Assembly: GCF_016862555.1 (NCBI RefSeq)
Contig: NZ_BONE01000011.1
Coordinates: 62,001 to 126,000, forward strand
DNA: 64,000 nt
DNA from: Asanoa siamensis
Lineage (GTDB): Bacteria; Actinomycetota; Actinomycetes; Mycobacteriales; Micromonosporaceae
Reading direction: 5' to 3'
Part shown: piece by piece, positions 1 through 64,000 of the stretch
Position numbering within the stretch: position 1 is the first letter of the stretch
Layout of the letters: each line of letters starts with the position of its first letter
Position numbers and translations under genes: made by a program
Notes under the pieces: generated by a model
Database searches by the model: none
Told to the model about the DNA's origin: nothing
Seen by the model: the letters and a program-made list of their open reading frames with translations, nothing else

Positions 1-666
1 GACAACCTCAAGCCCGGTTGCTGGAAGACCCCTGAGGTGATGGCCGCCCTCGAGGCGACCGAGAAGATCGTCAAGGACGGCTACACGCTGGCCGGCTCGG
101 CGACGCTGACCCACACCGAGTCGCAGCAGGCGTGGCTCGACGGCAAGGCGGCGATCCTGCCCTGCGGCACCTGGCTCGAGAACGAGATGCGCCAGACGAT
201 CCCGTCCGGCTTCCAGATGAAGCTCGCCAACTTCTGGGACGTCAGCGCGAACGACAAGGCCAAGGGCGCCGTGTACGCCGGCTCGGGCGAGAACTGGATC
301 GTCCCGAAGAAGGCGGCCAACGCGGCTGGCGGCATGGAGTTCCTGCGGGCCATGTTCTCCGTCGAGGGCGCCGGCAAGTTCGCGGAGCTGACGAGCTCGC
401 TCTCCTCGCGGGCCGGTTCGGGCGACAAGGTCACCAACTCGACCGCGCTGGTCTCGGCCGGCGAGGTCATGAAGAAGGCCACGGGCGACCTGGTCTCCTT
501 CAAGCACCCCGACTGGTACGCCGACGTCGACAAGGCGGAGCAGAACGCGATCGGTGAGCTGATGGCCGGCCGTATGACCGCCGCGAAGTTCGCCGATACG
601 CTCCAGGCGGCCACGGACAAGGTGGCCGGCGACAGTTCCATCAAGAAGTTCACCCGCGACGCCTAG
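1..666 (+). CDS. NgcE-like ABC transporter substrate-binding protein, C-terminal part
   Basis: The frame is open from the left edge and stops with TAG at 664-666, so only about 221 C-terminal residues are present; an internal ATG at 37 is not the start. The sequence, with LTHTESQQAWLDGKAAILP and a Trp/Tyr-rich sugar-binding tail (HPDWYADV), follows the layout I recall for the N-acetylglucosamine/N,N'-diacetylchitobiose binding protein NgcE of streptomycetes. It would be an extracytoplasmic lipoprotein whose signal peptide lies outside the window. It is followed after 14 bp by two permease genes in the same direction, so it is the first part of an importer operon. The exact sugar is inferred from family resemblance only. 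Confidence 0.85.
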   Translation, partial: DNLKPGCWKTPEVMAALEATEKIVKDGYTLAGSATLTHTESQQAWLDGKAAILPCGTWLENEMRQTIPSGFQMKLANFWDVSANDKAKGAVYAGSGENWIVPKKAANAAGGMEFLRAMFSVEGAGKFAELTSSLSSRAGSGDKVTNSTALVSAGEVMKKATGDLVSFKHPDWYADVDKAEQNAIGELMAGRMTAAKFADTLQAATDKVAGDSSIKKFTRDA

Positions 667-680
667 AACGGATAGTCGAG

Positions 681-1622
681 ATGCGGCACGGTAAAGCCCG
701 CTTCATCACGAGTTTCCTGTTCCTGCCGGTGCTGCTGTACGTGTTCTACGTGCTGTGGCCCTACGCGCAGGACATCGGGTACTCGCTGACGAACTGGGGC
801 GGTTACTCCGACACACAGGAGTTCGTCGGGCTGGACAACTACGTCCGGCTGGTCAAGGACGAGCTGATCCGCAAAGCCTTCTGGCACAGCGTGTTCTTCC
901 TGGTCACCGTGCCGGTCTTCACGATCGCACTGGCCCTGCTCTTCGCGTTCCTGCTCAATGTGGGCGGACGCGGGAGCAGGGCCGGGGTCCGCGGCGTCTG
1001 GGGCTCCAACGTCTACAAGGTGATCTTCTTCTTCCCGCAGGTGCTCTCGCTCGTGCTGGTCGCCATCATGTGGCAGGCCATCTACCGCGGCGACAGCCAG
1101 GGCCTGCTCAACGGGATCCTGATGAAGATCGGCCTGGTCGACGCCGACAAGCCCCTGCAGTTCGTCGCCGACCCGACGCCTTTCCTCGGCGTACCCACCG
1201 TGCTCTGGTTCCTGCTCCTGATCGCGGTCTGGGGCGGCACCGGTTTCTACATGGTGCTGTTCTCCGCGGCGATGCAGTCGATCCCCAAGGACATCTTCGA
1301 GGCCGCGACGCTCGACGGGGCCAGCCGGATCAGCGCGTTCTTCCGGATCACGCTGCCGCTGCTGCGCGACTCGGTCTCGGTCGCCTGGGTCTACCTCGGC
1401 TTCATCGCCCTCGACATGTACGCGCTGGTCTACGTCATGACGCCCAGCCAGGGTGGGCCTGACCACGCGAGCGAGGTGTTCGCGTCGGTCATCAACTTCA
1501 CCGCGTTCAACAAGGGCCAGTTCGGCTACGCCTGCGCGATGGCCGTCGCCCTCGGCATCTTCACCCTGCTGCTGGCCGCCGTGCAGCTGCGGGTCACCCG
1601 CCGCGAGCGGATCGAGTACTAG
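681..1622 (+). CDS. Sugar ABC transporter permease, NgcF-like (MalF type)
   Basis: A 313-residue inner-membrane permease. The N-terminus (RFITSFLFLPVLLYVFYVLW) is the first of about six transmembrane helices, and the cytoplasmic EAA loop that docks the ATPase is at EAATLDGASRISAFFRITLP (about 207-226). The NVGGRG segment and overall length match NgcF-type permeases for N-acetylglucosamine/chitobiose. It lies 14 bp after the binding-protein gene and its stop overlaps the AGGAG ribosome site of the next permease, so the three are one operon. No ATP-binding subunit is encoded in this operon, which is usual for actinomycete sugar importers that share one ATPase. Confidence 0.9.
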   Translation: MRHGKARFITSFLFLPVLLYVFYVLWPYAQDIGYSLTNWGGYSDTQEFVGLDNYVRLVKDELIRKAFWHSVFFLVTVPVFTIALALLFAFLLNVGGRGSRAGVRGVWGSNVYKVIFFFPQVLSLVLVAIMWQAIYRGDSQGLLNGILMKIGLVDADKPLQFVADPTPFLGVPTVLWFLLLIAVWGGTGFYMVLFSAAMQSIPKDIFEAATLDGASRISAFFRITLPLLRDSVSVAWVYLGFIALDMYALVYVMTPSQGGPDHASEVFASVINFTAFNKGQFGYACAMAVALGIFTLLLAAVQLRVTRRERIEY

Positions 1623-1630
1623 GAGTCGGC

Positions 1631-2581
1631 ATGAGTACGGTTACTACGCCACCCTCGGCGGGCACCGTCGGCGTGGCCGCCCCGCAGCCCGACCGGCGGC
1701 GCGCGAAGGACGGCTCCTCGCTCGGCGACGTCGCGGTCAGCGGCTTCTCCCACCTCTTCCTGCTCGTGTGGGGCGCGATGGTGGTGCTCCCGCTGCTGTG
1801 GGTGGTGGTCTCCTCGTTCAAGACCGACCAGGAGATCATCCGCAAGCCGCTCTCGCTGATCCCCGAGGGCCTGCACTGGGGCAACTTCTCGCGGGCCTGG
1901 ACCAACGGCCACTTCACCGACGTCTTCCTCGACACGGTGATCATCGTGGGCGGCGGCGTGTTCCTCACGATGCTGCTCGGCTCGATGGCCGCGTACGTGC
2001 TGGCCCGGTACGAGTTCCCCGGCAACCGGGTCATCTACTACCTGTTCCTGGCGGGCCTGACGCTGCCCGTCTACATGGCCGCGGTGCCGCTCTACAAGGG
2101 CATCGACAACATGGGCAAGATCGTGCCGTTCCTCGGGCACAACCAGTACGCGATGCTGATCCTGGTCTACGTCGCCTGGTCGCTGTCGTTCACGGTCTTC
2201 TTCATGCACTCGTTCTTCCGCACGCTGCCCACCACGGTGGCGGAGGCGGGGCTGGTCGACGGCTGCTCGCACACCGCGCTGTTCTTCCGGGTCATGCTGC
2301 CGATGGCCAAGCCCGGCCTGATCAGCATCGGCATCTTCAACGTGATCGGGCAGTGGAACCAGTGGTACCTGCCCGTGCTGCTGATGCAGCCCCAGAGCGG
2401 CGAGGACAAGCGCGCCCCGATCTCGCAGGCGCTGATCGACCTCTCGGTCAACCAGGGCTACCGGTCCGACTGGTCCGGCATGTTCGCCGGCCTGACGATG
2501 GCGATGCTGCCGGTGCTCGCGGTCTACATCATCTTCCAGCGCCAGGTCCAGGCGGGCCTGACGGGGAGCATCACGAAGTAA
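1631..2581 (+). CDS. Sugar ABC transporter permease, NgcG-like (MalG type)
   Basis: A 316-residue permease forming the heterodimer partner of the upstream permease. A roughly 35-residue cytoplasmic N-terminal extension is followed by about six membrane helices. The EAA loop is at about 203-222 (VAEAGLVDGCSHTALFFRVM). The AGGAG ribosome site (1621-1625) overlaps the TAG stop of the previous gene, showing translational coupling. The C-terminal QRQVQAGLTGSITK is the typical MalG-family ending. It is the last transporter gene; the polymerase gene that follows starts 29 bp later, apparently from its own promoter. Confidence 0.9.
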   Translation: MSTVTTPPSAGTVGVAAPQPDRRRAKDGSSLGDVAVSGFSHLFLLVWGAMVVLPLLWVVVSSFKTDQEIIRKPLSLIPEGLHWGNFSRAWTNGHFTDVFLDTVIIVGGGVFLTMLLGSMAAYVLARYEFPGNRVIYYLFLAGLTLPVYMAAVPLYKGIDNMGKIVPFLGHNQYAMLILVYVAWSLSFTVFFMHSFFRTLPTTVAEAGLVDGCSHTALFFRVMLPMAKPGLISIGIFNVIGQWNQWYLPVLLMQPQSGEDKRAPISQALIDLSVNQGYRSDWSGMFAGLTMAMLPVLAVYIIFQRQVQAGLTGSITK

Positions 2582-2598
2582 CTGTCGTACCCGTCGGG

Positions 2599-2604
2599 TC
2601 TAAT
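2599..2604 (+). promoter_or_regulatory. Probable -10 box of leaderless polymerase gene
   Basis: TCTAAT matches TATAAT at five of six positions and ends six bases before the GTG at 2611, the spacing expected when the transcript begins at the start codon. There is no purine-rich ribosome site before this GTG. Confidence 0.45.
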
Positions 2605-2610
2605 GGGTCC

Positions 2611-4281
2611 GTGCTGGTCGCGGCGGTTCCGGGGGAGGGCGGTTCGGGTCGGCTCCTGCCGCTCGACGACAGGGGCCGCCCAGCCGGCGCCGCCGCGACC
2701 GTGCCGTCCCTGGCCTCGGCCGTCGCGTCGCTCGAAGCTTCCGATTCGCCGCGCTGGGTCTGGCCCGCGACGTCGGCTGTTTATCCCGGGTTGCTCCGAT
2801 CCGGGGTGCGGGTCGCGCGGTGTCATGACGTCGAGCTGACCGAGGCGCTGCTGCTCGGGTCCGCGGGGTCCTGGGGTGCGCCGCGGTCTCCCGCCGCCGC
2901 GCTGGCCCGGTTGCGGGGCACGCCGGTGCCGCCCGATCCGCCGCCTGCCGCGGCGACGCCGCCCGGGGGTGGGCAGGGCGAGCTGTTCGCGGCGCCGTCG
3001 GCTTCGTCGTCGGTCGGGCTCGAAGACCTGGTCACCGTGTACGCGGACCAGCGCGCCCGGATGGCCGACGTGCCCACGTCGCCCGCGGGGTTCCGGCTGC
3101 TGGTGGCCGCCGAGTCGGCCGGTGCCCTGGTCGCGGCCGAGATGGGGTTCGCCGGGCTGCCGTGGCGGGCCGACCTGCACGACGAGCTGCTCCGCTCGCT
3201 GCTGGGGGCGCCGTCAGCGGTGGGTGGGCCGCCGGCCCGCCTTGTGACGCTGGCCGCGGAGATCGCCGCCGCGTTCGGGGTCCGCTCGGTGCACCCGGAG
3301 TCCCCGGGCGAGCTGCTCAAGCTGTTTCACCGGGCCGGAGTCGACGTGCCCAACACGCGGTCCTGGGTGCTGCAGCACGTCGACCATCCGGCGGTGCGCC
3401 CGGTGCTGGCCTACAAAGAGCTCTACCGGATCTGGACGGCGCACGGCTGGGCGTGGCGCGACGCCTGGGTGCGCGACGGCCGGTTCCGGCCCGAATACGT
3501 GCCGGGCGGGGTGGTCTCCGGGCGGTGGGCCAGCCGCGGCGGGGGAGCGCTGCAGATCCCCAAGGTGGTCCGGCGGGCGGTGGTCGCCGACCCGGGCTGG
3601 CGCTTCGTGGTCGCCGACGCCGCCCAGCTCGAGCCCCGCGTCCTGGCCGCGGTCTCGGGCGACGCCCGGCTGGCCGCGGCGGGCCGGGCCGGCGACCTCT
3701 ACGCGGCCCTGGCGGCCGACGCCTTCGACGGCGACCGGGCCAAGGCCAAGGTGGCACTGCTCGGCGCCATGTACGGCCAGACGGGCGGCGCGGCGGTGCC
3801 GGCGCTGGCCGCGCTGCGGGGGCACTACCCGACGGCGTTCGACTACGTCGAGAGCGCGGCCCGCACGGGGGAGGGCGGCGGCCTGGTGCGGTCCTGGCTG
3901 GGGCGCACCTGCCCGCCGTCGTCGGTCTCGGTGTCGCTGGCCGACGCGGGTTACGAGGGCGGCGAGCCCGCCGCGGGCGGTGGTGCGCGGGCGCGGGCCC
4001 GCGGCCGGTTCACCCGCAACTTCGTCATCCAGGCCACGGCGGCCGAGTGGGCCCTGGCGCTGCTGGCGACGCTGCGCACGACACTGGCCGGCACGCCGGC
4101 CGAGCTGGTCCTGTTCCAGCACGACGAGGTGCTGGTGCACTGCCCGGCCGACCAGGCGGAGGCGGTGGTCACGGCGGTCCACGAGGCGGGCGAGCGCGCG
4201 ACCCGCACGCTCTTCGGCGACACGGAGGTCCGCTTCCCGATGGAGGCGACCGCGGTCGACTGTTACGCGGAGGCCAAATGA
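2611..4281 (+). CDS. Bifunctional 3'-5' exonuclease/DNA polymerase-like protein (family A)
   Basis: A 556-residue family A polymerase of the short actinobacterial type. The N-terminal half (to about 200) corresponds to a degenerate 3'-5' exonuclease region (RWVWPATSAVYPGLLRSGVR, then CHD). The polymerase half has motif A VVADAAQLEPR with Asp336, motif B around Lys380-Tyr388 (KAKVALLGAMYGQ) and motif C QHDE with His504-Asp505-Glu506. All key catalytic carboxylates are present. A Gly/Ala/Arg-rich insertion lies at about 445-465. GTG 2611 was chosen because the upstream part of the open frame overlaps the permease gene and lacks family similarity. It is coupled to the next gene by an ATGA overlap. 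Its biological role, probably repair, is inferred. Confidence 0.85.
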   Translation: MLVAAVPGEGGSGRLLPLDDRGRPAGAAATVPSLASAVASLEASDSPRWVWPATSAVYPGLLRSGVRVARCHDVELTEALLLGSAGSWGAPRSPAAALARLRGTPVPPDPPPAAATPPGGGQGELFAAPSASSSVGLEDLVTVYADQRARMADVPTSPAGFRLLVAAESAGALVAAEMGFAGLPWRADLHDELLRSLLGAPSAVGGPPARLVTLAAEIAAAFGVRSVHPESPGELLKLFHRAGVDVPNTRSWVLQHVDHPAVRPVLAYKELYRIWTAHGWAWRDAWVRDGRFRPEYVPGGVVSGRWASRGGGALQIPKVVRRAVVADPGWRFVVADAAQLEPRVLAAVSGDARLAAAGRAGDLYAALAADAFDGDRAKAKVALLGAMYGQTGGAAVPALAALRGHYPTAFDYVESAARTGEGGGLVRSWLGRTCPPSSVSVSLADAGYEGGEPAAGGGARARARGRFTRNFVIQATAAEWALALLATLRTTLAGTPAELVLFQHDEVLVHCPADQAEAVVTAVHEAGERATRTLFGDTEVRFPMEATAVDCYAEAK

Positions 4282-5066
4282 GCACTGATTCGGTGACGTC
4301 CCGCGACGGGACGCCGATCGCCTACACGCGCGCCGGGGCCGGGCCGGCGGTCGTGCTGGTGGGCGGCGGGCTCGACGACGGCGCCGAGAACGCGCCCCTG
4401 GGCGCGGCGTTGGCGCGGTCGTTCACGGTCGTCAACTACGCGCGTCGCGGCCGCGCGCCCAGTGGCGACACCGCGCCCTACGCGGTGGAGCGGGAGATCG
4501 ACGACCTGGCCGCGTTGCTGGCCGTGGTCGACGGTCCCGCGCATCTCTTCGGCGCCTCCTCGGGCGGGGCGCTGGCGCTCACCGCCGCGGCGGCCGGGCT
4601 GCCGGTCGGGCGGGTCGCGGTCTACGAGGTTCCCTACTTCACCGACGCGGGCCTGCGCGCCGCCTGGGCCTCCTATGTGGACGAGCTGACCGCGCTGCTG
4701 GCCGCCGGGCGGCCCGACGAGGCCCTCGCCGCGTTCATGCGGGTCGCCGGGTCCGGCCCCGACGACATCGCCGCCGCCCGGGCGGCACCGGTCTGGCCGT
4801 CGTTGGTCACGCTCGCGCCGACGCTGGCCTACGACGCGGCGTGCCTCGGCGACGGGAGCGTGCCGGCGGAGCGCCTCGCCGCGATCCGGCAACCGGTGCT
4901 CGTCGCCACCGGAGCCGACGCCGAGGGCCTGACCTTCTTCCACAGCGCCGCCGACGCGCTGGTGGCCGCGCTGCCGCACGGCACGCGCGCGGTGCTGTCG
5001 CGACCCGGCCACGTCGCCGACCCCGAGATCCTGGCCCCGGTGCTGCGGGACTTCTACGTGTCGTGA
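4278..5066 (+). CDS. Alpha/beta fold hydrolase
   Basis: A 262-residue cytosolic alpha/beta hydrolase. The oxyanion-hole loop is VGGGLDD (about 32-38). The nucleophile elbow is GASSGG with the second Ser as nucleophile (about 96-101). The acid is probably Asp in ATGADAEG and the histidine is in SRPGHVADPE near the end. The ATG overlaps the polymerase stop as ATGA, so it is translationally coupled although the two functions are unrelated. Members of this family act on small esters, lactones or peroxides; the substrate cannot be read from the sequence. Confidence 0.85.
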   Translation: MSTDSVTSRDGTPIAYTRAGAGPAVVLVGGGLDDGAENAPLGAALARSFTVVNYARRGRAPSGDTAPYAVEREIDDLAALLAVVDGPAHLFGASSGGALALTAAAAGLPVGRVAVYEVPYFTDAGLRAAWASYVDELTALLAAGRPDEALAAFMRVAGSGPDDIAAARAAPVWPSLVTLAPTLAYDAACLGDGSVPAERLAAIRQPVLVATGADAEGLTFFHSAADALVAALPHGTRAVLSRPGHVADPEILAPVLRDFYVS

Positions 5067-5131
5067 CGCGTGGGTGCTTGCCGCCCGGCCCGCCGCCGGA
5101 CGAGCGTGGCCCGGGTCGGTGACCCAGCTTG

Positions 5132-5575
5132 TCAGCGCTCGTCGAGCTGCTCGGCCAGGCCGACGATGATCCCCTCGGGGCCGCGGACGTAGCAGAGCCG
5201 GTAGCTGTCGCCGTACCGGACCAGCTCGCCGACGAGCTCGGCGCCGTGGGTGCGCAGGCGGGCGAGGACGTCCTCGATGTCCTCGACGGCGAACATGATG
5301 CGACCCATGCCCAGCGTGTTGGCCGGCGCGTTCCTCGGCTCGGCGCTGATCGCCTTGGGCGTGTGGAACGTCGTCAGCTCGACCCGGCCGTGGCCGTCGG
5401 GGGTGCGTACGACCGCGATGTCCGCCCGGACCCCGTCGAGCCCGACGAGCTGGTCGACCGACGCGCCCTCGACCGTCGTCTGACCCTCCAGCTCGAGACC
5501 GAGCGCGACGAAGAACGCGATCGCGGCCGCGAGGTCGTCGACGACGATGAGGACGTTGTCCATCCGCTTGACCAT
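5132..5575 (-). CDS. VOC family (glyoxalase/bleomycin-resistance fold) protein
   Basis: A 147-residue vicinal-oxygen-chelate protein with the two beta-alpha-beta-beta-beta modules expected of the family: MDNVLIVVDDLAAAIAFF at the N-terminus and IMFAVEDIEDVLARL in the second half, ending with EGIIVGLAEQL. The start at 5575 is preceded by GAAGGAG at good spacing; a longer open frame upstream has no ribosome site and would overlap the lysR gene. The gene is transcribed divergently from a LysR regulator 100 bp away, which probably controls it. Substrate unknown. Confidence 0.88.
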   Translation of the reverse strand: MVKRMDNVLIVVDDLAAAIAFFVALGLELEGQTTVEGASVDQLVGLDGVRADIAVVRTPDGHGRVELTTFHTPKAISAEPRNAPANTLGMGRIMFAVEDIEDVLARLRTHGAELVGELVRYGDSYRLCYVRGPEGIIVGLAEQLDER

Positions 5576-5652
5576 TGGTGCTCCTTCTTCCGGGATGCGT
5601 GGCTTCAGCCTCCACCGGGGACAACCCATTCGTCCAATGCCAACTTCTGCGG

Positions 5653-5662
5653 TTATCCATAA
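5653..5662. promoter_or_regulatory. Candidate LysR operator in divergent region
   Basis: TTATCCATAA is a perfect inverted repeat (TTAT-CC-ATAA) just upstream of the lysR -10 box and between the divergent VOC and lysR genes, the usual place for LysR autoregulation and target control. It is short, so this is a suggestion. Confidence 0.35.
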
Positions 5663-5663
5663 G

Positions 5664-5669
5664 TACGAT
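5664..5669 (+). promoter_or_regulatory. -10 box of leaderless lysR-type gene
   Basis: TACGAT (TANNNT) lies exactly six bases before the ATG at 5676, and no Shine-Dalgarno sequence is present. Confidence 0.55.
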
Positions 5670-5675
5670 GAATGA

Positions 5676-6563
5676 ATGCTGGACCTCGTGCGGCTACGCA
5701 TCCTCGCGGCGATCGCCGCGCACGGCTCGGTCACCCAGGCCGCCAAACACCTGAGCTACTCCCAGCCCGCGGTCAGCCACCACCTGGCCCGGCTGGAGGC
5801 CGAGACGGGCGCCCGCCTCGTCCAACGCGTCGGGCGGGGCATCCGACTCACGCCCGAGGGTGCGCACCTGGCCCGCCGCGCCGCCGAGATCGTCGGGCGG
5901 GTCGACACCGCCGCCGCGGAACTGTCGGCGATGGTGGGCCTGCGTACCGGCCGGGTCCGGGTCGCCGGCTTCCAGTCGGCGCTCGCGGCCCTGATCCCGC
6001 ACGCGGCGGCCACCCTGCGCCGCGACCACCCCGGCATCGAGTTGCACCTGGCCGACGCGCACCCGCAGGTCGCCCTGGACCTGCTGCGCGACGGGCAGGT
6101 CGACGCCGCGGTCATCTTCCGGTACGACGACACGACACCGGACGACATCCGCGCCACGCACCTGTTCGACGACCCGATGCACCTGCTCAGCCTGCGCGCG
6201 GGCGAGACGCTGCGCGACCACCGCGACGCCGACTGGATCGCGGGCTGCGAGAACTGCCGCCGCGAGTTCGTCGACGCCTGCGAGCGGGTGGGCTTCACCC
6301 CGCACGTCGCCTACACCAGCGATGATGTGATCGTCGAACAGGCCCTCGTCGCCGCCGGCATGGGCGTGGCCACGATGCCGGGCCTGTCCCTGCGTACCCA
6401 CCGGGCACCGGGCATCGAAGCGACCCCGCTGCCGGACTTCCGGCGCCGCGTCTACCTGGCGACCTACGGCGACCCGCCGGACCCACCGGCCACCGCGGCC
6501 TTCGTGGCGGCGCTGCGTCAGGCGGTCGCCGAGGTCCGCCCGGGCGAGGCCGCGGCGGGCTAG
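5676..6563 (+). CDS. LysR family transcriptional regulator
   Basis: A 295-residue LysR regulator. The N-terminal winged helix-turn-helix spans about 1-60 with the recognition region GSVTQAAKHLSYSQPAVSHH (17-36), followed by the dimerisation helix and a periplasmic-binding-like effector domain from about residue 88 (RVRVAGFQSALAALIPHAA) to the end. The effector is unknown. It is divergent from the VOC gene, which is the likely target together with itself. Full length for the family. Confidence 0.93.
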   Translation: MLDLVRLRILAAIAAHGSVTQAAKHLSYSQPAVSHHLARLEAETGARLVQRVGRGIRLTPEGAHLARRAAEIVGRVDTAAAELSAMVGLRTGRVRVAGFQSALAALIPHAAATLRRDHPGIELHLADAHPQVALDLLRDGQVDAAVIFRYDDTTPDDIRATHLFDDPMHLLSLRAGETLRDHRDADWIAGCENCRREFVDACERVGFTPHVAYTSDDVIVEQALVAAGMGVATMPGLSLRTHRAPGIEATPLPDFRRRVYLATYGDPPDPPATAAFVAALRQAVAEVRPGEAAAG

Positions 6564-6593
6564 CGCAGGGTCATCCGTCCATGGTGCCTGGGC

Positions 6594-7340
6594 TCAGCCG
6601 GTGGCCGTCGCGAAGACGATCACGTTGTCCTGGTAGTTGTGCGTCTTCGCGTCGAACTCACCGCCGCAGGTGACGAGGCGCAGGCCGGGCTTGTCGTTCG
6701 GGCCGTACACCAGGTCGGTCGGGAACTTCCTCTTCGGGTACGACTTGACGCCGTCGACGGTGAAGCTCGCGGTGATGCCGTCCTTGCGCGTCACCGTGAT
6801 CACGTCCTTGGGCCGCAGCTCACCCAGCTTGAAGAAGACAGCCGGTGCCGTCTTCGTGGTGACGTGGCCGACGATCACGGCGTTGCCGAGCTCGCCGGGT
6901 GTGGGGCCGAGCGAGTACCAGCCCGCGAGGTCGGCCTTCTTGAGCGGCGGCACCTGCAGGGTGCGGTCCTTGTTGAGCTTCAGGTTGAGGATCGTGGCCG
7001 ACACGCCGATCCGCTTGATGGCGACGGTCACGGGCTCGGAGCGGCTGAGCGGGACCGGCGCGGGCGCCGGTGTCGCGGCCTTGTCGGCCGGCCGCGGCGA
7101 CCCGCTCGCGGCCTTCGGACGGGGCGACCCGCTGGGCGTGGCCGCCGGCAGCGTCGGCTCGAAGTCCGGTGCGGCCGCGGCGACCGGCGCCGGGGGCGTC
7201 GGCGCCCCCTGCATCGACGCGCCGAGCAGGCCCACACCGGCCAGTGCGGTCAGCGCGACGAGCACGGCGCCGGCGGCGCGCCACGGAGTTCCGTGGCGGC
7301 CGCCGGTTCGTGCCGTCGGGCCCTCAGGCCACAGAGCCAT
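6594..7340 (-). CDS. Class F sortase
   Basis: A 248-residue membrane-anchored transpeptidase that attaches secreted proteins to the cell wall. A transmembrane anchor lies at about 22-43, followed by a Pro/Ala-rich linker and the sortase barrel from about 103. Catalytic His159 is in VIVGHV and Cys225 in RLVTCGG; the DNVIVFA ending is typical of class F. The ATG at 7340 is 17 bp inside the end of the upstream gene, so the two are coupled; a longer open frame would run through that gene and is rejected. The upstream gene encodes a protein with a sorting-type tail and is the probable substrate. Confidence 0.9.
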   Translation of the reverse strand: MALWPEGPTARTGGRHGTPWRAAGAVLVALTALAGVGLLGASMQGAPTPPAPVAAAAPDFEPTLPAATPSGSPRPKAASGSPRPADKAATPAPAPVPLSRSEPVTVAIKRIGVSATILNLKLNKDRTLQVPPLKKADLAGWYSLGPTPGELGNAVIVGHVTTKTAPAVFFKLGELRPKDVITVTRKDGITASFTVDGVKSYPKRKFPTDLVYGPNDKPGLRLVTCGGEFDAKTHNYQDNVIVFATATG

Positions 7341-7704
7341 CGGTCCGCCGGCGGCGCAGGAGGACGAGCCCACCCAGCGCGGCCGCGCCGACCAGCGCGC
7401 CGCCGGTGGTGGCGAGCGTCGCGTCGGTGCCGCCGCCGGCGCCACCGTCGACCCAGCCCTTCGGCGGGCCGCACTCCTTGTCGCCGTCCTTCTTGGCGGC
7501 TTCTTCCTTCACCGGCGCCCCGTGGGGGGCCTCCTTCTTGTCTTCCTTGCCCTGCCACTCGCTGGCGGCGCAGGCCTTGTCGTCATGACCCTTCGTCCAG
7601 TCACCGCCGGGGTCGCTGGCCAGCGCGATGCCGGGTGCGATCAACAGCGTCGCCCCGCCCAGCGCGACGCTGGCGAGAACCTTGCCGACGAACCTCTTAG
7701 ACAT
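7324..7704 (-). CDS. Probable cell-wall-anchored sortase substrate with LATTG tail
   Basis: A 126-residue secreted protein. The signal peptide is about 1-29 (VALGGATLLIAPGIALA), followed by a Lys/Glu-rich hydrophilic segment with two Cys residues, then a classical sorting tail: LATTG at 97-101, a hydrophobic helix 102-116 and RRRR at 117-120. The AAGGGA ribosome site precedes the ATG. The mature protein is only about 70 residues, so it may be a small surface peptide or a spacer. It overlaps the class F sortase gene, so the pair is a dedicated enzyme-substrate unit by inference. The LAxTG motif is better known for class E sortases. Confidence 0.8.
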   Translation of the reverse strand: MSKRFVGKVLASVALGGATLLIAPGIALASDPGGDWTKGHDDKACAASEWQGKEDKKEAPHGAPVKEEAAKKDGDKECGPPKGWVDGGAGGGTDATLATTGGALVGAAALGGLVLLRRRRTDGSVA

Positions 7705-7922
7705 GGGTGATGTCCCTTCTTGCCCCCGTGAGCCCGACGGACAGCCGAGCCATGACCGACACTAGCCATGTTGTACGTTTTGTGAGGCTTTATCAGCAAC
7801 GTCGGATAAATCCGTCGCTGCCCGAGTCGGCCGGTCGGATAGACGACTGCGGCGGTGCGCACCGGGGGCGGCCGTGGCAAGACTGTGGTCCGTATCGATT
7901 CACTCGCCGTGCGGAGGCTGGC

Positions 7923-8798
7923 GTGGGTCGGATCGCGGGAATCGTCATAGCTGCCGGTGGGGGCCGGCGCATCGGCGGCCCGGAGGCATTGCTGCGCCGC
8001 GGCGAGGCCCTCCTGGTCGACACGGTGTGCGGGATCGCCCGCGAGGTCGGCTGCGCTCCGCTGGTCGTGGTGCTCGGCGCCGCGGCCAACCAGGTGCGCG
8101 CGGCCGCCGCCCTGACCGGCACCACAGTCGTGGTCGACAAGGCCTGGGGCACAGGCCTCGGCTCCAGCCTGCGGGTAGGCCTGGAGGCCCTGACCGAAGC
8201 AACCTCGCCCACCGCGCCGGCTCGCGCGACCGCGGCCTCGACGGGCGGCGCGCCGGCGGTCTCGCGGGCTGGCCTGCCGGTGGCTTCCCCGGCTAGCGCC
8301 CCGGCGGCCTCGCGGGCTGGCCTGCCGCCCGCTCCCCCGGCTGGCGCCCCGGCGGCCTCGCGGGCTGGCCCGCCGGCTTCGACGGCGAGCGCCCCGGCGG
8401 CTTCGCCGGCTGGCGCCCCGGGGGCTTCGCCGGCTGGCGCCCCGGCGGCCTCGCCGGACGGTGCGGCCGGTGGCCCCGTCGACGCCGCCCTGGTGCTCAC
8501 CGTCGACATGCCGGGCGTGACCGTCGAGGCCGCCCGCCGGGTGGCCCTGCTCCCACACCCGGGCGCGCTGGTCTGCGCGACCTACGCGGGCCTCCGCAGC
8601 TACCCGATGCTGCTCGGCCGCCGCCACTGGCCCGGCATCGCCACGCTGGCGAAGTCCGACGTGGGCGCACGCCCGTACCTGCTGGCCCACCAGACCGAGA
8701 TCGTCGACATCGCCTGCGACGCGGTGGCGGACGGCCACCGCCTGGACAAGCCCGACCTGGTCACCGCCTTCGGCCTGACCAGACCAACCGCCGACTGA
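7923..8798 (+). CDS. MocA-like nucleotidyltransferase with Ala/Pro-rich repeat insertion
   Basis: A 291-residue protein of the MobA/MocA NTP-transferase family, which makes molybdenum-cofactor dinucleotides or related products. The nucleotide-binding N-terminus is IAGIVIAAGGGRRIGGPEAL, and the metal-binding core is VLTVDMPGV with Asp and Pro after the insertion. The GTG at 7923 is preceded by GGAGG with 5-nt spacing; an upstream ATG in the same open frame has no such site. Between about residues 95 and 182 the catalytic domain is interrupted by degenerate Ala-Ser-Pro-Gly repeats (APAASRAGLP-type). The usual family length is near 190-200, so the excess is the repeat. The family's LGRPK motif is altered (IGGPEALLRRGEAL), so activity is uncertain. 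Confidence 0.75.
   Translation: MGRIAGIVIAAGGGRRIGGPEALLRRGEALLVDTVCGIAREVGCAPLVVVLGAAANQVRAAAALTGTTVVVDKAWGTGLGSSLRVGLEALTEATSPTAPARATAASTGGAPAVSRAGLPVASPASAPAASRAGLPPAPPAGAPAASRAGPPASTASAPAASPAGAPGASPAGAPAASPDGAAGGPVDAALVLTVDMPGVTVEAARRVALLPHPGALVCATYAGLRSYPMLLGRRHWPGIATLAKSDVGARPYLLAHQTEIVDIACDAVADGHRLDKPDLVTAFGLTRPTAD
8206..8470 (+). repeat. Degenerate GC-rich tandem repeats inside the nucleotidyltransferase gene
   Basis: Imperfect units of about 15-30 bp built from GCCCCGGCGGCCTCGCGGGC and GCCCCGGCGGCTTCGCCGGC-like sequences recur about eight times. They stay in frame and encode Ala/Ser/Pro/Gly-rich peptide, so the array expanded without breaking the gene. Confidence 0.75.
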
Positions 8799-8858
8799 CC
8801 GCGCGGGATTGATCGGGGAACGCCGCATCCAACCCGCGTCGGTGGGGTAGGTAGGGGC

Positions 8859-9107
8859 ATGGCCCAGGACAAGAACCAGACACCACCAGAAGACGAGCCG
8901 GAACAGCCCAACGAGCCCAATGAGTTCGGGTTCGCCGGGGGTGCTACCGGGCCCGAGCCGAACCTTACCGACGACGAAGTCTCGGAGGGGGAGGAGATCG
9001 CCGTGCCGGCCGGGGACATCACCGGTGCCATCGTGAGCGCCATCGAAGGTGGGCGGGAACGCGACGAACGCCACGATGACAAGGAGCGGCGCGACGAGCA
9101 GAGTTGA
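8859..9107 (+). CDS. Small acidic hydrophilic protein, unknown
   Basis: An 82-residue protein rich in Glu, Asp, Pro and Asn, with no membrane segment, no Cys and a highly charged C-terminus (RERDERHDDKERRDEQS). It is probably disordered. I recognise no family. Codon third positions are less GC-biased near the start than in neighbours. It precedes the carboxymuconolactone decarboxylase gene by 37 bp and may be co-transcribed with it. No function is proposed. Confidence 0.6.
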   Translation: MAQDKNQTPPEDEPEQPNEPNEFGFAGGATGPEPNLTDDEVSEGEEIAVPAGDITGAIVSAIEGGRERDERHDDKERRDEQS

Positions 9108-9144
9108 CCTGGCCAGCCACGGTCGACGAACGGGGAAAGAAGCA

Positions 9145-9561
9145 ATGACCACGTCGCGGGAGGAACGGTTCGCGCGCGGGATGGCGGTGCTCACCGCGGT
9201 CAACGGCGAGAACGGCGCGAAGTTCATCGACTCGCTCGCGGACGTCTCACCCGAGCTCGGGCACCAGGTCGCGGCCTGGGCGTACGGCGACATCTACGCC
9301 CGGCCGCAGCTCCCGCCCCGCGACCGGCAGCTCGTCACCCTCGGCATGCTCACCGCCCTCGGTGGCTGCGAGCCGCAGCTCGAGGTCCATGTCGACGCCG
9401 CGCTGAACGTCGGCCTCACCCCGCGGGAGATCGTCGAGGCGCTGCTGCAGAGCGCCGTCTACTGCGGCATGCCCCGCGCCCTCAACGCCACCTCCGTCGC
9501 CAGGAAGGTGTTCGCCGCGCGCGGCCTCCTGCCCGTCAGGGACGAGACCCAGGGCGACTAG
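9145..9561 (+). CDS. Carboxymuconolactone decarboxylase (CMD) family protein
   Basis: A 138-residue all-helical CMD-family protein. The core EVHVDAALNVGLTPREIVEA and the following AVYCGMPRALNA match the PcaC branch (4-carboxymuconolactone decarboxylase, beta-ketoadipate pathway), not the CxxC AhpD branch. No other aromatic-degradation gene is adjacent, so the pathway assignment is only by family. The ATG at 9145 is preceded by GGGGAAAG; an earlier in-frame ATG at 9049 would overlap the previous gene. Its TAG stop shares the CTAG tetranucleotide with the stop of the convergent MBL gene. Confidence 0.85.
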   Translation: MTTSREERFARGMAVLTAVNGENGAKFIDSLADVSPELGHQVAAWAYGDIYARPQLPPRDRQLVTLGMLTALGGCEPQLEVHVDAALNVGLTPREIVEALLQSAVYCGMPRALNATSVARKVFAARGLLPVRDETQGD

Positions 9562-10541
9562 AGCTCGTACCGCGTCCCCACCGTGTTCGGGCGGGTCGCG
9601 GCCGGCATCGCCGTCGCCAGCGCCTGCTGGGCGATCCACGACGTGCAGTGTGACGGCACCAGCAGCGCCGGCGACTCGGCGGCCAGCGCCGCGACCGTCG
9701 AGTCGACGACCGGCCCGGCGCGCAGGTGGAAGCCGCCGAGCACCGCGTACACCTGGGAAATGCCCGTCAGCCGCTTCGCGTAGCGCACGATGTTGACCAC
9801 CCCGGCGTGCCCGCAGCCGGTCAGGATGACGAGACCTTTGCCCGCCACGTGCAGCACGAGGGCCTGGTCGTCGTGGATCAACGGATCCGGCTGCCACGAC
9901 CCGTCGACGAGAGCTTCGTGGTTCGGGATGCCCTGCTCGAACGGCACCGTCCGGTCGACCTCGCCGGTCACTAGCAGCATGCCGTCCAGCAGGTACGACG
10001 GCTGCCGCCCCTCGATGATCTGGAAGCCGACGCCCTCGATCGCGGACCGCGACGGGACGGGCAGCTCGAAGGCGCGGTCCGGACCGGTCACCAGGCGGCG
10101 CGCCCGCCAGAAGTCGGGATGAAGGAAGACCGGCATGTCGGTACGACCGAGCCGGCGCACCAGCCCGTCGAGTCCCATCACATGGTCGAAGTGCCCGTGG
10201 CTGAACACGATCGACTCGAACGAGTCGGGCCGCAGCTCCAGCCGGTCCAGGTTGCCGATCAGCCCGTCGGGCGTGACCCCCGCGTCGAACAGGATCCGCC
10301 GGGCGGCACCGTCGACCCGCAGCTCGACGAGCGCCGAGAAGCCGTGCTCGGCCCGCAGCCCGTCGACCGTCTGCCCGGCCACCGAGATCGCGTCGGGCAC
10401 CGGCGCGGCCCGGCCACCGCTGCCCACCGCCCCCCAGCGCTTGATCGGGCCCTCGTCGGGCAGCAGCACGTCGGTGTAGTTGTCGATCAACGTCGTGACG
10501 TGCACACCGTCGACCGGACGCAGCGTTACGGACGCCTCCAT
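9558..10541 (-). CDS. MBL-fold metallohydrolase
   Basis: A 327-residue metallo-beta-lactamase-fold protein of the branch annotated as 7,8-dihydropterin-6-methyl-4-aminobenzene-phosphate synthase-like. The metal-binding motif is FSHGHFDHVMG (HxHxDH), with further ligands in LTGCGHAGVVN and LGGFHL, and PSHCT near the end. All usual metal ligands are visible. The ATG at 10541 gives the family N-terminus; the upstream frame extension runs into the next gene and is rejected. CACAAT six bases before the ATG may be a leaderless -10 box. The pterin substrate is a family label and is not supported by neighbours. Confidence 0.87.
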   Translation of the reverse strand: MEASVTLRPVDGVHVTTLIDNYTDVLLPDEGPIKRWGAVGSGGRAAPVPDAISVAGQTVDGLRAEHGFSALVELRVDGAARRILFDAGVTPDGLIGNLDRLELRPDSFESIVFSHGHFDHVMGLDGLVRRLGRTDMPVFLHPDFWRARRLVTGPDRAFELPVPSRSAIEGVGFQIIEGRQPSYLLDGMLLVTGEVDRTVPFEQGIPNHEALVDGSWQPDPLIHDDQALVLHVAGKGLVILTGCGHAGVVNIVRYAKRLTGISQVYAVLGGFHLRAGPVVDSTVAALAAESPALLVPSHCTSWIAQQALATAMPAATRPNTVGTRYEL

Positions 10542-10566
10542 CACGCCATTGTGCGCCCGCAAGGGC

Positions 10567-13221
<2,655 letters not shown>

Positions 13222-13534
13222 GCCATTGATCTTCCCCCGCAGCCCGCGCCCCGGGTCATTTTGCGCCGGGCGTGTTACCAACCGCCGCAACCAGTCACAA
13301 CGGCGCCGGGTTCTCCATGCCGACTGTCAGTCCAGGCATCGGAATCCAGCAGGGCATCGGAAGCCAGCAGGGCATTCTGGCTCATGGCACGCCGGTAAAC
13401 GACATATTTCGCGGCATTGAGCGGTCTTTGCCCAAGATTGCCCTAGGCTCCCAAACGACCCACTTGGCGCGCCGGGCACCCAACTCGGGTGCCTACAGCC
13501 GTATGTCCAGGTGTGACCGCAGGGGGGCCGGGCC
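13222..13534. other. 313-bp divergent intergenic region with tandem repeat and hairpin
   Basis: This region separates the glucosidase and GT4 genes. It holds an 18-bp tandem repeat (13335-13376), a hairpin at 13475-13493 (GGCACCC-AACTC-GGGTGCC) in the presumed leader of the GT4 gene, and TAGGCT at 13444-13449, a plausible -10 box for the GT4 gene. I see no coding sequence. Confidence 0.6.
13335..13376. repeat. 18-bp tandem repeat, two and one third copies
   Basis: GGCATCGGAATCCAGCAG is followed directly by GGCATCGGAAGCCAGCAG (one mismatch) and then GGCATT. Noncoding. Confidence 0.8.
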
Positions 13535-14872
13535 ATGAAAAGCACCGCCGAGATTCTCGACGACGAACCGGTCATCGCCGGTTCTGGCATCAGGCGTGTC
13601 CTGATGCTGTCGTGGGAGTACCCGCCGGTGGTGGTCGGTGGCCTCGGCCGGCACGTGCACTCGCTGGCCACGTCGCTCGCCGCGGCGGGCCACGAGGTCA
13701 CCGTCGTCACCCGGCACGCGGCGGGCGCACCCCTGGAGGAATACCAGGAGGGGGTACGGATCGTCCGGGCGCCCGAGGACCCGCCGAACTTCCCGCTCGC
13801 GACACCCTCGCTGCTGGCCTGGACGATGGCGTTCAACCACACGCTGACCCGGGCGGCCCTGCGGGCGGCCGAGAGCGGCGAGTACGACGTCATCCACGCC
13901 CACGACTGGCTCGTGACGCACACCGCGGTGACCCTCAAGGAGCACCTCGACCTGCCGCTGGTCGCCACGATCCACGCCACGGAGGCCGGCCGGCACCAGG
14001 GCTGGCTGCCCGACGAGATGAACCGCTGCATCCACAGTGTCGAGTGGTGGCTGGCCCGCGAGGCGTGCAAGATCCTCGTCTGCTCCTCGTACATGAAGTG
14101 GGAGGTGTCCCGCCTCCTGGAGTTGCCGCCGGACCGGGTCGAGGTGATCCCCAACGGCGTCAACGACCGCGTCTGGCGGGCCGGGCCGCGGGCGGTGGCG
14201 ACGGCGCGCAAGCAGTTCGCCGGCGACGGGCCGCTGGTCGGCTTCGCGGGGCGCCTCGTGTACGAGAAGGGCGTCCAGCACATCATCCGGGCGGTGCCCC
14301 GGCTCGCCGCGGACCACCCGGGCCTGCGGGTCGTGATCGCCGGCGACGGACCCTTCCGCGGCGAGCTCGAGTCGGAGACACACCGGCTGGGCATCCCCGA
14401 CAAGGTCAGCTTCGTCGGCTTCCAGAGCGAGGCCACCCTGCCGGCCCTGCTCGCGGCGACCGACACCACCGTGGTGCCGAGCCTCTACGAGCCGTTCGGC
14501 ATGGTCGCCCTGGAGGCGGCCGCCGCGGGCGCCCCGCTGGCCGTGGCGGCCACCGGCGGCCTGGCCGAGATCGTCGAGCCCGGCGTCACCGGCGTGACGT
14601 TCCCGCACAGCGACCCCGACGCGCTCGCGGGCGCGGTCGACTCGCTGCTCGGCGACGAGCGGTTCGCCCGCAAGGTCGCCAAGAAGGCGCGCACGATGGT
14701 GGCCAAGCGGTACGGCTGGTCCACGATCGCCGAGCGCACGGCGGCCGCGTACGGCACCGCGATCAAGGAGTCGCCGGCGTTCCTCACCCGGGAGGCGGCC
14801 GCCCGCCTGGCGTACGGGCAGCCGAAACTCGTCGTACCGACCGGTAACCTCCTGGGTCACGAGGTCGCGTAG
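13535..14872 (+). CDS. GT4 glycosyltransferase, glycogen synthase-like
   Basis: A 445-residue GT-B fold retaining glycosyltransferase. The N-terminal domain carries MLSWEYPPVVVGGLGRHV (24-41), which contacts acceptor and donor phosphates, and HAHDWLV. The C-terminal domain has FAGRLVYEKG and the donor-binding motif SLYEPFGMVALEA with the conserved Glu. The arrangement resembles actinobacterial alpha-1,4-glucosyltransferases such as the mycobacterial Rv3032/GlgM type, and the divergent GH63-like glucosidase fits an alpha-glucan role. The start is preceded by GGGGGG at short spacing. The glucan product is inferred. Confidence 0.85.
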   Translation: MKSTAEILDDEPVIAGSGIRRVLMLSWEYPPVVVGGLGRHVHSLATSLAAAGHEVTVVTRHAAGAPLEEYQEGVRIVRAPEDPPNFPLATPSLLAWTMAFNHTLTRAALRAAESGEYDVIHAHDWLVTHTAVTLKEHLDLPLVATIHATEAGRHQGWLPDEMNRCIHSVEWWLAREACKILVCSSYMKWEVSRLLELPPDRVEVIPNGVNDRVWRAGPRAVATARKQFAGDGPLVGFAGRLVYEKGVQHIIRAVPRLAADHPGLRVVIAGDGPFRGELESETHRLGIPDKVSFVGFQSEATLPALLAATDTTVVPSLYEPFGMVALEAAAAGAPLAVAATGGLAEIVEPGVTGVTFPHSDPDALAGAVDSLLGDERFARKVAKKARTMVAKRYGWSTIAERTAAAYGTAIKESPAFLTREAAARLAYGQPKLVVPTGNLLGHEVA

Positions 14873-14896
14873 CGGCGCGGTCCCATCCGCGGGACA

Positions 14897-14910
14897 ATCA
14901 CCATGGTGAT
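14897..14910. promoter_or_regulatory. 14-bp palindrome upstream of kinase gene
   Basis: ATCACCATGGTGAT is a perfect palindrome 31-44 bases before the kinase ATG. A near copy of its left part, ATCACTATGGTG, spans the start codon itself (14935-14946), giving two similar sites 38 bp apart. This suggests a repressor binding over promoter and start. Confidence 0.45.
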
Positions 14911-14940
14911 CGGGTCTTCATCAACTCGGGTCCGATCACT

Positions 14941-16638
14941 ATGGTGGACACGCGGACCAACAGGGATCGGACGGTGCAGCAGACACTGATCGCCGAGCGT
15001 TACCGGCTGCTGGAATCCGTCGGCAGCGGGGGGATGGGCCGTGTCTGGCTCGCCCGCGACGAGATGCTCCACCGCGACGTCGCGGTCAAGGAGGTCCAGC
15101 CGCCCGACTGGATGACCGCCGCCGAGCGGGCGGAGCTCGGCCAGCGCACGCTGCGTGAGGCACGCACCGCGGCCCGGCTCAGCCACCCCAACGTCGTGCA
15201 GATCTACGACGTGGTCTACGCGCAGGGCAGCCCCTGGATCGTCATGGAATACGTCCGCTCCCGGTCGCTGCACGAGGTGATCGAGAGCGAGGGCCCGCTG
15301 TCACCGACGCGGGTGGCCGAGATCGGGCTCCACGTGCTGGAGGCCCTCTGCGCCGCGCACTCCCGCGGTGTCCTGCACCGCGACGTCAAGCCCCACAACG
15401 TGTTGATCAGCGACGACGGCCGGGTCGTGCTGACCGACTTCGGACTGGCCACGTTCGACGGTGACAGCGCGGTCACCCGGGCCGGCATGGTGATGGGCTC
15501 CCCGCAATATGTCGCGCCCGAGCGGGCCAGCGACGGCACCTCGACCGCCGAGGCCGACATGTGGTCGCTGGGCGCCACGCTCTACGCGGCCGTCGAGGGC
15601 CGCTCGCCGTTCTACCGCAAGACCACGCTCGCCACGCTGACCGCGCTGGCCACCAGCCCACCCGACCCCGCGAAGCTGGCCGGGCCGCTGCGCCCGGTGC
15701 TCACCGGCCTGCTGCGCAAGGATCCCCGGCAGCGGCTGACCGCCGACGACGTCGACCGCCTGCTGCGCCGGGTCCTCGACCCGACCGTGAAGCCGCGGCC
15801 CCGCCGCCTGCCCCGCCCGCGCCGCCCCGACGGCGCCGCCACCCAGCCGGCCGACCCGTCCGCCGCGCCCACCGTGGCGCTCGACGCGCAGGGCCGCCCC
15901 CGCGCCGGCGCCTGGCTGGCCCGCGTGTCGACCCTCGACCTCGGCGGGCAGCGCCGGCCCGGCAGGCGGCGCGCGCTGGTGACCGGCGCCGGCGTGCTGG
16001 TGGCCCTGCTGGTCGCCGGCACCGCGTGGGCGCTCAACCGGCCGGGCGGCGACGGCACGGTCGCCGGCCCGGGCCCGTCCACGTCGGCGAGCACCGGTGC
16101 GGCCGGCATCGGCGGCGGGCTGATGCCCTGCCAGCACCCGGAGGCCGCCGTGACCGACCAGGTCCGGCCCGCGCCGGTCCCGCCGGGCGAGCGGTGGGCG
16201 CTGCTGGACGCCTTCACCTGGTACGCGTCGCCGGTCGGCTACCGGTTCCCGGCCCCGATCGGCTGGCGCGTCTACACCGAGGCCGGCGGCACCACGTGCC
16301 TCTACGACGGCCGCATGACGCAGATGATGAGCGTGGAGGAGCTGCCGTCGCCGGTCCCGGACCCGGTGGCCTACTGGACCCGCACCGCCCAGGAGTCCCA
16401 GCTCTCCGGCGCGCTGGCGGGCTACACCGACGCCACCGTGACGCCGACCGACGTGCTCGACGGCGGGGCGGAGTGGGAGTTCAACTTCCTCGACGGCGCC
16501 ACCCCGCACCGGGCCATCCGGATGCTGCACAACGCGGGCGACCGCGCCTACGTGGTCACCTGGACCTGCCCCCTGCTGATGTGGGACGCCGGCCTGCTGC
16601 CCACGCTCAAGCTCGGCTTCCGGCCACCGGGCGACTGA
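14941..16638 (+). CDS. Membrane-anchored serine/threonine protein kinase
   Basis: A 565-residue PknB-type kinase. The cytoplasmic kinase domain (about 20-280) has the Gly loop GSGGMG (28-33), Lys50 in VAVKEV, HRD at 146-148, DFG at 166-168 and APE at 192-194, so it should be active. A Pro/Arg-rich juxtamembrane linker leads to one transmembrane helix at about 345-365. The extracellular part (about 200 residues) has no PASTA repeats; it has Cys residues and aromatic stretches and probably senses an unknown ligand. It overlaps the next gene by one base (TGATG), so the ASCH-like protein is co-translated and may be a partner. Confidence 0.93.
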   Translation: MVDTRTNRDRTVQQTLIAERYRLLESVGSGGMGRVWLARDEMLHRDVAVKEVQPPDWMTAAERAELGQRTLREARTAARLSHPNVVQIYDVVYAQGSPWIVMEYVRSRSLHEVIESEGPLSPTRVAEIGLHVLEALCAAHSRGVLHRDVKPHNVLISDDGRVVLTDFGLATFDGDSAVTRAGMVMGSPQYVAPERASDGTSTAEADMWSLGATLYAAVEGRSPFYRKTTLATLTALATSPPDPAKLAGPLRPVLTGLLRKDPRQRLTADDVDRLLRRVLDPTVKPRPRRLPRPRRPDGAATQPADPSAAPTVALDAQGRPRAGAWLARVSTLDLGGQRRPGRRRALVTGAGVLVALLVAGTAWALNRPGGDGTVAGPGPSTSASTGAAGIGGGLMPCQHPEAAVTDQVRPAPVPPGERWALLDAFTWYASPVGYRFPAPIGWRVYTEAGGTTCLYDGRMTQMMSVEELPSPVPDPVAYWTRTAQESQLSGALAGYTDATVTPTDVLDGGAEWEFNFLDGATPHRAIRMLHNAGDRAYVVTWTCPLLMWDAGLLPTLKLGFRPPGD

Positions 16639-17213
16639 TGCTCTTCGAGCAGCGCCTGCGCGACGGGATCGCCGACGGCACGATCACCGCGGCCCTGCGC
16701 CGCTGGAAGCGGCCGCAGGTGGTGGCCGGTGGCCACTACCGCACCGGCCAGGGGATGGTCGAGATGCTCGCGGTCGAGCCGGTCAGCCGGTCCAGCCTGC
16801 GCGCCGCCGACGCCCGGGCGGCCGGCTTCCCCACGCTCGGCGCGCTGCTGGCCGACATCCCGGCGGGCGAGGGCCAGCTCTACCTGCTGCGGTTCCGCCG
16901 CCTCGACACGCCCGACCCGCGCAGCGTCCTGGCCGCCGACGCCGATCTCGACGACGCCGCGCGGGCCGCCGTCGACGCCCGGCTGGCCCGCCTCGACCGG
17001 GCCAGCCCGCGCGGGCCCTGGACGGCCACCACGCTCCGGCTCATCCGGGACAACCCGGGGGTACGCGCGCCCGACCTGGCCGCGTCGGTCGGCCGCGACA
17101 CGCCGTCATTCAAGATCGACGTGCGGAAGCTCAAGGCGCTGGGCCTGACCGAGAGCCTGCTGGTGGGCTACCGGTTGTCGGCTCGGGGCCGGGCGTACCT
17201 CGAATCGGGATAA
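16638..17213 (+). CDS. ASCH-like N-terminal plus winged-helix C-terminal protein
   Basis: A 191-residue soluble protein. Residues 1-90 (RWKRPQVVAGGHYRTGQG, then LRAADARAAGF) follow the pattern of ASCH/PUA-fold RNA-binding domains. Residues 125-191 resemble a winged helix: TATTLRLIRDNPGVRAPDLA, then FKIDVRKLKALGLTESL and YRLSARGRAYL. The TGATG overlap with the kinase stop shows translational coupling. A nucleic-acid-binding partner or substrate of the kinase is the simplest inference. Domain calls are by eye. Confidence 0.7.
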   Translation: MLFEQRLRDGIADGTITAALRRWKRPQVVAGGHYRTGQGMVEMLAVEPVSRSSLRAADARAAGFPTLGALLADIPAGEGQLYLLRFRRLDTPDPRSVLAADADLDDAARAAVDARLARLDRASPRGPWTATTLRLIRDNPGVRAPDLAASVGRDTPSFKIDVRKLKALGLTESLLVGYRLSARGRAYLESG

Positions 17214-17216
17214 ATT
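17211..17216 (+). promoter_or_regulatory. -10 box of leaderless DUF4062-STAND gene
   Basis: TAAATT overlaps the TAA stop of the preceding gene and ends six bases before the ATG at 17223. No Shine-Dalgarno sequence is present, so the gene has its own leaderless promoter despite the 9-bp gap. Confidence 0.5.
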
Positions 17217-17222
17217 GGCTGG

Positions 17223-19751
17223 ATGGTGGCGGGCGGCAACACCATCCGAACGCCCGACGACCGGCTCCGGGTCTTCGTCAGCTCCACGCTCGACGAGCTG
17301 GCCGCCGAGCGGCGTGCGGTGCGCGACGCGGTGACGGGGCTGCGGCTGATTCCCGTGATGGCGGAGAGTTCCGCGAGACCGCATCCACCGCGTGAGCTGT
17401 ACCGGGCCTACCTGGCCGAGAGCCAGCTCTTCGTGGGCGTCTACTCGCAGCGGTACGCGGAGGCGCCGGGCGGGCTCAGCGTCGAGGACGAGTACCTGCT
17501 CGCCGAGGAGCTGCCGAAGCTGGTCTACGTCCGGGCGGGCGGGCCCGACCGCGACCCGCGCCTCACGGCGATGCTCGACCGCATCCGGCAGGACGCCCGG
17601 GTCTCCTACCGGTACTTCGAAACCGCGGACGAGCTGCGCCCGATGGTCCGGGACGACATCGCGCTGGTGCTCAGCGAGCGGTTCGCGGCCCCGGAGCCGG
17701 AGCCCGACGCGGAGCTGGCCGTCGTGCCCGCGCCGGCCAGCCCGATCCTCGGCCGCGACGCGGAGGTCGCGCAGCTCCAGAAGCTGCTCACCGACCCGGC
17801 CGTGCGGCTGGTGACACTCACCGGGCCGGGCGGGGTCGGCAAGACGCGGCTCGCCACGGAGCTGGCCGTCCTGCTCGCCGACGCGTACCCGGACGGGGTC
17901 CGGTTCGTCGAGCTGTCCACCGTGACCACGACGGACCTGGTCGGCGCGGCCCTGGCCCAGGAGCTGGGCCTGCACACGGTGGCCGGCCGGCCGCCGATCA
18001 GCGACGTCGAGGCGTACCTGCGGATGCGCCGGCTGTTGCTGGTGATCGACAACTTCGAGCAGGTCGCCGAGGCCGCACCGGTGATCAGCACGCTGCTCTC
18101 GGCGGCGCCCGGCGTGACCGCGCTGGTGGCGAGCCGGGCTGCGCTGCGGCTGACGGGCGAGCACACCGTCGAGGTGCCGCCGCTGCCGGTGCCGGACCCG
18201 GAGAGCGACTACAGCGACGCGCGTACCGGTGCGGTCGGGCTCTTCGTCGAGCGCGCCCGCGCGGCCCGGCGCGACTTCACGCTGACACCGGAGAACACCC
18301 AGGCCGTGATCGAGATCTGCCGCCGGCTCGACGGGCTGCCGCTGGCGATCGAGCTCGCGGCCGCGAAGGTGCGGGTGCTGCCGCCGCCCGCGCTGCTCGA
18401 CCGGCTGCGCAAGGGCATCGGCGACCTCGGCGGCGGCGCCCGCGACCTGCCGGTGCGCCAGCGCACGCTGCGCAACACCATCGCCTGGAGCCACGACCTG
18501 CTCACCCGCGAGCAGCAGCGGCTCTTCTGCCACCTCGGCGCCTTCGCCGGCGGCTTCGACCTCGAGGCGGTGGAGACCGTGTTCGGGCCGGAGGCGGTGG
18601 ACACGCTCGACGCCCTGGTCGAGAACAGCCTGGTCAAGCAGGACACGCGGGACGGCGAGCCGCGCTTCCGGATGCTCGACAGCATCCGCGGGTACGCGCT
18701 GGAGCGGCTGCGCGACCTCGGCACGTGGCACGAGGCGCACGCCGCCGCCGCGCGCTTCTACCTGGATCTCGCCCAGCGCCTGGAACCGGTGCTCGGCATC
18801 GAGCCGACGGCGCTGGAGCGGCTGGAGATCGAGCACGACAACCTCAACGCCGCGATGAACTGGTTCATCGACGAGCGGGACTTCTGGGGCGCGATCCACC
18901 TCGGCTGGGCGATCTGGGTGTTCTGGTGGCTGCACGGGCACATCGAGGAGAGCGCCCGCTACATGTACCAGGTGGCCGACGAGGCGCGCGACCTGTCCGA
19001 GGAGGCCACGGCGTTCCTGCTGGTCGGCACCGGCGCGACGGCGTTCGTCAGCGGCGACCTCGAGCGGGCCGAACCCGACCTCCTCCGCTGTCGCGAGATC
19101 CTCCGGGCGCTCGGCGACGACGGCAACGAGGCGTTGGTCGTCGGGATCCTCGGCACGATCGCGATGCGCCGCGGCGAGTTCGACGCGGCCCGCGGCCTGT
19201 TCGAGGAGAGCCGCCGGCTGGGCAAGGAGTCGGGCCGGGACTGGGTGCGGTCGCTGTACTACAGCCGGATGGGGATCATCTCGCTGGCCGAGGGCGACCC
19301 GGAGACGGCGGCGCGGATCTTCCAGGAGGGCCTGGAGACCGCGCGCGGCTCGTACGACCGGCTCGGCACCGTCGCGGACCTCTACAGCCTCGCGGTCACC
19401 GCGATCACGACGGGCGACCTCGACGCCGCCGAGATCTACCTGCGGGACGGCATGACCTACTCCGCCGAGGCCGGCGACCGGGGGAGCATGGCGTTCTGCC
19501 TCGAAGCGCTGGCCGACATCGCCGCCCGGCACGGCGCGTACGCCCGGGCGGTCCGGATGACGGCGGCGGCGCGGTCGCTGCGCACGGCGGCGCGGACGGT
19601 GTGGCTGCGGGCGTACGTGCCGGAATGGCCGACCGCGCACGGTGGGGTGCCGGCGCTGCGCAGCCACCTCGACGAGGCGGAGTTCGCGGCGGCGTGGACG
19701 CGGGGAACGGCAGACGACGTGAGCTCGGCGGTGGCGTTCGCGGCCGCTTAA
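17223..19751 (+). CDS. DUF4062-STAND NTPase-TPR protein
   Basis: An 842-residue multidomain protein. Residues 13-105 are DUF4062 (RLRVFVSSTLDELAAERRAV, a TIR-like fold). A STAND/AfsR-type NTPase follows, with GRDAEVAQL at 177-185, Walker A GPGGVGKT at 201-208, Walker B LLLVIDN at 271-277 and the sensor region GLPLAIELAAAKVR. The C-terminal half from about 500 is helical repeats (TPR-like). There is no BTAD, LuxR or OmpR DNA-binding domain, unlike AfsR/LuxR-type relatives, so the DUF4062 end is the probable output. Such proteins are known as ligand-triggered oligomerising switches in signalling and immunity; the role here is inferred. Confidence 0.88.
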   Translation: MVAGGNTIRTPDDRLRVFVSSTLDELAAERRAVRDAVTGLRLIPVMAESSARPHPPRELYRAYLAESQLFVGVYSQRYAEAPGGLSVEDEYLLAEELPKLVYVRAGGPDRDPRLTAMLDRIRQDARVSYRYFETADELRPMVRDDIALVLSERFAAPEPEPDAELAVVPAPASPILGRDAEVAQLQKLLTDPAVRLVTLTGPGGVGKTRLATELAVLLADAYPDGVRFVELSTVTTTDLVGAALAQELGLHTVAGRPPISDVEAYLRMRRLLLVIDNFEQVAEAAPVISTLLSAAPGVTALVASRAALRLTGEHTVEVPPLPVPDPESDYSDARTGAVGLFVERARAARRDFTLTPENTQAVIEICRRLDGLPLAIELAAAKVRVLPPPALLDRLRKGIGDLGGGARDLPVRQRTLRNTIAWSHDLLTREQQRLFCHLGAFAGGFDLEAVETVFGPEAVDTLDALVENSLVKQDTRDGEPRFRMLDSIRGYALERLRDLGTWHEAHAAAARFYLDLAQRLEPVLGIEPTALERLEIEHDNLNAAMNWFIDERDFWGAIHLGWAIWVFWWLHGHIEESARYMYQVADEARDLSEEATAFLLVGTGATAFVSGDLERAEPDLLRCREILRALGDDGNEALVVGILGTIAMRRGEFDAARGLFEESRRLGKESGRDWVRSLYYSRMGIISLAEGDPETAARIFQEGLETARGSYDRLGTVADLYSLAVTAITTGDLDAAEIYLRDGMTYSAEAGDRGSMAFCLEALADIAARHGAYARAVRMTAAARSLRTAARTVWLRAYVPEWPTAHGGVPALRSHLDEAEFAAAWTRGTADDVSSAVAFAAA

Positions 19752-19847
19752 CCGGACAAAACGGACGAAATTCGAAGGCTTCTTCGGCGGCCCGTACGCC
19801 GGGTTACGGTGGCCGGAGAGACGGGCGCCTCGGGGGGAGGCCGCGCC

Positions 19848-20720
19848 ATGTCCGATGTGGATTACGCAGGCACGTTGACCGGTGCCGAGACCGAGCGGGT
19901 ACGCACCCGCGTACGCCTGCTCATCGAGCTGACGTCCCGCACCAACGAGTACCGCCGCGGTCTCGCGGCGGCCGCCCGGCGGCTCAGCCCCGAGGAGGCG
20001 GCGGTCCTCGTCGACCTGGAGAAGCACGGCATGCAGGTGCCGCAGCTGCACGACGTGCTCTGCGGCGGCCACGTGCTGGTCGACAACCCCGACCTGTACG
20101 AGAACTGGCGGCACGTCAAGGGCGCGCGGGAGCGGATCTCCAGCCACCACAAGCAGATCGACAAGAAGAAGTGGCCGGACATCGGCATGCGCGGCTCGGT
20201 GGTCCGGGAGAAGCTGCACGGCCGCACGGCCCAGGGCACCTGGGTGCAGCTCGAGAAGACGCCGGCCGCGTTCGGCAAGAAGAAGCTGCCCAGCCTCGAC
20301 GACCTGCGGCATCTCGTCGACTACTTCACCTACAAGATCACTCGGTCGAACGTGGGACCGTGGGGCCTCTCCCGCAAGACCGAGCGCCGGCCGATGTACC
20401 TGTCACCGGACGTCGCGATGCCGCAGAGCGTCCCGCCGGCGGTGGCCTCGTCGCTGTCGAGCGCGCTCCAGCGGCTGGAGGACAGCGACGACGTGACGTC
20501 GGCGTCGGCCGACCTGGCGCGGATGTTCCCGCCACCCGAGCGCGCCGATCCCGCCGACGAGCTCGGCCGGGCGATGGCCAACGGCGACGGCCGCGGCCTG
20601 TTCGGCAACTCCAACGTGTGGGTCTCGGAGACCCGGTCCGGAACGGCAGCCGCGATCCGCGGCCGAGATCGCGGGCAGCGCGGGCCTGACTCGCTGCTCG
20701 CGGAGATGGGGTTGTCGTGA
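19848..20720 (+). CDS. Conserved-looking protein of unknown function, coupled pair part 1
   Basis: A 290-residue soluble protein that I do not recognise. The N-terminal 60 residues are helical and charged (AETERVRTRVRLLIELTSRT); a basic middle segment follows (HHKQIDKKKWPDIG, then FGKKKLPSL), and the C-terminal third is Ala/Ser/Asp-rich and probably disordered, ending FGNSNVWVSETR and RGPDSLLAEMGLS. GGGGGAGG precedes the ATG at 19848, and TACGGT at 19805-19810 is a plausible -10 box. Its stop overlaps the next start (GTGA), so the two proteins are made together and may form a complex. Confidence 0.75.
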   Translation: MSDVDYAGTLTGAETERVRTRVRLLIELTSRTNEYRRGLAAAARRLSPEEAAVLVDLEKHGMQVPQLHDVLCGGHVLVDNPDLYENWRHVKGARERISSHHKQIDKKKWPDIGMRGSVVREKLHGRTAQGTWVQLEKTPAAFGKKKLPSLDDLRHLVDYFTYKITRSNVGPWGLSRKTERRPMYLSPDVAMPQSVPPAVASSLSSALQRLEDSDDVTSASADLARMFPPPERADPADELGRAMANGDGRGLFGNSNVWVSETRSGTAAAIRGRDRGQRGPDSLLAEMGLS

Positions 20721-21421
20721 CTACAGCCGAAGTTCCCGGTGGCCTGGTCACCTCGGTCGTCGACCTGGTCGACACCGGCCCGGTGCTGCTCGGCGCCTAC
20801 ACGTCGGCCGAGCTGACCGCGGTCGACGCGGTGGTCGACTTCTTGGAGGCCCGCCCGTCCGACGAGGTGCTGGCCGAGGCGGTGCGCTCGCTGGCCGCCC
20901 GCGAGCTGCTGGTCGCCAGCGACGGCGACGAGCAGTTGCAGGTGCGCGGCGACCTCGGCATCGCGGTGGCGTTCCAGCAGCGCGCCCGCACGGTCCTGGA
21001 CGCCCGCGTCTCGGGCACGAAGCCGGGGGAGCCGTGGCGGATGCTGATGCTGCCGCAGCCCGAGCCGGTGTCGCTGCTGATCCGGATCGACGCGCTCGGC
21101 GTACACGATCTCGGTCTGTTCAAGGCCGACGACGCCCTGGACCAGCTCGTCGACTGGCTGCCGCGGGGCGACTACGAGAAGGGCGGCGAGGCCGCCGAGG
21201 TGGTCGCGGCGAGCGAGCGGTCGGCGCTGGTGACGGTCGTCCACTACACGTCTGAGGGCTCCGCCGAGACCGCGGCCGACACCGACGACCTGGTGCTGGC
21301 CCGCCGCGGCGGCGACCTCTACGCGTTCGGCCGCGACGAGGCGGACCACGGCCACCTGGTGCCGCGCCGCCTGGACGACAACAAGGTCGACGACACGATC
21401 CGGGCGATGCTCGCGCCCTAG
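20717..21421 (+). CDS. Unknown protein, coupled pair part 2
   Basis: A 234-residue acidic soluble protein starting at GTG 20717, which overlaps the previous TGA. The first part (residues 1-80) reads like a winged-helix or helical domain (SDEVLAEAVRSLAARELLV), and the second part is beta-rich (GEPWRMLMLPQPEPVSLLIR, then SERSALVTVVHYT). A two-lobed shape like ESX secretion-associated EspG proteins is possible but not supported by any motif I can name. No WXG100 gene is nearby. Confidence 0.75.
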   Translation: MTTAEVPGGLVTSVVDLVDTGPVLLGAYTSAELTAVDAVVDFLEARPSDEVLAEAVRSLAARELLVASDGDEQLQVRGDLGIAVAFQQRARTVLDARVSGTKPGEPWRMLMLPQPEPVSLLIRIDALGVHDLGLFKADDALDQLVDWLPRGDYEKGGEAAEVVAASERSALVTVVHYTSEGSAETAADTDDLVLARRGGDLYAFGRDEADHGHLVPRRLDDNKVDDTIRAMLAP

Positions 21422-21424
21422 GTT

Positions 21425-22456
21425 CTATGGCAGGCGCGCCCGGATGGTGCCCACATTGGACACCGAGGTGGCGTGGTGGGTGCGGTAGAAGGGGTTTGTG
21501 CCGCTCAGCCGTGCCCGGATCGCCAGCGCCTCCTCGGCCGCGGCCAGTGCCTCGTCGAGCCGGCCCAGGTCGCGCAGCACGAGGCTCAGGTTGTTGAGCG
21601 AGGCCGACAGGTCGCCCTCGTGGGCGTCCGGGTTGGCGGCGGTGAGGTCGCGGCGCAACCGCAGCGCCTCCTGCGTCGGGTCGAGCGCCGCCTCCGCGAG
21701 CCCGCCCTCCCACCGGCGCAGGCCGAGGTTGCTCAGCGACATGGCGAGCTGGGGCAGATAAACGGCCGGGTTCGCGGCCGCCAGGCGCCGGTTGTGGTCG
21801 ACCGCCTCCGCGGTGACGGCGATCGCCTCCGCACGCCGGTCGAGTTGCGTGAGCACGTTGCCCAGGTTGCTCAGCGAGACCGCCAGCAGGTCCAGAAAGG
21901 ACCCCGGGTTGGCGGCGGCGAGCGGCCGGCGGATCGTGACGGCCTCTGCCGAGGGCTCGAGCGCCTCGTCGAACCGGCCCATCTCCCGGAGCAGGTTGCC
22001 GACGTTGTTGAGCGAGACGGCCAGGTCCGGCTGGAACTCCGCCGGATCGGCGGCGGCGAGGTGGCGCCGGAGGGTCAGTGCCTCGGTCGACACCGCCAGC
22101 GCCTCGTCGAACCGGCCGACGTCGTGGCACCGGTTGCCGAGGTCGCTCAGCGTCGCCGCGAGGTCGGGCCGGAACGCGCGGGCGTCGCCCGCGGCGAGGT
22201 GCCGGTAGACGGCCAGCGCCTCCCGCGTCGTGCTCAAGGCGGCGTCGGCCGCACCCAGCCTGGCGTGCACGATGGCCTGGAAGCTGAGCGCCGCGCCGAC
22301 GTCGGCTCGGAAGGTATCGTCGCCGGCGGCGAGCCGGCGGCAGGCGTCGACGGCCGCCGTGATCGCCACCTCCGCCTCGGGGAACCGCCCGGCCACGAAC
22401 GACGCGTGTGCCTGACCGAAATGGGACTTGGCGCGTTCCAGCAGGCCGGCGTCCAT
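21425..22456 (-). CDS. Tetratricopeptide repeat protein
   Basis: A 343-residue protein made almost entirely of TPR units of about 48 residues, each around a core like RFDEALAVSTEALTLRRHLA, followed by a conserved AAANPxxFxPDLAxSLxNLG spacer. This is the kinesin-light-chain-like TPR_10/TPR_12 arrangement often fused to NTPases or CHAT domains, but here it stands alone with no enzymatic domain. It is a protein-interaction scaffold by family knowledge. The gene is convergent with the unknown coupled pair, with 3 bp between stops, and divergent from the glutaredoxin gene. Confidence 0.88.
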   Translation of the reverse strand: MDAGLLERAKSHFGQAHASFVAGRFPEAEVAITAAVDACRRLAAGDDTFRADVGAALSFQAIVHARLGAADAALSTTREALAVYRHLAAGDARAFRPDLAATLSDLGNRCHDVGRFDEALAVSTEALTLRRHLAAADPAEFQPDLAVSLNNVGNLLREMGRFDEALEPSAEAVTIRRPLAAANPGSFLDLLAVSLSNLGNVLTQLDRRAEAIAVTAEAVDHNRRLAAANPAVYLPQLAMSLSNLGLRRWEGGLAEAALDPTQEALRLRRDLTAANPDAHEGDLSASLNNLSLVLRDLGRLDEALAAAEEALAIRARLSGTNPFYRTHHATSVSNVGTIRARLP

Positions 22457-22460
22457 AAAC

Positions 22461-22475
22461 CCATGTTATCCATGG
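22461..22475. promoter_or_regulatory. Inverted repeat CCATG-N5-CATGG over the TPR gene promoter
   Basis: CCATGTTATCCATGG overlaps the -10 box (TAACAT, 22463-22468 on the minus strand, six bases before the TPR gene ATG). It lies in the 43-bp divergent region and could bind a regulator of both genes. Confidence 0.4.
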
Positions 22476-22487
22476 CAATGACTGTCA

Positions 22488-22493
22488 TAGGGT
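22488..22493 (+). promoter_or_regulatory. -10 box of leaderless glutaredoxin-like gene
   Basis: TAGGGT ends six bases before the GTG at 22500. No ribosome site is visible. Confidence 0.5.
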
Positions 22494-22499
22494 CGGCGG

Positions 22500-22946
22500 G
22501 TGTTGCGGAGTTGGCGGTTGGCCGGCCTGGCCCTCGCCGTCGGCGTGGTGCTGGCGGTCGTCCAGTTCGTTCTGGGCAACTACGTGCCCGGCGTCATCCT
22601 GTTCGTGCTGTGCGTCGCGTGGGCGGCCTCGTGGTCGCCGCTGGTCTTTCCCCGGTCCGTCACCGCGGTCGAGGCGCGGCGCCGTGCCGCGCGCGACGGC
22701 CGGCCGGTCATCTTCTGGCGGCCCGGCTGCCAATATTGCCAACGCCTGCGGATGCGGCTCGGCCGGGCCGGCCGGCGGGCGCACTGGGTGAACATCTGGG
22801 CCGACCCCGCCGGTGCGGCGGCGGTCCGCGCGATCACCGGCGGCAACGAGACGGTGCCGACCGTCGAGGTCGACGGCGCGGGACACGTCAACCCCGACCC
22901 GGCCTGGGTGCGGGAGCGGCTAGTCGGCGGCGCGGCGGGCGCGTAG
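22500..22946 (+). CDS. Membrane-anchored glutaredoxin-like protein
   Basis: A 148-residue protein with two N-terminal transmembrane helices (about 6-23 and 29-47) followed by a glutaredoxin fold. The redox motif is CQYC at Cys77-Cys80, and the cis-Pro loop is ETVPTVEV. The domain probably faces the cytoplasm and reduces thiols at the membrane. The start is GTG 22500. The 3' end overlaps the convergent CGNR gene by 27 bp. Confidence 0.85.
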   Translation: MLRSWRLAGLALAVGVVLAVVQFVLGNYVPGVILFVLCVAWAASWSPLVFPRSVTAVEARRRAARDGRPVIFWRPGCQYCQRLRMRLGRAGRRAHWVNIWADPAGAAAVRAITGGNETVPTVEVDGAGHVNPDPAWVRERLVGGAAGA

Positions 22947-23516
22947 CGCGCGGAGCTTGGCGCGGTTGCCGCAGCGCTCCATCGCGCACCAGCGGCGGGC
23001 GCCGGGGCGCGACGAGTCGACGAAGACGAGCGGGCAGTTGTCGCTCGCGCACTCGCGGAAACGGCCGGCGAGCGGGCCGGAGAGCAGGTCGATCATCTCG
23101 CGGGCGAGGCTCGACAGGGCCTGCGTCGCGCGTACCGGTGGGGTCCAGGCGGCGGCGCCGTCGGCGGTGAGGTGCGGCAGCAGCGGCGCGGGCGCGGCGG
23201 CCCGGTTGACGGTCTCGACCGCCGCGGGGGAGAGCGGGCGGCCGGCGGCGCGGTCGTGGGCCGCCACCCAGATCGCCTGGCGCAGCCGCTTGGCGGCGGT
23301 CAGGTCGGCCGTCGACACCGGCACCGTGACGTGCACGCCCAGCGGCTCCGCGGCCAGCCAGGCAGCCAGGTCGGCCGGCTCGTGCAGCGACTCGAACACC
23401 GCGTAGTGCCCCTCGCCGCCGGTGTGCGCGAAGTCGAGGCACGTCGCACCCGCGTCGAAGAAGAACGAGCCACCCTTCGGGTCGTCCAGGGTCCGTCCGG
23501 TTGCGCCCACTCGCAT
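22920..23516 (-). CDS. CGNR zinc-finger regulator with ABATE domain
   Basis: A 198-residue protein. The N-terminal ABATE domain (FFFDAGATCLDFAHT, ligand or stress sensing) is followed by a C-terminal CGNR zinc finger with Cys residues in CASDNCPLVFVD and WCAMERCGNRAK, whose basic tail probably contacts DNA. It is a putative transcriptional regulator. It is divergent from ridA, with only 21 bp between the start codons; both starts have their own -10 boxes and these overlap, so the regulator likely controls both genes from one site. Confidence 0.88.
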   Translation of the reverse strand: MRVGATGRTLDDPKGGSFFFDAGATCLDFAHTGGEGHYAVFESLHEPADLAAWLAAEPLGVHVTVPVSTADLTAAKRLRQAIWVAAHDRAAGRPLSPAAVETVNRAAAPAPLLPHLTADGAAAWTPPVRATQALSSLAREMIDLLSGPLAGRFRECASDNCPLVFVDSSRPGARRWCAMERCGNRAKLRALRARRAAD

Positions 23517-23537
23517 GACACCACTATAACTGGTTTC
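23517..23537. promoter_or_regulatory. Overlapping divergent leaderless promoters
   Basis: Only 21 bp separate the CGNR and ridA start codons. TATAGT (minus strand, 23523-23528) lies six bases before the CGNR ATG, and TATAAC (plus strand, 23525-23530) lies seven bases before the ridA ATG, so the two -10 boxes overlap. A palindrome-like ACCA-N7-TGGT sits over them. Both cannot be occupied by polymerase at once. Confidence 0.6.
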
Positions 23538-23930
23538 ATGACGACAGTGCGACACATCAATCCCGAGGGGCTCCATCGCAGCCCCGCCTTCAGCCAGGCT
23601 GTCGTGGTCGAGCAGCCCACGAAGACCATCTACATCGGCGGGCAGAACGGCGTGGACGCGGCCGGCGCGGTGGTCGGCCCGACGGTGTACGAGCAGTCCC
23701 GCCAGGCCTTCCGCAACCTCGCCACGATCCTGGAGAGCGAGGGTGCCGCGCTCTCGGACATCGTGCACTGGCGCATCGCGACCGTCGCGGGCCAGTCCTT
23801 CGACGACGGTGTCCGGGCGTTCCAGGAGGTCTGGAGCCGGGCCGACCCGCCGCCGGCCATCACCGTCCACGTCGTGGCGGCGCTGGGCCCCGGCATCCTC
23901 GTGGAGATCGACGCCGTCGCCGCCGTGTGA
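23538..23930 (+). CDS. RidA family protein
   Basis: A 130-residue YjgF/YER057c/UK114-fold protein. The core includes IYIGGQNGVDAAG, VYEQSRQAFRNLATILESEG and the C-terminal PAITVHVVAALGPGILVEID. The Arg that binds the substrate carboxylate in canonical RidA enamine deaminases (usually in an R-x-x-V-E/CVEIE context) is not found in the usual place, so this may be an Rid subfamily member with another activity. It is divergent from a CGNR regulator and followed 13 bp later by a cation antiporter gene. Confidence 0.85.
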   Translation: MTTVRHINPEGLHRSPAFSQAVVVEQPTKTIYIGGQNGVDAAGAVVGPTVYEQSRQAFRNLATILESEGAALSDIVHWRIATVAGQSFDDGVRAFQEVWSRADPPPAITVHVVAALGPGILVEIDAVAAV

Positions 23931-23943
23931 CACAGTCCTGACC

Positions 23944-25299
23944 ATGTCAGTCGGTTCCGGGCAGCGGCCGCCCGTCCTCGGCCTGTTGGCCCTGCTCGTG
24001 ACCGTTCCGGGGGTGGTCGTCGCGCTGGCCGGGGCGCACCCGGCGCCGCCGGTCGCCGCGGCCCTGTTCGGCGTCGCGATCGTGGGCGCGGCGTTCGTGC
24101 TCGCGTGGGCGGCGGAGGCCGCACAGGTCGACATCTCGGCCGGGCTCGCGGTCGCGGTGCTCGCGCTGATCGCCGTACTGCCGGAGTACGCCGTCGACTT
24201 CGTCTTCACCGCCCGCGGCGGGGAGGCGGTCGCCGCGTACGGACCGTCCTGCCGGGCGCCGGGCGAGGAGACGTCGTCCTGCTCGCTGGCGCTGGCCAAC
24301 ATGACGGGCGCCAACCGGATCCTGGTCGGCGTCGGCTGGGCGCTGGTCGTGGTGATCGCCTGGCGCCGCCTGCGCGCCCGCGGCGAGACCGGCCGGGCGG
24401 CGCGCCAGGTCAGCCTCGCCCGCCCGGACGCGGTGCCGCTCGCGTTCCTCGCGCTGGCCTCGCTCTACTGCCTGGTGCTGCCGTTCAAGCGCACGCTGTC
24501 GCTGACCGACACGGTGGTGCTGCTGGCCATCTTCGTCGCGTACAGCTGGCGGGTGTCCCGGGCACCGGCCGGCGAGCCCGACCTGATCGGCCCGTCGGCC
24601 TGGGTCGGCTCGCTGCCGCGCCGCCCGCGCCGGCTGACCGTCGTGGCGATGTTCGCCGGCGCGGCGGCCGTCATCCTGCTCACCGCCGAGCGCTTCGCCG
24701 AGTCCCTGGTGGACACGGGCGCGCAACTCGGCATCAGCGAGTTCCTGCTGGTGCAGTGGCTGGCGCCGCTGGCCTCGGAGGCGCCCGAGTTGCTCGTGGC
24801 CGGCCTGTACGCGTGGCGCCTGCACACCACGGAGGCGCTCGGCGCGCTGGTCTCCTCGAAGGTCAACCAGTGGACGCTGCTCGTCGGCACGCTGCCGATC
24901 GTGTTCGCCGCCTCCAGCGGCGGGTGGTCGGGCCTGCCCATCGAGGCCGCCCAGCGCGAGGAGTTGCTGCTCACGGCGGCACAGTCGCTGCTCGCCGTCT
25001 CGCTGCTGGTCGGCCGCACGCTGACGCTGCGGGCCGCGATGCTGCTGTTCGGCCTGTTCGTGGGCCAGTTCGCGCTCAGCGCCGCGGTGCCGGCGTCGTG
25101 GCGCGGCCGCGAGCTGGTCGTGCTGTCGGTGGTCTACCTGGTGCTGGCGGCGGCGACGCTGATCCGCAACCGCCGGCTCCTGCTGCCGCTGTTCCGCGAC
25201 GGGCTGGTCACGCCGTACCGGGAGCTGGGTGACGACATGTGCTGCACGATGACGGCGGGCAACCTGCGCCTGCGGGAACGCGAGCGCGTGCGTGCCTAG
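23944..25299 (+). CDS. CaCA-type sodium/calcium antiporter
   Basis: A 451-residue polytopic membrane protein with about ten to eleven helices in two inverted halves. The alpha-1 repeat is LALIAVLPEYAVDFVF with Pro-Glu, followed by LALANMTGANRILVG; the alpha-2 repeat is QWLAPLASEAPELLVAGLYA with SSKVNQW. These match the cation-binding repeats of Ca2+/cation antiporters. An extra loop with Cys residues (SCRAPGEETSSCS) lies between alpha-1 elements. It could exchange Ca2+ or another cation for H+ or Na+. It may be co-transcribed with ridA. Its TAG stop shares CTAG with the convergent DUF5996 gene. Confidence 0.82.
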   Translation: MSVGSGQRPPVLGLLALLVTVPGVVVALAGAHPAPPVAAALFGVAIVGAAFVLAWAAEAAQVDISAGLAVAVLALIAVLPEYAVDFVFTARGGEAVAAYGPSCRAPGEETSSCSLALANMTGANRILVGVGWALVVVIAWRRLRARGETGRAARQVSLARPDAVPLAFLALASLYCLVLPFKRTLSLTDTVVLLAIFVAYSWRVSRAPAGEPDLIGPSAWVGSLPRRPRRLTVVAMFAGAAAVILLTAERFAESLVDTGAQLGISEFLLVQWLAPLASEAPELLVAGLYAWRLHTTEALGALVSSKVNQWTLLVGTLPIVFAASSGGWSGLPIEAAQREELLLTAAQSLLAVSLLVGRTLTLRAAMLLFGLFVGQFALSAAVPASWRGRELVVLSVVYLVLAAATLIRNRRLLLPLFRDGLVTPYRELGDDMCCTMTAGNLRLRERERVRA

Positions 25300-26168
25300 G
25301 GCCAGCGGCCCGACGTCGTAGCCGCGCGGTAGGTCCGGTGCAGGAAGTCCAGCAGCGTCGCGTCGGGGTCGGCGGCCGTGCGGACCGTGGTGTAGGGCAG
25401 GACGAACTCGCCCAGGTCCGGGTCGTAGCGGGCGTCCGGACCCACCTCCTGGTCGCGGTAGCCGTCCGGCTCCGGGTACGCGTACGAGTAGAACGCGCCC
25501 TCGCCGGCGCCGCCCGGCCAGTAACCCGCGCTGGACACCTCGTCGCTGTAGGCCTCCCACATGACCCGGTCGGGGCAGTTCGGGACCCCGCCGGGGTGCC
25601 GCGGCGCCGGACGGCCGGAGAACCGGGTCACGGCGAGGTCGAACGCGCCCCAGAAGAAGTGCACGGGGCTCGCCTTGCCGCGGAACTCGGCGCGGAAGTC
25701 GTTGAACACCCGGTCGACCGAGACGAGCGACGTCCAGAACGCCCGCATCGCGGCCGGGTCGTACGCGTCGTGGACGTCGTCGCGGTCGAAGGGCACCACG
25801 TCGGGCAGCTCCACCGGCATCGGGTTGAGCGCGACGTCGACACCGACCTCCGCGAGCCGCGCCTGGTATTCGGCGAAGAAGTCGGCGACGCTGCGCGGCT
25901 CGAGCGCCATGCGGCGGTGCGCACCGGTGGTGGTGCGGATGTCGAGCGCGTGGTCGACGAAGTCGAAGGAGACCTCCACACCACGGTCGCCGTCGGGCAT
26001 GAGCGAGGTGGTCAGCCCACTGCTGGTGACGTAGAGGGCGACGTTCCACCAGTGGTTGGCGGGAGCGGCGAGCGCCAGCCGGGTCTTACCGACGATCTGC
26101 GTCCACAGGTGCACGGTGTCGCGGGTCGGCTGCCAGCCGGACAGCGGAAGTGCGGGCCACGGCTCCAC
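25296..26168 (-). CDS. DUF5996 family protein
   Basis: A 290-residue soluble protein of the DUF5996 family, recognised by LPLSGWQPTRDTVHLWTQ near the start, the NHWWNVALYVTSSGLTT strand, the HFFWGAFDLAVTRFSGR motif and the PGGAGEGAFYSYAYPEP stretch. The function of the family is unknown to me. The start is GTG 26168, preceded by TAGGGT six bases upstream. The gene is convergent with the antiporter and divergent from the methyltransferase gene. Confidence 0.85.
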   Translation of the reverse strand: MEPWPALPLSGWQPTRDTVHLWTQIVGKTRLALAAPANHWWNVALYVTSSGLTTSLMPDGDRGVEVSFDFVDHALDIRTTTGAHRRMALEPRSVADFFAEYQARLAEVGVDVALNPMPVELPDVVPFDRDDVHDAYDPAAMRAFWTSLVSVDRVFNDFRAEFRGKASPVHFFWGAFDLAVTRFSGRPAPRHPGGVPNCPDRVMWEAYSDEVSSAGYWPGGAGEGAFYSYAYPEPDGYRDQEVGPDARYDPDLGEFVLPYTTVRTAADPDATLLDFLHRTYRAATTSGRWP

Positions 26169-26174
26169 ACGTTC

Positions 26175-26180
26175 ACCCTA
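26175..26180 (-). promoter_or_regulatory. -10 box of leaderless DUF5996 gene
   Basis: On the minus strand TAGGGT ends six bases before the GTG start at 26168. No Shine-Dalgarno sequence is present. Confidence 0.5.
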
Positions 26181-26204
26181 GCCCCGCCCCCCGCGGCCGA
26201 CGGC

Positions 26205-26210
26205 TAAAGT
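26205..26210 (+). promoter_or_regulatory. -10 box of leaderless methyltransferase gene
   Basis: TAAAGT ends seven bases before the ATG at 26218 and supports that start over the in-frame GTG at 26209. Confidence 0.5.
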
Positions 26211-26217
26211 GATCGCC

Positions 26218-26997
26218 ATGGATCTGCACACCGATCGGCCGCATCCGGCGCGGGTCTATGACTATCTGCTGGGCGGCACGCAGAACTTCCCGGCCGACCG
26301 GGCCGCCGCCGAGGCCGGCATGAAGGCCAACCCCGCCGGCCGCGTCCCACCCATGGAGAACCGGGCGTTCCTGCGCCGGGTCGTCCGCCATCTCGCGGCC
26401 GAGCGGGGCATCCGGCAGTTCCTCGACATCGGCTCCGGCATCCCGACCTCGCCCAACGTCCACGAGGTGGCCCAGGCCGTCGCGCCCGACGCCAGGGTGG
26501 TCTACGTCGACAAGGACCCTCTGGTGCTGGCGCACGCGCAGGCGCTGCTGAGCGGCCGGACGGCCTACCTCGACGCGGACCTGCGCGACGTCGACGCCCT
26601 GCTCGCGGCGCCCGCGCTGCGGGCCGTCATCGACCTGGACGAGCCGGTCGGGCTGCTGCTGATCGCCATCATGCACTTCGTCGGTGACGACGACGACCCG
26701 TACGGCATCGTGCGGCGCCTGACGGACGCCCTGCCCTCGGGCAGCTATCTCGCGCTGTCGCACCTGACCGGCGACTTCGACCCGGCGGCCTGGGAGGCGG
26801 TCGCGGCCATCTACCGGCGCAGCGGCGTCACGATGCGGGTCCGCGGGAGGGCCGACGTCGCCCGCTTCTTCACCGGCCTCGACCTGGTCGACCCGGGTGT
26901 CGTGGTGCTGCCGGCCTGGCGCCCCGACCCGGACGCCGGCGAGCCGCCCGCCGACACCCAGGTCTCCGTCTACGGTGGTCTCGCCCGCAAGCCGTAA
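26218..26997 (+). CDS. SAM-dependent methyltransferase, PF04672 type
   Basis: A 259-residue member of the actinobacterial S-adenosyl methyltransferase family. Diagnostic blocks are HPARVYDYLLGGTQNFPADR at the N-terminus, the SAM-binding loop FLDIGSGIPTSPNVHEVAQ, the acidic strand end VVYVDKDPLVLAHA and LIAIMHFV. The substrate is not known for the family. A second paralogue lies at 42620-43393 in this window. The ATG at 26218 fits the leaderless promoter. Confidence 0.88.
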   Translation: MDLHTDRPHPARVYDYLLGGTQNFPADRAAAEAGMKANPAGRVPPMENRAFLRRVVRHLAAERGIRQFLDIGSGIPTSPNVHEVAQAVAPDARVVYVDKDPLVLAHAQALLSGRTAYLDADLRDVDALLAAPALRAVIDLDEPVGLLLIAIMHFVGDDDDPYGIVRRLTDALPSGSYLALSHLTGDFDPAAWEAVAAIYRRSGVTMRVRGRADVARFFTGLDLVDPGVVVLPAWRPDPDAGEPPADTQVSVYGGLARKP

Positions 26998-27036
26998 CGT
27001 TCTCCCGCCATTCGGGCGCACGTCGACTGCGGTCGA

Positions 27037-27042
27037 TAGCCT
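27037..27042 (+). promoter_or_regulatory. -10 box of leaderless secreted EEP gene
   Basis: TAGCCT ends six bases before the ATG at 27049. Confidence 0.5.
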
Positions 27043-27048
27043 CCCCGC

Positions 27049-27909
27049 ATGCTGCACACGAAACGATGGGCCGCCCTCGTCGGCCTGGCCGCGCTGATCG
27101 CCGGTCTGCTGCCGGCCACGCCGGCGGCCGCGGCGAGCGTCACCTTCAGGGCCGCCACGCTCAACATCTACAACGGACTCAGCGACGCCGACTTCCGCCA
27201 CGACCTCGACCTGATCGCGTCCCGGGCCGACCTGGTCGGTCTCAACGAGGTCGGCAACCGCAAGGCGCTGTTGCAGAGCTGGGCCGCCGCCAACGGCTGG
27301 TGGCTCTACTCGCCCGGCGGTGTCAACCAGGCGGGCGAGACGCTGATCGCCCGCAAGAGCCAGTTCGACGTGCTCGACCAGGGCTCGGTCTTCGTGTGCG
27401 ACACCAACGGGCCGGGCGAGGTGCCGCCGGCCCGCTACAACAACTGGGTCAAGTACCGGCACAAGGCCAGCGGCCGCAACGTGATCCAGATCAACGCGCA
27501 CGCCAACGCCAGCATCGAGGACAACGGCCGCCCGGAGGACCTGCCCCGCACCCGCTGCGCCGAGCAGCAGTTCCAGAACCTCAAGGACCTCGCGGTCGCC
27601 AAGCAGGCCGAGGGTCAGGTCATCGTCAGCGGCGACCTGAACGTCGACTTCAGCGCCGACCGGGCCGTGGGCTACGCGAGGTTCCCGTGGGCCGTGTTCG
27701 AGGCCAACCAGCTGCCGAACCTGCGCTCCGTCTACAACCTCTACGGCGAGCAGGGCACGGGTACGCACGGCAACCGGCACATCGACTACGTCTACTTCTG
27801 GAAGCGGCTCCCCGAGTACCAGCTCATGTGGCTGACGGGCTACGAGATCGTCGGCGGCACGAAGTCGGACCACAACGGCGTCGTGGCGACGTTCTCCATC
27901 GAGAAGTAA
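27049..27909 (+). CDS. Secreted endonuclease/exonuclease/phosphatase family protein
   Basis: A 286-residue exported protein with a Sec-type signal peptide (about 1-29, ending ATPAAA-A). The EEP fold shows ATLNIYNGL, VGLNEVG with the metal-binding Glu, VIVSGDLNVDF with catalytic Asp-Asn, HGNRHIDYVYF and the final TKSDHNGVVATFSI with the catalytic Asp-His pair. All active-site residues are present. The family cleaves phosphodiesters in DNA, inositol phosphates or sphingomyelin; the target outside the cell is unknown. A hairpin 17 bases after the stop may end transcription. Confidence 0.88.
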   Translation: MLHTKRWAALVGLAALIAGLLPATPAAAASVTFRAATLNIYNGLSDADFRHDLDLIASRADLVGLNEVGNRKALLQSWAAANGWWLYSPGGVNQAGETLIARKSQFDVLDQGSVFVCDTNGPGEVPPARYNNWVKYRHKASGRNVIQINAHANASIEDNGRPEDLPRTRCAEQQFQNLKDLAVAKQAEGQVIVSGDLNVDFSADRAVGYARFPWAVFEANQLPNLRSVYNLYGEQGTGTHGNRHIDYVYFWKRLPEYQLMWLTGYEIVGGTKSDHNGVVATFSIEK

Positions 27910-27913
27910 CGGC

Positions 27914-29251
27914 TCACCGGTCGGCGGTGGCGGCGGGTGCCGCCGCCACCTCGCCGCCCTCCGTGAACGCGCGCCGAGGGTGCTGCACCGAGGCCAGCGA
28001 GACGATGTCGCGGCCGAACACCGCGGCCGTCAGCCAGACCGCCAGGACCCGGACCTTCCGCTCCCAGCTCGGCACCGCGAGGACGTGGTAGCCGCGGTGC
28101 ATCAGCCAGGCCGGCAGGCCCTTGATGACGATCCGCTTGTATTGGAAGATGCCCCGGCCCAGGCCGAGCGTGGCGACCGTGCCCAGGCTGTGGTGCAGGT
28201 AGTCCTTCACCTGGCCACCGCGGATGCTGGCGATGATGTTCTTCGCCAGCAGCTTGCCCTGCCGCACGGCGTGCTGCGCGTTCGGCACGGTCGACGAGCC
28301 CGGCATCGCGAGGTCGGGGACCGCGGCGTCGTCGCCCGCGCCCCAGGCGTCCGGCACGGGCTCGCTGTCGGTGCCGACCCGCAGGTCGGCGCGGACCATC
28401 AGCATGCCGCGCTCGTTGATGGGCAGGTCGGTGTGGCTGCGCACCATCGGGTTGACGGCGTTGCCGACGGTCCACACGATCAGGTCGGAGTCGAACTCCT
28501 CGCCCGTCGAGAGCACCACGTGCCCGCCGCTCGCGGACAGCATCGTCGCGTTGAGGTGCACCCGGGCGCCGCGCTTCTCCAGCGACCGCACCACCCAGCG
28601 GCCGGGCTCGTCGGTCACCTCCGGCAGGATCCGGTCGCGCGCCTCCACCAGGTGGAACCGCAGCTCCTCCGGCTTGATCTCCGGGTACGTCCTGGTCAGC
28701 GCCGTGGCCAGCGAGAGCAGCTCGCCGAAGCCCTCGACGCCCGAGAACCCGCCGCCCACGAACGTCACGGTGAGCAGCCGGCTGCGGCGCGGCCCCGGCT
28801 CGAGCGTCGCCGCCCGGTCGAAGTTGGTCAGCATCCGGTCGCGGATCGCCACGGCCTCTTCGACGTGCTTCATGCCGATCGCCTCGTCGACCACGCCGGG
28901 AATGCCGAGCTGGCGGGTCACGGCGCCGGCGGTGACGGCGATGATGTCGTACGCGAGGGCGAACTCCGGACCCTCGACGGGCGCGACGGTCGCGGTGCGG
29001 TTGGCGTGGTCGACCCGGACGACCGAGCCGGCGATCAACTTGGTCCGGCGCAGGTGCCGGCGCTGCGACACCGCGGCGTGCCGGGCCTCGACGGAGCCGG
29101 ACAGCACCTCGGGCAGAAACGGCTGGTATGTCATGTATGGCCGGGGATCGACCACGATGACCCGGGCCTCGTCACGCCTGAGCTTCTTCTCGAGCTTCCA
29201 GGCGGTGTAGAAACCGGCGTAGCCGCCGCCGACCACCAGAATCGTACGCAC
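27914..29251 (-). CDS. Type II NADH dehydrogenase-like NAD(P)/FAD oxidoreductase
   Basis: A 445-residue flavoprotein with two Rossmann motifs: ILVVGGGYAGFYTAWKLEKK at 4-23 for FAD and VTFVGGGFSGVEGFGEL for NADH. AWGAGDDAAVPD is the FAD-ribityl motif, and the quinone-site region is TVPNAQHAVRQGKLLAKNI. The amphipathic C-terminus suits peripheral membrane binding. It should pass electrons from NADH to menaquinone without proton pumping. GTG 29251 was chosen because AAGGAG precedes it at 6 nt; an upstream GTG (29275) lacks a site. Confidence 0.87.
   Translation of the reverse strand: MRTILVVGGGYAGFYTAWKLEKKLRRDEARVIVVDPRPYMTYQPFLPEVLSGSVEARHAAVSQRRHLRRTKLIAGSVVRVDHANRTATVAPVEGPEFALAYDIIAVTAGAVTRQLGIPGVVDEAIGMKHVEEAVAIRDRMLTNFDRAATLEPGPRRSRLLTVTFVGGGFSGVEGFGELLSLATALTRTYPEIKPEELRFHLVEARDRILPEVTDEPGRWVVRSLEKRGARVHLNATMLSASGGHVVLSTGEEFDSDLIVWTVGNAVNPMVRSHTDLPINERGMLMVRADLRVGTDSEPVPDAWGAGDDAAVPDLAMPGSSTVPNAQHAVRQGKLLAKNIIASIRGGQVKDYLHHSLGTVATLGLGRGIFQYKRIVIKGLPAWLMHRGYHVLAVPSWERKVRVLAVWLTAAVFGRDIVSLASVQHPRRAFTEGGEVAAAPAATADR
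27926..27950 (+). terminator. Hairpin after EEP gene, inside NDH-2 coding end
   Basis: GGTGGCGGCGG-GTG-CCGCCGCCACC forms an 11-bp perfect stem with a 3-nt loop, 17 bases after the stop at 27909. It lies within the last codons of the convergent NDH-2 gene. No T-run follows, as is common in high-GC genomes. Confidence 0.5.
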
Positions 29252-29363
29252 GTGGGCTCCTTCTCTCGCAGTCACCAGCTAGGACCGGACAGCACGCTGT
29301 TTTGTGACGGCGCGAGCGAGGCGCGGGCCCGGTTCGGTCCGGACCCGCGCCCCGGGCGGTTGC

Positions 29364-31058
29364 CTAGCCGAGCCGGCGCGGTGCTGACCCAGTGAACACC
29401 CTGGGAGACCCGAGGTCGACCTCAGGCGCTCCCCGGGCCGTGGCCGGGTCCGGGTAGACCCAGTACCTACCCAGAACGTCCGCGAGTACGTCGGTGCTGC
29501 CCGCGCTGTTGTAGATGTGGAAGCCCTGGTTGTCGCCGAGCAGCGTGATCACGGCGTTGGGCACGGTCTGGCCCGCGGCCGGGTTCAGGTTGCTCACCTC
29601 GGGCATCTCGAAGCCCGCCGGCCACACCGACAGGAACGTGTTCCGGGTCGGGTTGACCGCCGTCACGTTGAGCGCCAGCGCCGCGGTGTCGGGCGTCACC
29701 ACCGTCGACGGCGGGGTCGCGGTCACCCGGGTGGCCGGCCCGAGGGTCCCCGGCACGCCGAGCGCCACGCGGGAGTCGACCACGCGGGTGGGTGTCGTCG
29801 GCGTGAACCGCAGGCCGCCCGTGAGGCCCGAGTCGTCGAAGACGCCGACGACGTCGACCAGCACGTCGCTCGTCGCGGAGGTGTACACACCGATCGAGGG
29901 CCAGCCCTCGGCCGTGCCGCAGTCGATGCACGGCGCCACGGGGACGATCGCCATGTTGGGGACCACCGTGTTCGGGGTGTAGTTGAGGGTCGACGTCGAC
30001 GGGAAGTCGACTTCGAGGCCGTTCCACGCGGTCAGGAAACCGGTGCGGCTGGGCCGGACCGCGGTGACGTTGACCGCGAACGCCCGGATGTGCGCGTCGA
30101 TCTCGGAGCCGAAGGAGAGCGGGACGTTGATGTAGTAGTTGGCCGGCAGCGGCCCGCCCAGGTGGATCCTGGTGTCCAGGAGCCGGGTCGGCTCGATCGC
30201 CTGCAACGCGCCGCCGATGGGCCCGGCGTGGCTCTGGGTCGCGAAGTAGCCGGCGACGTCGGCCACGACGTGGGTGCTGCCCTGGGCGTTGAAGATGTCG
30301 ACCTTGCCGCCGGTGCCGACGGCGACCGTGACGGAGTTGGCGCCCGTCCAGCCGCTGGGGAAGTTCAGTGACGAGGACGTCGGCCGCACCGGCACGCCGG
30401 TCGGGTAGACGGTCAGGTAGCTGGGCCGGGTCGGCTCGGTCACGGTGACGTTGAGCACGACTGCCGAGACGCCGGTCGTCGGGACACCGCCGTTGCCGGT
30501 GACCTGCAGCGCGATGGCGCGACCGGGCCCGATCGGCGCCGCCGGGGCGCCGAAGCCGGACCGCGTGTCGAGCACCCGCGTCGGCGGCAGCGGATAGAAC
30601 GTGCCGCGCGCCGTGACCTGGCCGGTGAGGCTCAGCGGCACGGTCAGCGGGTCGGTGACGCCGTTGTTGGGCACCAGCAGGCTCGCGCTCTGGGCGCCGG
30701 TGCCGGTGGCGTGCGGTGTCACGGTGATGTCGCACGCCTGGCCGGCGGCCAGTGTCACCCCGGTGCAGGTGCTGCCGCTGATCGTGAACGCGTCCGGCGT
30801 GGTGCCGCCGAGCGCCGGCGTGCCGAGCGGCACGGGATCGCTGCCGTTGGCGCGGATGGTCACCTTGAGCGGCGGCCCGTCGACGCCGGGGTCGCTGGGC
30901 CCGAAGTTGAGGCTGGCCGGAGTCGCGGAGAGGGTGGCGGCGAGCTGGACGGCCAGCCGCTGACCGTCCAGCTTGTCCGCCGCCGGTGCCGCCGCGGGAA
31001 GTGCGGCGATCATCGCGGTCGCGGTGGCGACCACGAAGGCGCCACGAAGAATACGCAT
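29364..31058 (-). CDS. Secreted cell-surface repeat protein with ASH-type domain
   Basis: A 564-residue exported protein. The signal peptide is about 1-27 (AFVVATATAMIAALPAAAPA). Residues 40-150 form an ASH/choice-of-anchor-D beta-sandwich (LSATPASLNFGPSDPG). Three repeats of about 135 residues follow, each starting TRVLDTRSG-like and ending VVADVAGYF-like, with LNVTVTEPTRPSYLTVYP in the middle; they are probably beta-propeller or fibre modules. There is no LPxTG tail or C-terminal membrane helix, so it is either released or bound non-covalently. The start follows a GGGGGCAG site. A 12-bp palindrome lies 30 bases upstream. Confidence 0.8.
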   Translation of the reverse strand: MRILRGAFVVATATAMIAALPAAAPAADKLDGQRLAVQLAATLSATPASLNFGPSDPGVDGPPLKVTIRANGSDPVPLGTPALGGTTPDAFTISGSTCTGVTLAAGQACDITVTPHATGTGAQSASLLVPNNGVTDPLTVPLSLTGQVTARGTFYPLPPTRVLDTRSGFGAPAAPIGPGRAIALQVTGNGGVPTTGVSAVVLNVTVTEPTRPSYLTVYPTGVPVRPTSSSLNFPSGWTGANSVTVAVGTGGKVDIFNAQGSTHVVADVAGYFATQSHAGPIGGALQAIEPTRLLDTRIHLGGPLPANYYINVPLSFGSEIDAHIRAFAVNVTAVRPSRTGFLTAWNGLEVDFPSTSTLNYTPNTVVPNMAIVPVAPCIDCGTAEGWPSIGVYTSATSDVLVDVVGVFDDSGLTGGLRFTPTTPTRVVDSRVALGVPGTLGPATRVTATPPSTVVTPDTAALALNVTAVNPTRNTFLSVWPAGFEMPEVSNLNPAAGQTVPNAVITLLGDNQGFHIYNSAGSTDVLADVLGRYWVYPDPATARGAPEVDLGSPRVFTGSAPRRLG

Positions 31059-31087
31059 TTTCTGCCCCCGTCGCAGATCGATGTGTA

Positions 31088-31099
31088 TGCCAATTGGCA
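31088..31099. promoter_or_regulatory. 12-bp palindrome upstream of surface protein gene
   Basis: TGCCAATTGGCA is a perfect palindrome 30-41 bases before the surface-protein start codon. Its AT-rich centre stands out from the surrounding GC-rich DNA, as expected of a repressor site. Confidence 0.5.
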
Positions 31100-31171
31100 A
31101 GCGCAGGGTATGCAACGCCTGTCGATGGGGCAAGCGATCTTCCGACGGTCGGCACACTCCGCACGAACCGA

Positions 31172-32413
31172 TCACCAGTTCTTGTAGGTGACCTCACCGC
31201 GCGCGCAGAACGTGCACGAGGCGCTCAGGAAATCGGTCGTGCGGCGGAACGTCTCGTCGGCCAGGTGCCAGCGCAGCCAGGCCGTGATGACGTGCTGGCC
31301 GTTGCGGGTCGCCAGGATGTGGTCGGTGTCGTCCAGGACGGTGAACCAGACGGGCACGTCGGTGTTGGTGTAGTCCCGCTCCATGTTCGCGGTCGCGAAG
31401 TCCTGGTCACCGCCGATGTAGAGGGTGGGCCGGCGCAGGTTGTCCGGGCCGTTCCCGTCGAACGAGCCGCCGGCGACATGGATCGTCGTGGTCAGCCGGG
31501 GCTCGTCGGCCACGTCGAACGTGCCGATCGACCCGCGGGAGTGCCCGCCGAAGGCCACCTCCGACAGGTCGAGGTCCTGGTGGAGCGGGCCGGCCGCCCG
31601 GGCGTTCTCGTCCTCGAGCCAGTCGAGGGCGGCGACCATCCAGGCCCCGCTGCTCGACGAGACCTCGCTGTAGACGACGAAGCCGTGCGAGGCCCACTGG
31701 CGCAGCATGTCCTCGTAGTCGGCCGGGTCGGACCCGGCGCCCGGGCCCCAGACGAGGATCGGGTGGTCGACGCCGTTCTGGCCCGCGTTGGTCGGATACA
31801 CGAGCCAGCCGTCGTCGTCGGGCCCGGCGGTCTGGTCGATGGTCACGGCGTACGGGCCTGGCCGGGTCACGTCGCTGACCGGTGGCAGCGACCCGCCGGG
31901 CGGGTCGGGGTCCTCGCCGTCGTCGGCCGTGAGCAGCACGTTGTCGACGGTCAGCGTCTCGAGCAGGCTGCTGGCGTCGAGGGTGAACCGCAGCCGCAGG
32001 TCGCGGCCGTCGACCGCGGCGGGCAGGCGCAGCGACACGGCGCCGGTCGCGGTGCGGGCCGACTCCAGCGTGGTGAAAGGCCCGCCGTCCACCGACCAGG
32101 CGGCGGTGAACGTCTCGCCCGGGTCCAGGCCCGAGGTCGCCCGGGTGTACGAGACCGTCAGGCCGGCGTACCCGGTCAGGTCGATGGGTGCCGAGGTGAT
32201 GGCGGGGTCCGCGGCGAGCGACCCGCGCAACCGGGCGCCGTAGGTGCCGGTCGTGACGGAGCCCGTCGCGGTGAAGGTGCCGAGCCCTGAGGTGAAGTCC
32301 TCGCGGTAGACGTCGGTGGCCGCGAGGGCCGGTGCCGGGACGGCGCCGACGGCCACGACGCTGAGCGCCGCCGCGGCGACGACGAGCGGCCGGCGATTGA
32401 TGCGCGACATCAT
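31172..32413 (-). CDS. Secreted alpha/beta hydrolase with N-terminal beta-sandwich
   Basis: A 413-residue exported protein. The signal peptide is about 1-32. Residues 35-165 are a beta-sandwich (YREDFTSGLGTFTATGSV), resembling a carbohydrate- or surface-binding module, then an Asp/Pro linker and an alpha/beta hydrolase of the dienelactone hydrolase/cutinase-like type. The nucleophile is Ser292 in GGHSRGS, the acid is in YIGGDQDFA and the histidine in DDTDHILA. Substrate unknown, probably a polymer ester. The start at 32413 follows GAAGGG. It lies among other exported proteins. Confidence 0.82.
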   Translation of the reverse strand: MMSRINRRPLVVAAAALSVVAVGAVPAPALAATDVYREDFTSGLGTFTATGSVTTGTYGARLRGSLAADPAITSAPIDLTGYAGLTVSYTRATSGLDPGETFTAAWSVDGGPFTTLESARTATGAVSLRLPAAVDGRDLRLRFTLDASSLLETLTVDNVLLTADDGEDPDPPGGSLPPVSDVTRPGPYAVTIDQTAGPDDDGWLVYPTNAGQNGVDHPILVWGPGAGSDPADYEDMLRQWASHGFVVYSEVSSSSGAWMVAALDWLEDENARAAGPLHQDLDLSEVAFGGHSRGSIGTFDVADEPRLTTTIHVAGGSFDGNGPDNLRRPTLYIGGDQDFATANMERDYTNTDVPVWFTVLDDTDHILATRNGQHVITAWLRWHLADETFRRTTDFLSASCTFCARGEVTYKNW

Positions 32414-32622
32414 GAAGATCCCTTCTGAATCGGCGAGCGTCGATTCAAACAAGGCAGGCCACGAATACGGATCGGCGAAATCACCGGTGTGCGCATTGAT
32501 CGTTTCGCGGTAGGGATGTCCCTCGTCCCGGCCCTCGACTTCGTGGTCGCGGACAACCGGCCGGCGGGGCCACCGGGTTTCCGGGAGTGCACAGACCCAA
32601 CACCCTCTTCGGGAGGACGGCT

Positions 32623-34050
32623 ATGCACAGGAGACACACCAGGGCCGTCGCGGCCGCGGTCGCCGGCCTGTTGCTGGTGACCCTGTCGCCGGCGCCCGCG
32701 TCGGCCGGTCCGAGGTTCACCCCCGGTTCGCCCGGGATCGGCGACGCCTATTACCCCACCTACGGCAACGGCGGGTACGACGTCGCGCACTACGACCTCG
32801 ACGTCCGGTACGACCCGGGCAGCGACCTGCTGACCGGCAAGGCGACGATCCGGGCCCGGGCCACCCAGAACCTCTCGTCGTTCAACCTCGACCTAATCGG
32901 CCTCACCGTCGACCGCGTCACGGTCGACGGCCGGTCCGCGGGCTGGTCGCGGGCGGGGCAGGAGCTGACGATCCGGCCGCGCGGCGGCCTGCGCGACCAC
33001 CGGTCCTTCAGCGTCGAGGTGCGCTACCACGGCGTACCCGAGACGTTCGTGCTGCCCGGCACCGACTTCCAGGCCGGGTTCATGCACACCGACGACGGTG
33101 CGGTGGTCGCCGGCCAGCCCGAGGTCGCCGCGGCCTGGTTCCCGGTCAACGACCACCCGCGCGACCGGGCCAGCTACTCCTTCGCGATCACGGTGCCCGC
33201 GGGCCTCGAGGTGATCTGCAACGGGCTCCCGCTGGGCGACACCACCCGTGGCGGCTGGACCACGTCACGGTGGGTGCAGCGCACCCCGATGATCAGCTAC
33301 CTGGCGACGGCCACGATCGGCGAGTTCGACGTGGAGACCACCTGGCACGACGGCCGGCCGACGATCATCGCGATCGACTCCGACCTGCCGCCGGGCTTCG
33401 CCGACGACGCGGTCGGGCGGACCGACGAGATCACCGACTTCCTGGAGACGAAGTTCGGGCCGTACCCGTTCGAGTCCAACGGCGCGATCGTCGACGACCA
33501 CCCGCCGCTGGTGTTCGCGCTGGAGAACCAGACCCGGTCGATCTACGCGGCGAGCTGGTTCGCGCCGGGCGTCGACCCGGGCGAGACCGTGGTCGTCGCG
33601 CACGAGCTGGCCCACCAGTGGTTCGGCGACCTCGTCGCGGTCGACCGGTGGCAGGACATCTGGCTCAACGAGGGGTTCGCCACGTACGCGGAGTGGCTCT
33701 GGCAGGAGCAGCTCGGCCTGGGCACGCCACAGTCCATCTTCGACGAGTTCTACGCGGCGCCGCTCTCCGCGGACTACTGGGACCCGCCGCCCGGCGACCC
33801 GGGCACCGACCAGCTCTTCGACGGCTCGGTCTACACCCGCGGCGGCATGACCGTCCACGCGCTGCGGGTCACCGTCGGCGACGCGGCGTTCTGGCGCATC
33901 GTCCGGGCGTGGCTGGCGCAGAACCGGTTCGCCACCGGCAGCACCGCGGAGTTCGTCGCGCTGGCCGAGCGCGTCTCCGGCAAGCAGCTCGACGCGTTGT
34001 TCGACGCCTGGCTCTACCAGCCGGGCAAGCCGCCCCACCCGGGCAGCTGA
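32623..34050 (+). CDS. Secreted M1 family metallopeptidase
   Basis: A 475-residue gluzincin aminopeptidase with a signal peptide (about 1-28). The N-terminal beta domain (YDVAHYDLDVRYDPGSDLLT) is followed by the catalytic domain, with HELAHQWFGD giving zinc ligands His327 and His331 and catalytic Glu328, and WLNEGFATYAE giving Glu350. The substrate-anchoring GxMEN motif appears as FALEN (298-302). The long C-terminal helical domain of typical M1 enzymes is absent, so this is a short secreted form. GGGAGGA precedes the ATG. A strong terminator follows. Confidence 0.92.
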   Translation: MHRRHTRAVAAAVAGLLLVTLSPAPASAGPRFTPGSPGIGDAYYPTYGNGGYDVAHYDLDVRYDPGSDLLTGKATIRARATQNLSSFNLDLIGLTVDRVTVDGRSAGWSRAGQELTIRPRGGLRDHRSFSVEVRYHGVPETFVLPGTDFQAGFMHTDDGAVVAGQPEVAAAWFPVNDHPRDRASYSFAITVPAGLEVICNGLPLGDTTRGGWTTSRWVQRTPMISYLATATIGEFDVETTWHDGRPTIIAIDSDLPPGFADDAVGRTDEITDFLETKFGPYPFESNGAIVDDHPPLVFALENQTRSIYAASWFAPGVDPGETVVVAHELAHQWFGDLVAVDRWQDIWLNEGFATYAEWLWQEQLGLGTPQSIFDEFYAAPLSADYWDPPPGDPGTDQLFDGSVYTRGGMTVHALRVTVGDAAFWRIVRAWLAQNRFATGSTAEFVALAERVSGKQLDALFDAWLYQPGKPPHPGS

Positions 34051-34058
34051 CCGCGTGA

Positions 34059-34094
34059 CCAGGGCGCCCCGGGAAAGGTCCCGGGGCGCCCTGG
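34059..34094. terminator. Strong intrinsic-type terminator after M1 peptidase
   Basis: CCAGGGCGCCCCGGGA-AAGG-TCCCGGGGCGCCCTGG is a perfect 16-bp stem with a 4-nt loop starting 8 bases after the stop. No T-tract follows. Confidence 0.85.
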
Positions 34095-34127
34095 ACCGGT
34101 CGCCCATGATCCGTCCATCATGGCGGG

Positions 34128-35324
34128 ATGACGGATCAGGCGTACGACGTGATCGTGGTGGGCGCGCGGTGTGCGGGGTCGCCGCTGGCGCTGCTGCTCG
34201 CCCGCCAGGGGCACCGGGTCCTGCTGGTCGACCGGGCGACCTTTCCCAGCGACACCGTGTCCACCCACGTCGTGCACCCGCCGGGCGTGGCCGCGTTGAG
34301 CCGGTGGGGCCTGCTCGACGAGGTCGTGGCGACCGGCTGCCCGCCGGTCGGCCGCTACTCGTTCGACTTCGGGCCGCTGGCGGTGGCCGGCGCGCCGGGC
34401 ACGGCCGAGCACCCCTACGCGTACGCGCCGCGGCGCGTCCTGCTCGACGCGATCCTGGTCAACGCCGCGGCGGCGGCCGGCGTCGAGGTGCGCGAAGGGT
34501 TCACCGTCGACGAGGTCCTGGTCGAGGACGGTCGGGTGACCGGTGTCCGGGGCCGCGGCGCGGGCGGTGCGTCCGTGGTCGAGCGGGCCCGGGTGGTCGT
34601 CGGCGCCGACGGGCGCAACTCGGTGGTGGCCAAGGCCGTCGACGCCGACCTGTACGAGGACCGGGCGCCGCTGACCGTCGGCTACTACTCCTACTGGAGC
34701 GACCTGCCGACCGACACCTTCGAGGCCTACAGCCGGCCGGGACGGGGCTGGGCGGTCTGCCCCACCAACGACGGCCTGACCCTGGTGATCGGCGGCTGGC
34801 CGCACGCGCAGCTCGCCGCGCACCGCGACGACGTCGAGGGCGAGCTGATGCGGACGTTCGCGCTCTCGCCCGCGTTCGAGGAGCGGATCCGCCGGGCCAG
34901 GCGGGAGGAGCGGATCGTCGGCGCCTCGGTGCCGAACTACTTCCGGATCCCGTACGGCGACGGGTGGGCCCTGGTCGGTGACGCCGGCTACAACCGGGAC
35001 TTCATCACGGCCCAGGGCATCACGGACGCGTTCCTCGACGCCGAGGGCTGCGCGACCGCGATCGGTGCGGCGCTGGGCGGGGCGGCACCCTGGGACGAGG
35101 CCATGGCTGGCTACCACACCGCGCGCGACGCCCGGGCGATGTCGGTCTACCAGATGACCCTCGGGATCGCCGCGCTGCAGCCGCCGGACGCGCAGATGGT
35201 CCAGCTCGTCTCCGCGATCGCCGGCCGGCAGGACGCGATGGACGCCTTCGCCCGGCTCAACTCCGGCGTCACCTCACCGGCCGAGTTCTTCGCGCCCGAG
35301 CATGTCGGGAAGCTGCTCGGCTGA
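34128..35324 (+). CDS. FAD-dependent monooxygenase-like oxidoreductase
   Basis: A 398-residue flavoprotein of the PHBH/geranylgeranyl-reductase-like superfamily. The FAD dinucleotide fold is YDVIVVGARCAGSPLALLLA (6-25), the middle motif is VVVGADGRNSVVAK (about 162-175), and the second FAD motif is WALVGDAGYNRDFITAQGI (about 282-300). These motifs match group A flavin monooxygenases and related reductases. The substrate is unknown and no pathway genes are adjacent. ATCATGGCGGG directly precedes the ATG, the same 11 bases as before the D-amino-acid oxidase gene at 53914. Confidence 0.87.
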   Translation: MTDQAYDVIVVGARCAGSPLALLLARQGHRVLLVDRATFPSDTVSTHVVHPPGVAALSRWGLLDEVVATGCPPVGRYSFDFGPLAVAGAPGTAEHPYAYAPRRVLLDAILVNAAAAAGVEVREGFTVDEVLVEDGRVTGVRGRGAGGASVVERARVVVGADGRNSVVAKAVDADLYEDRAPLTVGYYSYWSDLPTDTFEAYSRPGRGWAVCPTNDGLTLVIGGWPHAQLAAHRDDVEGELMRTFALSPAFEERIRRARREERIVGASVPNYFRIPYGDGWALVGDAGYNRDFITAQGITDAFLDAEGCATAIGAALGGAAPWDEAMAGYHTARDARAMSVYQMTLGIAALQPPDAQMVQLVSAIAGRQDAMDAFARLNSGVTSPAEFFAPEHVGKLLG

Positions 35325-35346
35325 CCACGTGTATCAGGCCCGGGCC

Positions 35347-35380
35347 GGCGGCCGTCTCGCTTTCGGGACGGGCGGCCGCC
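35347..35380 (+). terminator. Terminator-like hairpin after oxidoreductase
   Basis: GGCGGCC (35347-35353) pairs with GGCCGCC (35374-35380), with an inner GTC/GAC extension and a short bulge. It lies 23 bases after the stop. Confidence 0.55.
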
Positions 35381-35415
35381 TGTCAGCCAGGCATTCGAGC
35401 ACGTGGAAGGTAGTC

Positions 35416-35817
35416 ATGGCCAACAACAGCTGGGACGCAGCGATCAAGCAGCTCTACCCCGCCGACAACGGCACCAAGGACTTCGCCGAGACCGTCGCCC
35501 GAGGCAAGCCGTTCGACGTCGTCGCGGCCATCGAGATCGGGCGCAACCTGCGCGAGTTCGTCACCAGCGACCTGCTGACGGTCACGGTGACCAACCGCAC
35601 CAGGATGACGGTCGTCGCCCAGGTGACCGCGCCCCGGACGCTCGCGCCGGCCAGCGCCGCGCTGGCCGAGGACCTGCGGGTCGACATCAACGGCGGCTGG
35701 GACGCGAAGGCCGGCGAGGGCGACGTGCTCGAGGCCGTCGCCACCTACAAGACCGTGGCGGGTGTCCACACCGACTACTCGTCCGCCACGAGCCAGCTCT
35801 TCACCGTCGTCGCGTGA
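35416..35817 (+). CDS. Hypothetical protein, 133 residues
   Basis: A soluble beta-rich protein with no signal peptide that I do not recognise. The N-terminus is MANNSWDAAIKQLYPADNGT; the middle alternates hydrophobic and Thr/Val residues (LTVTVTNRTRMTVVAQVTAP), suggesting a beta-sandwich. GGAAGG precedes the ATG. It is bracketed by hairpin terminators on both sides, so it is a single-gene transcription unit. Confidence 0.75.
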   Translation: MANNSWDAAIKQLYPADNGTKDFAETVARGKPFDVVAAIEIGRNLREFVTSDLLTVTVTNRTRMTVVAQVTAPRTLAPASAALAEDLRVDINGGWDAKAGEGDVLEAVATYKTVAGVHTDYSSATSQLFTVVA

Positions 35818-35826
35818 CGAAGCACG

Positions 35827-35853
35827 GTGCGGGCGGCCGCGGGCCGCCCGCAC
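35827..35853. terminator. Terminator hairpin after the 133-residue gene
   Basis: GTGCGGGCGGCC-GCG-GGCCGCCCGCAC is a perfect 12-bp stem with a 3-nt loop, 9 bases after the stop. Confidence 0.8.
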
Positions 35854-35964
35854 CGATCGACTGATCCTGCGCGCCGTGTATCAGGCGCCCGCCTTCCGCC
35901 GTCTAGCCGACAGATGTGAGCGGAGTGGTGCGCCACGATTCCAGGCAGGCGTCAGGAGCAGCCG

Positions 35965-36573
35965 ATGGAAGAGTTGGATCTCGCAGGACTGGTACGCCGG
36001 ATCCGTGCGGGTGACGCGGTCGCATGGGCCGCGCTCACCGCGCGGTACACGAACCTCCTCTGGTCGGTCGCCCGCGGCCTGGGGATGGGCGACGCCGACG
36101 CGGCCGACGCCGTGCAGACGGCGTGGCTCCGGCTGGTGGAGAAGATCGACGACATCCGGGACCCGGACCGGTTGGGCAGCTGGCTCGCGACGGTGGTGCG
36201 CCGGGAGTGCCACAACATCCGCCGCCGGGCCGCCCGCGTCGAGCCCGGCGAACCGGACGGGCCCGACGGGTGGGAGAGCATCGGCGCGGTCACCGACCCG
36301 TTGGACGACCGGCTGCTGCGCGACGAGCGCGACGCGGCGCTGTGGCGGGCGTTCGCCGGGCTGCGGCCCGACTGCCAGCGGCTGCTGCGCGTGCTGATGG
36401 CCGACCCGCAGCCGAGCTACGCCGAGGTCTCGGCCGCGCTCGACATGGCGATCGGCAGCATCGGCCCGACCCGGCAGCGGTGTCTCGCCTGCCTGCGCGG
36501 CCTGCTCGACGAGAACCTCTTCGAGCCGCCACCGAACGCCAAGCACAGTGGACAGGGAGCGAGGGGACGATGA
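35965..36573 (+). CDS. ECF-like sigma-70 family RNA polymerase sigma factor
   Basis: A 202-residue sigma factor. Region 2 (AWAALTARYTNLLWSVARGLG, then DADAADAVQTAWLRLVEKID) recognises the -10 box; region 4 (LRPDCQRLLRVLMADPQPSY, then SIGPTRQRCLACLRGLL) recognises the -35 box. No anti-sigma membrane protein is next to it. The AGGAG site precedes the ATG. Its stop overlaps the next start (ATGA), so it is coupled to the unknown protein beside a TPR-CHAT gene. This combination suggests that it drives, or responds to, the CHAT/subtilase module. Confidence 0.92.
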   Translation: MEELDLAGLVRRIRAGDAVAWAALTARYTNLLWSVARGLGMGDADAADAVQTAWLRLVEKIDDIRDPDRLGSWLATVVRRECHNIRRRAARVEPGEPDGPDGWESIGAVTDPLDDRLLRDERDAALWRAFAGLRPDCQRLLRVLMADPQPSYAEVSAALDMAIGSIGPTRQRCLACLRGLLDENLFEPPPNAKHSGQGARGR

Positions 36574-37043
36574 ACCGCGACGACCACCCTGAGAGCGATC
36601 TCCTGGGCGCGTACCGGCGGATCGCCGCGATCGTGGACCCCCCGCCCGCGGACGTGCTGGCGGCCGCGCGCGCCGCGTTCCTCACCCGCGACCTCGACGG
36701 CGCGATCGCCGTCCTCGTCGCGGACTCCCGCGCCTCCGTCGGCTACCAGCCGGTCCGCGCGGAGCCCGACCAGGCCCAGGGGCACTGGCTGCTCACGTTC
36801 GAGGGCGGCGGCATCCGGGCCGACCTCGAGGTGGGGGAGGACGCGGCGGGGTTGCGGCTGCTGGGCCTGCTCTCCGGCACGGCGGAGGGCGACTGCGAGC
36901 TGGAGCAGGCGGGCGTGCGGCGCCCGGTCGAGGTGGACGCGCTCGGCCGGTTCGTGGTCGCGGGGGTGTCCCACGGCCCGATCCGGCTGCGCTGCCGGGC
37001 CGCCGACGGTACCCGGGTGACCACGGCCTGGGTGACGATATGA
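36570..37043 (+). CDS. Unknown protein coupled to sigma factor, CHAT-associated
   Basis: A 157-residue protein I do not recognise by name. The N-terminal 45 residues are helical (DDHPESDLLGAYRRIAAIVD, then PADVLAAARAAFLTRD), and the rest is a predicted beta-sandwich (HWLLTFEGGGIRADLEV to GPIRLRCRAADGTRVTTAWV). The layout, with a short helical head and a beta domain, is reminiscent of anti-sigma-like or carboxypeptidase-regulatory-like modules. ATG 36570 overlaps the sigma stop, so it is made with the sigma factor and is its likeliest direct regulator. The convergent CHAT gene ends 20 bp after it. Confidence 0.8.
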   Translation: MNRDDHPESDLLGAYRRIAAIVDPPPADVLAAARAAFLTRDLDGAIAVLVADSRASVGYQPVRAEPDQAQGHWLLTFEGGGIRADLEVGEDAAGLRLLGLLSGTAEGDCELEQAGVRRPVEVDALGRFVVAGVSHGPIRLRCRAADGTRVTTAWVTI

Positions 37044-37063
37044 CCGCGGCGCCGGGGCTGAGC

Positions 37064-39643
37064 TCAGTGTCCGAGGGCGATGAAGGCCGACGCCGTGGCG
37101 ACCGCGACCGGGTCGGCGCCCGTGCGGCTCCGCGCGGCGGCCAGGGCCGCGCCGAAGGGCGCGCCGCGTCGCAGGCCGGCGTGCACGTCGACCATCAGCG
37201 GGGCGGTGACCTCGTCGTTCACCGGCACGACGCTGGCCAGCAGGCTCGTGGTGCCGAGCGGCACGAGCACGCTGATCATGCCGAGCAGCTCGTCGCCGGC
37301 CACGGGCGCGGCCATGCCGGACTCGCAGCTCGACAGGATCAGGCTGCGCGGCGCGCGCCGGAGCCGGCCGAGGTCGTAGACGGTGAGCGGGCCGTCGGCC
37401 AGGCGCAACGAGGAGAACAGCGGGTTGTCGGCGCGGAACAGGCCGTGCGCCGCGATGTGCGCGGTGCGGGCTCCGTCCAGGGCCGCCAGGACCCGGGCCG
37501 CGGTCGCCTGGCCGGCGGCGAGGACCGTGGGCCGGCCGTACCCCCGCGCGATCTCCGCGGCCTCGGCCACCGTGCCCTTCAATCCGGGCCCCACGACGAT
37601 CACGACCCGGCGGTCGGCGGTGGCGGGCGGCTGTCGCGCCCGCAACCAGACCGCGGCCGACGGGGTGACACACCAGGCGAGCTGCCGCAGCGCGGGCAGC
37701 ATGGCCCACGGCACGGCGTGCAGCGAGCCCGGCGGGGCGATCACCACGGGTCGACCGTCCAGATCGGACACCGCCGGGCCGAGCAGCGCCTGTTCCAGCA
37801 GGCGCCCCGCCTGCCCGAGGCGTTCCAGCGCGCCGGGCGGCGCGTCGCCGCGGGCGAGCCGGCGCAGCATGAACCGGGCCAGCTCGACCTCGCGCACCGC
37901 GGCCGCCACCGGACCGACGACGTGCAGCCGGACGCGGCCCTTCCGCGCGGTGACCGCGTGCAGCACGCCGTCGAGCGCCACCAGCTCGATCAGCAGGTGG
38001 TCGTCGAGCCGCCCGAGCACGTCGTCGGGTGCGACCCGGGCAGCGCGCGCGCCGCCGGGGGCGACCCGGCGCGTCCGGGCCCGGATCGCCGACTCCAGCC
38101 GGCGCCGGTCGTGCTCGAGGTCGGCGGTGCCGGACCCGGCCGCCCGGGCCGCGTCGATCTGCCGCATCACCTCGCGCAGCGCGGCCAGGTCGCCGGCCAG
38201 CTCGGGATCGTCGGGGCCGCGCATCGGGGCCGGTGCGAGCGCCCCGGCCCGCCAGCGCTCGCTCCAGCGCAGCAGCATGCGGGCGTCGTCGCGGCGCACG
38301 GCGTGGCGCTGGCCGATGGCCGCCAGCTCGGTGCCGTACGCGGCCGCGTGGATGCGCAGCTCGACGGCGCCGAGGCGCTGCTGGTGGCCGGCGGCGGCCG
38401 CCAGGCCCCGCCGGCACGCGGCCAGCGCCGCCGCGGTCGCGTGCCGGGTGTCGGCCCGCAGGGCCTGGGCGAGCCAGCCGGCCGCATGGCCGAACGCCGG
38501 ACCCCGGCGGCGCAGGGCCGCGGCGCGGGCGAGATGCCTGTCGGCCCGGGCGAGGCGGCCGTGCGCCGCGGCGAGGCGCCCGGCCAGCAGGTGCGCGGCG
38601 CCCGCCTCCTCGGCGTGCAGCTCGTCGAGGCGGTCCGCGATGCGGGCCGCCATGGTCTCCGTGCGGTTGTCGCGCTGGCCGGCGTCGTACCGCGACTGCA
38701 CGAGCACGAACGCGGCCCGCGCACTCCACCATGGACGCCGCTGGGCGCGGAACAGGTCCCGCGCGGCGCCGGCCCGGACGGCCGCGTCCGCCGGACGGCC
38801 CGCGGCCTGCGCCGCCCGCGCGGCGGCGAAGAGCAGCTCGGCCCGTTCGGACGTGTCGCCCTCCACCCGGGCGATGCCGGCGTCGGCGACCGCCAGCGCC
38901 TCGGCGGCCAGCCCCGCCGCGAGCAGCACCTTGCAGCGGTCGAAGACCAGGTCGGGGATGAACGTGCCCAGGCTCGTGTAGCGGCTCTCCGCCTCGTCGA
39001 GGCAGGCCAGCGCGGCCGGCAGGTCACCGGCGAGCACGGCGAGCTCGGCTCTGTTGTGGATGGTCGTCGCGACCTCGAGCTCCTGACCCTCCTGTATGAA
39101 CAGTCGCTCGGCGACGGCGAGGTCGCGTTCGGCCAGGCGCGCCCGGCCGAACGTGACGTGCACCCCGAAGCGGCAGCTCCGCGCCCGGGCCTCCCAGACG
39201 CGGTCGCCCGCCCGGTGCAGCAACGGGATCGCGCGGTTGAGGTCGGCCAGGGCCTCGCTGCGGCGACCCATCGTCGCCAGGTGGTGGGCGCGGCGCATCA
39301 GCACGCGCCCGGCGAGCCGCCCGGAGCTGGCTTTCACCGCGGCGTCGAGCGTGGCGAGGCCGGCCGCCGCCCGGCCGCCGCGGGCGAGCGTCAGTCCGAG
39401 CGTCGCCTGCACGTCGACCACGCGGTCCGGGTCGCCCGAGGCGCGGGCCAGCCGCAGCGCGGTGCGCAGGTCCGCGATGGCCTCGGTGAACCGGCCCTCC
39501 TCGCGGACGACCAATGCCCGGGCGTGATGGGCGTACGAGGCCAACCGGTCGTCGACGTCGTCGGCGATCAGGCGGTTCACCTCCGCGAGAGCGTCGACCG
39601 GGCGGGAGAACGCCAGGCTCAGCAGCTCGTCGCCATCGGCCAC
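37064..39643 (-). CDS. TPR-CHAT domain protein (caspase-fold protease candidate)
   Basis: An 859-residue soluble protein. Residues 1 to about 480 are helical TPR-like repeats. The C-terminal CHAT domain (from about 590) has a caspase fold with the catalytic dyad His733 in AHIAAHGLF and Cys773 in LILSSCESG, so it looks active. TPR-CHAT proteins elsewhere include the Craspase effector and separase relatives. It is divergent from a cytoplasmic subtilisin gene with 47 bp between starts, and convergent with the sigma factor pair. The start is GTG 39643, preceded by CACACT at 6 nt as a possible -10 box. Cleavage of a partner in the module, such as the coupled unknown protein or the subtilisin, is a reasonable inference. 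Confidence 0.9.
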   Translation of the reverse strand: MADGDELLSLAFSRPVDALAEVNRLIADDVDDRLASYAHHARALVVREEGRFTEAIADLRTALRLARASGDPDRVVDVQATLGLTLARGGRAAAGLATLDAAVKASSGRLAGRVLMRRAHHLATMGRRSEALADLNRAIPLLHRAGDRVWEARARSCRFGVHVTFGRARLAERDLAVAERLFIQEGQELEVATTIHNRAELAVLAGDLPAALACLDEAESRYTSLGTFIPDLVFDRCKVLLAAGLAAEALAVADAGIARVEGDTSERAELLFAAARAAQAAGRPADAAVRAGAARDLFRAQRRPWWSARAAFVLVQSRYDAGQRDNRTETMAARIADRLDELHAEEAGAAHLLAGRLAAAHGRLARADRHLARAAALRRRGPAFGHAAGWLAQALRADTRHATAAALAACRRGLAAAAGHQQRLGAVELRIHAAAYGTELAAIGQRHAVRRDDARMLLRWSERWRAGALAPAPMRGPDDPELAGDLAALREVMRQIDAARAAGSGTADLEHDRRRLESAIRARTRRVAPGGARAARVAPDDVLGRLDDHLLIELVALDGVLHAVTARKGRVRLHVVGPVAAAVREVELARFMLRRLARGDAPPGALERLGQAGRLLEQALLGPAVSDLDGRPVVIAPPGSLHAVPWAMLPALRQLAWCVTPSAAVWLRARQPPATADRRVVIVVGPGLKGTVAEAAEIARGYGRPTVLAAGQATAARVLAALDGARTAHIAAHGLFRADNPLFSSLRLADGPLTVYDLGRLRRAPRSLILSSCESGMAAPVAGDELLGMISVLVPLGTTSLLASVVPVNDEVTAPLMVDVHAGLRRGAPFGAALAAARSRTGADPVAVATASAFIALGH

Positions 39644-39690
39644 CAGGTCAGTGTGCGAAATCGGCTTCCCTACGCCAAGGAGATTCAGCG

Positions 39691-41151
39691 ATGCCGAAAC
39701 GGAACCCCGACGACGAATGGTCGACCCGGGAGGAGCGGGCGCACTGGCCCGTACCCGAGACCGCCACGACGGTGGCCGACGCGCAGGTCGGCCGGATACT
39801 GCGGGAATGCGGCAGGTACCTCGAGCCCGGGCCGCCCGGCTGGGAGCGCGACGGCATCAGGTACTTCGTCCGGAGGGGCTTCGTGCTGGTCCCGGACGAG
39901 CACGCCGAGCGCGCGCGACGGCTGCTGGTCCGGGCCGGGATGCGTCCGCCGCCGAGCGCACCCCCGGACGTCGAGAGCCGGACGGTCGCGGATCCGTCTC
40001 CCGGACACGCGCCGGGTCGGTGGGACAGGCCACCGCCGCGGCCGCTGGGCGGCCCGCGACTCGACGGGGACACCGCGTACGGCGTCCGTTGGCTGCGTCT
40101 CAACCCGCTCGTGAGCGTCTTCGACGCGCTGCGGGTGCTGCGCGACGGCCGATGGGCACAGCGGGAGCCGTACGCGATCGACGACGTGGGCGGCAGTCCG
40201 GACGAGGGGATCGGGCGCGCCGGCGCGGAGCACCTGCTGCACCTCGCCGACCACACCAAGCCCTGCCCGGCCGAGGAGCCGCGGTTCGTCGCCAAGGGCA
40301 CGCCGCCGGACCCGCCGGTCGCCGCGGACCCCCACGCCGGCCGGGGGATCCGGGTGCTCGTGGTCGACACGGGTTTCGATCCGCGCGCCGAGAAGCTTCC
40401 CTGGCTGAAGGACGTTGTCTACGACCCCGACCCCGGGGTCAAGGGCAAGGTGATCGAGCGGTACGCCGGGCACGGCACGTTCATCGCGGGCGTCGTCCGC
40501 ACCGTGGCGCCCGCGGCGGAGGTGGTCGTGCGGGCCGGCCTGCCGGCGGCGATCTACGGTGCGGCCGCGCAGACGCCGCTCGGCTCGGTGTTCGAGGGCG
40601 ACCTCGCGCACGCGCTCGAGCGCTACCTCCTCCTGGACGCTCCCGACATCATCAGCCTGTCGGCCGGCACCTTGGGGGAGAGCCCGGAGGGGCTGATGCT
40701 GCTCGAGTCGTTCCATCGCGACGTGCTGCGCCGCCACAAGGGCGTCGTGGTCGTGGCGGCCGCCGGCAACGACGGCGGGCGTGCGCCGTTCTGGCCCGCG
40801 GCGAGCCCGTGGACGGTCGGCGTCGGCGCGCTGTCGGCGAACTGGCGGCACCGCGCGCAGTTCAGCAACTTCGGTGCCTGGGTCGACGTCTACGCGCCGG
40901 GCGAGCACCTGACCAACGCGTTCCCGCGGGGGACCTACACCTACTTCCAGCCGCCCCACATCGGCGGGACGCAGGTGTTCGAGGGCATGGCGGTCTGGAG
41001 CGGCACCTCGTTCTCGACCCCCGTGATGGCGGGGCTGATCGCGGCGCGGATGTCCCGCACCGGCGAGAACGGCCCCGACGCCGCGGCGGCCCTGATCGCG
41101 CAGGGACGCCGGGACGCGGTCGCCGGGGTGGGTGCCGTCCTGCTGCCGTGA
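39691..41151 (+). CDS. Cytoplasmic S8 family serine peptidase (subtilisin-like)
   Basis: A 486-residue subtilase without a signal peptide. The first 215 residues are a family-specific N-terminal part, possibly a pro- or recognition domain (GIRYFVRRGFVLVPDEHAER is a ferredoxin-like segment). The catalytic domain has Asp226 in VLVVDTGFD, His261 in YAGHGTFIAG, oxyanion Asn360 in AAAGNDGG and Ser440 in SGTSFSTPVMAG, all intact. AAGGAG precedes the ATG. It is divergent from the TPR-CHAT gene, so the two probably share a control region; both being intracellular proteases suggests a cascade. Confidence 0.92.
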   Translation: MPKRNPDDEWSTREERAHWPVPETATTVADAQVGRILRECGRYLEPGPPGWERDGIRYFVRRGFVLVPDEHAERARRLLVRAGMRPPPSAPPDVESRTVADPSPGHAPGRWDRPPPRPLGGPRLDGDTAYGVRWLRLNPLVSVFDALRVLRDGRWAQREPYAIDDVGGSPDEGIGRAGAEHLLHLADHTKPCPAEEPRFVAKGTPPDPPVAADPHAGRGIRVLVVDTGFDPRAEKLPWLKDVVYDPDPGVKGKVIERYAGHGTFIAGVVRTVAPAAEVVVRAGLPAAIYGAAAQTPLGSVFEGDLAHALERYLLLDAPDIISLSAGTLGESPEGLMLLESFHRDVLRRHKGVVVVAAAGNDGGRAPFWPAASPWTVGVGALSANWRHRAQFSNFGAWVDVYAPGEHLTNAFPRGTYTYFQPPHIGGTQVFEGMAVWSGTSFSTPVMAGLIAARMSRTGENGPDAAAALIAQGRRDAVAGVGAVLLP

Positions 41152-41175
41152 CCGTGGTCACCCCGCGTTGCCGAT

Positions 41176-41195
41176 GGTAAACAGACCGGTTTACC
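41176..41195. promoter_or_regulatory. TetR operator site 1 upstream of SDR gene
   Basis: GGTAAACAGACCGGTTTACC has inverted arms GGTAAAC/GTTTACC. It matches the other two sites here and before the tetR gene. Confidence 0.75.
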
Positions 41196-41201
41196 GTTCA
41201 C

Positions 41202-41221
41202 TGAAAACAGATCTGTTTACC
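41202..41221. promoter_or_regulatory. TetR operator site 2 upstream of SDR gene
   Basis: TGAAAACAGATCTGTTTACC contains the perfect 14-bp palindrome AAACAGATCTGTTT. It lies 19 bases before the SDR ATG and 6 bases after site 1. Confidence 0.75.
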
Positions 41222-41239
41222 TTACGGAAGGCGTACCCC

Positions 41240-41929
41240 ATGAAGATCGAAGGCGCGACGGTGCTGGTCACCGGCGGCAACCGTGGCATCGGCAAGGCGC
41301 TGGTCGAGGAGGCGCTGGCGCGCGGTGCGCGCAAGGTGTACGCGGCCGCGCGCAACCCGGAGACCGTCACCAACCCGAACGCCGTGCCGGTGGCGCTCGA
41401 CCTCACCGACCCGGCCTCGATCACCGCCGCGGCCGCGCTCCACCAGGACGTCGACATCCTGGTCAACAACGCCGGCGTGCACCTCGGCGGCGAGATCCTG
41501 CTCGACGAGCTCGACAAGATCCGCCTCGAGATGGAGATCAACTACTTCGGGCCGCTGCAGGTGACCCGGGCCTTCGCGCCGACGCTGGTCGCCAACAAGG
41601 GCCACCTGCTCAACATCAACTCCGGGTTGTCGTGGCTCGTGGTGCCGGACCACTCGTCGTACGCCTCGACCAAGGCGGCGTCCTGGATGCTGACGAACGC
41701 CCTGCGGATGGAGCTGTCGGCGCACGGCGTGGGGGTCACCAGCCTCCACGTGGGCTGGGTCGACACCGAGATGGCGGCCCGCCGCACCGAGGAGAAGGTC
41801 CCCCCGGCGCAGGTGGCGCGCGAGGCGTTCGCGGGCATCGAGCACGGCGCGCTCGAGGTGCTCGTCGGCGACGCGGCCCGCCAGATCAAGACCGCGCTGG
41901 CCGTCGACCCGAGCGTGCTCTACGGCTGA
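41240..41929 (+). CDS. SDR family oxidoreductase
   Basis: A 229-residue short-chain dehydrogenase. The NAD(P) motif is VLVTGGNRGIGKAL (8-21), with NNAG at about 75-78, the catalytic Ser in NINSGLSWL and YASTK at about 139-143 giving Tyr and Lys. The Ala-Ala-Arg after the second strand (YAAARNP) favours NADP(H). Two TetR operators lie directly upstream, and the convergent tetR gene 20 bp downstream carries the same operator, so this gene is the target of that repressor. Substrate unknown; TetR-SDR pairs often respond to toxic lipophilic or carbonyl compounds. Confidence 0.93.
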   Translation: MKIEGATVLVTGGNRGIGKALVEEALARGARKVYAAARNPETVTNPNAVPVALDLTDPASITAAAALHQDVDILVNNAGVHLGGEILLDELDKIRLEMEINYFGPLQVTRAFAPTLVANKGHLLNINSGLSWLVVPDHSSYASTKAASWMLTNALRMELSAHGVGVTSLHVGWVDTEMAARRTEEKVPPAQVAREAFAGIEHGALEVLVGDAARQIKTALAVDPSVLYG

Positions 41930-41949
41930 TCCCCGTTGTCCGCGCCGGA

Positions 41950-42531
41950 TCAGGATGCCTGGTCCGGCGCGGGTAGCTGGGCGTCGAGCAGCGTGCCCAC
42001 GGTGGCCTCGACGCTCTCCGGGATGGGCCCGCCACGGACCGCGGCGTACGACATGGCGCCGTCGAGAAGCATCGTCAACTGGACCGCGAGCAGGTCGGGG
42101 TCGGTGGCACCGGCCAGCCGCGCCTGCGCGGCGAAGTAGTCCTGCACGGACTGCTTGTAGGTCAGCGCGACCGCCCGCGCCGAGTGCGCCGGGTCGTGGA
42201 TCTCGGCGGTCGTGTTGAGCACGGGGCAGCCCTGGAACTCGTCGGAGTGCGAGAGCTTGCGGACGTTGGTGAAAACCGCCCGGATGCGCGCGACGGGCGG
42301 TTCGGGGCTGTCCGCGGCGGGCATCAGGTCGGCGTCGAGAGATTCGGTCTGCTGCCGCAGGTACGCCGTGATCAACTCGTCCTTGGTGCGGAAGCGCTGG
42401 TAAAGGGTGCGCTTCGAGACCCCGGCGTCCTCCGAGAGCCGGTCGACGCCGGTCACGTTGATGCCGTTGCCGTAGAAGAGCCGGCGCGCGCTCGCCAGCA
42501 CGCGCTCGCGCACCTCGTCGCGATCTGCCAT
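41950..42531 (-). CDS. TetR family transcriptional repressor
   Basis: A 193-residue TetR protein. The N-terminal helix-turn-helix is ARRLFYGNGINVTGVDRLSE, then AGVSKRTLYQRFRTKDELI (about 12-50). The C-terminal ligand domain contains CPVLNTTAEI, a feature of the TetR_C subgroup with a Cys that may respond to electrophiles. TAAACT seven bases before the ATG is a probable leaderless -10 box, and the operator copy at 42551-42570 lies just upstream, so it represses itself. The convergent SDR gene carries two matching operators. Confidence 0.93.
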   Translation of the reverse strand: MADRDEVRERVLASARRLFYGNGINVTGVDRLSEDAGVSKRTLYQRFRTKDELITAYLRQQTESLDADLMPAADSPEPPVARIRAVFTNVRKLSHSDEFQGCPVLNTTAEIHDPAHSARAVALTYKQSVQDYFAAQARLAGATDPDLLAVQLTMLLDGAMSYAAVRGGPIPESVEATVGTLLDAQLPAPDQAS

Positions 42532-42538
42532 GCCGCCC

Positions 42539-42544
42539 AGTTTA
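42539..42544 (-). promoter_or_regulatory. -10 box of leaderless tetR gene
   Basis: On the minus strand TAAACT ends seven bases before the ATG at 42531. The operator at 42551-42570 falls in the spacer/-35 region, a position that would block initiation. Confidence 0.5.
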
Positions 42545-42550
42545 GCTCGC

Positions 42551-42570
42551 GGGAAACAGATGTGTTTACC
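42551..42570. promoter_or_regulatory. TetR operator site 3 upstream of tetR
   Basis: GGGAAACAGATGTGTTTACC shares the AAACAGA-N-TGTTTACC pattern with the two sites before the SDR gene. It sits between the tetR gene and the methyltransferase gene. Confidence 0.75.
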
Positions 42571-42619
42571 TGCTGACGGGGCATTGACGGCGGTCTCGCC
42601 GGTGCCCGATGCTCGCGGC

Positions 42620-43393
42620 ATGACGGGTGTCGACTTCGACTCGCCGCATTCGGCGCGGATCTGGAACTACTGGTTGGGCGGCACCGACAACTTCCCGGTC
42701 GACCGCGCGGTCGGCGACGAGATCCTGGAGTTGCTGCCGGACGTCGCGACCCTGGCCCGGGCGTCGCGGGGATTCCTGGAACGCGCGGTCACGTTCCTGG
42801 CGTCGGCGGGGGTGCGGCAGTTCCTCGACATCGGCACGGGCCTGCCGACGGCTAACAACACCCACCAGGTGGCGCAGGCGGTGGCCCCGTCGTCACGGGT
42901 GGTCTACGTCGACAACGACCCGCTCGTGCTGGTGCACGCCCGCACGCTCCTGACCGGCACTGTCGAGGGCGCGACGGCATACGTGGAGGCCGATCTGCGC
43001 GACCCGGCCCGCATCCTGACGGAGGCGACGCACACGCTGGACTTCTCGCAGCCGGTGGCGGTCACGTTGATGGGCATCCTGCACCACGTCACCGACACGT
43101 CGGAGGCTCATTCGATCCTGGCGACCCTGCTGGCGGCGGTGCCGCCGGGCAGTTACCTGGCGCTCTCCCACGCGACCAACGTGATCCACGGGGCGGCCTC
43201 GGACGAGGTGGTCCGACAGTGGAACGAGGTGGGCGGCGAGCCTCTCGTGCTCCGCTCACCGGGGGAGATAGAGGCTTTCTGCACGGGCTTGGACATCCTC
43301 CCGCCGGGGGTGGTCTCGGTCTCCCGCTGGCGCCCAACCGGGGAGACGCCCCCGGAGGTCGACGAGTTCGGCGTGGTGGCCCGCAAACATTGA
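42620..43393 (+). CDS. SAM-dependent methyltransferase, PF04672 type (second copy)
   Basis: A 257-residue paralogue of the protein at 26218. It has HSARIWNYWLGGTDNFPVDR, the SAM loop FLDIGTGLPTANNTHQVAQA, VVYVDNDPLVLVHA and LMGILHHVTD. The ATG at 42620 gives the family N-terminus. The tetR operator lies 50 bp upstream on its 5' side, so it could share TetR control. Substrate unknown. Confidence 0.88.
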   Translation: MTGVDFDSPHSARIWNYWLGGTDNFPVDRAVGDEILELLPDVATLARASRGFLERAVTFLASAGVRQFLDIGTGLPTANNTHQVAQAVAPSSRVVYVDNDPLVLVHARTLLTGTVEGATAYVEADLRDPARILTEATHTLDFSQPVAVTLMGILHHVTDTSEAHSILATLLAAVPPGSYLALSHATNVIHGAASDEVVRQWNEVGGEPLVLRSPGEIEAFCTGLDILPPGVVSVSRWRPTGETPPEVDEFGVVARKH

Positions 43394-43451
43394 CCCTCAG
43401 CAGGCCGGGGTGCTCGGCGTGCCCGTCGCGGGCGTGGCGGTCGGCGCGCGG

Positions 43452-44063
43452 TCAGTGCGTTGTGCGAGCCCGCCGGGTCGCGACGTAGCGGCGTATCTTC
43501 TCGTCCGTGCCGCAGTCCTCCATGCTGCACCAGCGGCGGCTGCGGTTCTTGCTCTCGTCGTAGAAGAGGAAGCGGCAGCCGCCGCAGGCCTTGATGCGGT
43601 TGAGCGCGCCTGTGGTGAGCAGGTCGACGGCCGCGTGGACGATCGGGCGCACCGGGCGGGCGAGAGTGTCGTCTTCGCGCCAGGTCCAGCGGAACGGGCT
43701 GCCGGGCTCGAGTCGTGCGTGGCCGAGGGCTTCGGCCTCGTCGTCGCGTAGGCGGTCGAGGGCCGGCGTCGGCGGCGTCCTGTCCGTCGCCAAAGCCCGG
43801 AACACCTCGTCGAGGTCGTCGCGGATGCGGCGTGCCAGGGCTACCGCCGTCTTCGGGTCGGCGGGCGATCGGCGTCGCATGTGGGCCGCTTCCGCATCCG
43901 TGAGTGCGCCCGCGTAGACACTCCAGGCGACCAGCTCCGGATAACCCGCCAGCAGGTCGTCGTCGGGTGGACCCGTTGGCGGACCGCTGCGGGTGTTGAC
44001 GAAGTCCAGGGCCAGGTCGCCGCCCACCAGGCGCATGCGGGTCACGTCGCCGACTGTTTCCAT
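43452..44063 (-). CDS. CGNR zinc-finger regulator with ABATE domain (second copy)
   Basis: A 203-residue paralogue of the CGNR regulator at 22920. The ABATE part has LVGGDLALDFVNTRSG; the zinc finger is CGGCRFLFYDESKNRSRRWC, then SMEDCGTDEK, so the CGNR signature reads CGTD. The basic tail RRYVATRRAR probably contacts DNA. ATG 44063 is used; the TTG just before is not needed. It is divergent from an MFS exporter gene 81 bp away, a common arrangement for a local regulator of an efflux pump. Confidence 0.88.
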   Translation of the reverse strand: METVGDVTRMRLVGGDLALDFVNTRSGPPTGPPDDDLLAGYPELVAWSVYAGALTDAEAAHMRRRSPADPKTAVALARRIRDDLDEVFRALATDRTPPTPALDRLRDDEAEALGHARLEPGSPFRWTWREDDTLARPVRPIVHAAVDLLTTGALNRIKACGGCRFLFYDESKNRSRRWCSMEDCGTDEKIRRYVATRRARTTH

Positions 44064-44144
44064 CAAAAGTCACTTTACCAGTTGACTCCCCATCACGTGC
44101 GTCACTAGCGTTACCTTCATAACAGCTTTAGGGGGTAACACCGC
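44064..44144. promoter_or_regulatory. Divergent promoter region of CGNR2 and MFS genes
   Basis: TAAAGT on the minus strand (44072-44077) lies eight bases before the CGNR2 ATG. Towards the MFS gene there are TACCTT and TAACAG boxes and an AGGGGG ribosome site. The region contains ACCAGTT, also present in the CGNR1/ridA promoter. Confidence 0.45.
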
Positions 44145-45326
44145 ATGGGGCACAAGCGGGCGGTCGCAGCGCTGGTCGGGTTGGCCGGTGGGACGTTCCT
44201 CTACACCGCGGTCGAGGGCCTGCCCGTCGGGCTGCTCCTGCCGATGTCCGCCGACCTGGCGGTCACACCGTCGCAGGTGGGCACGCTGGTCACCGCCTAC
44301 GGCGCGGTGGTGATGGTCGCCTCGGTCCCGCTGACCGCGCTGGTCCGGCGGGTCCCGCGCCGGCTCCTGCTGTCGGCGCTGCTGGCGGGCTTCGTCGCGA
44401 GCACGGTGGTCACGGCCTTCGCCGGCTCGTACGCGGTGGTCATGGCGGCCCGCCTGATGACGGCGGCCACGCACGCGCTGTTCTGGGCCGTGGTGGTGCC
44501 GGCGGCGGCGGAGCTGTTCCGCCCGGAGCTACGTGGGCGGGTGGTCGCGGTCGTGTTCGCGGGAGGCAACGTCGCGCTCGTCCTGGGCGTGCCGGCCGGC
44601 GCCTGGCTCGGCGACCGGGCGGGCTGGCGGGCGTCGTTCTTGGCCGTCGCGGTGCTCGGCGCCGCTGTGCTGGCCGTCGTGGCCACGCTGCTGCCGTCGA
44701 CACCACCTGAACAGGGCCACGCGGCCCGCGGCGCGACACCCGACACACGCCGCTTCTGGCTGCTGGTGGCGGTCGCGGTCACGACGACGGCCGGCGCCAT
44801 CGCGGCGTACACCTATGTGGCCCTGTTCGTCACCGAGATCAGCGGCTTCGCGGCGGAGTCGGTCCCGGCGATCCTGCTCGGCCGCGGCATCGCGAGCGTC
44901 GTCGGCATCCTCGCGGTCGCGGCGCTGGTCGACCGCGACCCGTGGCGGGCCCTCGTCGGCACGGTCGCGGTGCAGGCGGTCGCACTGCTCGGGCTGTACG
45001 CGTTCGGCCACCGACCGACAGCGGCCGTCGCGCTGCTGGCGACGACCGGCGCGGCATTCGCCGCCTTCACCGCGGCCCTCGGCGGCCTCGTGCTGCGCGT
45101 GGCCCCGGGCCGCTCCGACCTGGCCGCCGCGACGCTCTCCGCCGCGGTCAACGTCGGCATCACCGCCGGCGCCTTCACCGGCGGCCTGGCCCTACCGACT
45201 TACGGCGTCCAGAGCACCGTGCTGCTCGGCGCGCTGGTCGGCCTGGCCGCGCTGGCGCTGGCTCTCGGCGAACGGCTCCTGCCGGCGCCGGGTCACGCCG
45301 ACCGAAAGGTAACGGTCGAGCCGTAG
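44145..45326 (+). CDS. MFS transporter (DHA1-like efflux)
   Basis: A 393-residue major facilitator with twelve predicted helices. The loop 2-3 motif A is LTALVRRVPRRLLLSALLAG and motif C is GGNVALVLGVPAGAWLGDRA with the Gly/Pro antiporter signature. It resembles the AraJ/YdhP-type DHA1 exporters. The ATG follows AGGGGGTAACACCGC. Regulation by the divergent CGNR protein is likely. Substrate unknown. Confidence 0.9.
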   Translation: MGHKRAVAALVGLAGGTFLYTAVEGLPVGLLLPMSADLAVTPSQVGTLVTAYGAVVMVASVPLTALVRRVPRRLLLSALLAGFVASTVVTAFAGSYAVVMAARLMTAATHALFWAVVVPAAAELFRPELRGRVVAVVFAGGNVALVLGVPAGAWLGDRAGWRASFLAVAVLGAAVLAVVATLLPSTPPEQGHAARGATPDTRRFWLLVAVAVTTTAGAIAAYTYVALFVTEISGFAAESVPAILLGRGIASVVGILAVAALVDRDPWRALVGTVAVQAVALLGLYAFGHRPTAAVALLATTGAAFAAFTAALGGLVLRVAPGRSDLAAATLSAAVNVGITAGAFTGGLALPTYGVQSTVLLGALVGLAALALALGERLLPAPGHADRKVTVEP

Positions 45327-45603
45327 TCGTCACGCTCATCGCGGCGACGCCAGGGCGAACCGCTCGCGCCGCCACGACGCGTGCGTCGACGCCCGACAGG
45401 GCGAACCGCTCGCGCCGCCACGACGCCCCCTTGTCGACGGGTGGCCGTCACGCGGACCGGAAGACGATCGTCGTGTCGACCTTCAGACGGTCGGTGCTGT
45501 CGTGGCGTCCGTCCGGCGGCACCCGCCCGCGCCGGCCCGTTCGGCCCGGTGAAACCGAGCGAAGGGCGACCGGCGTACGTCGTCTCGAAAGCCCGCCGAT
45601 CGA
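45327..45603. other. 277-bp region with 30-bp direct repeat
   Basis: No gene is convincing here. It contains two exact copies of a 30-bp sequence (45351-45380 and 45397-45426). The region lies between the MFS gene and the end of the DUF1232 gene, so it is the 3' space of two convergent genes. Confidence 0.6.
45351..45426. repeat. 30-bp direct repeat, two copies 46 bp apart
   Basis: The copies at 45351-45380 and 45397-45426 are identical; each begins CAGGGCGAACCGCTCGCGCC and ends GCCACGACGC. The 16-bp spacer is unrelated. Two copies are too few for a CRISPR array. Confidence 0.85.
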
Positions 45604-45945
45604 CTATGGACGCCGGCTCCTGGGCGGTGGTGCCGGCGCGCGGCGCGGTGGCGGCAATCCGGGCGACAGGCGTTCCTGGCGGCGCCGCAGCAGACCATTG
45701 AGATAGAGCAGCGCCAGGCCCAACACGCCCATGTCATCGAGGTAGATCGGGTCCGGCAGCAGGTCCACCGGGAAAATCGTGAAAATCAGCGCCCCGTAAA
45801 AAGCGAATTTCCCGCCGAACCCGAGCTCGCCGAGCTGGTTGCGGACCCGGACCACCTTCACCGCGAGCACGATCGCGCCGACCAGGGCGCCGATCAGCAC
45901 GACGGCCGCGGCACCGATCACGACGACCCACGCCTCGCGGGACAT
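45604..45945 (-). CDS. DUF1232 (YkvA-like) membrane protein
   Basis: A 113-residue protein with an N-terminal transmembrane helix (about 6-28) and the DUF1232 signature IFPVDLLPDPIYLDDMGVLG (about 58-77), followed by a second hydrophobic stretch and a Pro/Arg-rich tail. The family is of unknown function. TACGGT ends six bases before the ATG. It is divergent from the CNNM/CorC gene. Confidence 0.82.
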   Translation of the reverse strand: MSREAWVVVIGAAAVVLIGALVGAIVLAVKVVRVRNQLGELGFGGKFAFYGALIFTIFPVDLLPDPIYLDDMGVLGLALLYLNGLLRRRQERLSPGLPPPRRAPAPPPRSRRP

Positions 45946-45951
45946 GTCGTC

Positions 45952-45957
45952 ACCGTA
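45952..45957 (-). promoter_or_regulatory. -10 box of leaderless DUF1232 gene
   Basis: On the minus strand TACGGT ends six bases before the ATG at 45945; the same hexamer and spacing precede the GNAT gene at 49161. Confidence 0.55.
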
Positions 45958-46060
45958 GCAACGGGTCGGCCGGGTCGCCCGTCGAGCGCGTCGGGTTAGT
46001 CACCCTCCCAGGTGGGCATGGCAATCTACCTCTCGACGCCGATCTTCGAAGGGGACGCTT

Positions 46061-47350
46061 GTGGGGGGCTATGGGGCGCAGATCGCGCTCGTACTCGTGC
46101 TGGTGCTGTTGAACGCGGTCTTCGCCGGCAGCGAGATGGCGCTCGTGTCGCTCCGGGAGAGCCAGATCCGTCGCCTCGAACGGGCGTCGCGCGGCGGGCA
46201 GGTGCTGGCCCGGCTCGCCGGCGACCCGAACCGGTTCCTGGCCACCATCCAGATCGGGATCACGCTCGCCGGCTTCCTCGCCTCCGCCGCCGCGGCGGTC
46301 TCCCTGGCTCAGCCACTCATCGAGCCGCTGGGCTTCTTCGGCGGCGCGGCCGAGCCGGTGGCGATCGTCTGCGTCACCATCGTGCTGACGTTCTTCACGC
46401 TGGTCTTCGGCGAGCTCGCACCGAAGCGGATCGCCATGCAGCGCGCCGAGGGCTGGGCGCTGGCGGTCGCGCGCCCGCTCGACGTGCTCTCCACCGTCTC
46501 GCGCCCGCTGGTGTGGCTGCTCGGCAAGACCAGTGACCTCGTGGTCCGGCTGGCCGGCGGCGACCCGGAGGCGGCCCGCGAGGAGGTCAGCACCGAGGAG
46601 CTGCGCGACATGGTCGCCGCGCAGCAGACCATTCCGGACGACCAGCGGATGATCATCAGCGGCGCCTTCGAGGTGGCCGACCGGGTGTTGCGCGAAGTCC
46701 TCACGCCGCGCGGGCAGGTCTACACCCTGGCGGCCGGCACCCCCGCGAGCGAGGCGCTGCGCGACATCGTCAAGGCCGGCCAGTCGCGCGCGCCGGTCGT
46801 CGGGCCGACGGGGCTCGACGACGTGCTGGGTGTCGTACACATCCGTGATCTGGTCGACAGCGAGGGCTCCGTCGCCGAGAGCGCCCACCCGGCCGTGTTC
46901 CTGCCCGAGACGCTCAAGGTCACCGACGCGATCCGCCAGCTCCGGCAGCAGCGGCAGCAGTTCGCGGTGGTCGTCGACGAGCGCGGGGCGGTCGACGGGA
47001 TCGTCACCATGGAGGACCTGGTCGAGGAGATCGTCGGCGAGATCTACGACGAGACCGACCGGGACGTGCAGGACGTCATCCGTACGCCCGACGGGGATCT
47101 GTTCCTGGTCGGCACGTACCCGATCCACGACCTGCCGGACATCGGGGTGGACCTGGGCGACGACGAGCCGCGGGACTACACGACGATCGCCGGTCTGCTG
47201 CTGGCCCGCCTCGGGCACATTCCGACCGCGCCGGGGGAGATCGTCGAGCTGCCGGCGCACACCGCCGAGGTCGTCGAGGTGACAGGACGCGCCATCACTC
47301 GGGTCCGCCTCCGGGCAAGAGCGGACGTATTAGGGCATTCTCAACCCTGA
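46061..47350 (+). CDS. CNNM/CorC (hemolysin family) transporter-associated protein
   Basis: A 429-residue membrane protein. Residues 1-180 are the DUF21/CNNM membrane domain (NAVFAGSEMALVSLRESQIRR, then TFFTLVFGELAPKRIAMQ). A CBS-pair domain follows (about 205-335; VLTPRGQVYTL and IVTMEDLVEEIVGEI), then the C-terminal CorC_HlyC domain (GDLFLVGTYPIHDL). Family members mediate or control Mg2+/Co2+ efflux with nucleotide sensing at the CBS domains. The start is GTG 46061 after GAAGGGG. The terC gene follows after 25 bp. Confidence 0.92.
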   Translation: MGGYGAQIALVLVLVLLNAVFAGSEMALVSLRESQIRRLERASRGGQVLARLAGDPNRFLATIQIGITLAGFLASAAAAVSLAQPLIEPLGFFGGAAEPVAIVCVTIVLTFFTLVFGELAPKRIAMQRAEGWALAVARPLDVLSTVSRPLVWLLGKTSDLVVRLAGGDPEAAREEVSTEELRDMVAAQQTIPDDQRMIISGAFEVADRVLREVLTPRGQVYTLAAGTPASEALRDIVKAGQSRAPVVGPTGLDDVLGVVHIRDLVDSEGSVAESAHPAVFLPETLKVTDAIRQLRQQRQQFAVVVDERGAVDGIVTMEDLVEEIVGEIYDETDRDVQDVIRTPDGDLFLVGTYPIHDLPDIGVDLGDDEPRDYTTIAGLLLARLGHIPTAPGEIVELPAHTAEVVEVTGRAITRVRLRARADVLGHSQP

Positions 47351-47375
47351 CGTCGACGGACGGAAGGGTCGGTTC

Positions 47376-48386
47376 ATGCTGCATGTCAGCGCCCTAGGGT
47401 GGACGCTCACGATCCTGGTCATCCTCGGGCTGCTGGCGCTCGACCTCATCATCGGCACGCTCAAGCCCCACGCCGTCCACTTCAAGGAGGCGACGGCGTG
47501 GTCGATCTTCTACATCGGCGTCGCGGTCGCGTTCGGCGTCATTTTCGCGACGATCTCGGGGTGGGAGTTCGGCACGCAGTATTTCGCCGGCTATCTCGTC
47601 GAGAAAAGCCTCTCGGTCGACAACCTTTTCGTCTTCGTGATCATCATGACCACGTTCGCGGTGCCGCCGGCGCACCAGCAGCGTGCACTCACCTTCGGCA
47701 TCCTGCTGGCGTTGGCCTTCCGCGTCGTGTTCATCGTGCTCGGCGCCGCGCTGCTGAACCTTTTCACGTTCATGTTTCTGGTGTTCGGCCTTTTGCTCAT
47801 CTACACGGCGGTCCAGCTCTACCGGCACAGGGACGAAGACCCGGACGCCGACAACGCACTGGTACGGGCGACCCGACGCGTGCTCCCCGTGACCGACGAC
47901 TACCGCGACGGCAAGCTGCTGACCAGGGAAAACGGCAAGCGCGTGGTCACGCCGCTGTTCGTCGTGCTGATCGCGATCGGCAGCACCGACCTGCTCTTCG
48001 CATTGGACTCGATCCCGGCGGTATTCGGCGTGACCCAGGAGACGTACATCGTCTTCACCGCCAACGCCTTCGCCCTGCTCGGTCTGCGCGCGTTGTTCTT
48101 CCTGGTGGCGGGCCTGCTGGACCGGCTCGTCTACTTGTCCACGGGGCTCGCGATCATCCTCGCGTTCATCGGCGTGAAACTGGTGCTGCACTGGGCACAC
48201 GAGGACGTGTCCGACGGCGTGTGGGAGATCTCGACCAACCTCTCCCTGATCGTCATCGCGGCGGTCCTCACGGTCACGACGGTGGCGAGTTTGGTCGCGG
48301 TGCGGCGCAACCCCGACATGAAGGCGCATGCGGGTTCGGTACGGGGCCACCGCCCGCAACAGGATCAGCCACCGCGGGAGGACTAG
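47376..48386 (+). CDS. TerC family integral membrane protein
   Basis: A 336-residue protein with eight to nine helices. The signatures YLVEKSLSVDNLFVFVIIM (about 73-91) and IGSTDLLFALDSIPAVFGVT (about 205-224) carry the conserved acidic residues of TerC, which are thought to bind metal ions. TerC proteins act in Mn2+ efflux or metallation of exported proteins and in tellurite resistance. It is close behind the CNNM/CorC gene, so the two may form a metal-homeostasis operon. Only 25 bp lie upstream, leaving no room for a yybP-ykoY riboswitch. Confidence 0.93.
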   Translation: MLHVSALGWTLTILVILGLLALDLIIGTLKPHAVHFKEATAWSIFYIGVAVAFGVIFATISGWEFGTQYFAGYLVEKSLSVDNLFVFVIIMTTFAVPPAHQQRALTFGILLALAFRVVFIVLGAALLNLFTFMFLVFGLLLIYTAVQLYRHRDEDPDADNALVRATRRVLPVTDDYRDGKLLTRENGKRVVTPLFVVLIAIGSTDLLFALDSIPAVFGVTQETYIVFTANAFALLGLRALFFLVAGLLDRLVYLSTGLAIILAFIGVKLVLHWAHEDVSDGVWEISTNLSLIVIAAVLTVTTVASLVAVRRNPDMKAHAGSVRGHRPQQDQPPRED

Positions 48387-48522
48387 GTCCTGATCCGGTT
48401 GGTTCAGTGCGAGGCGAGACGGAGTCCAGGTGTCGTGGCCCGCATACCGGTGTGTAGGTGTTTTCGGGGCGCCGCCAGGCCGCGGGTGAGGTGCCAGCGC
48501 AGGCTGATTTGCCGGCCGCCAC

Positions 48523-49161
48523 CTAGAGGCCGAGGACGGGGAGGCACTCCTCGACGCCGGAGAGCGCGATGTCGGTGCGCCGGGTCCAGTCGGCGCGGGT
48601 GAGGCGCCAGCGCAGGAGTTCGGTGGGCTCGCCGCGGCGGGTGGCCCAGTCGGTGCCGTTGCGGGTATAGCCGAGCGCCTCCGACACCCGGTTCGACGCG
48701 TGGTTGTCGACGAACGCGTCGCTGCCGGCCTCGCGCGCCTTCAGCCCGTCGAAGGCGAGATGCAGGATCGCCGCGCGGGCCTCCTTGCCCAGCCCGCGGC
48801 CGCGCGCGGCGGGAGCCAGCCAGGAGAACGAGGTGACGGTGCCGAGTGCGGCGAAATCGACGCCGACCAGATCCTGCATGCCGACGGGCTCACCGTCGTG
48901 GCACACGACGAAGTAGAGCCGCCAGCGGTCGGGCTCGACCCGCGCCCGGCCGGCCCAGATGGCCCGCATCCAGCGCCATTCACGAGTCGGGCTGTCCTCG
49001 TAGAGCGACATCGGGTCGTCGAACGGCAGGGGCTCGCCGTCGGTGACGACGCCGGCCCGAACGACGGGCACGAGCCGCTCGAGAAGCTCGTCGGTCGCGC
49101 CGGCGAGGGTGAGCCTGGGCGTGCGGACGAGGAGGTTCAGCGGCGGGTAAGCGGACGGCAT
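48523..49161 (-). CDS. GNAT family N-acetyltransferase (RimJ/RimL type)
   Basis: A 212-residue acetyltransferase. LVRTPRLTLAGATDELLERL opens the fold, and the acetyl-CoA loop is APAARGRGLGKEARAAILHL (Arg-Gly-x-Gly-Lys). NHASNRVSEALGYTRNGTD is motif B of the RimJ/RimL group. The ATG at 49161 is preceded by TACGGT with 6-nt spacing, so it is probably leaderless; a longer frame upstream is rejected. Substrate unknown. Confidence 0.9.
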   Translation of the reverse strand: MPSAYPPLNLLVRTPRLTLAGATDELLERLVPVVRAGVVTDGEPLPFDDPMSLYEDSPTREWRWMRAIWAGRARVEPDRWRLYFVVCHDGEPVGMQDLVGVDFAALGTVTSFSWLAPAARGRGLGKEARAAILHLAFDGLKAREAGSDAFVDNHASNRVSEALGYTRNGTDWATRRGEPTELLRWRLTRADWTRRTDIALSGVEECLPVLGL

Positions 49162-49167
49162 CGGCGC

Positions 49168-49173
49168 ACCGTA
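49168..49173 (-). promoter_or_regulatory. -10 box of leaderless GNAT gene
   Basis: On the minus strand TACGGT ends six bases before the ATG at 49161. Confidence 0.55.
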
Positions 49174-49186
49174 TCGCCCACGACGG

Positions 49187-49393
49187 TTATCGCGCCGCCG
49201 AATAGTCCGCCGGTCCGGGAGCTGACGCCGCGTTGCCACTGTGCCGGCGCCGGAGGGGGCGCACAGCGCCGCCCAGCTTGCCGCGGGCGTCGAGGTGGGC
49301 GGTGAGCAGCGACGTCGGCGAGGCGGGCCGCTCCCAGCCGTCGGGCTCGACCGGCACCGCGCTCGTGGCCGCGTTGTCGAGGTAGCGCAACAT
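49187..49393 (-). pseudogene. Short 68-codon frame, possible gene remnant
   Basis: The frame reads MLRYLDNAATSAVPVEPDGW at the start and becomes Arg-rich at the end. The first 45 codons have GC-rich third positions like real genes here, but the end does not. I recognise no family. The ATG abuts a 7-bp tandem repeat that has no stop codons in any minus-strand frame, so this may be the surviving end of a gene broken by repeat expansion, or it may be noncoding. Confidence 0.3.
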
Positions 49394-49683
49394 GGCCGGG
49401 TGCCGGGTGCCGGGTGCCGGGTGCCGGGTGCCGGGTGCCGGGTGCCGGGTGCCGGGTGCCGGGTGGCGGGTGCCGGGTGGGTGGCGGTGCTAGGTACCGG
49501 GCGGAGGGTGCCGGGTGCCGGGTCCCGGTCGGGCCCTTGAGGATGTCGACGAACTTACCGGCGGCGTTGACCGCCTGAGGACGGCCGTGTCGAAGGTCTG
49601 GGGCTTGCGCGGTCGCGAGCGGCGCGCGAATGGTTCAGGCGCGCCGCGCGGTCCATCCTGAACGGTTGCCTGACGAGGACTGG
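49394..49683. other. 290-bp region with 7-bp tandem repeat, no clear gene
   Basis: The left part is the GCCGGGT array and its degenerate continuation; the right part (from about 49535) shows nothing I can support as coding. Confidence 0.6.
49395..49478. repeat. Heptanucleotide tandem repeat (GCCGGGT), 12 copies
   Basis: Ten perfect GCCGGGT units (49395-49464) are followed by GGCGGGT and one more perfect unit. Degenerate copies continue to about 49528. The unit length is not a multiple of three, so copy-number change would shift any frame crossing it. Confidence 0.95.
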
Positions 49684-50109
49684 TCAATCTGTCCACGTCA
49701 CGACGTGTTGATTGGTCTGACCATTGTGTGTGATGTCCGCGCGGAGGAGCGGGAACCCGAACTCTTCCGCGGCCCATCCCGCGATGGCCGGGGCCAGGGC
49801 CGCCGGGATGTAGTCAACTTCCACGATCTCCAGTGCGCGGACGGCGACGACGACGTGGCCGCCGGATGTGGCGCGTTCGATGTCGTCCGCGACGCGGCGG
49901 AGTCCGACACGTAGCCAGTCGGTCTCCTCCTCGCTGACCGTCAGCGGCGTGCCCCGGAATCCGTCCACGACGCGGGACGCGTCCAGCCATACGCGGTCGC
50001 TGATCGGCTCGAGGTCGGCCGGTGGGTCTTCTGACCGGAGGGTCTCGGCGGTGACGCCGGCGAAGGTGCCGACCTTATTGGTCTGACGTTTGAACCGGTA
50101 ATTGCGCAT
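49684..50109 (-). CDS. Hypothetical protein, 141 residues
   Basis: A soluble protein I do not recognise. It starts MRNYRFKRQTNKVGTFAGVT and has a helical core (SEEETDWLRVGLRRVADDIE) and a hydrophobic strand (GHVVVAVRALEIVEVDYIP) before an Ala-rich helix. GGAAGGAGG precedes the ATG at a somewhat long spacing. GC content is lower than in neighbours, which fits an accessory gene. Unknown function. Confidence 0.7.
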   Translation of the reverse strand: MRNYRFKRQTNKVGTFAGVTAETLRSEDPPADLEPISDRVWLDASRVVDGFRGTPLTVSEEETDWLRVGLRRVADDIERATSGGHVVVAVRALEIVEVDYIPAALAPAIAGWAAEEFGFPLLRADITHNGQTNQHVVTWTD

Positions 50110-50145
50110 GGTCTCGTTGCCTCCTTCCGCGGCGGCGCGAAAACC

Positions 50146-50412
50146 TCAGCCGAAGCCGACGCCCATGGCTCCCGAGCCGTCAAGGCCGGGGGTGCCGCGG
50201 GCGGCGGTGGGCTGGTCCGCGCGTTTGAGGTCGTTGGCGTTGCCGGGTTCGGGGGCCGCCACGTCGTCCAGCGGCCCCGACCACTCGGGCGCCGGTGGGG
50301 GGTCGGTGGAGTCGACACCGGCGTCGCGTACCAGCGCGGTCGGCCTGCCCGCCGAGAACCATCGATCTTCGTGGGCTTCGAAGGGGTCGCGGTACCAACC
50401 TTCAGCAAGCAT
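50146..50412 (-). CDS. Small DUF2510-like protein
   Basis: An 88-residue protein. The first 40 residues (AEGWYRDPFEAHEDRWFSAG) form the short WYxDP...HxxRW module seen in DUF2510-type actinobacterial proteins; the rest is low-complexity Pro/Ala/Gly. TACAGT seven bases before the ATG marks a leaderless promoter, which supports this start over a longer frame. Function unknown. Confidence 0.75.
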   Translation of the reverse strand: MLAEGWYRDPFEAHEDRWFSAGRPTALVRDAGVDSTDPPPAPEWSGPLDDVAAPEPGNANDLKRADQPTAARGTPGLDGSGAMGVGFG

Positions 50413-50419
50413 GCCGACG

Positions 50420-50425
50420 ACTGTA
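50420..50425 (-). promoter_or_regulatory. -10 box of leaderless DUF2510-like gene
   Basis: On the minus strand TACAGT ends seven bases before the ATG at 50412. Confidence 0.55.
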
Positions 50426-50690
50426 GACGTTTCACGGCGCGTGTTCGGGGTTGTGAAGAGTTGTGCGAACTCCTTCTGCGGCACCGGCGACGGTTCGGAC
50501 CATGGATGCCAGTCAATGCCCCTGAACAGAGTGCCATGATCAAGAGCCTCGTCGTCGTCGGGGTCGCGGCGTCGATGCGACCCGGCGGGTTTCTCGCTCC
50601 AGCGCGGCGGCCGTCGGCCAGCACGGCGGAGGACGTGATCCGGGTGTCGTACGCGCGAATATTCGTTGACCGGGCGTCGAGACTGGGCCG

Positions 50691-51227
50691 GTGATCACCA
50701 TTGAGACAGAGCGGCTGACACTGCGCGGTTGGCGTGACGCGGATCTGGACGCGCTCGCGGCCATCAACGCCGATCCGGAGGTGATGCGGTACATCCTCGA
50801 CGGCTCCGTGCGTGACCGGCAGCGCACGAGCCAGGATCTACGCGCGATGATCCGCGGATGGGACGAGCGCGGCTTCGGACTGTTCGCCGTCGACGTGCGT
50901 GAGACCGGCGCGTTCGTTGGCTGGGCCGGTCTTGCCGTTCCCGAATTCCTGCCCGAGGTGATGCCGGCGGTCGAGATCGGCTGGCGACTGGCGCGCGAAG
51001 CGTGGGGACGCGGGTACGCCACCGAGGCCGCGGCGGCCTCCCTCCAGTTCGCGTTCGACGACTGTGCCCTCGATCGCGTGATCAGCATCCGGCACGTCGA
51101 CAACACCCGCTCGGCCCGGGTCATGGCCAAGCTCGGCCTCGCGTTCGAAAGCCACACCGTTGTTCCGGACTACGACCAACCCGTCGCCGTCCACGCGATC
51201 ACTCGGTCGGGCTGGCAGGCCCGCTGA
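50691..51227 (+). CDS. GNAT family N-acetyltransferase
   Basis: A 178-residue RimJ/RimL-type acetyltransferase. The opening ETERLTLRGWRDADLDALAA, the acetyl-CoA loop REAWGRGYATEAAAASLQFA and the motif HVDNTRSARVMAKLGLAF are all typical. The start is GTG 50691, with GAGACT six bases upstream as a possible weak -10 box. It converges on the Nudix gene with a 29-bp overlap of coding ends. The substrate may be a protein N-terminus or an amine; not resolvable. Confidence 0.9.
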   Translation: MITIETERLTLRGWRDADLDALAAINADPEVMRYILDGSVRDRQRTSQDLRAMIRGWDERGFGLFAVDVRETGAFVGWAGLAVPEFLPEVMPAVEIGWRLAREAWGRGYATEAAAASLQFAFDDCALDRVISIRHVDNTRSARVMAKLGLAFESHTVVPDYDQPVAVHAITRSGWQAR

Positions 51228-51609
51228 CCAGCCCTGCGGCGACGGCGCGGCGGATGCTGGTGACGTAACCCGACGGAAGGGGCAGGTCGCCCAGCTCGTC
51301 GAGGGCGACGAATCCCACGGCAAGGTGTTCGGCGCTGAGCCGAACCGGCGCGGCTACGGCGTGACAGACGAAGGTCTCGATCGTGACGATGCGTCCGGCG
51401 ATGTGGTAATCCCACCTGTCGACGTGCCGACCGACCGTTACGCGCAGGCCCGTCTCCTCCTCGACCTCCCGGGCCAGCGCGACCGGCAGCGTCTCGCCCG
51501 GCTCGGGGCGGCCTCCCGGCAGTTCCCACTCCGCGCGGTCGTTGCGGAGCAACAGAAAACCCGCCGCCGAGCGGATTACGCCCTTGACCGAGACCCGCAT
51601 TGGTTCCAT
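51199..51609 (-). CDS. NUDIX hydrolase
   Basis: A 136-residue Nudix enzyme. The box GGRPEPGETLPVALAREVEE with ETGL (32-55) has every conserved residue, G33, E39, R47, E48, E51, E52 and G54, so metal-dependent hydrolysis of a nucleoside diphosphate derivative is expected. Two close ATGs (51609 and 51600) are possible starts. It is convergent with the GNAT gene. Confidence 0.88.
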   Translation of the reverse strand: MEPMRVSVKGVIRSAAGFLLLRNDRAEWELPGGRPEPGETLPVALAREVEEETGLRVTVGRHVDRWDYHIAGRIVTIETFVCHAVAAPVRLSAEHLAVGFVALDELGDLPLPSGYVTSIRRAVAAGLVSGPASPTE

Positions 51610-51736
51610 CCCAGACCACATCGAACGAGAGCCCCACCCGAATGTGGTGGGCTACGGCACCCAGGGCGGTTTCCACGCGATCGACCCGGCTGATCACCAC
51701 CGGGCAATGGCGGCCGGGTGAGAAGAAAGCACCACC

Positions 51737-51742
51737 TACAGT
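51737..51742 (+). promoter_or_regulatory. -10 box of leaderless 91-residue gene
   Basis: TACAGT ends six bases before the ATG at 51749, identical to the box before the DUF2510-like gene. Confidence 0.55.
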
Positions 51743-51748
51743 GGGCGG

Positions 51749-52024
51749 ATGGCGTTGATCGATCTTGACCGCCCGGCACCCGGAACCGGCGGGCGGCGGA
51801 GACCGGCCCACTCGACGCGAGCCGGCGCGGCCCTCGCCATCCTCGGCGGGCTCAGCCTGTTGGCGGGCGAGCCCGCCGCGACGACAACACCCCGGACCAC
51901 CTGCACCGTGATCCACGGCGGTGAGCACATCGAGCGCGCCGTCGTGATCGATCCCGCGACCGGCCGCGTGCTCGACGAGCTTCCGGTCGCGGCGGACGGC
52001 ATCGTCGTGATCTGCCCGGACTGA
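51749..52024 (+). CDS. Small membrane-anchored or exported protein, possibly truncated
   Basis: A 91-residue protein. A short basic N-terminal segment leads to one hydrophobic stretch (TRAGAALAILGGLSLLAGEP, about 24-43), then a small beta-rich domain with two Cys residues (TTCTVIHGGEHIERAVVIDP, ending VVICPD). The N-terminus MALIDLDRPAP resembles that of larger Micromonosporaceae membrane-anchored beta-propeller proteins from memory, so it could be a remnant with an intact promoter. Function unknown. Confidence 0.65.
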   Translation: MALIDLDRPAPGTGGRRRPAHSTRAGAALAILGGLSLLAGEPAATTTPRTTCTVIHGGEHIERAVVIDPATGRVLDELPVAADGIVVICPD

Positions 52025-52027
52025 CCC

Positions 52028-52492
52028 TCACCGCTCCGCCTCGACCAGACGCGCCAGGTTGGCCAGCGCCATCCGTGTGCCGGTCTCGTTGTCCGCCGCC
52101 GACACGCCGGCGGGCAGGCCCTCGTGCACCACCAGCACGTCGGTGCCGCCCGATACCGCCGTCAGGGTCGTCGTCATCGTCATCGTGCCGCGCATCTCCG
52201 GCGCCGTCGTCTCGAACTCGATCACCTCGACCACCTGCTCGTCGGGGAGCAGGCGGGCGAAATGCCCGTGGTACGTGTCGGTGTGCGTCGACGACTTTCC
52301 CACCTGCGTCGGGTCCGCATAGGTCAGCGACACCCGGAACGCGCCACCCTCGACCGCGGAAAAGGTATGGACCTCCGGCGTCATTCCGGCGGGAAAACGC
52401 CAGCGGGCGATCGCCGCCGGGTCGAGCAGGGCGCGGTATACCGCGGCCGGCGGTGCCTTGACGTGCTGCAGGACGCGCGTGGACGACGACAT
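52028..52492 (-). CDS. SRPBCC (AHSA1-like) domain protein
   Basis: A 154-residue START-like helix-grip protein. It shows the family opening VKAPPAAVYRALLDPAAIARW, the strand pair GAFRVSLTYAD and the C-terminal helix ETGTRMALANLARLVEAE. It binds a hydrophobic ligand or acts as an Aha1-like factor; the ligand is unknown. TACCGT lies eight bases before the ATG. It is convergent with the 91-residue gene, 3 bp between stops, and follows the DUF6642 gene on the same strand by 16 bp. Confidence 0.88.
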   Translation of the reverse strand: MSSSTRVLQHVKAPPAAVYRALLDPAAIARWRFPAGMTPEVHTFSAVEGGAFRVSLTYADPTQVGKSSTHTDTYHGHFARLLPDEQVVEVIEFETTAPEMRGTMTMTTTLTAVSGGTDVLVVHEGLPAGVSAADNETGTRMALANLARLVEAER

Positions 52493-52508
52493 AGCCCTAC
52501 ACGGTAAA

Positions 52509-53078
52509 TTACGCCGAGCGGCCGTTCGCGTACATGATGCGGAAGCCCAGATGGTCTGCCAGCGACGCCCAACGCCGCGAGCGCATCGCCCGTTCCGCCG
52601 CGTCGATGCGCTCGCCGTTGGTCAGGTAGCGCAGCAGCGCCAGCTCCAGCGCCGCCGACTCGACCCAGTCGACCTGGCGCGTGTAGCCGCAGACGATCGC
52701 CGCACCCGTCGCGTGCAGGAAGTCCTCGAGCACGGCGTCCGGGGCGCGCAGCACCGAGCAGCTCGCGAAATACAGCCGCTTGCCCTCGCAGCGGCCCTCC
52801 AGCGTGCTGGCGATCTCGTCGAGGCTGACAGGCTTGCGGTCGGCGACGTACAGATGCTTGGCCTCACCGTGCATCGCGAAGTAGCCGACCCGGTACGACG
52901 CGTAACGGTGCTCCGTCCACCGCGTCAGGAAATAGTGCAGCTCCTCGGGCGTGGCGACGTCCTTGTGGATGAACGAGCAGTGCCCGAGCCGGTTGAGCAG
53001 GTCGAGCATCGGCAGCACCGAGCTGCGGTCGGTCAGGTTCTTGTGCCACTGACCCTCGACGCAGAAGATCCCGTTCAT
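52509..53078 (-). CDS. DUF6642 protein with caspase-like His/Cys dyad
   Basis: A 189-residue soluble protein of the DUF6642 type, beginning MNGIFCVEGQWHKNLTDRSS. His70 in YFAMHGEAKHLYV and Cys107 in LYFASCSVLR are spaced and placed like the catalytic dyad of clan CD (caspase/CHAT) peptidases, each at the end of a hydrophobic strand. No repeat or sensor domain is fused. GGGAGGGGG precedes the ATG. It is followed on the same strand by the SRPBCC gene. Protease activity is inferred from the pattern and is not established. Confidence 0.75.
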   Translation of the reverse strand: MNGIFCVEGQWHKNLTDRSSVLPMLDLLNRLGHCSFIHKDVATPEELHYFLTRWTEHRYASYRVGYFAMHGEAKHLYVADRKPVSLDEIASTLEGRCEGKRLYFASCSVLRAPDAVLEDFLHATGAAIVCGYTRQVDWVESAALELALLRYLTNGERIDAAERAMRSRRWASLADHLGFRIMYANGRSA

Positions 53079-53192
53079 CCGCGCCGCCCCCTCCCCGTGA
53101 CAGGGGGAAACATATTCAGAAACACGGGGGTACGGGGATCAGCCGGGTGGCCGGCAGGTAAACCGGATCGGCGGGTGGCGCGTCAGACCCAC

Positions 53193-53903
53193 ATGAAGCG
53201 TTCGTACGTCCCGCTGCTGGCCCTCCTCGCCGTGCTCGGCGCCGGTGGGTGCGAACGCGCCGCCACCGGCGGCGCGCCGGCCACCGCCACGCCGAGCACA
53301 TCCGACGTATCCGATATGCCGGATCCGGCCGAGCCGACCACCGCGCCACCGACGGAGCCCAAGCCGAAGCCACCCGCCCAGACCCCGGCCGGCCCCTACC
53401 GCGTGACCTACGGCTGGGCCGTCCCGTCGAACCCGGCCAAGATCAGGCACCACGTCGAGCTCCGCGAGCCGCCCGCCCCGGCCCTGCCGTACCTCGTCCG
53501 CGTCCAGGTCGGCGACCACCCCGCCGCCGACCCGGCGTACACCCGGATCACCTTCGCGTTCGACAGCGCCTGGCCGACCTACGAGATCGCCTACCAGCGC
53601 GACCTCACCAAGGACGGCAGCGGCGACCCGGTGCCCCTGCCCGGCAACAGCGTCCTGCGGATCACCTTCACCGACGCGCAGGCGCACGACGGGAAGGGCG
53701 GGCAGACCGAACGCCCGGGTACGAGCCTGGGCTTCCCGACGCTGAAGGGGTACGGGTTCGCCGGGGACTTCGAAGGCCAGGTCACCTACGGCCTCGGCAT
53801 CCAGGCGAAGCCGAACAGCGACCAGGCGATCCCGATCCGCGTCGGTGAGCTGGTCCGCGCCGACGGCACGTATGTCGTCGCCGTCGACGTCCGCCGCGCG
53901 TAA
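53193..53903 (+). CDS. Secreted AMIN-like domain (lipo)protein
   Basis: A 236-residue exported protein. Residues 1-20 (SYVPLLALLAVLGAGGC) are a signal peptide; Cys20 may be lipidated but the lipobox (AGGC) is weak. A Thr/Pro linker runs to about 68, followed by a beta-rich AMIN-like domain in which ITFAFDSAWPTYEIAYQRDL and LPGNSVLRITFTDAQAHD are the recognisable strands. AMIN-like domains bind cell-wall or surface components. It ends 10 bp before the D-amino-acid oxidase gene. Confidence 0.78.
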   Translation: MKRSYVPLLALLAVLGAGGCERAATGGAPATATPSTSDVSDMPDPAEPTTAPPTEPKPKPPAQTPAGPYRVTYGWAVPSNPAKIRHHVELREPPAPALPYLVRVQVGDHPAADPAYTRITFAFDSAWPTYEIAYQRDLTKDGSGDPVPLPGNSVLRITFTDAQAHDGKGGQTERPGTSLGFPTLKGYGFAGDFEGQVTYGLGIQAKPNSDQAIPIRVGELVRADGTYVVAVDVRRA

Positions 53904-53913
53904 TCATGGCGGG

Positions 53914-54837
53914 ATGGCGGACGTCATCGTGCTCGGTGCCGGGATCATCGGTCTGACCTCTGCCCTCGAACTGCAGGTCCGAGGCGCCGAGGTCACGATC
54001 GTGACGGCCGACGACCCCGCCGACACGGTCTCGGCCGTCGCGGCAGCGGTCTGGTACCCGACCAGAATCGACGCCGACCCCCGGGTCCTCGCCTGGGGCA
54101 CCCGTACCTTCGAAATCTTCAAAGGTCAGACCATTGACCGGACACCGGGCGTCACGATGCGGCCGACCAGGATGAAAATCCGCCACGACGAGGACACACC
54201 CTGGTGGGCGGCCGCGGTCCCGGACTTCGCGGCCCACCCGGGCGAGTGGCACTTCACCGCCCCGGCCGTCGAGATGGTGCCGTACCTCGCCCACCTGCGG
54301 GCCCGCTTCGAGGCCGGCGGCGGCACGCTCGACCGCCGTCGGGTCGCCCGCTTCGACGACCTCGACGGGGCCGCCCTGGTCGTCAACGCGACGGGCCTCG
54401 GCGCGGCCCGCCTGACCGGCGACCAGCGTCTCTACCCGATCCGAGGCCAGGCCGTCGTCGTAGCCAACCCGGGCCTGACCACGTCGATCCGCGACGAGCA
54501 CCACCCGCTGGGCCCGGTCTACATCCACCCCCGCAGCCGCGACGTGGTCCTCGGCGGCACCTTCGAGGTCGGCGACCCGGACCTCACGATCCGCCCGGAA
54601 ACGGCCCGGGCGATCATCGAGCGCACGACAGAGGTGGAGCCCCGCCTGGCCGGCGCCCGGGTGGAGAAACACCTGGTCGGCCTCCGCCCGGCCCGCCACG
54701 GCGGCCCACGGGTGGAACGGGAAGGCCGGATCATCCACGCCTACGGCCACAGCGGCGCGGGAATGACCCTCTGCTGGGGCACGGCCGAGGAGGTGGCCCG
54801 GTTCGTCGAGGGCCAGGGTCTGTCTCGAAGTGGATGA
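53914..54837 (+). CDS. D-amino-acid oxidase family FAD enzyme
   Basis: A 307-residue DAO-fold flavoenzyme. The FAD motif is VIVLGAGIIGLTSALEL (4-20), AAAVWYPTR is the second FAD-contact region, VVNATGLGA precedes the catalytic part, and YGHSGAGMTLCWGTAEEVA at the C-terminus is the DAO signature. GPVYIHPRSRDVVLGGTFE fits the substrate-binding strands with a Tyr. It should oxidise D-amino acids to 2-oxo acids and peroxide. ATCATGGCGGG precedes the ATG. It probably uses its own promoter within the end of the AMIN-like gene. Confidence 0.92.
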   Translation: MADVIVLGAGIIGLTSALELQVRGAEVTIVTADDPADTVSAVAAAVWYPTRIDADPRVLAWGTRTFEIFKGQTIDRTPGVTMRPTRMKIRHDEDTPWWAAAVPDFAAHPGEWHFTAPAVEMVPYLAHLRARFEAGGGTLDRRRVARFDDLDGAALVVNATGLGAARLTGDQRLYPIRGQAVVVANPGLTTSIRDEHHPLGPVYIHPRSRDVVLGGTFEVGDPDLTIRPETARAIIERTTEVEPRLAGARVEKHLVGLRPARHGGPRVEREGRIIHAYGHSGAGMTLCWGTAEEVARFVEGQGLSRSG

Positions 54838-55075
54838 CCGGGCCGCGGCGGACGCCGCCTGGAACCACGCCGGTCACGACCGGATACGCCACCTGTATCC
54901 GGCCGCGCCCGGCGCGGCCCCAGGTCCACGCCTCGCTCCGACCCCGACCTCGAGACCAGACCCTGGGCCTGGCTACGCACGATCGCCGCGGTCAGCACCT
55001 CGAGGCGGGCGCGCCGGCGTCCCCGTGGTCGACGTCTCCGGCTGACGCGCACCACACCGGCAGGCCGGCGTGTGG

Positions 55076-55348
55076 CTAGACCTGGCCCCGGACGATGGCG
55101 ACCGCCACCCGGGCCAGTTCGTTCATGTCCGGCTCGAAGGCCGCCGCGATGTCCGGGTGCAGACCCGCCCGCGTCTCGTCGAGCAGCCGCCGGCAGACGA
55201 CGTCGAACGGCTCGCCGCGGTAGGACGCTCGTACCCGGTCCGTCGCCGCCTTCAGCGCCGACGTGAGTTGCTCCTCCAGCGGGCCGCGGAGCTTGCGCTG
55301 CACGGGATCGCTCGGGTCCGGGTCGAAGGTGACGTGCGGGTCGGCCAT
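55076..55348 (-). CDS. Hypothetical protein, 90 residues
   Basis: A small helical protein (LEEQLTSALKAATDRVRASY, then MNELARVAVAIVRGQV) that I do not recognise. ATG 55348 is used, but a TTG at 55381 would overlap the stop of the preceding gene as TTGA and would add 11 residues. It is probably co-transcribed with the gene upstream on the same strand. Confidence 0.65.
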   Translation of the reverse strand: MADPHVTFDPDPSDPVQRKLRGPLEEQLTSALKAATDRVRASYRGEPFDVVCRRLLDETRAGLHPDIAAAFEPDMNELARVAVAIVRGQV

Positions 55349-55377
55349 GGCGCTCAGATGCCCTGCGCCACAGTTCG

Positions 55378-55809
55378 TCAAACGCCGAGCGAGACCACCC
55401 GCACCTGGTACGACGGCGTTTCCGCCGGCTCCTCGCGGTAGCTGATCGCCCGGATCTGCCGCTCGTCGGCGAACAGCGCCACGTCGGCCAGCACGCCCAG
55501 GTGGGTGCCTGTCAGCCGGCCGCGCTTGTCGCTGAGCACGTCGGCCACGCCGGCCAGGAATCGCGGCGCCGAACCCACGTGCGCGGCCGGCCCGCGGACC
55601 ACGATCTCCAGCGCGATCGACGAGCGGATCCGCGTCCAGCCGCTGCCCTGCGCCGCCGCCAGGGCCGCGACCAGCAACGCCCGTACGCGTTCGGCCTGGC
55701 GGTGGCCCGCGGACAGGATCGAGAGGGTTTCGGTCTTCTGCGGCGGCAGGCCGGGCACCTCGAAAGCGACGGCCTCGGCGGTGGCATCTCGAAATGAGCC
55801 AGGGTGCAC
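55378..55809 (-). CDS. Hypothetical protein with weak RusA-like pattern
   Basis: A 143-residue protein starting at GTG 55809 behind GGAGG. The order VPGLPPQKTE at the N-terminus, a long Ala-rich helix, then VADVLSDKRG and ADVALFADERQI near the C-terminus recalls RusA-type Holliday-junction resolvases (PGxPxxK, then D...L...D.D.QI). Key aspartates are not all in place, so this is a weak resemblance only. It is divergent from lpqY and upstream of another small gene. Confidence 0.65.
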   Translation of the reverse strand: MHPGSFRDATAEAVAFEVPGLPPQKTETLSILSAGHRQAERVRALLVAALAAAQGSGWTRIRSSIALEIVVRGPAAHVGSAPRFLAGVADVLSDKRGRLTGTHLGVLADVALFADERQIRAISYREEPAETPSYQVRVVSLGV

Positions 55810-55973
55810 GGCACTACCTCCGCGGGTCGGGCGGCGGCGCGACTACGTATCGCGACCGTACCGTGTCTCGCCGTCGTCCACGAGATGTACGCCGGGTTCG
55901 CGTTTGTTTTCCGTACGTGCTGGGCATGGTCCGAGATCGGCAATCCGCAATGACGCGGGAACGGAGGTCGGAT

Positions 55974-57248
55974 ATGGCGGAACGATCTCGAGGACCGGGG
56001 CGACGGCGAAGGTTCGCCGCGCTCGCGACGGTCGCGCTGCTGGCGCCCGGGGTGGCGGCCTGTGGTGGGGACGACGGCGGCGTACCCGTGATCAATGTGT
56101 ACTACTCGACCGAGCAGAGCTTCCAGAAGCTGGTCGACGACTGCAACCAGCAGGCTCAGGGCCGCTACCGAATGGTCTACCAGGTGCTGCCGCGCGCGGC
56201 CGACGAGCAGCGGGTGCAGATGGTCCGCCGGCTGGCCGCCGAGGACGACGGCATGGACGTGCTCGGGCTCGACGTGACCTGGACGGCGGAGTTCGCGAGC
56301 GCGAAATGGATCCGCGAGTGGACCGGCGCCGCAAAGGACGAGGCCTCCAGGGGCACGCTGCAGCAGCCGTTGGAGTCGGCCACGTACGAGGGCAAGCTTT
56401 TCGCGGCACCGAAAAATACCAATACGCAGTTGCTCTGGTACCGCAGCGACCTCGTGCCGAACCCGCCGAAGACCTGGGACGAGATGATCCAGATGTCCCA
56501 GGACCTCAAGAGCCAGGGCAAGCCGTACGAGATCGACACCATGGGCGCGCAGTACGAGGGCCTGGTGGTGCTCTACAACAACATGGTCGCGAGCGCCGGG
56601 GGCAAGATCCTCAACGACGACGGCAACAAGGTCGAGTTCGACCAGGGCGCCGTCGACGCGCTCGGCACGCTGCAGAAGTTCGCGTCGTCCGGCGTGACGA
56701 ACCCGTCGTTCACCAACACCCAGGAGGACGCGGCCCGGCTGCAGTTCCAGGGTGGTTCCGGGGCGTTCCAGCTCAACTACCCGTTCGTCTGGCCGGCGTT
56801 GCAGGAGGGCGCACCCGACCTGAAGGACAAGGTCAAGTGGGCGCGCTACCCGGGCATCGACGCGGGCACGCCGAGCAAGGTAACGATCGGTGGCTTCAAT
56901 CTCGCCGTTTCGACCTACTCGAAGCATCCGGAGGAAGCTTTCGAGGCGGCATTGTGCCTTCGCTCGCCCGAGCACCAGCTTTTCTCCGCCGTCAACGACG
57001 GCGTGCCGCCGACGGTCGAGTCGGTCTACGACGATCCGCAGATGGACGAGGCGTACCCGTTCAAGGACGACATCCTCGCCCAGCTCAAGGACGGCTCGAA
57101 CCGGCCCGTGACGCCCGCGTACCAGAACCTTTCCACGGTGCTCTCGGCGACCTTGTCGCCGCCGGCCGACATCCGGCCGGAGCAGGACGCCGAGCAGCTG
57201 CGCGGCTCGATCCAGGACGCGCTCGAGTCGAAGGGGGTCCTGCCGTGA
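55974..57248 (+). CDS. lpqY: Trehalose-type ABC transporter lipoprotein LpqY
   Basis: A 424-residue extracytoplasmic binding lipoprotein. The signal peptide is about 1-29 with lipobox GVAAC and lipidated Cys30. The mature part follows LpqY/ThuE-type trehalose-binding proteins (INVYYSTEQSFQKLVDDCNQ, APKNTNTQLLWYRSDLVP, ENxxKxxE-free C-terminus). It begins an operon lpqY-sugA-sugB-sugC. GGAGG precedes the ATG at 55974. In mycobacteria this system recycles trehalose released from cell-wall glycolipids; in this organism trehalose or a related disaccharide is inferred. Confidence 0.88.
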   Translation: MAERSRGPGRRRRFAALATVALLAPGVAACGGDDGGVPVINVYYSTEQSFQKLVDDCNQQAQGRYRMVYQVLPRAADEQRVQMVRRLAAEDDGMDVLGLDVTWTAEFASAKWIREWTGAAKDEASRGTLQQPLESATYEGKLFAAPKNTNTQLLWYRSDLVPNPPKTWDEMIQMSQDLKSQGKPYEIDTMGAQYEGLVVLYNNMVASAGGKILNDDGNKVEFDQGAVDALGTLQKFASSGVTNPSFTNTQEDAARLQFQGGSGAFQLNYPFVWPALQEGAPDLKDKVKWARYPGIDAGTPSKVTIGGFNLAVSTYSKHPEEAFEAALCLRSPEHQLFSAVNDGVPPTVESVYDDPQMDEAYPFKDDILAQLKDGSNRPVTPAYQNLSTVLSATLSPPADIRPEQDAEQLRGSIQDALESKGVLP

Positions 57249-58198
57249 CGACCGCGGAGACCGCCGAGAAACCCACCACCCACTCGGTACGCGCGCAGCG
57301 CAAGGCGAAGGCCCGGATCAGCGAGGGTAAGCGGCAGGAGCGGAAACTCGGCTGGCTGCTGTGCGCACCGGCGGCATTCGTGATGCTGGCCGTTACCGCG
57401 TACCCGATCCTCTATTCGGTCTGGCTCTCGTTCCAGCGCTTCGACCTGAAGTTCCCGGACCAGCGCGAGTTCATCGGGCTGGGCAACTACTGGACCGTGC
57501 TGTCGAACGACTACTGGTGGACGGCGTTCGGCATCACCATGCTGATCACGGTCGTCACGGTCGCGGTCGAGCTCGTGCTCGGCATGGCGCTCGCCTGGAT
57601 CATGTTCCGCACGCTGGTCGGCCGGGGCCTGGTGCGCACGGCCGCGCTGATCCCGTACGGCATCGTCACCGTCGTCGCGGCGTTCTCGTGGAGGTTCGCC
57701 TGGACCCCGGAGACGGGCTATCTCGCCGGGGTGTTCGGGGAGGGCGCGCCGCTGACCGAGCGGGCCAGCTCGCTGGCGATCATCATGCTGGCCGAGATCT
57801 GGAAGACGACGCCGTTCATGGCGCTGCTGCTGATGGCAGGCCTCGCGCTGGTGCCCGACGACCTGCTCAAGGCCGCGTCGATGGACGGCGCGACCGGCTG
57901 GCAGCGGTTCACCAAGGTGATGCTGCCGGTGATGAAGCCGGCGATCCTGGTCGCGCTGCTGTTCCGTACCCTCGACGCCTTCCGGGTCTTCGACAACATC
58001 TACGTGCTGACCGCCGGCGCCAACAACACGTCGTCGGTCTCGATGCTGGCCTACAACAACCTGATCCGCGGACTCAACCTCGGCATCGGGTCGACCATGT
58101 CGGTGCTGATCTTCATCGCCGTCGCGATCATCGCGTTCATCTTCGTGAAGCTGTTCGGCACCGCCGCACCCGGGAGTGAAGAGGGAGGTAGGCGCTGA
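57245..58198 (+). CDS. sugA: Trehalose-type ABC permease SugA
   Basis: A 317-residue permease with a basic cytoplasmic N-terminal tail of about 35 residues and six membrane helices. The EAA loop is at [20 protein letters not shown] (about 205-224). The segment MTLITVV-like helices and [20 protein letters not shown] are characteristic of SugA-type permeases. GTG 57245 overlaps the lpqY stop (GTGA), so the genes are translationally coupled. Confidence 0.9.
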
Positions 58199-59037
58199 TG
58201 GCCGCTCTCGACTCTCCGGCCGGCGCGAAGTGGCGCTGGGGTTTCCTGGACCTGGTCGTGATCGTTTTCGCCCTGGTTCCGGTGCTCTGGATCGCGTCGC
58301 TGTCGTTCAAGACCCCGGCGACGATCACCGACGGCAACTTCATCCCGCGGGAGTGGACGCTCGAGAACTACCGGAACATCTTCAACACCGACCAGTTCGT
58401 ACGGGCGTTGGTCAACTCGATCGGCATCGGGCTCATCTCGACGCTGGTCGCGGTGGTGCTCGGCACGATGGCGGCTTATGCGATCGCCCGGCTGGATTTC
58501 CCCGGCAAGAAGCTGCTCATTGGTATTTCCCTGCTGATCGCCATGTTCCCGCAGGTGTCATTGGTTTCGCCGCTGTTCGAGATCGAGCGGTCGATCGGCC
58601 TGTTCGACACGTGGCCCGGGCTGATCCTGCCGTACATCACCTTTGGTCTGCCCTTGGCCATCTACACGCTGTCGGCGTTCTTCCGCCAGATCCCGTGGGA
58701 CCTGGAGAAGGCGGCCAAGATGGACGGTGCCACGCAGGGCGAGGCGTTCCGCCGGGTGATCGCGCCGCTGGCCGCGCCGGGCGTGTTCACCACCGCGATC
58801 CTGGTGTTCATCTTCTGCTGGAACGACTTCCTGTTCGCGATCTCGCTGACGTCGACCGAGCGCTCCCGCACGGTCCCGGCGGCGCTCTCGTTCTTCCAGG
58901 GCGCGTCGCAGTTCGAGGACCCGACGGGCGCGATCTCCGCCGCGGCCGTGATCATCACCGTCCCGATCATCCTGTTCGTGCTGTTCTTCCAGCGTCGCAT
59001 CGTCTCCGGCCTGACCTCCGGCGCCGTGAAGGGTTAG
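58198..59037 (+). CDS. sugB: Trehalose-type ABC permease SugB
   Basis: A 279-residue MalG-type permease with six helices. The EAA loop is [20 protein letters not shown] (about 168-187), followed by [14 protein letters not shown] and the C-terminal [14 protein letters not shown]. Its ATG overlaps the sugA stop by one base (TGATG). It forms the membrane heterodimer with SugA. Confidence 0.92.
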
Positions 59038-59049
59038 GGGTAAACCAAC

Positions 59050-60249
59050 GTGGCTGACATCGTTCTGGACAAGGTGACCAAGGCGTTCCCCGACGGCACG
59101 CTGGCGGTGCAGGAGTTCAACCTGGAGATCGCGGACGGTGAGTTCGTGATCCTGGTCGGGCCGTCGGGCTGCGGCAAGTCGACGACGCTGAACATGATCG
59201 CCGGGCTGGAGGACATCTCCTCCGGCGAGTTGCGCATCGACGGGCAGCGGGTCAACGACAAGGCGCCGCGCGACCGCGACATCGCGATGGTGTTCCAGTC
59301 GTACGCGCTGTATCCGAACATGACCGTGCGGGAGAACATGGCGTTCCCGCTGAAGCTGGCGAAGCTCTCGAAGGAGGAGATCGACCGCAAGGTCGACGAG
59401 GCGGCGAAGGTGCTCGAGTTGACGGCGCTGCTCGACCGCAAGCCGGCCAACCTCTCGGGTGGCCAGCGCCAGCGGGTGGCGATGGGCCGGGCGATCGTCC
59501 GGTCACCCAAGGCGTTCCTGATGGACGAGCCACTGTCCAACCTGGACGCGAAGCTGCGGGTCCAGATGCGCACGGTCGTGTCGAGGTTGCAGAAGCGCCT
59601 CGGGACGACCACGGTCTACGTGACCCACGACCAGACCGAGGCGATGACGCTCGGCGACCGGGTCGTCATCATGCGGGCCGGCGCGATCCAGCAGGTGGGT
59701 GAGCCGCAGGAGCTGTACGACAACCCGCGCAACCTTTTCGTGGCGGGATTCATCGGCTCACCGTCGATGAACTTCCTGCCGGCGACGGTGTCGGAGGGCC
59801 GGCTGCGGACGTCGCTGGGTGATTTCCCGCTCGGCGACCGGATGCGCCAGCAGGTCTCGGACAGCGGCGGCGACCTGATCGTCGGCATCCGCCCGGAACA
59901 CTTCGAGGACGCGTCGCTGATCGAGGACTCCATCCGCCAACGCGGGGCGGAGTTCGAGGCCACGGCGGACCTGGTGGAGTCGATGGGCTCGGACAAGTAC
60001 GTGTACTTCACGGTGGAGGGCGAGAAGGCCTCGGCGGCCGAGCTGGAGGAACTGGCCGCGGACGCGGGCGGCGGCGACCTGCCGTCGGGCGGCTCGAACC
60101 TGGTCTGCCGCTTCTCGGCGGAGTCGCGGGTCAAGGAGGGCGACACGGCCCGGGTCTGGGTCAACCTCGACAAGATCCACCTCTTCGACCCGTCGGACGG
60201 CCGCAACGTCACGCTCCACGAGGGAAAGTCCTCGGGCGTCGTCTCCTAG
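59050..60249 (+). CDS. sugC: Sugar ABC transporter ATP-binding protein SugC (UgpC/MsiK type)
   Basis: A 399-residue ATPase. Walker A GPSGCGKST at 37-45, Q-loop VFQSYALYP, signature LSGGQRQRVA at 135-144, Walker B FLMDEP at 156-161 and H-loop His193 are intact. The C-terminal OB-fold regulatory domain (about 235-399) is that of MalK/UgpC proteins, which can be bound by regulators such as EIIA. It energises SugAB. Because the NgcEFG-like operon at the left edge has no ATPase, this protein could also serve it, as MsiK does in streptomycetes. A strong terminator follows. Confidence 0.93.
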   Translation: MADIVLDKVTKAFPDGTLAVQEFNLEIADGEFVILVGPSGCGKSTTLNMIAGLEDISSGELRIDGQRVNDKAPRDRDIAMVFQSYALYPNMTVRENMAFPLKLAKLSKEEIDRKVDEAAKVLELTALLDRKPANLSGGQRQRVAMGRAIVRSPKAFLMDEPLSNLDAKLRVQMRTVVSRLQKRLGTTTVYVTHDQTEAMTLGDRVVIMRAGAIQQVGEPQELYDNPRNLFVAGFIGSPSMNFLPATVSEGRLRTSLGDFPLGDRMRQQVSDSGGDLIVGIRPEHFEDASLIEDSIRQRGAEFEATADLVESMGSDKYVYFTVEGEKASAAELEELAADAGGGDLPSGGSNLVCRFSAESRVKEGDTARVWVNLDKIHLFDPSDGRNVTLHEGKSSGVVS

Positions 60250-60256
60250 ATCCGAA

Positions 60257-60297
60257 GGCTGCCCCCACGAGCGCTCCACCGCGTCGTGGGGGCAGCC
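60257..60297. terminator. Terminator at end of lpqY-sugABC operon
   Basis: GGCTGCCCCCACGA (60257-60270) and TCGTGGGGGCAGCC (60284-60297) form a perfect 14-bp stem with a 13-nt loop starting 8 bases after the sugC stop. Confidence 0.88.
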
Positions 60298-60372
60298 CGT
60301 GATCGCCGCCGGGCCGACGAGGGGCGTGCAGCCGCGGTAGCGCCTCCGGCGGCACAGGCGGACCATGGCGGC

Positions 60373-61110
60373 ATGGTCTGGCTCGCGGGCGCCGCCATCG
60401 CGTACTCGGTGGTCCATCATGTCGGCAGCGGCCTCGCCGGGCTGGGGCCTGTCGGGTCCAGTTCTACGCGGTGGGCCGACTGGGTCGACGTGGCGACTCC
60501 GTACGCCTTCCTCCTGCCGGCCGCGGTCGCTCTCCGGCGCGTGGGAGGCGTCGCCGCGCGGACGTGGCTCGTCTACCTCGTCGGGGCGATCACCTACGTC
60601 GAAGGGCATGGCGTCCACCTTTCGGCGAACTCGATCAACAACGCCGCCCCGACGGCGGCGGCCCACCTGTGGGACGAGGTGGTCGGGCACTACCTGTGGT
60701 TCACCGGCGCGATGCTCGTCTGGGCCGCACTGGCGACGGGCTTCGCCCGTCACCGCCCGGCCGGCGGACCGTTCCCGGCTCTGCTCGCGCTGGCCGTCGG
60801 CGTGACCGTGGCGACGAACGCGCTCGAGGGTGGGACCGCGCTCCTCGGCCTGGCCGCCGCTGCCGCGTTCGCCGTCCGTGGCTGGCTCACCCGCGACCGG
60901 CTCGGCCGGCTCATCCTGATCGCCTTCGTGCCCGCGACGTTGATCATCATCGCCTGGGGCGTCCGGAACCGGGTTTTCCCCAACCCTCGGAAATCGGCTG
61001 GGGCTGAGGTCAGCTCCGCGACCCGAGCGACAGGAGATGGGCACAGGTCGCGCCTCCGCGTATACGCGCATCCGCGTATCGCCCTCGCGCTGAACCCTCC
61101 GGAGAGTTAG
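60373..61110 (+). CDS. Polytopic membrane protein, unknown
   Basis: A 245-residue protein with about six to seven hydrophobic helices. The conserved-looking polar features are VVHHVGS near the first helix and EGHGVHLSANSINNA between helices 3 and 4, where His and Glu in the membrane could bind metal or heme. The last 40 residues are basic and cytoplasmic. The ATG at 60373 places the first helix at the N-terminus. I do not recognise the family by name. No Shine-Dalgarno sequence is clear. Confidence 0.72.
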   Translation: MVWLAGAAIAYSVVHHVGSGLAGLGPVGSSSTRWADWVDVATPYAFLLPAAVALRRVGGVAARTWLVYLVGAITYVEGHGVHLSANSINNAAPTAAAHLWDEVVGHYLWFTGAMLVWAALATGFARHRPAGGPFPALLALAVGVTVATNALEGGTALLGLAAAAAFAVRGWLTRDRLGRLILIAFVPATLIIIAWGVRNRVFPNPRKSAGAEVSSATRATGDGHRSRLRVYAHPRIALALNPPES

Positions 61111-61156
61111 CCGCGCCGATCTCGTGGTGGGGTTGGCGGGCGAGGGGGGATGGTGC

Positions 61157-63382
61157 GTGAAACGCATGCGGAGAAGGGTGCGGTCGCTGTTGGCGGTCGC
61201 TCTCACCACGGTCGTCGTGGCGACGATCGGCACAGCCGTGCCGGCGCGGGCCAGCTACGGGTCGACCGTCACGGTCATAGCCAACGAGATGCACACCACC
61301 GAGTGTCTGGATCGGGTCTGGGTCTTCTTCTGCGATCCCGTCGAGCTGTTCGGGGTCGCGGTCATCACCCAGGACAACGGGCAGCAGATCCGGTGTGAGA
61401 TGAGCCTGCCGGCAGCGCCCGGTGCGGACATCACGACGCCCAACCAGATCTGTTCCGGGCGTACGGTGACCGGGAGCTTCCGGGTCAACTTCGAGCTGTG
61501 GGAGGACGACTCCTTCGAAGGCGGCAGCCGCGAGCAGGCCGACCTCAATCCCGGCACCGCCAAGGACTGGGCGACGACCAACCTGCTCGGGGGGCGGAAC
61601 GGGACCTCGACCTGGTCCACCAGCGGCGGGCCCTCGTCGGCCGTCTTCACCGTCTCCGTGACAGCACGGCCGACCAGCATCAGCATCACCAGCCCGTCGC
61701 CGACCAGCGCGCCCCGGGAGTTCGACCCGCGGCTCGGCGAGGCGCTGACCATCAGCGGTTCCCTGTCGGTGCCGTCGGCGCTGCGGTTCACCATCACCAA
61801 CCAGGCGACGGCGGCCGGGTTCACGCTCTACGAGGCGCCCTTCTACGGCGGCATCTTCAACGTCACCTGGGACGGCCGGTGGTCCGACGGGTCCTTCGCG
61901 CCCGTCGGCGCGTACACCATCACCGTCGTGGATCCCGTGGACGGCGGCACCGCGAAGACCACCCAGGCGCGGGTCATCCAACGCGTGGGGCTGGCCTTCA
62001 CCAACATGACCAGCCAACCCGCGTCCAACTGGCAGTACCGCAGCGGGCCGATCACGGTCAGCGCCGTCGCGACGGCCGGCGGCACGTTCCGGATGGTCGT
62101 CCGGAAGGGCGCCACGGAGGTGTTCCGCACCGGCGACCAGCGCCGCGCCGCCGGGCCGGTCGGCTTCACCTGGAACGGCCGGCAGGCCGACGGCACCTTC
62201 GCCACCCCCGGCTCGTACACCTTCGTCCTGCAGGGCACCGCCGACGACGGCCGCGCCTTCCCCGACGGGCAGCGGGTCACGACCGTCGTCGACCCACCCG
62301 CGGGCCTGGAGGTGTACGCGCTGGCCGAGCCGGGCGTCCCCGCCGTCAACCCGCAGGCGGTGCCGGGCACGTCGATCCGCGCCAAGGTCGTGGCGGCGAA
62401 CCACACCGCGCGCCCGGCCGCCCGGATCACCGTCGAGATGAGCCCGGCCGGCTGGATCGGCCGCCCCGCCGTGTTCCAGCCGCGGGTCGTGCGGACCTGC
62501 GTCCAGACCAACGAGTGCCAGGCGGTCATCCCGGCCGACATCCTCGCGGGGGAGGCGGTGGCCTACCGGGTCACCGCGAGCGAGGCGGAGGGCGTGCCGG
62601 ACATGCTGACCTCGACGGCCGACTGGCGGATCACGGACCTGAACCCGCCGGACCCGTCGCAGTCACCCGAGGTGACCCTGGTGCCGCTCTGGCGGGCCAG
62701 CGTCCCGGCCGTGGTGACCAACGACCGCATCAACAACCGACCGCTCAACCAGACCCTGGACGTGGCGTACGCGCCCGGCACCGGCTATGACACCTCCACA
62801 CTGGACGGTGCCCGGCAGTTCGGCAACGAGGTGGACGACAACGCCTGGCAGCTGCTCGGCGTACGCGGCTCGATCTTCCCGAGCTCCATCGCGGCGCACT
62901 GGTCGCAGGTGGGGATCTGGGTGCAGAACGTGCCGGTCCAGGTGACCGTCAGCCCCGACAGCGTCGCGGTGTGCGACTGGCCGTCGTCGTTCGGGCCGGT
63001 GAGCTTCGCCGAGGCGAACGGCATCCTGCACACGGTCAACTGCCGGGACAACGCCTGGGGCAACACCTTCACCGCCAAAGACCCGCGGATCGGCTGGCAC
63101 GAGTTCCACCACGACGCCTACCACCTCGGTGACGAGTACTGCTGCGACGGCGGGAACTCGTTCGGCGACGGGATCAACACCTACCGCTCCCTGCAGGACT
63201 GCCAGCGCCAGGGGTCGGATCCGAGCACCTGCAACGAGATCGCGGACAGCACCGGCTCGACCGGCTGGTGGCGCAGCGACGCGCCGATGTCCGACGTGAT
63301 GATCGACAACACCGTCGAACGCCCCGACGACCTGCGGGCGGCGGAAGACGCGTACGCGAAGTGCGGGAGGGCGCAATGCTGA
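61157..63382 (+). CDS. Secreted M64-like zinc metallopeptidase with Ig/FlgD-like repeats
   Basis: A 741-residue exported protein. The signal peptide is about 1-33. An N-terminal Cys-containing beta domain is followed by two FlgD-type Ig modules (NVTWDGRWSDGSFAPVGAYT and GFTWNGRQADGTFATPGSYT), then a catalytic region with WHEFHHDAYHLGDEYCC. His648, Glu649 and His652 form HExxH, and the following DEY (659-661) matches the HExxH...LxDEY pattern of the M64 (IgA peptidase-like) family. Many Cys residues after the motif suggest disulfides. GTG 61157 follows GAGGGGGGA. Its end overlaps the next gene by 7 bp. Confidence 0.8.
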   Translation: MKRMRRRVRSLLAVALTTVVVATIGTAVPARASYGSTVTVIANEMHTTECLDRVWVFFCDPVELFGVAVITQDNGQQIRCEMSLPAAPGADITTPNQICSGRTVTGSFRVNFELWEDDSFEGGSREQADLNPGTAKDWATTNLLGGRNGTSTWSTSGGPSSAVFTVSVTARPTSISITSPSPTSAPREFDPRLGEALTISGSLSVPSALRFTITNQATAAGFTLYEAPFYGGIFNVTWDGRWSDGSFAPVGAYTITVVDPVDGGTAKTTQARVIQRVGLAFTNMTSQPASNWQYRSGPITVSAVATAGGTFRMVVRKGATEVFRTGDQRRAAGPVGFTWNGRQADGTFATPGSYTFVLQGTADDGRAFPDGQRVTTVVDPPAGLEVYALAEPGVPAVNPQAVPGTSIRAKVVAANHTARPAARITVEMSPAGWIGRPAVFQPRVVRTCVQTNECQAVIPADILAGEAVAYRVTASEAEGVPDMLTSTADWRITDLNPPDPSQSPEVTLVPLWRASVPAVVTNDRINNRPLNQTLDVAYAPGTGYDTSTLDGARQFGNEVDDNAWQLLGVRGSIFPSSIAAHWSQVGIWVQNVPVQVTVSPDSVAVCDWPSSFGPVSFAEANGILHTVNCRDNAWGNTFTAKDPRIGWHEFHHDAYHLGDEYCCDGGNSFGDGINTYRSLQDCQRQGSDPSTCNEIADSTGSTGWWRSDAPMSDVMIDNTVERPDDLRAAEDAYAKCGRAQC

Positions 63383-63885
63383 GCCGACGGTTCGTATCGG
63401 TCGCGGTGGCGGTCCTGGTGCTGCCGTTCTTCCTGGGCGGCCCGGTCGCGGCGCGGGCCGGCGCACCGGCCCAGCCGGCGCCGTCGGTCGACCACACCGA
63501 CCCGACGAAGGGTACGCACCTGCGGCTCGGACTGTTGCTCTCCAAGGGCTCGGTCACGCCGACCCTGCAGGAGATCGACCGCGGCTTCACGTCGTCGCTG
63601 CGCACCGGCACCGGGCCGCTCGTGCTGCGCCTGCGGGACAGCGCGGGCGCCGTGCTGGACACGCTGACCATGGACGACCCCCTGGTGCGGCGGGTGTACG
63701 ACGCCAAGCGGGAGATGCACGGCACGGCGACGCGCAAGGAGGCGACCATCGTGGTGGACCTGCCGGTCATCGACACCGCGGTGGTCGTCGAGGTGACTCA
63801 CCAGGGCCGGCGGATCGGGACGCTCGACGTCGGCTCGTTGATCCAGGCGTGTCAGGGCCGACCCCTGCCCTGCGCGTTCAGCTAG
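63376..63885 (+). CDS. Secreted protein coupled to the metallopeptidase
   Basis: A 169-residue exported protein with a signal peptide (about 1-29, ending GPVAARAGA). The mature part is a predicted beta-sandwich (LVLRLRDSAGAVLDTLTMDD, then EATIVVDLPVIDTAVVVEVT) with one possible disulfide near the end. It overlaps the metallopeptidase gene by 7 bp and has GGGAGG before the ATG, so the two are made together; it may be an inhibitor, chaperone or binding partner of the peptidase. No family recognised. Its TAG stop shares CTAG with the convergent LuxR-type gene. Confidence 0.8.
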   Translation: MLSRRFVSVAVAVLVLPFFLGGPVAARAGAPAQPAPSVDHTDPTKGTHLRLGLLLSKGSVTPTLQEIDRGFTSSLRTGTGPLVLRLRDSAGAVLDTLTMDDPLVRRVYDAKREMHGTATRKEATIVVDLPVIDTAVVVEVTHQGRRIGTLDVGSLIQACQGRPLPCAFS

Positions 63886-64000
63886 CGGCCAAGCGCGCTG
63901 GGCACCTCCACGATCCCGAGCTCGACCGCCCGCATCACGGTGGCGACCGGGCCGGAGGTGCCCAGCTTGCGGTGCACGTTCTCGAGGTGCTTGCGGACCG
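63882..64000 (-). CDS. LuxR-type response regulator, C-terminal end (partial)
   Basis: The frame runs from the right edge to a TAG complementary to 63882-63884. The visible 38 residues begin VRKHLENVHRKLGTSGPVAT, the recognition and last helices of a LuxR/NarL-type helix-turn-helix, then VMRAVELGIVEVP. The receiver domain, if any, lies outside the window, so it may be either a NarL-type response regulator or another LuxR protein. Confidence 0.8.
   Translation of the reverse strand, partial: VRKHLENVHRKLGTSGPVATVMRAVELGIVEVPSALGR

Follow-up and report, generated by a model that had tools for sequence, protein, structure and literature searches.

Four genes in a 64,000-nucleotide stretch of the Asanoa siamensis genome, called the window here, encode an ECF-type sigma factor, a small partner protein that we call U, a TPR-CHAT protease and an S8 subtilase. 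The best explanation that we can offer for this gene set is a proteolytically operated sigma/anti-sigma switch in the cytoplasm, to which we give a probability of about 0.48. According to this model, U would be co-produced with the sigma factor through the ATGA coupling of their genes and would keep it inactive via a helical N-terminus. When its TPR part meets a trigger, the TPR-CHAT protease would use its CHAT domain to cleave U after Arg63 in a flexible linker, parting the sigma-binding helices from a beta-sandwich. The sigma factor, now freed or made free-able, would read promoters of the form GTATC-N17-C[GT]YY at its own operon, giving positive feedback, and at a small number of nearby genes (gene X in this stretch). 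The subtilase would most likely act second, either clearing the cut inhibitor or serving as an effector.

Gene content, conservation and promoter-like sites

The positions of the four genes, the ATGA overlap joining the sigma factor and U genes, and the positions and numbering of all six catalytic residues of the two proteases agree with a first-pass annotation of this DNA (Table 1). The sigma factor and U genes are the sole tandem pair among the four. The TPR-CHAT gene converges on U across a gap of 20 bp, and it diverges from the subtilase gene across a gap of 47 bp.

Table 1. Coordinates of the genes and sites of the module in the window
Feature	Position	Strand	Details
ECF-type sigma factor gene	35965..36573	+	202 aa, sigma2 + sigma4
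U gene, anti-sigma-like partner	36570..37043	+	157 aa
Arg63 codon of U, candidate protease site (P1), in linker	36756..36758	+	
TPR-CHAT clan CD cysteine protease gene	37064..39643	-	859 aa, GTG start, His733/Cys773
S8 subtilase gene	39691..41151	+	486 aa, propeptide-like N-terminal region
Gene X, possibly co-regulated accessory gene	35416..35817	+	133 aa, no Pfam match
Promoter-like site GTATCAGG-N14-CGTC, 5' of sigma start codon	35878..35903	+	
Second copy of promoter-like site, 5' of gene X	35331..35356	+	

The gene set is more than a chance neighbourhood and is widespread in actinobacteria, because in 94 of 113 deduplicated loci that bear U the whole set of four lies inside 7 kb; 15 different arrangements occur. 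This excludes the outcome, raised in the first-pass annotation, of a neighbourhood found only in this strain. The sigma factor gene lies on the same strand and at most 1 kb upstream of U in 104 of the 113 loci; two loci (L045 and L050) have U without a sigma factor nearby. CHAT is present in 97 of 115 loci and S8 in 91 of 115. We searched 40 loci for the genes that flank the window module and rejected the FAD monooxygenase, M1 peptidase and SDR genes as module members, as they had one, one and no matches, respectively.

With a TPR array and two intracellular proteases that are both intact, the gene set could also be a module dedicated to conflict or suicide, of the kind suggested for CHAT paired with gasdermin: the proteases would kill, and the sigma factor would do no more than autoregulate. 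TPR-CHAT proteins are known from Craspase defence in the part of PMC9729208 consulted. However, PADLOC called no system on the window module, where S8 matched only generic subtilase and IetS models, the scan of four flanking genes pointed to metabolic or hydrolytic functions, and one copy of the module (L074) lies, as judged by eye, inside a ribosomal-protein region and not in a mobile island. We consider this explanation very improbable.

Beyond the four genes listed previously, gene X and two matching promoter-like sites also seem to belong to the module. The sequence GTATCAGG-N14-CGTC has exactly two matches in the 8.78 Mb genome, one before the sigma factor gene and one before gene X, and the distance from site to start codon is 59 and 61 nt in these two copies. 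GTATC-N17-C[GT]YY precedes the sigma operon in 36 of 101 cases, whereas ten control spacings gave 3 on average. At this exact spacing the motif is absent from 65 of the 101 operons, including 26 of the 30 that have S8 as their first gene. GTATC at an N15 spacing was found in 19 of the 101, and 12 of these 19 are also N17 matches and one an N18 match; we rejected this spacing as a separate motif since for the most part it picks up identical sites, only two bases early. Gene X has matches in 3 of 200 genomes of the order, its own genome included, and one of the two other matches adjoins a module copy (L126) without the motif upstream. A gene for a secreted-looking beta-protein stands beside U in 12 loci and has the exact motif upstream in four of them (L148, L161, L199 and L052); it is possibly a further target.

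The sigma factor and its partner U

The window sigma factor matched TIGR02937 (sigma70-ECF, 1.3e-18) and Pfam Sigma70_r2 (9.3e-13), and its invariant Arg172 is in region 4. With start codons taken from our own gene finder, the sigma factor and U genes abut or overlap (gap of 0 or less) in 66 of 95 pairs measured, and a 4-nt overlap is the commonest spacing (28 of 95). At locus L041 the sigma factor and U read as one fused gene, with a degenerate sigma4. A second candidate fusion, L145, was rejected because by eye the sigma4 region appears to be out of frame ahead of U. With L145 dropped and the degenerate sigma4 of L041, we do not count fusions as strong evidence.

According to its AlphaFold2 model, U starts with helices and ends in a beta-sandwich that is carboxypeptidase-regulatory/transthyretin-like, with a low-confidence linker between the two. 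Window U matched none of the family models, those of anti-sigma domains included, and CarboxypepD_reg was matched weakly by 14 of 35 U homologues. By eye we saw no transmembrane segment or zinc motif in U. Its PDB look-alikes were rejected as a guide to its identity, as there were only generic beta-sandwiches among the 50 listed, none with E of 0.001 or lower.

The first-pass annotation had proposed U as a possible anti-sigma factor. In favour of this, the N-terminus of U from a divergent lineage weakly matched the N-terminal part of the NF052375 model 'anti-sigma factor' in seven of eight cases (E 5.3e-5 to 0.047), and U is translationally coupled to the sigma factor; against it, all scores fall below the curated cut-off (at most 23.3 bits versus 100 bits). 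The alignment of divergent U with RskA is at chance level (E 0.26). Divergent U is homologous to the window family (hhalign 98.2%) and has a longer N-terminus. The profile alignment between them spans only the end of the region that matches the anti-sigma model, so the N-terminus of window U is anti-sigma-like through homology of the remaining protein and not through a direct match. Judged from sequence, U looks like an inhibitor that may bind the sigma factor and hold it inactive.

A published proposal reads this neighbourhood differently. The ECF54 passage of PMC8999054 (citing Casas-Pastor 2021 and Huang 2015) describes a sigma factor with CHAT, subtilase and 'carboxypeptidase' genes and proposes proteolysis, with no anti-sigma factor and with the proteases keeping the sigma factor itself low by degradation. 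One of our loci, L129, comes from the species of the model sigma factor, Geodermatophilus amargosae, and the window sigma factor is 38.7% identical to that of L129 over 168 aa. However, divergent U weakly matches an anti-sigma model, and U occupies the usual gene position of an anti-sigma factor. Between its two domains (residues 91-122) the sigma factor has no residue conserved at 85%, whereas the linker of U has one. In addition, the 'carboxypeptidase' of that passage is probably the non-enzymatic CarboxypepD_reg-like domain of U. We therefore regard direct degradation of the sigma factor as quite improbable.

The two proteases and Arg63 of U

The TPR-CHAT protein matched Pfam CHAT (2.2e-29) and TPR_1 (4.9e-6), and the best PDB match of its CHAT domain is structure 8rot. 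The subtilase matched Pfam Peptidase_S8 (2.3e-21); its top PDB profile match is an intracellular serine protease, and by eye it has no hydrophobic N-terminus that would indicate a signal peptide. Its predicted structure resembles pro-subtilisins, with ProN-Tk-SP as the best Foldseek match. Both proteases have intact catalytic residues, as previously noted: the His733/Cys773 dyad is kept in 89 of 89 aligned CHAT sequences (from 94 in the loci, after a length filter) and Asp226/His261/Asn360/Ser440 in 91 of 91 aligned S8 sequences (from 95). The 215-residue N-terminal part ascribed to the subtilase is real. Its conservation is poor, with only M1, P197 and P208 reaching 85%. No basic residue is conserved at 85% in this part, and the suggestion that CHAT activates the subtilase gained no support.

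Arg63 of U is arginine in 112 of 112 and in 133 of 135 U homologues, and the residue after it is small (S, G, A, T or N) in 129 of 135. It is flanked by segments of variable length in the lowest-confidence part of the U model, where mean pLDDT is 53 for residues 41-50, 48 for 51-60 and 55 for 61-70. As modelled, the linker that carries Arg63 is floppy, and U could be cut there by a protease. In the table of PMC4357240, Arg is accepted at P1 by six of nine clan CD families or subfamilies.

Arg63 could instead be a binding or folding residue that contacts the sigma factor, CHAT or the beta-sandwich, with U an adaptor or co-activator that is never cut in its linker. Gly126 of U is just as conserved (133 of 135), and the U of L045 keeps the Arg with no proteases nearby. 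Cut sites of the Craspase protease are non-conserved in the part of PMC11106740 consulted (between A and S, L and D, and M and K), and CHAT therefore need not use Arg. The Asp by which separase recognises a P1 Arg is also missing from these CHATs: window residue 814, which corresponds to separase Asp2151 in our alignment to PDB 7x8a, is acidic (E) in only 3 of 89 sequences and mostly A, T or V, and Csx29 has Lys at this position. We rejected D810 (64 of 89) as a separase-type S1 Asp since its column is not equivalent. The variable length of the flanks, the low model confidence and the small next residue speak against a contact role, which we consider rather unlikely. Two of the 135 U homologues have no Arg63; CHAT and S8 accompany one of them, that of L229.

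If U is cut at Arg63, either protease could be responsible. We tentatively favour CHAT, at somewhat less than even odds. The earlier claim that CHAT cuts U gains from the near-invariant Arg in a low-confidence linker and from genome G025 (97% complete), which has the sigma factor, U with the Arg and CHAT and in which S8 was not detected by profile A4; it loses from the mirror case G082 (87% complete), which has matches to U with the Arg and to S8 and none to CHAT. G082 fits a role for the subtilase as the protease that acts on U, by a cut or by degradation starting at the linker, with CHAT acting elsewhere, for example on the subtilase. The invariant catalytic residues of S8, its presence in 91 loci compared with 97 for CHAT, and its place at the head of the sigma operon in 30 of 101 cases are consistent with that arrangement, whereas G025 and the lack of a conserved basic residue for CHAT in the N-terminal part of S8 argue against it. 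We consider it unlikely that the subtilase, and not CHAT, makes the cut.

Relation to known systems

The first-pass annotation held that this four-gene order was not functionally described. This stands for function only, as the neighbourhood is already catalogued as ECF54, with proteolysis proposed, in the passage of PMC8999054. Our literature search on this module and on CHAT with sigma factors found only that passage and the Craspase papers. The neighbourhood is the same (94 of 113 loci), where we take the weak CarboxypepD_reg matches of U (14 of 35), by inference, to be the 'carboxypeptidase'. By contrast, the ECF54 passage describes a group without an anti-sigma factor and contains no partner anatomy, cut site or promoter. 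If our model is true, the 'no anti-sigma' view of ECF54 would be corrected.

U resembles the class I anti-sigma factors such as RskA and RseA, described with an ASDI domain in the text of PMC7406223 consulted, in that its gene directly follows that of the sigma factor (104 of 113), it has N-terminal helices and the weak match of divergent U covers the anti-sigma region. It differs in the lack of a transmembrane segment or zinc motif visible by eye, in the shorter helical part of window U and in its C-terminal beta-sandwich, and a soluble protease pair replaces the membrane proteases. Compared with the RseA and RsiW examples given in the consulted part of PMC10028731, this pathway seems to run entirely in the cytoplasm and employs a relative of caspase and separase.

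There is a close parallel in logic with the type III-E Craspase, where, as described in the consulted part of PMC10028731, the TPR-CHAT protein Csx29 cuts the sigma inhibitor Csx30. Both systems, as far as these parts of PMC10028731 and PMC9729208 describe, have a TPR-CHAT protein with a His/Cys dyad, an ECF-type sigma factor (CASP-sigma) and a neighbouring protein (Csx30 in Craspase, U here) with an N-terminus that binds sigma, putatively so in U, a linker and a C-terminal domain. Their CHATs can be aligned over the catalytic region (E 3e-7, PDB 7x8a etc.). Window CHAT scores far below the cut-off of the Csx29 model NF041237 (16.8 versus 300 bits) and is not of the Csx29 family. Among the PDB matches of two U profiles (A3 and A5, four matches each, E up to 10), none is named as Csx30; one match, 9hnh_A (E 4.7), bears no molecule name. 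None of the four neighbouring genes scanned is a Cas gene, the module adds an intracellular subtilase, and the candidate site is conserved in U and not conserved in Craspase.

It is possible, although we hold this with less than even confidence, that the module is a CRISPR-free chromosomal relative of Craspase in logic, found in Actinomycetota, in which a TPR-CHAT 'bacterial caspase' senses a trigger and cuts a soluble anti-sigma factor after a near-invariant Arg to release a self-amplifying sigma factor with a GTATC-N17-C[GT]YY promoter. If so, a large class of uncharacterised CHAT proteases would gain a substrate along with predictions of cut site and promoter, and Craspase would gain a non-CRISPR comparison. 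In that case type III-E CRISPR would have borrowed or re-invented a general signalling cassette, the triad of sigma factor, inhibitor and CHAT.

Gene content, distribution and arrangement

The four genes described in the first-pass annotation were all present as it stated. The end of the sigma gene shares an ATGA with the start of the gene for U, a protein of 157 aa, and the TPR-CHAT gene lies on the opposite strand, convergent with U and divergent from the subtilase gene. Pfam and NCBIfam assigned the sigma factor (ECF-like), CHAT with TPR, and S8 families, neither had a match for U, and PADLOC called no defence system. The host genome, a draft of 8.78 Mb, has 12 CHAT matches in total; contig C142 carries the module a second time, with its CHAT gene cut short by the contig end. 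The 11 CHAT matches outside the window are on contigs C17, C84, C25, C24, C107, C81, C13 and C161, several of them clustered.

Of 200 genomes from the order, 40 had U in a single-sequence search, and of 396 phylum genomes 51 matched a U profile, the host genome counted in both; in 19 of the 51, the match begins only at about residue 46 or later. For the comparison of loci we used those around U matches plus 80 named loci out of 99 found. Removal of seven duplicates, by identity over the last 100 residues of U, reduced 122 loci to 115; locus counts are not independent events since close relatives stay in the set. U was present in 113 of the 115, nearly all having been selected for it. The four-gene neighbourhood highlighted by the first-pass annotation recurred widely, with sigma, CHAT and S8 genes within 7 kb in 94 of the 113 U loci. 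These complete loci show 15 arrangements. In 104 of the 113, the sigma gene precedes U on the same strand at a distance of at most 1 kb; in six it lies downstream on the other strand. The CHAT and S8 genes adjoin each other in divergent orientation in 75 of the 94 complete loci. Contig ends truncate several of the 19 incomplete loci; among ten genomes behind incomplete loci, chosen from the order sample, CHAT was found in nine and an S8 match in nine, general subtilases counted in the latter. The recurrence of one gene content in many arrangements suggests that selection keeps the genes together for a joint function, as opposed to descent of a single operon. We regard the module as virtually certain to be real.

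In one clade, comprising L074, L061, L065, L071 and L078, the module lies within the ribosomal-protein region, with secE, nusG, rplK and rplA on one side and rplJ and rplL on the other; these genes were named by eye from L074, and the other four loci have neighbour clusters in common with one another. Two loci carry an orphan U with the conserved Arg, flanked by housekeeping genes (in L045 these look by eye like leuS and comEA/comEC); the sigma factor and module proteases are absent from the fetched stretches. In L223 and L224 (genomes G292 and G541) the module is duplicated, with two or three U, two CHAT, two S8 and one sigma gene.

Positions of the features, in the window or in the fetched locus
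Locus	Feature	Position	Strand
Window	sigma	35965-36573	+
Window	U	36570-37043	+
Window	TPR-CHAT	37064-39643	-
Window	S8 subtilase	39691-41151	+
Window	promoter-like sites	35331-35356; 35878-35903	
Window	gene X	35416-35817	+
L126	gene X	9220-9618	
L125	gene X	9013-9408	
L074	module	5765-11082	
L045	orphan U	7953-8441	
L050	orphan U	8034-8528	
L049	site facing CHAT	12477	-
L060	site facing CHAT	3917	+
L076	site facing CHAT	near 11640	-
L052	beta protein, N17 motif upstream	6927-7913	
L148	beta protein, N17 motif upstream	9138-9737	
L161	beta protein, N17 motif upstream	8634-9236	
L199	beta protein, N17 motif upstream	8600-9655	
L126	motif before regulator-like gene	12329	-
L066	motif before regulator-like gene	13015	+
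L132	motif before regulator-like gene	13197	+
L075	motif before regulator-like gene	7962	-

A promoter-like motif and gene X

Two matching blocks, CGTGTATCAGGC then CCGTCT, stand at equal spacing ahead of gene X and ahead of the sigma gene. In the whole 8.78 Mb genome, GTATCAGG-N14-CGTC has just two exact matches, the ones ahead of these two genes; the signal is confined to exact matches, since allowing one mismatch gave 13 occurrences versus 10 for a reversed control. When motifs were counted de novo in the upstream regions of 33 sigma genes, GTATC-N17-CTCC ranked first. In an enlarged set, GTATC-N17-C[GT]YY was found in 33 of 106 sigma upstream regions (20 of the 33 from loci outside the discovery set) versus 17 of 1085 other genes, and at N18 in 10 of 106 versus 20 of 1085. 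Among operon leaders it occurred in 36 of 101, with 12 more at N18, against a mean of three at ten control spacings (N11-14, 16 and 19-23); N15 gave 19 leaders, 12 of them at the same sites as N17. The exact-spacing motif is missing from 65 of the 101 leaders, including 26 of 30 S8-led operons, and the signal is therefore mostly one of sigma-led operons and some lineages. Because autoregulation is described as common among ECF sigmas (PMC10028731), we infer that the motif may be read by the module's own sigma factor.

Gene X encodes a small protein with no Pfam match and was found in 3 of 200 order genomes, the host counted. In L126, a relative with gene X, the motif is ahead of the sigma gene and not of gene X, and the L125 copy has no module genes within its 19 kb stretch. 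In three loci a promoter-like site of the GTATCAGG type lies just past the CHAT stop codon and faces CHAT, a placement that could yield an antisense transcript. A secreted-looking beta protein adjoins U in 12 loci, mostly of Micromonospora and relatives, four of which have the exact N17 motif upstream. The motif also stands ahead of LuxR/BTAD-type regulator-like genes (by eye), which suggests a small cascade; the site in L126 falls inside the 3' end of the S8 gene.

Protein U and its conserved arginine

In an alignment of 112 U sequences, the conserved helical motif AARAAFxWRTVDAELAxLxxDS is followed by a linker that varies and by a C-terminal domain. Conservation of the helical motif partly reflects how the set was assembled, since FxWRT[VI]D[AQD]E was the search pattern for the 80 named loci; this pattern does not include Arg63. 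An AlphaFold2 model (mean pLDDT 81.4, pTM 0.56) has helices at 7-22, 27-39 and 42-55, eight strands from residue 72, and low confidence at residues 41-70. CarboxypepD_reg was the only Pfam family with many U matches, all weak (14 of 35, best 8.4e-5). This domain probably explains the 'carboxypeptidase' label of ECF54 loci and would not be an enzyme.

The divergent U family f32 (17 genomes in the phylum profile search) has a longer N-terminus. Seven of the eight f32 proteins examined matched NF052375, 'anti-sigma factor', over its N-terminal part at 5.3e-5 to 0.047, all sub-cut-off. RskA_N, zf-HC2 and a putative anti-sigmaE model each matched single members very weakly, and RskA appeared in a PDB profile search at E 0.26, chance level taken alone. 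Profile comparison joined window-type and f32 proteins with 98.2% probability over a stretch that starts with the 'PP' helix and runs to the C-terminus. U is thus homologous to proteins starting with an anti-sigma-like region, although for the window protein, whose own N-terminus is shorter, the link to that region is indirect. We put the probability that U is a partner of the sigma factor at roughly 0.85, and consider it likely to be inhibitory.

Arg63 was the sole residue present in all 112 aligned sequences. With 23 divergent matches aligned to the profile of these 112 (135 in total), Arg is at this position in 133, and the residue after it is S, G, A, T or N in 129; a residue of the beta-sandwich, Gly126, is equally conserved. 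Arg63 lies in the linker, with segments of differing length on either side. PMC4357240 lists nine clan CD families or subfamilies, six of which accept Arg at P1. Together these features mark Arg63 as a good candidate for the cut. The opposing evidence is that the three studied Craspases cleave between A and S, L and D, and M and K (PMC11106740), that the Asp with which separase recognises P1 Arg is replaced by Lys in Csx29 (PMC9729208), and that its equivalent in the module CHATs is mostly A, T or V (alignment through PDB 7x8a). Glu694 of CHAT is invariant (89/89) and, speculatively, could read P1 Arg as an acidic helix 1 residue does in gingipain (PMC4357240). Cleavage of U at Arg63 has close to an even chance.

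The two proteases and known systems

The catalytic residues reported earlier as intact are kept throughout the aligned relatives: His733/Cys773 of CHAT in 89 of 89, and Asp226/His261/Asn360/Ser440 of the subtilase in 91 of 91. Selection therefore seems to maintain both proteins as enzymes. In the S8 model the start is disordered and the N-terminal region resembles pro-subtilisin; the extension previously called family-specific is thus probably a propeptide-type regulator. Genome G025 (97% complete) combines sigma, Arg-bearing U and CHAT but gave no match to the S8 profile; G082 (87% complete) combines sigma, Arg-bearing U and S8 matches but gave no CHAT match. The two are opposed and neither is decisive; G025, the more complete, favours CHAT. 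Assignment of the cut to CHAT is tentative, at somewhat below even odds, and a second-acting subtilase is somewhat less likely still.

The neighbourhood is the same as that described for the ECF54 sigma group in PMC8999054, which proposes proteolysis without an anti-sigma factor. We found no experimental work on the module in the literature searched, which mostly excluded subscription papers. The module is widespread and little-studied, and its context is already known. The closest worked mechanism is Craspase, where a TPR-CHAT protein is reported to cleave Csx30, a sigma-binding sigma inhibitor (PMC10028731, PMC9729208). Csx30 homology was not detected in U and the module CHAT is not Csx29, and the likeness to Craspase is therefore one of 'works like' rather than 'is a'.
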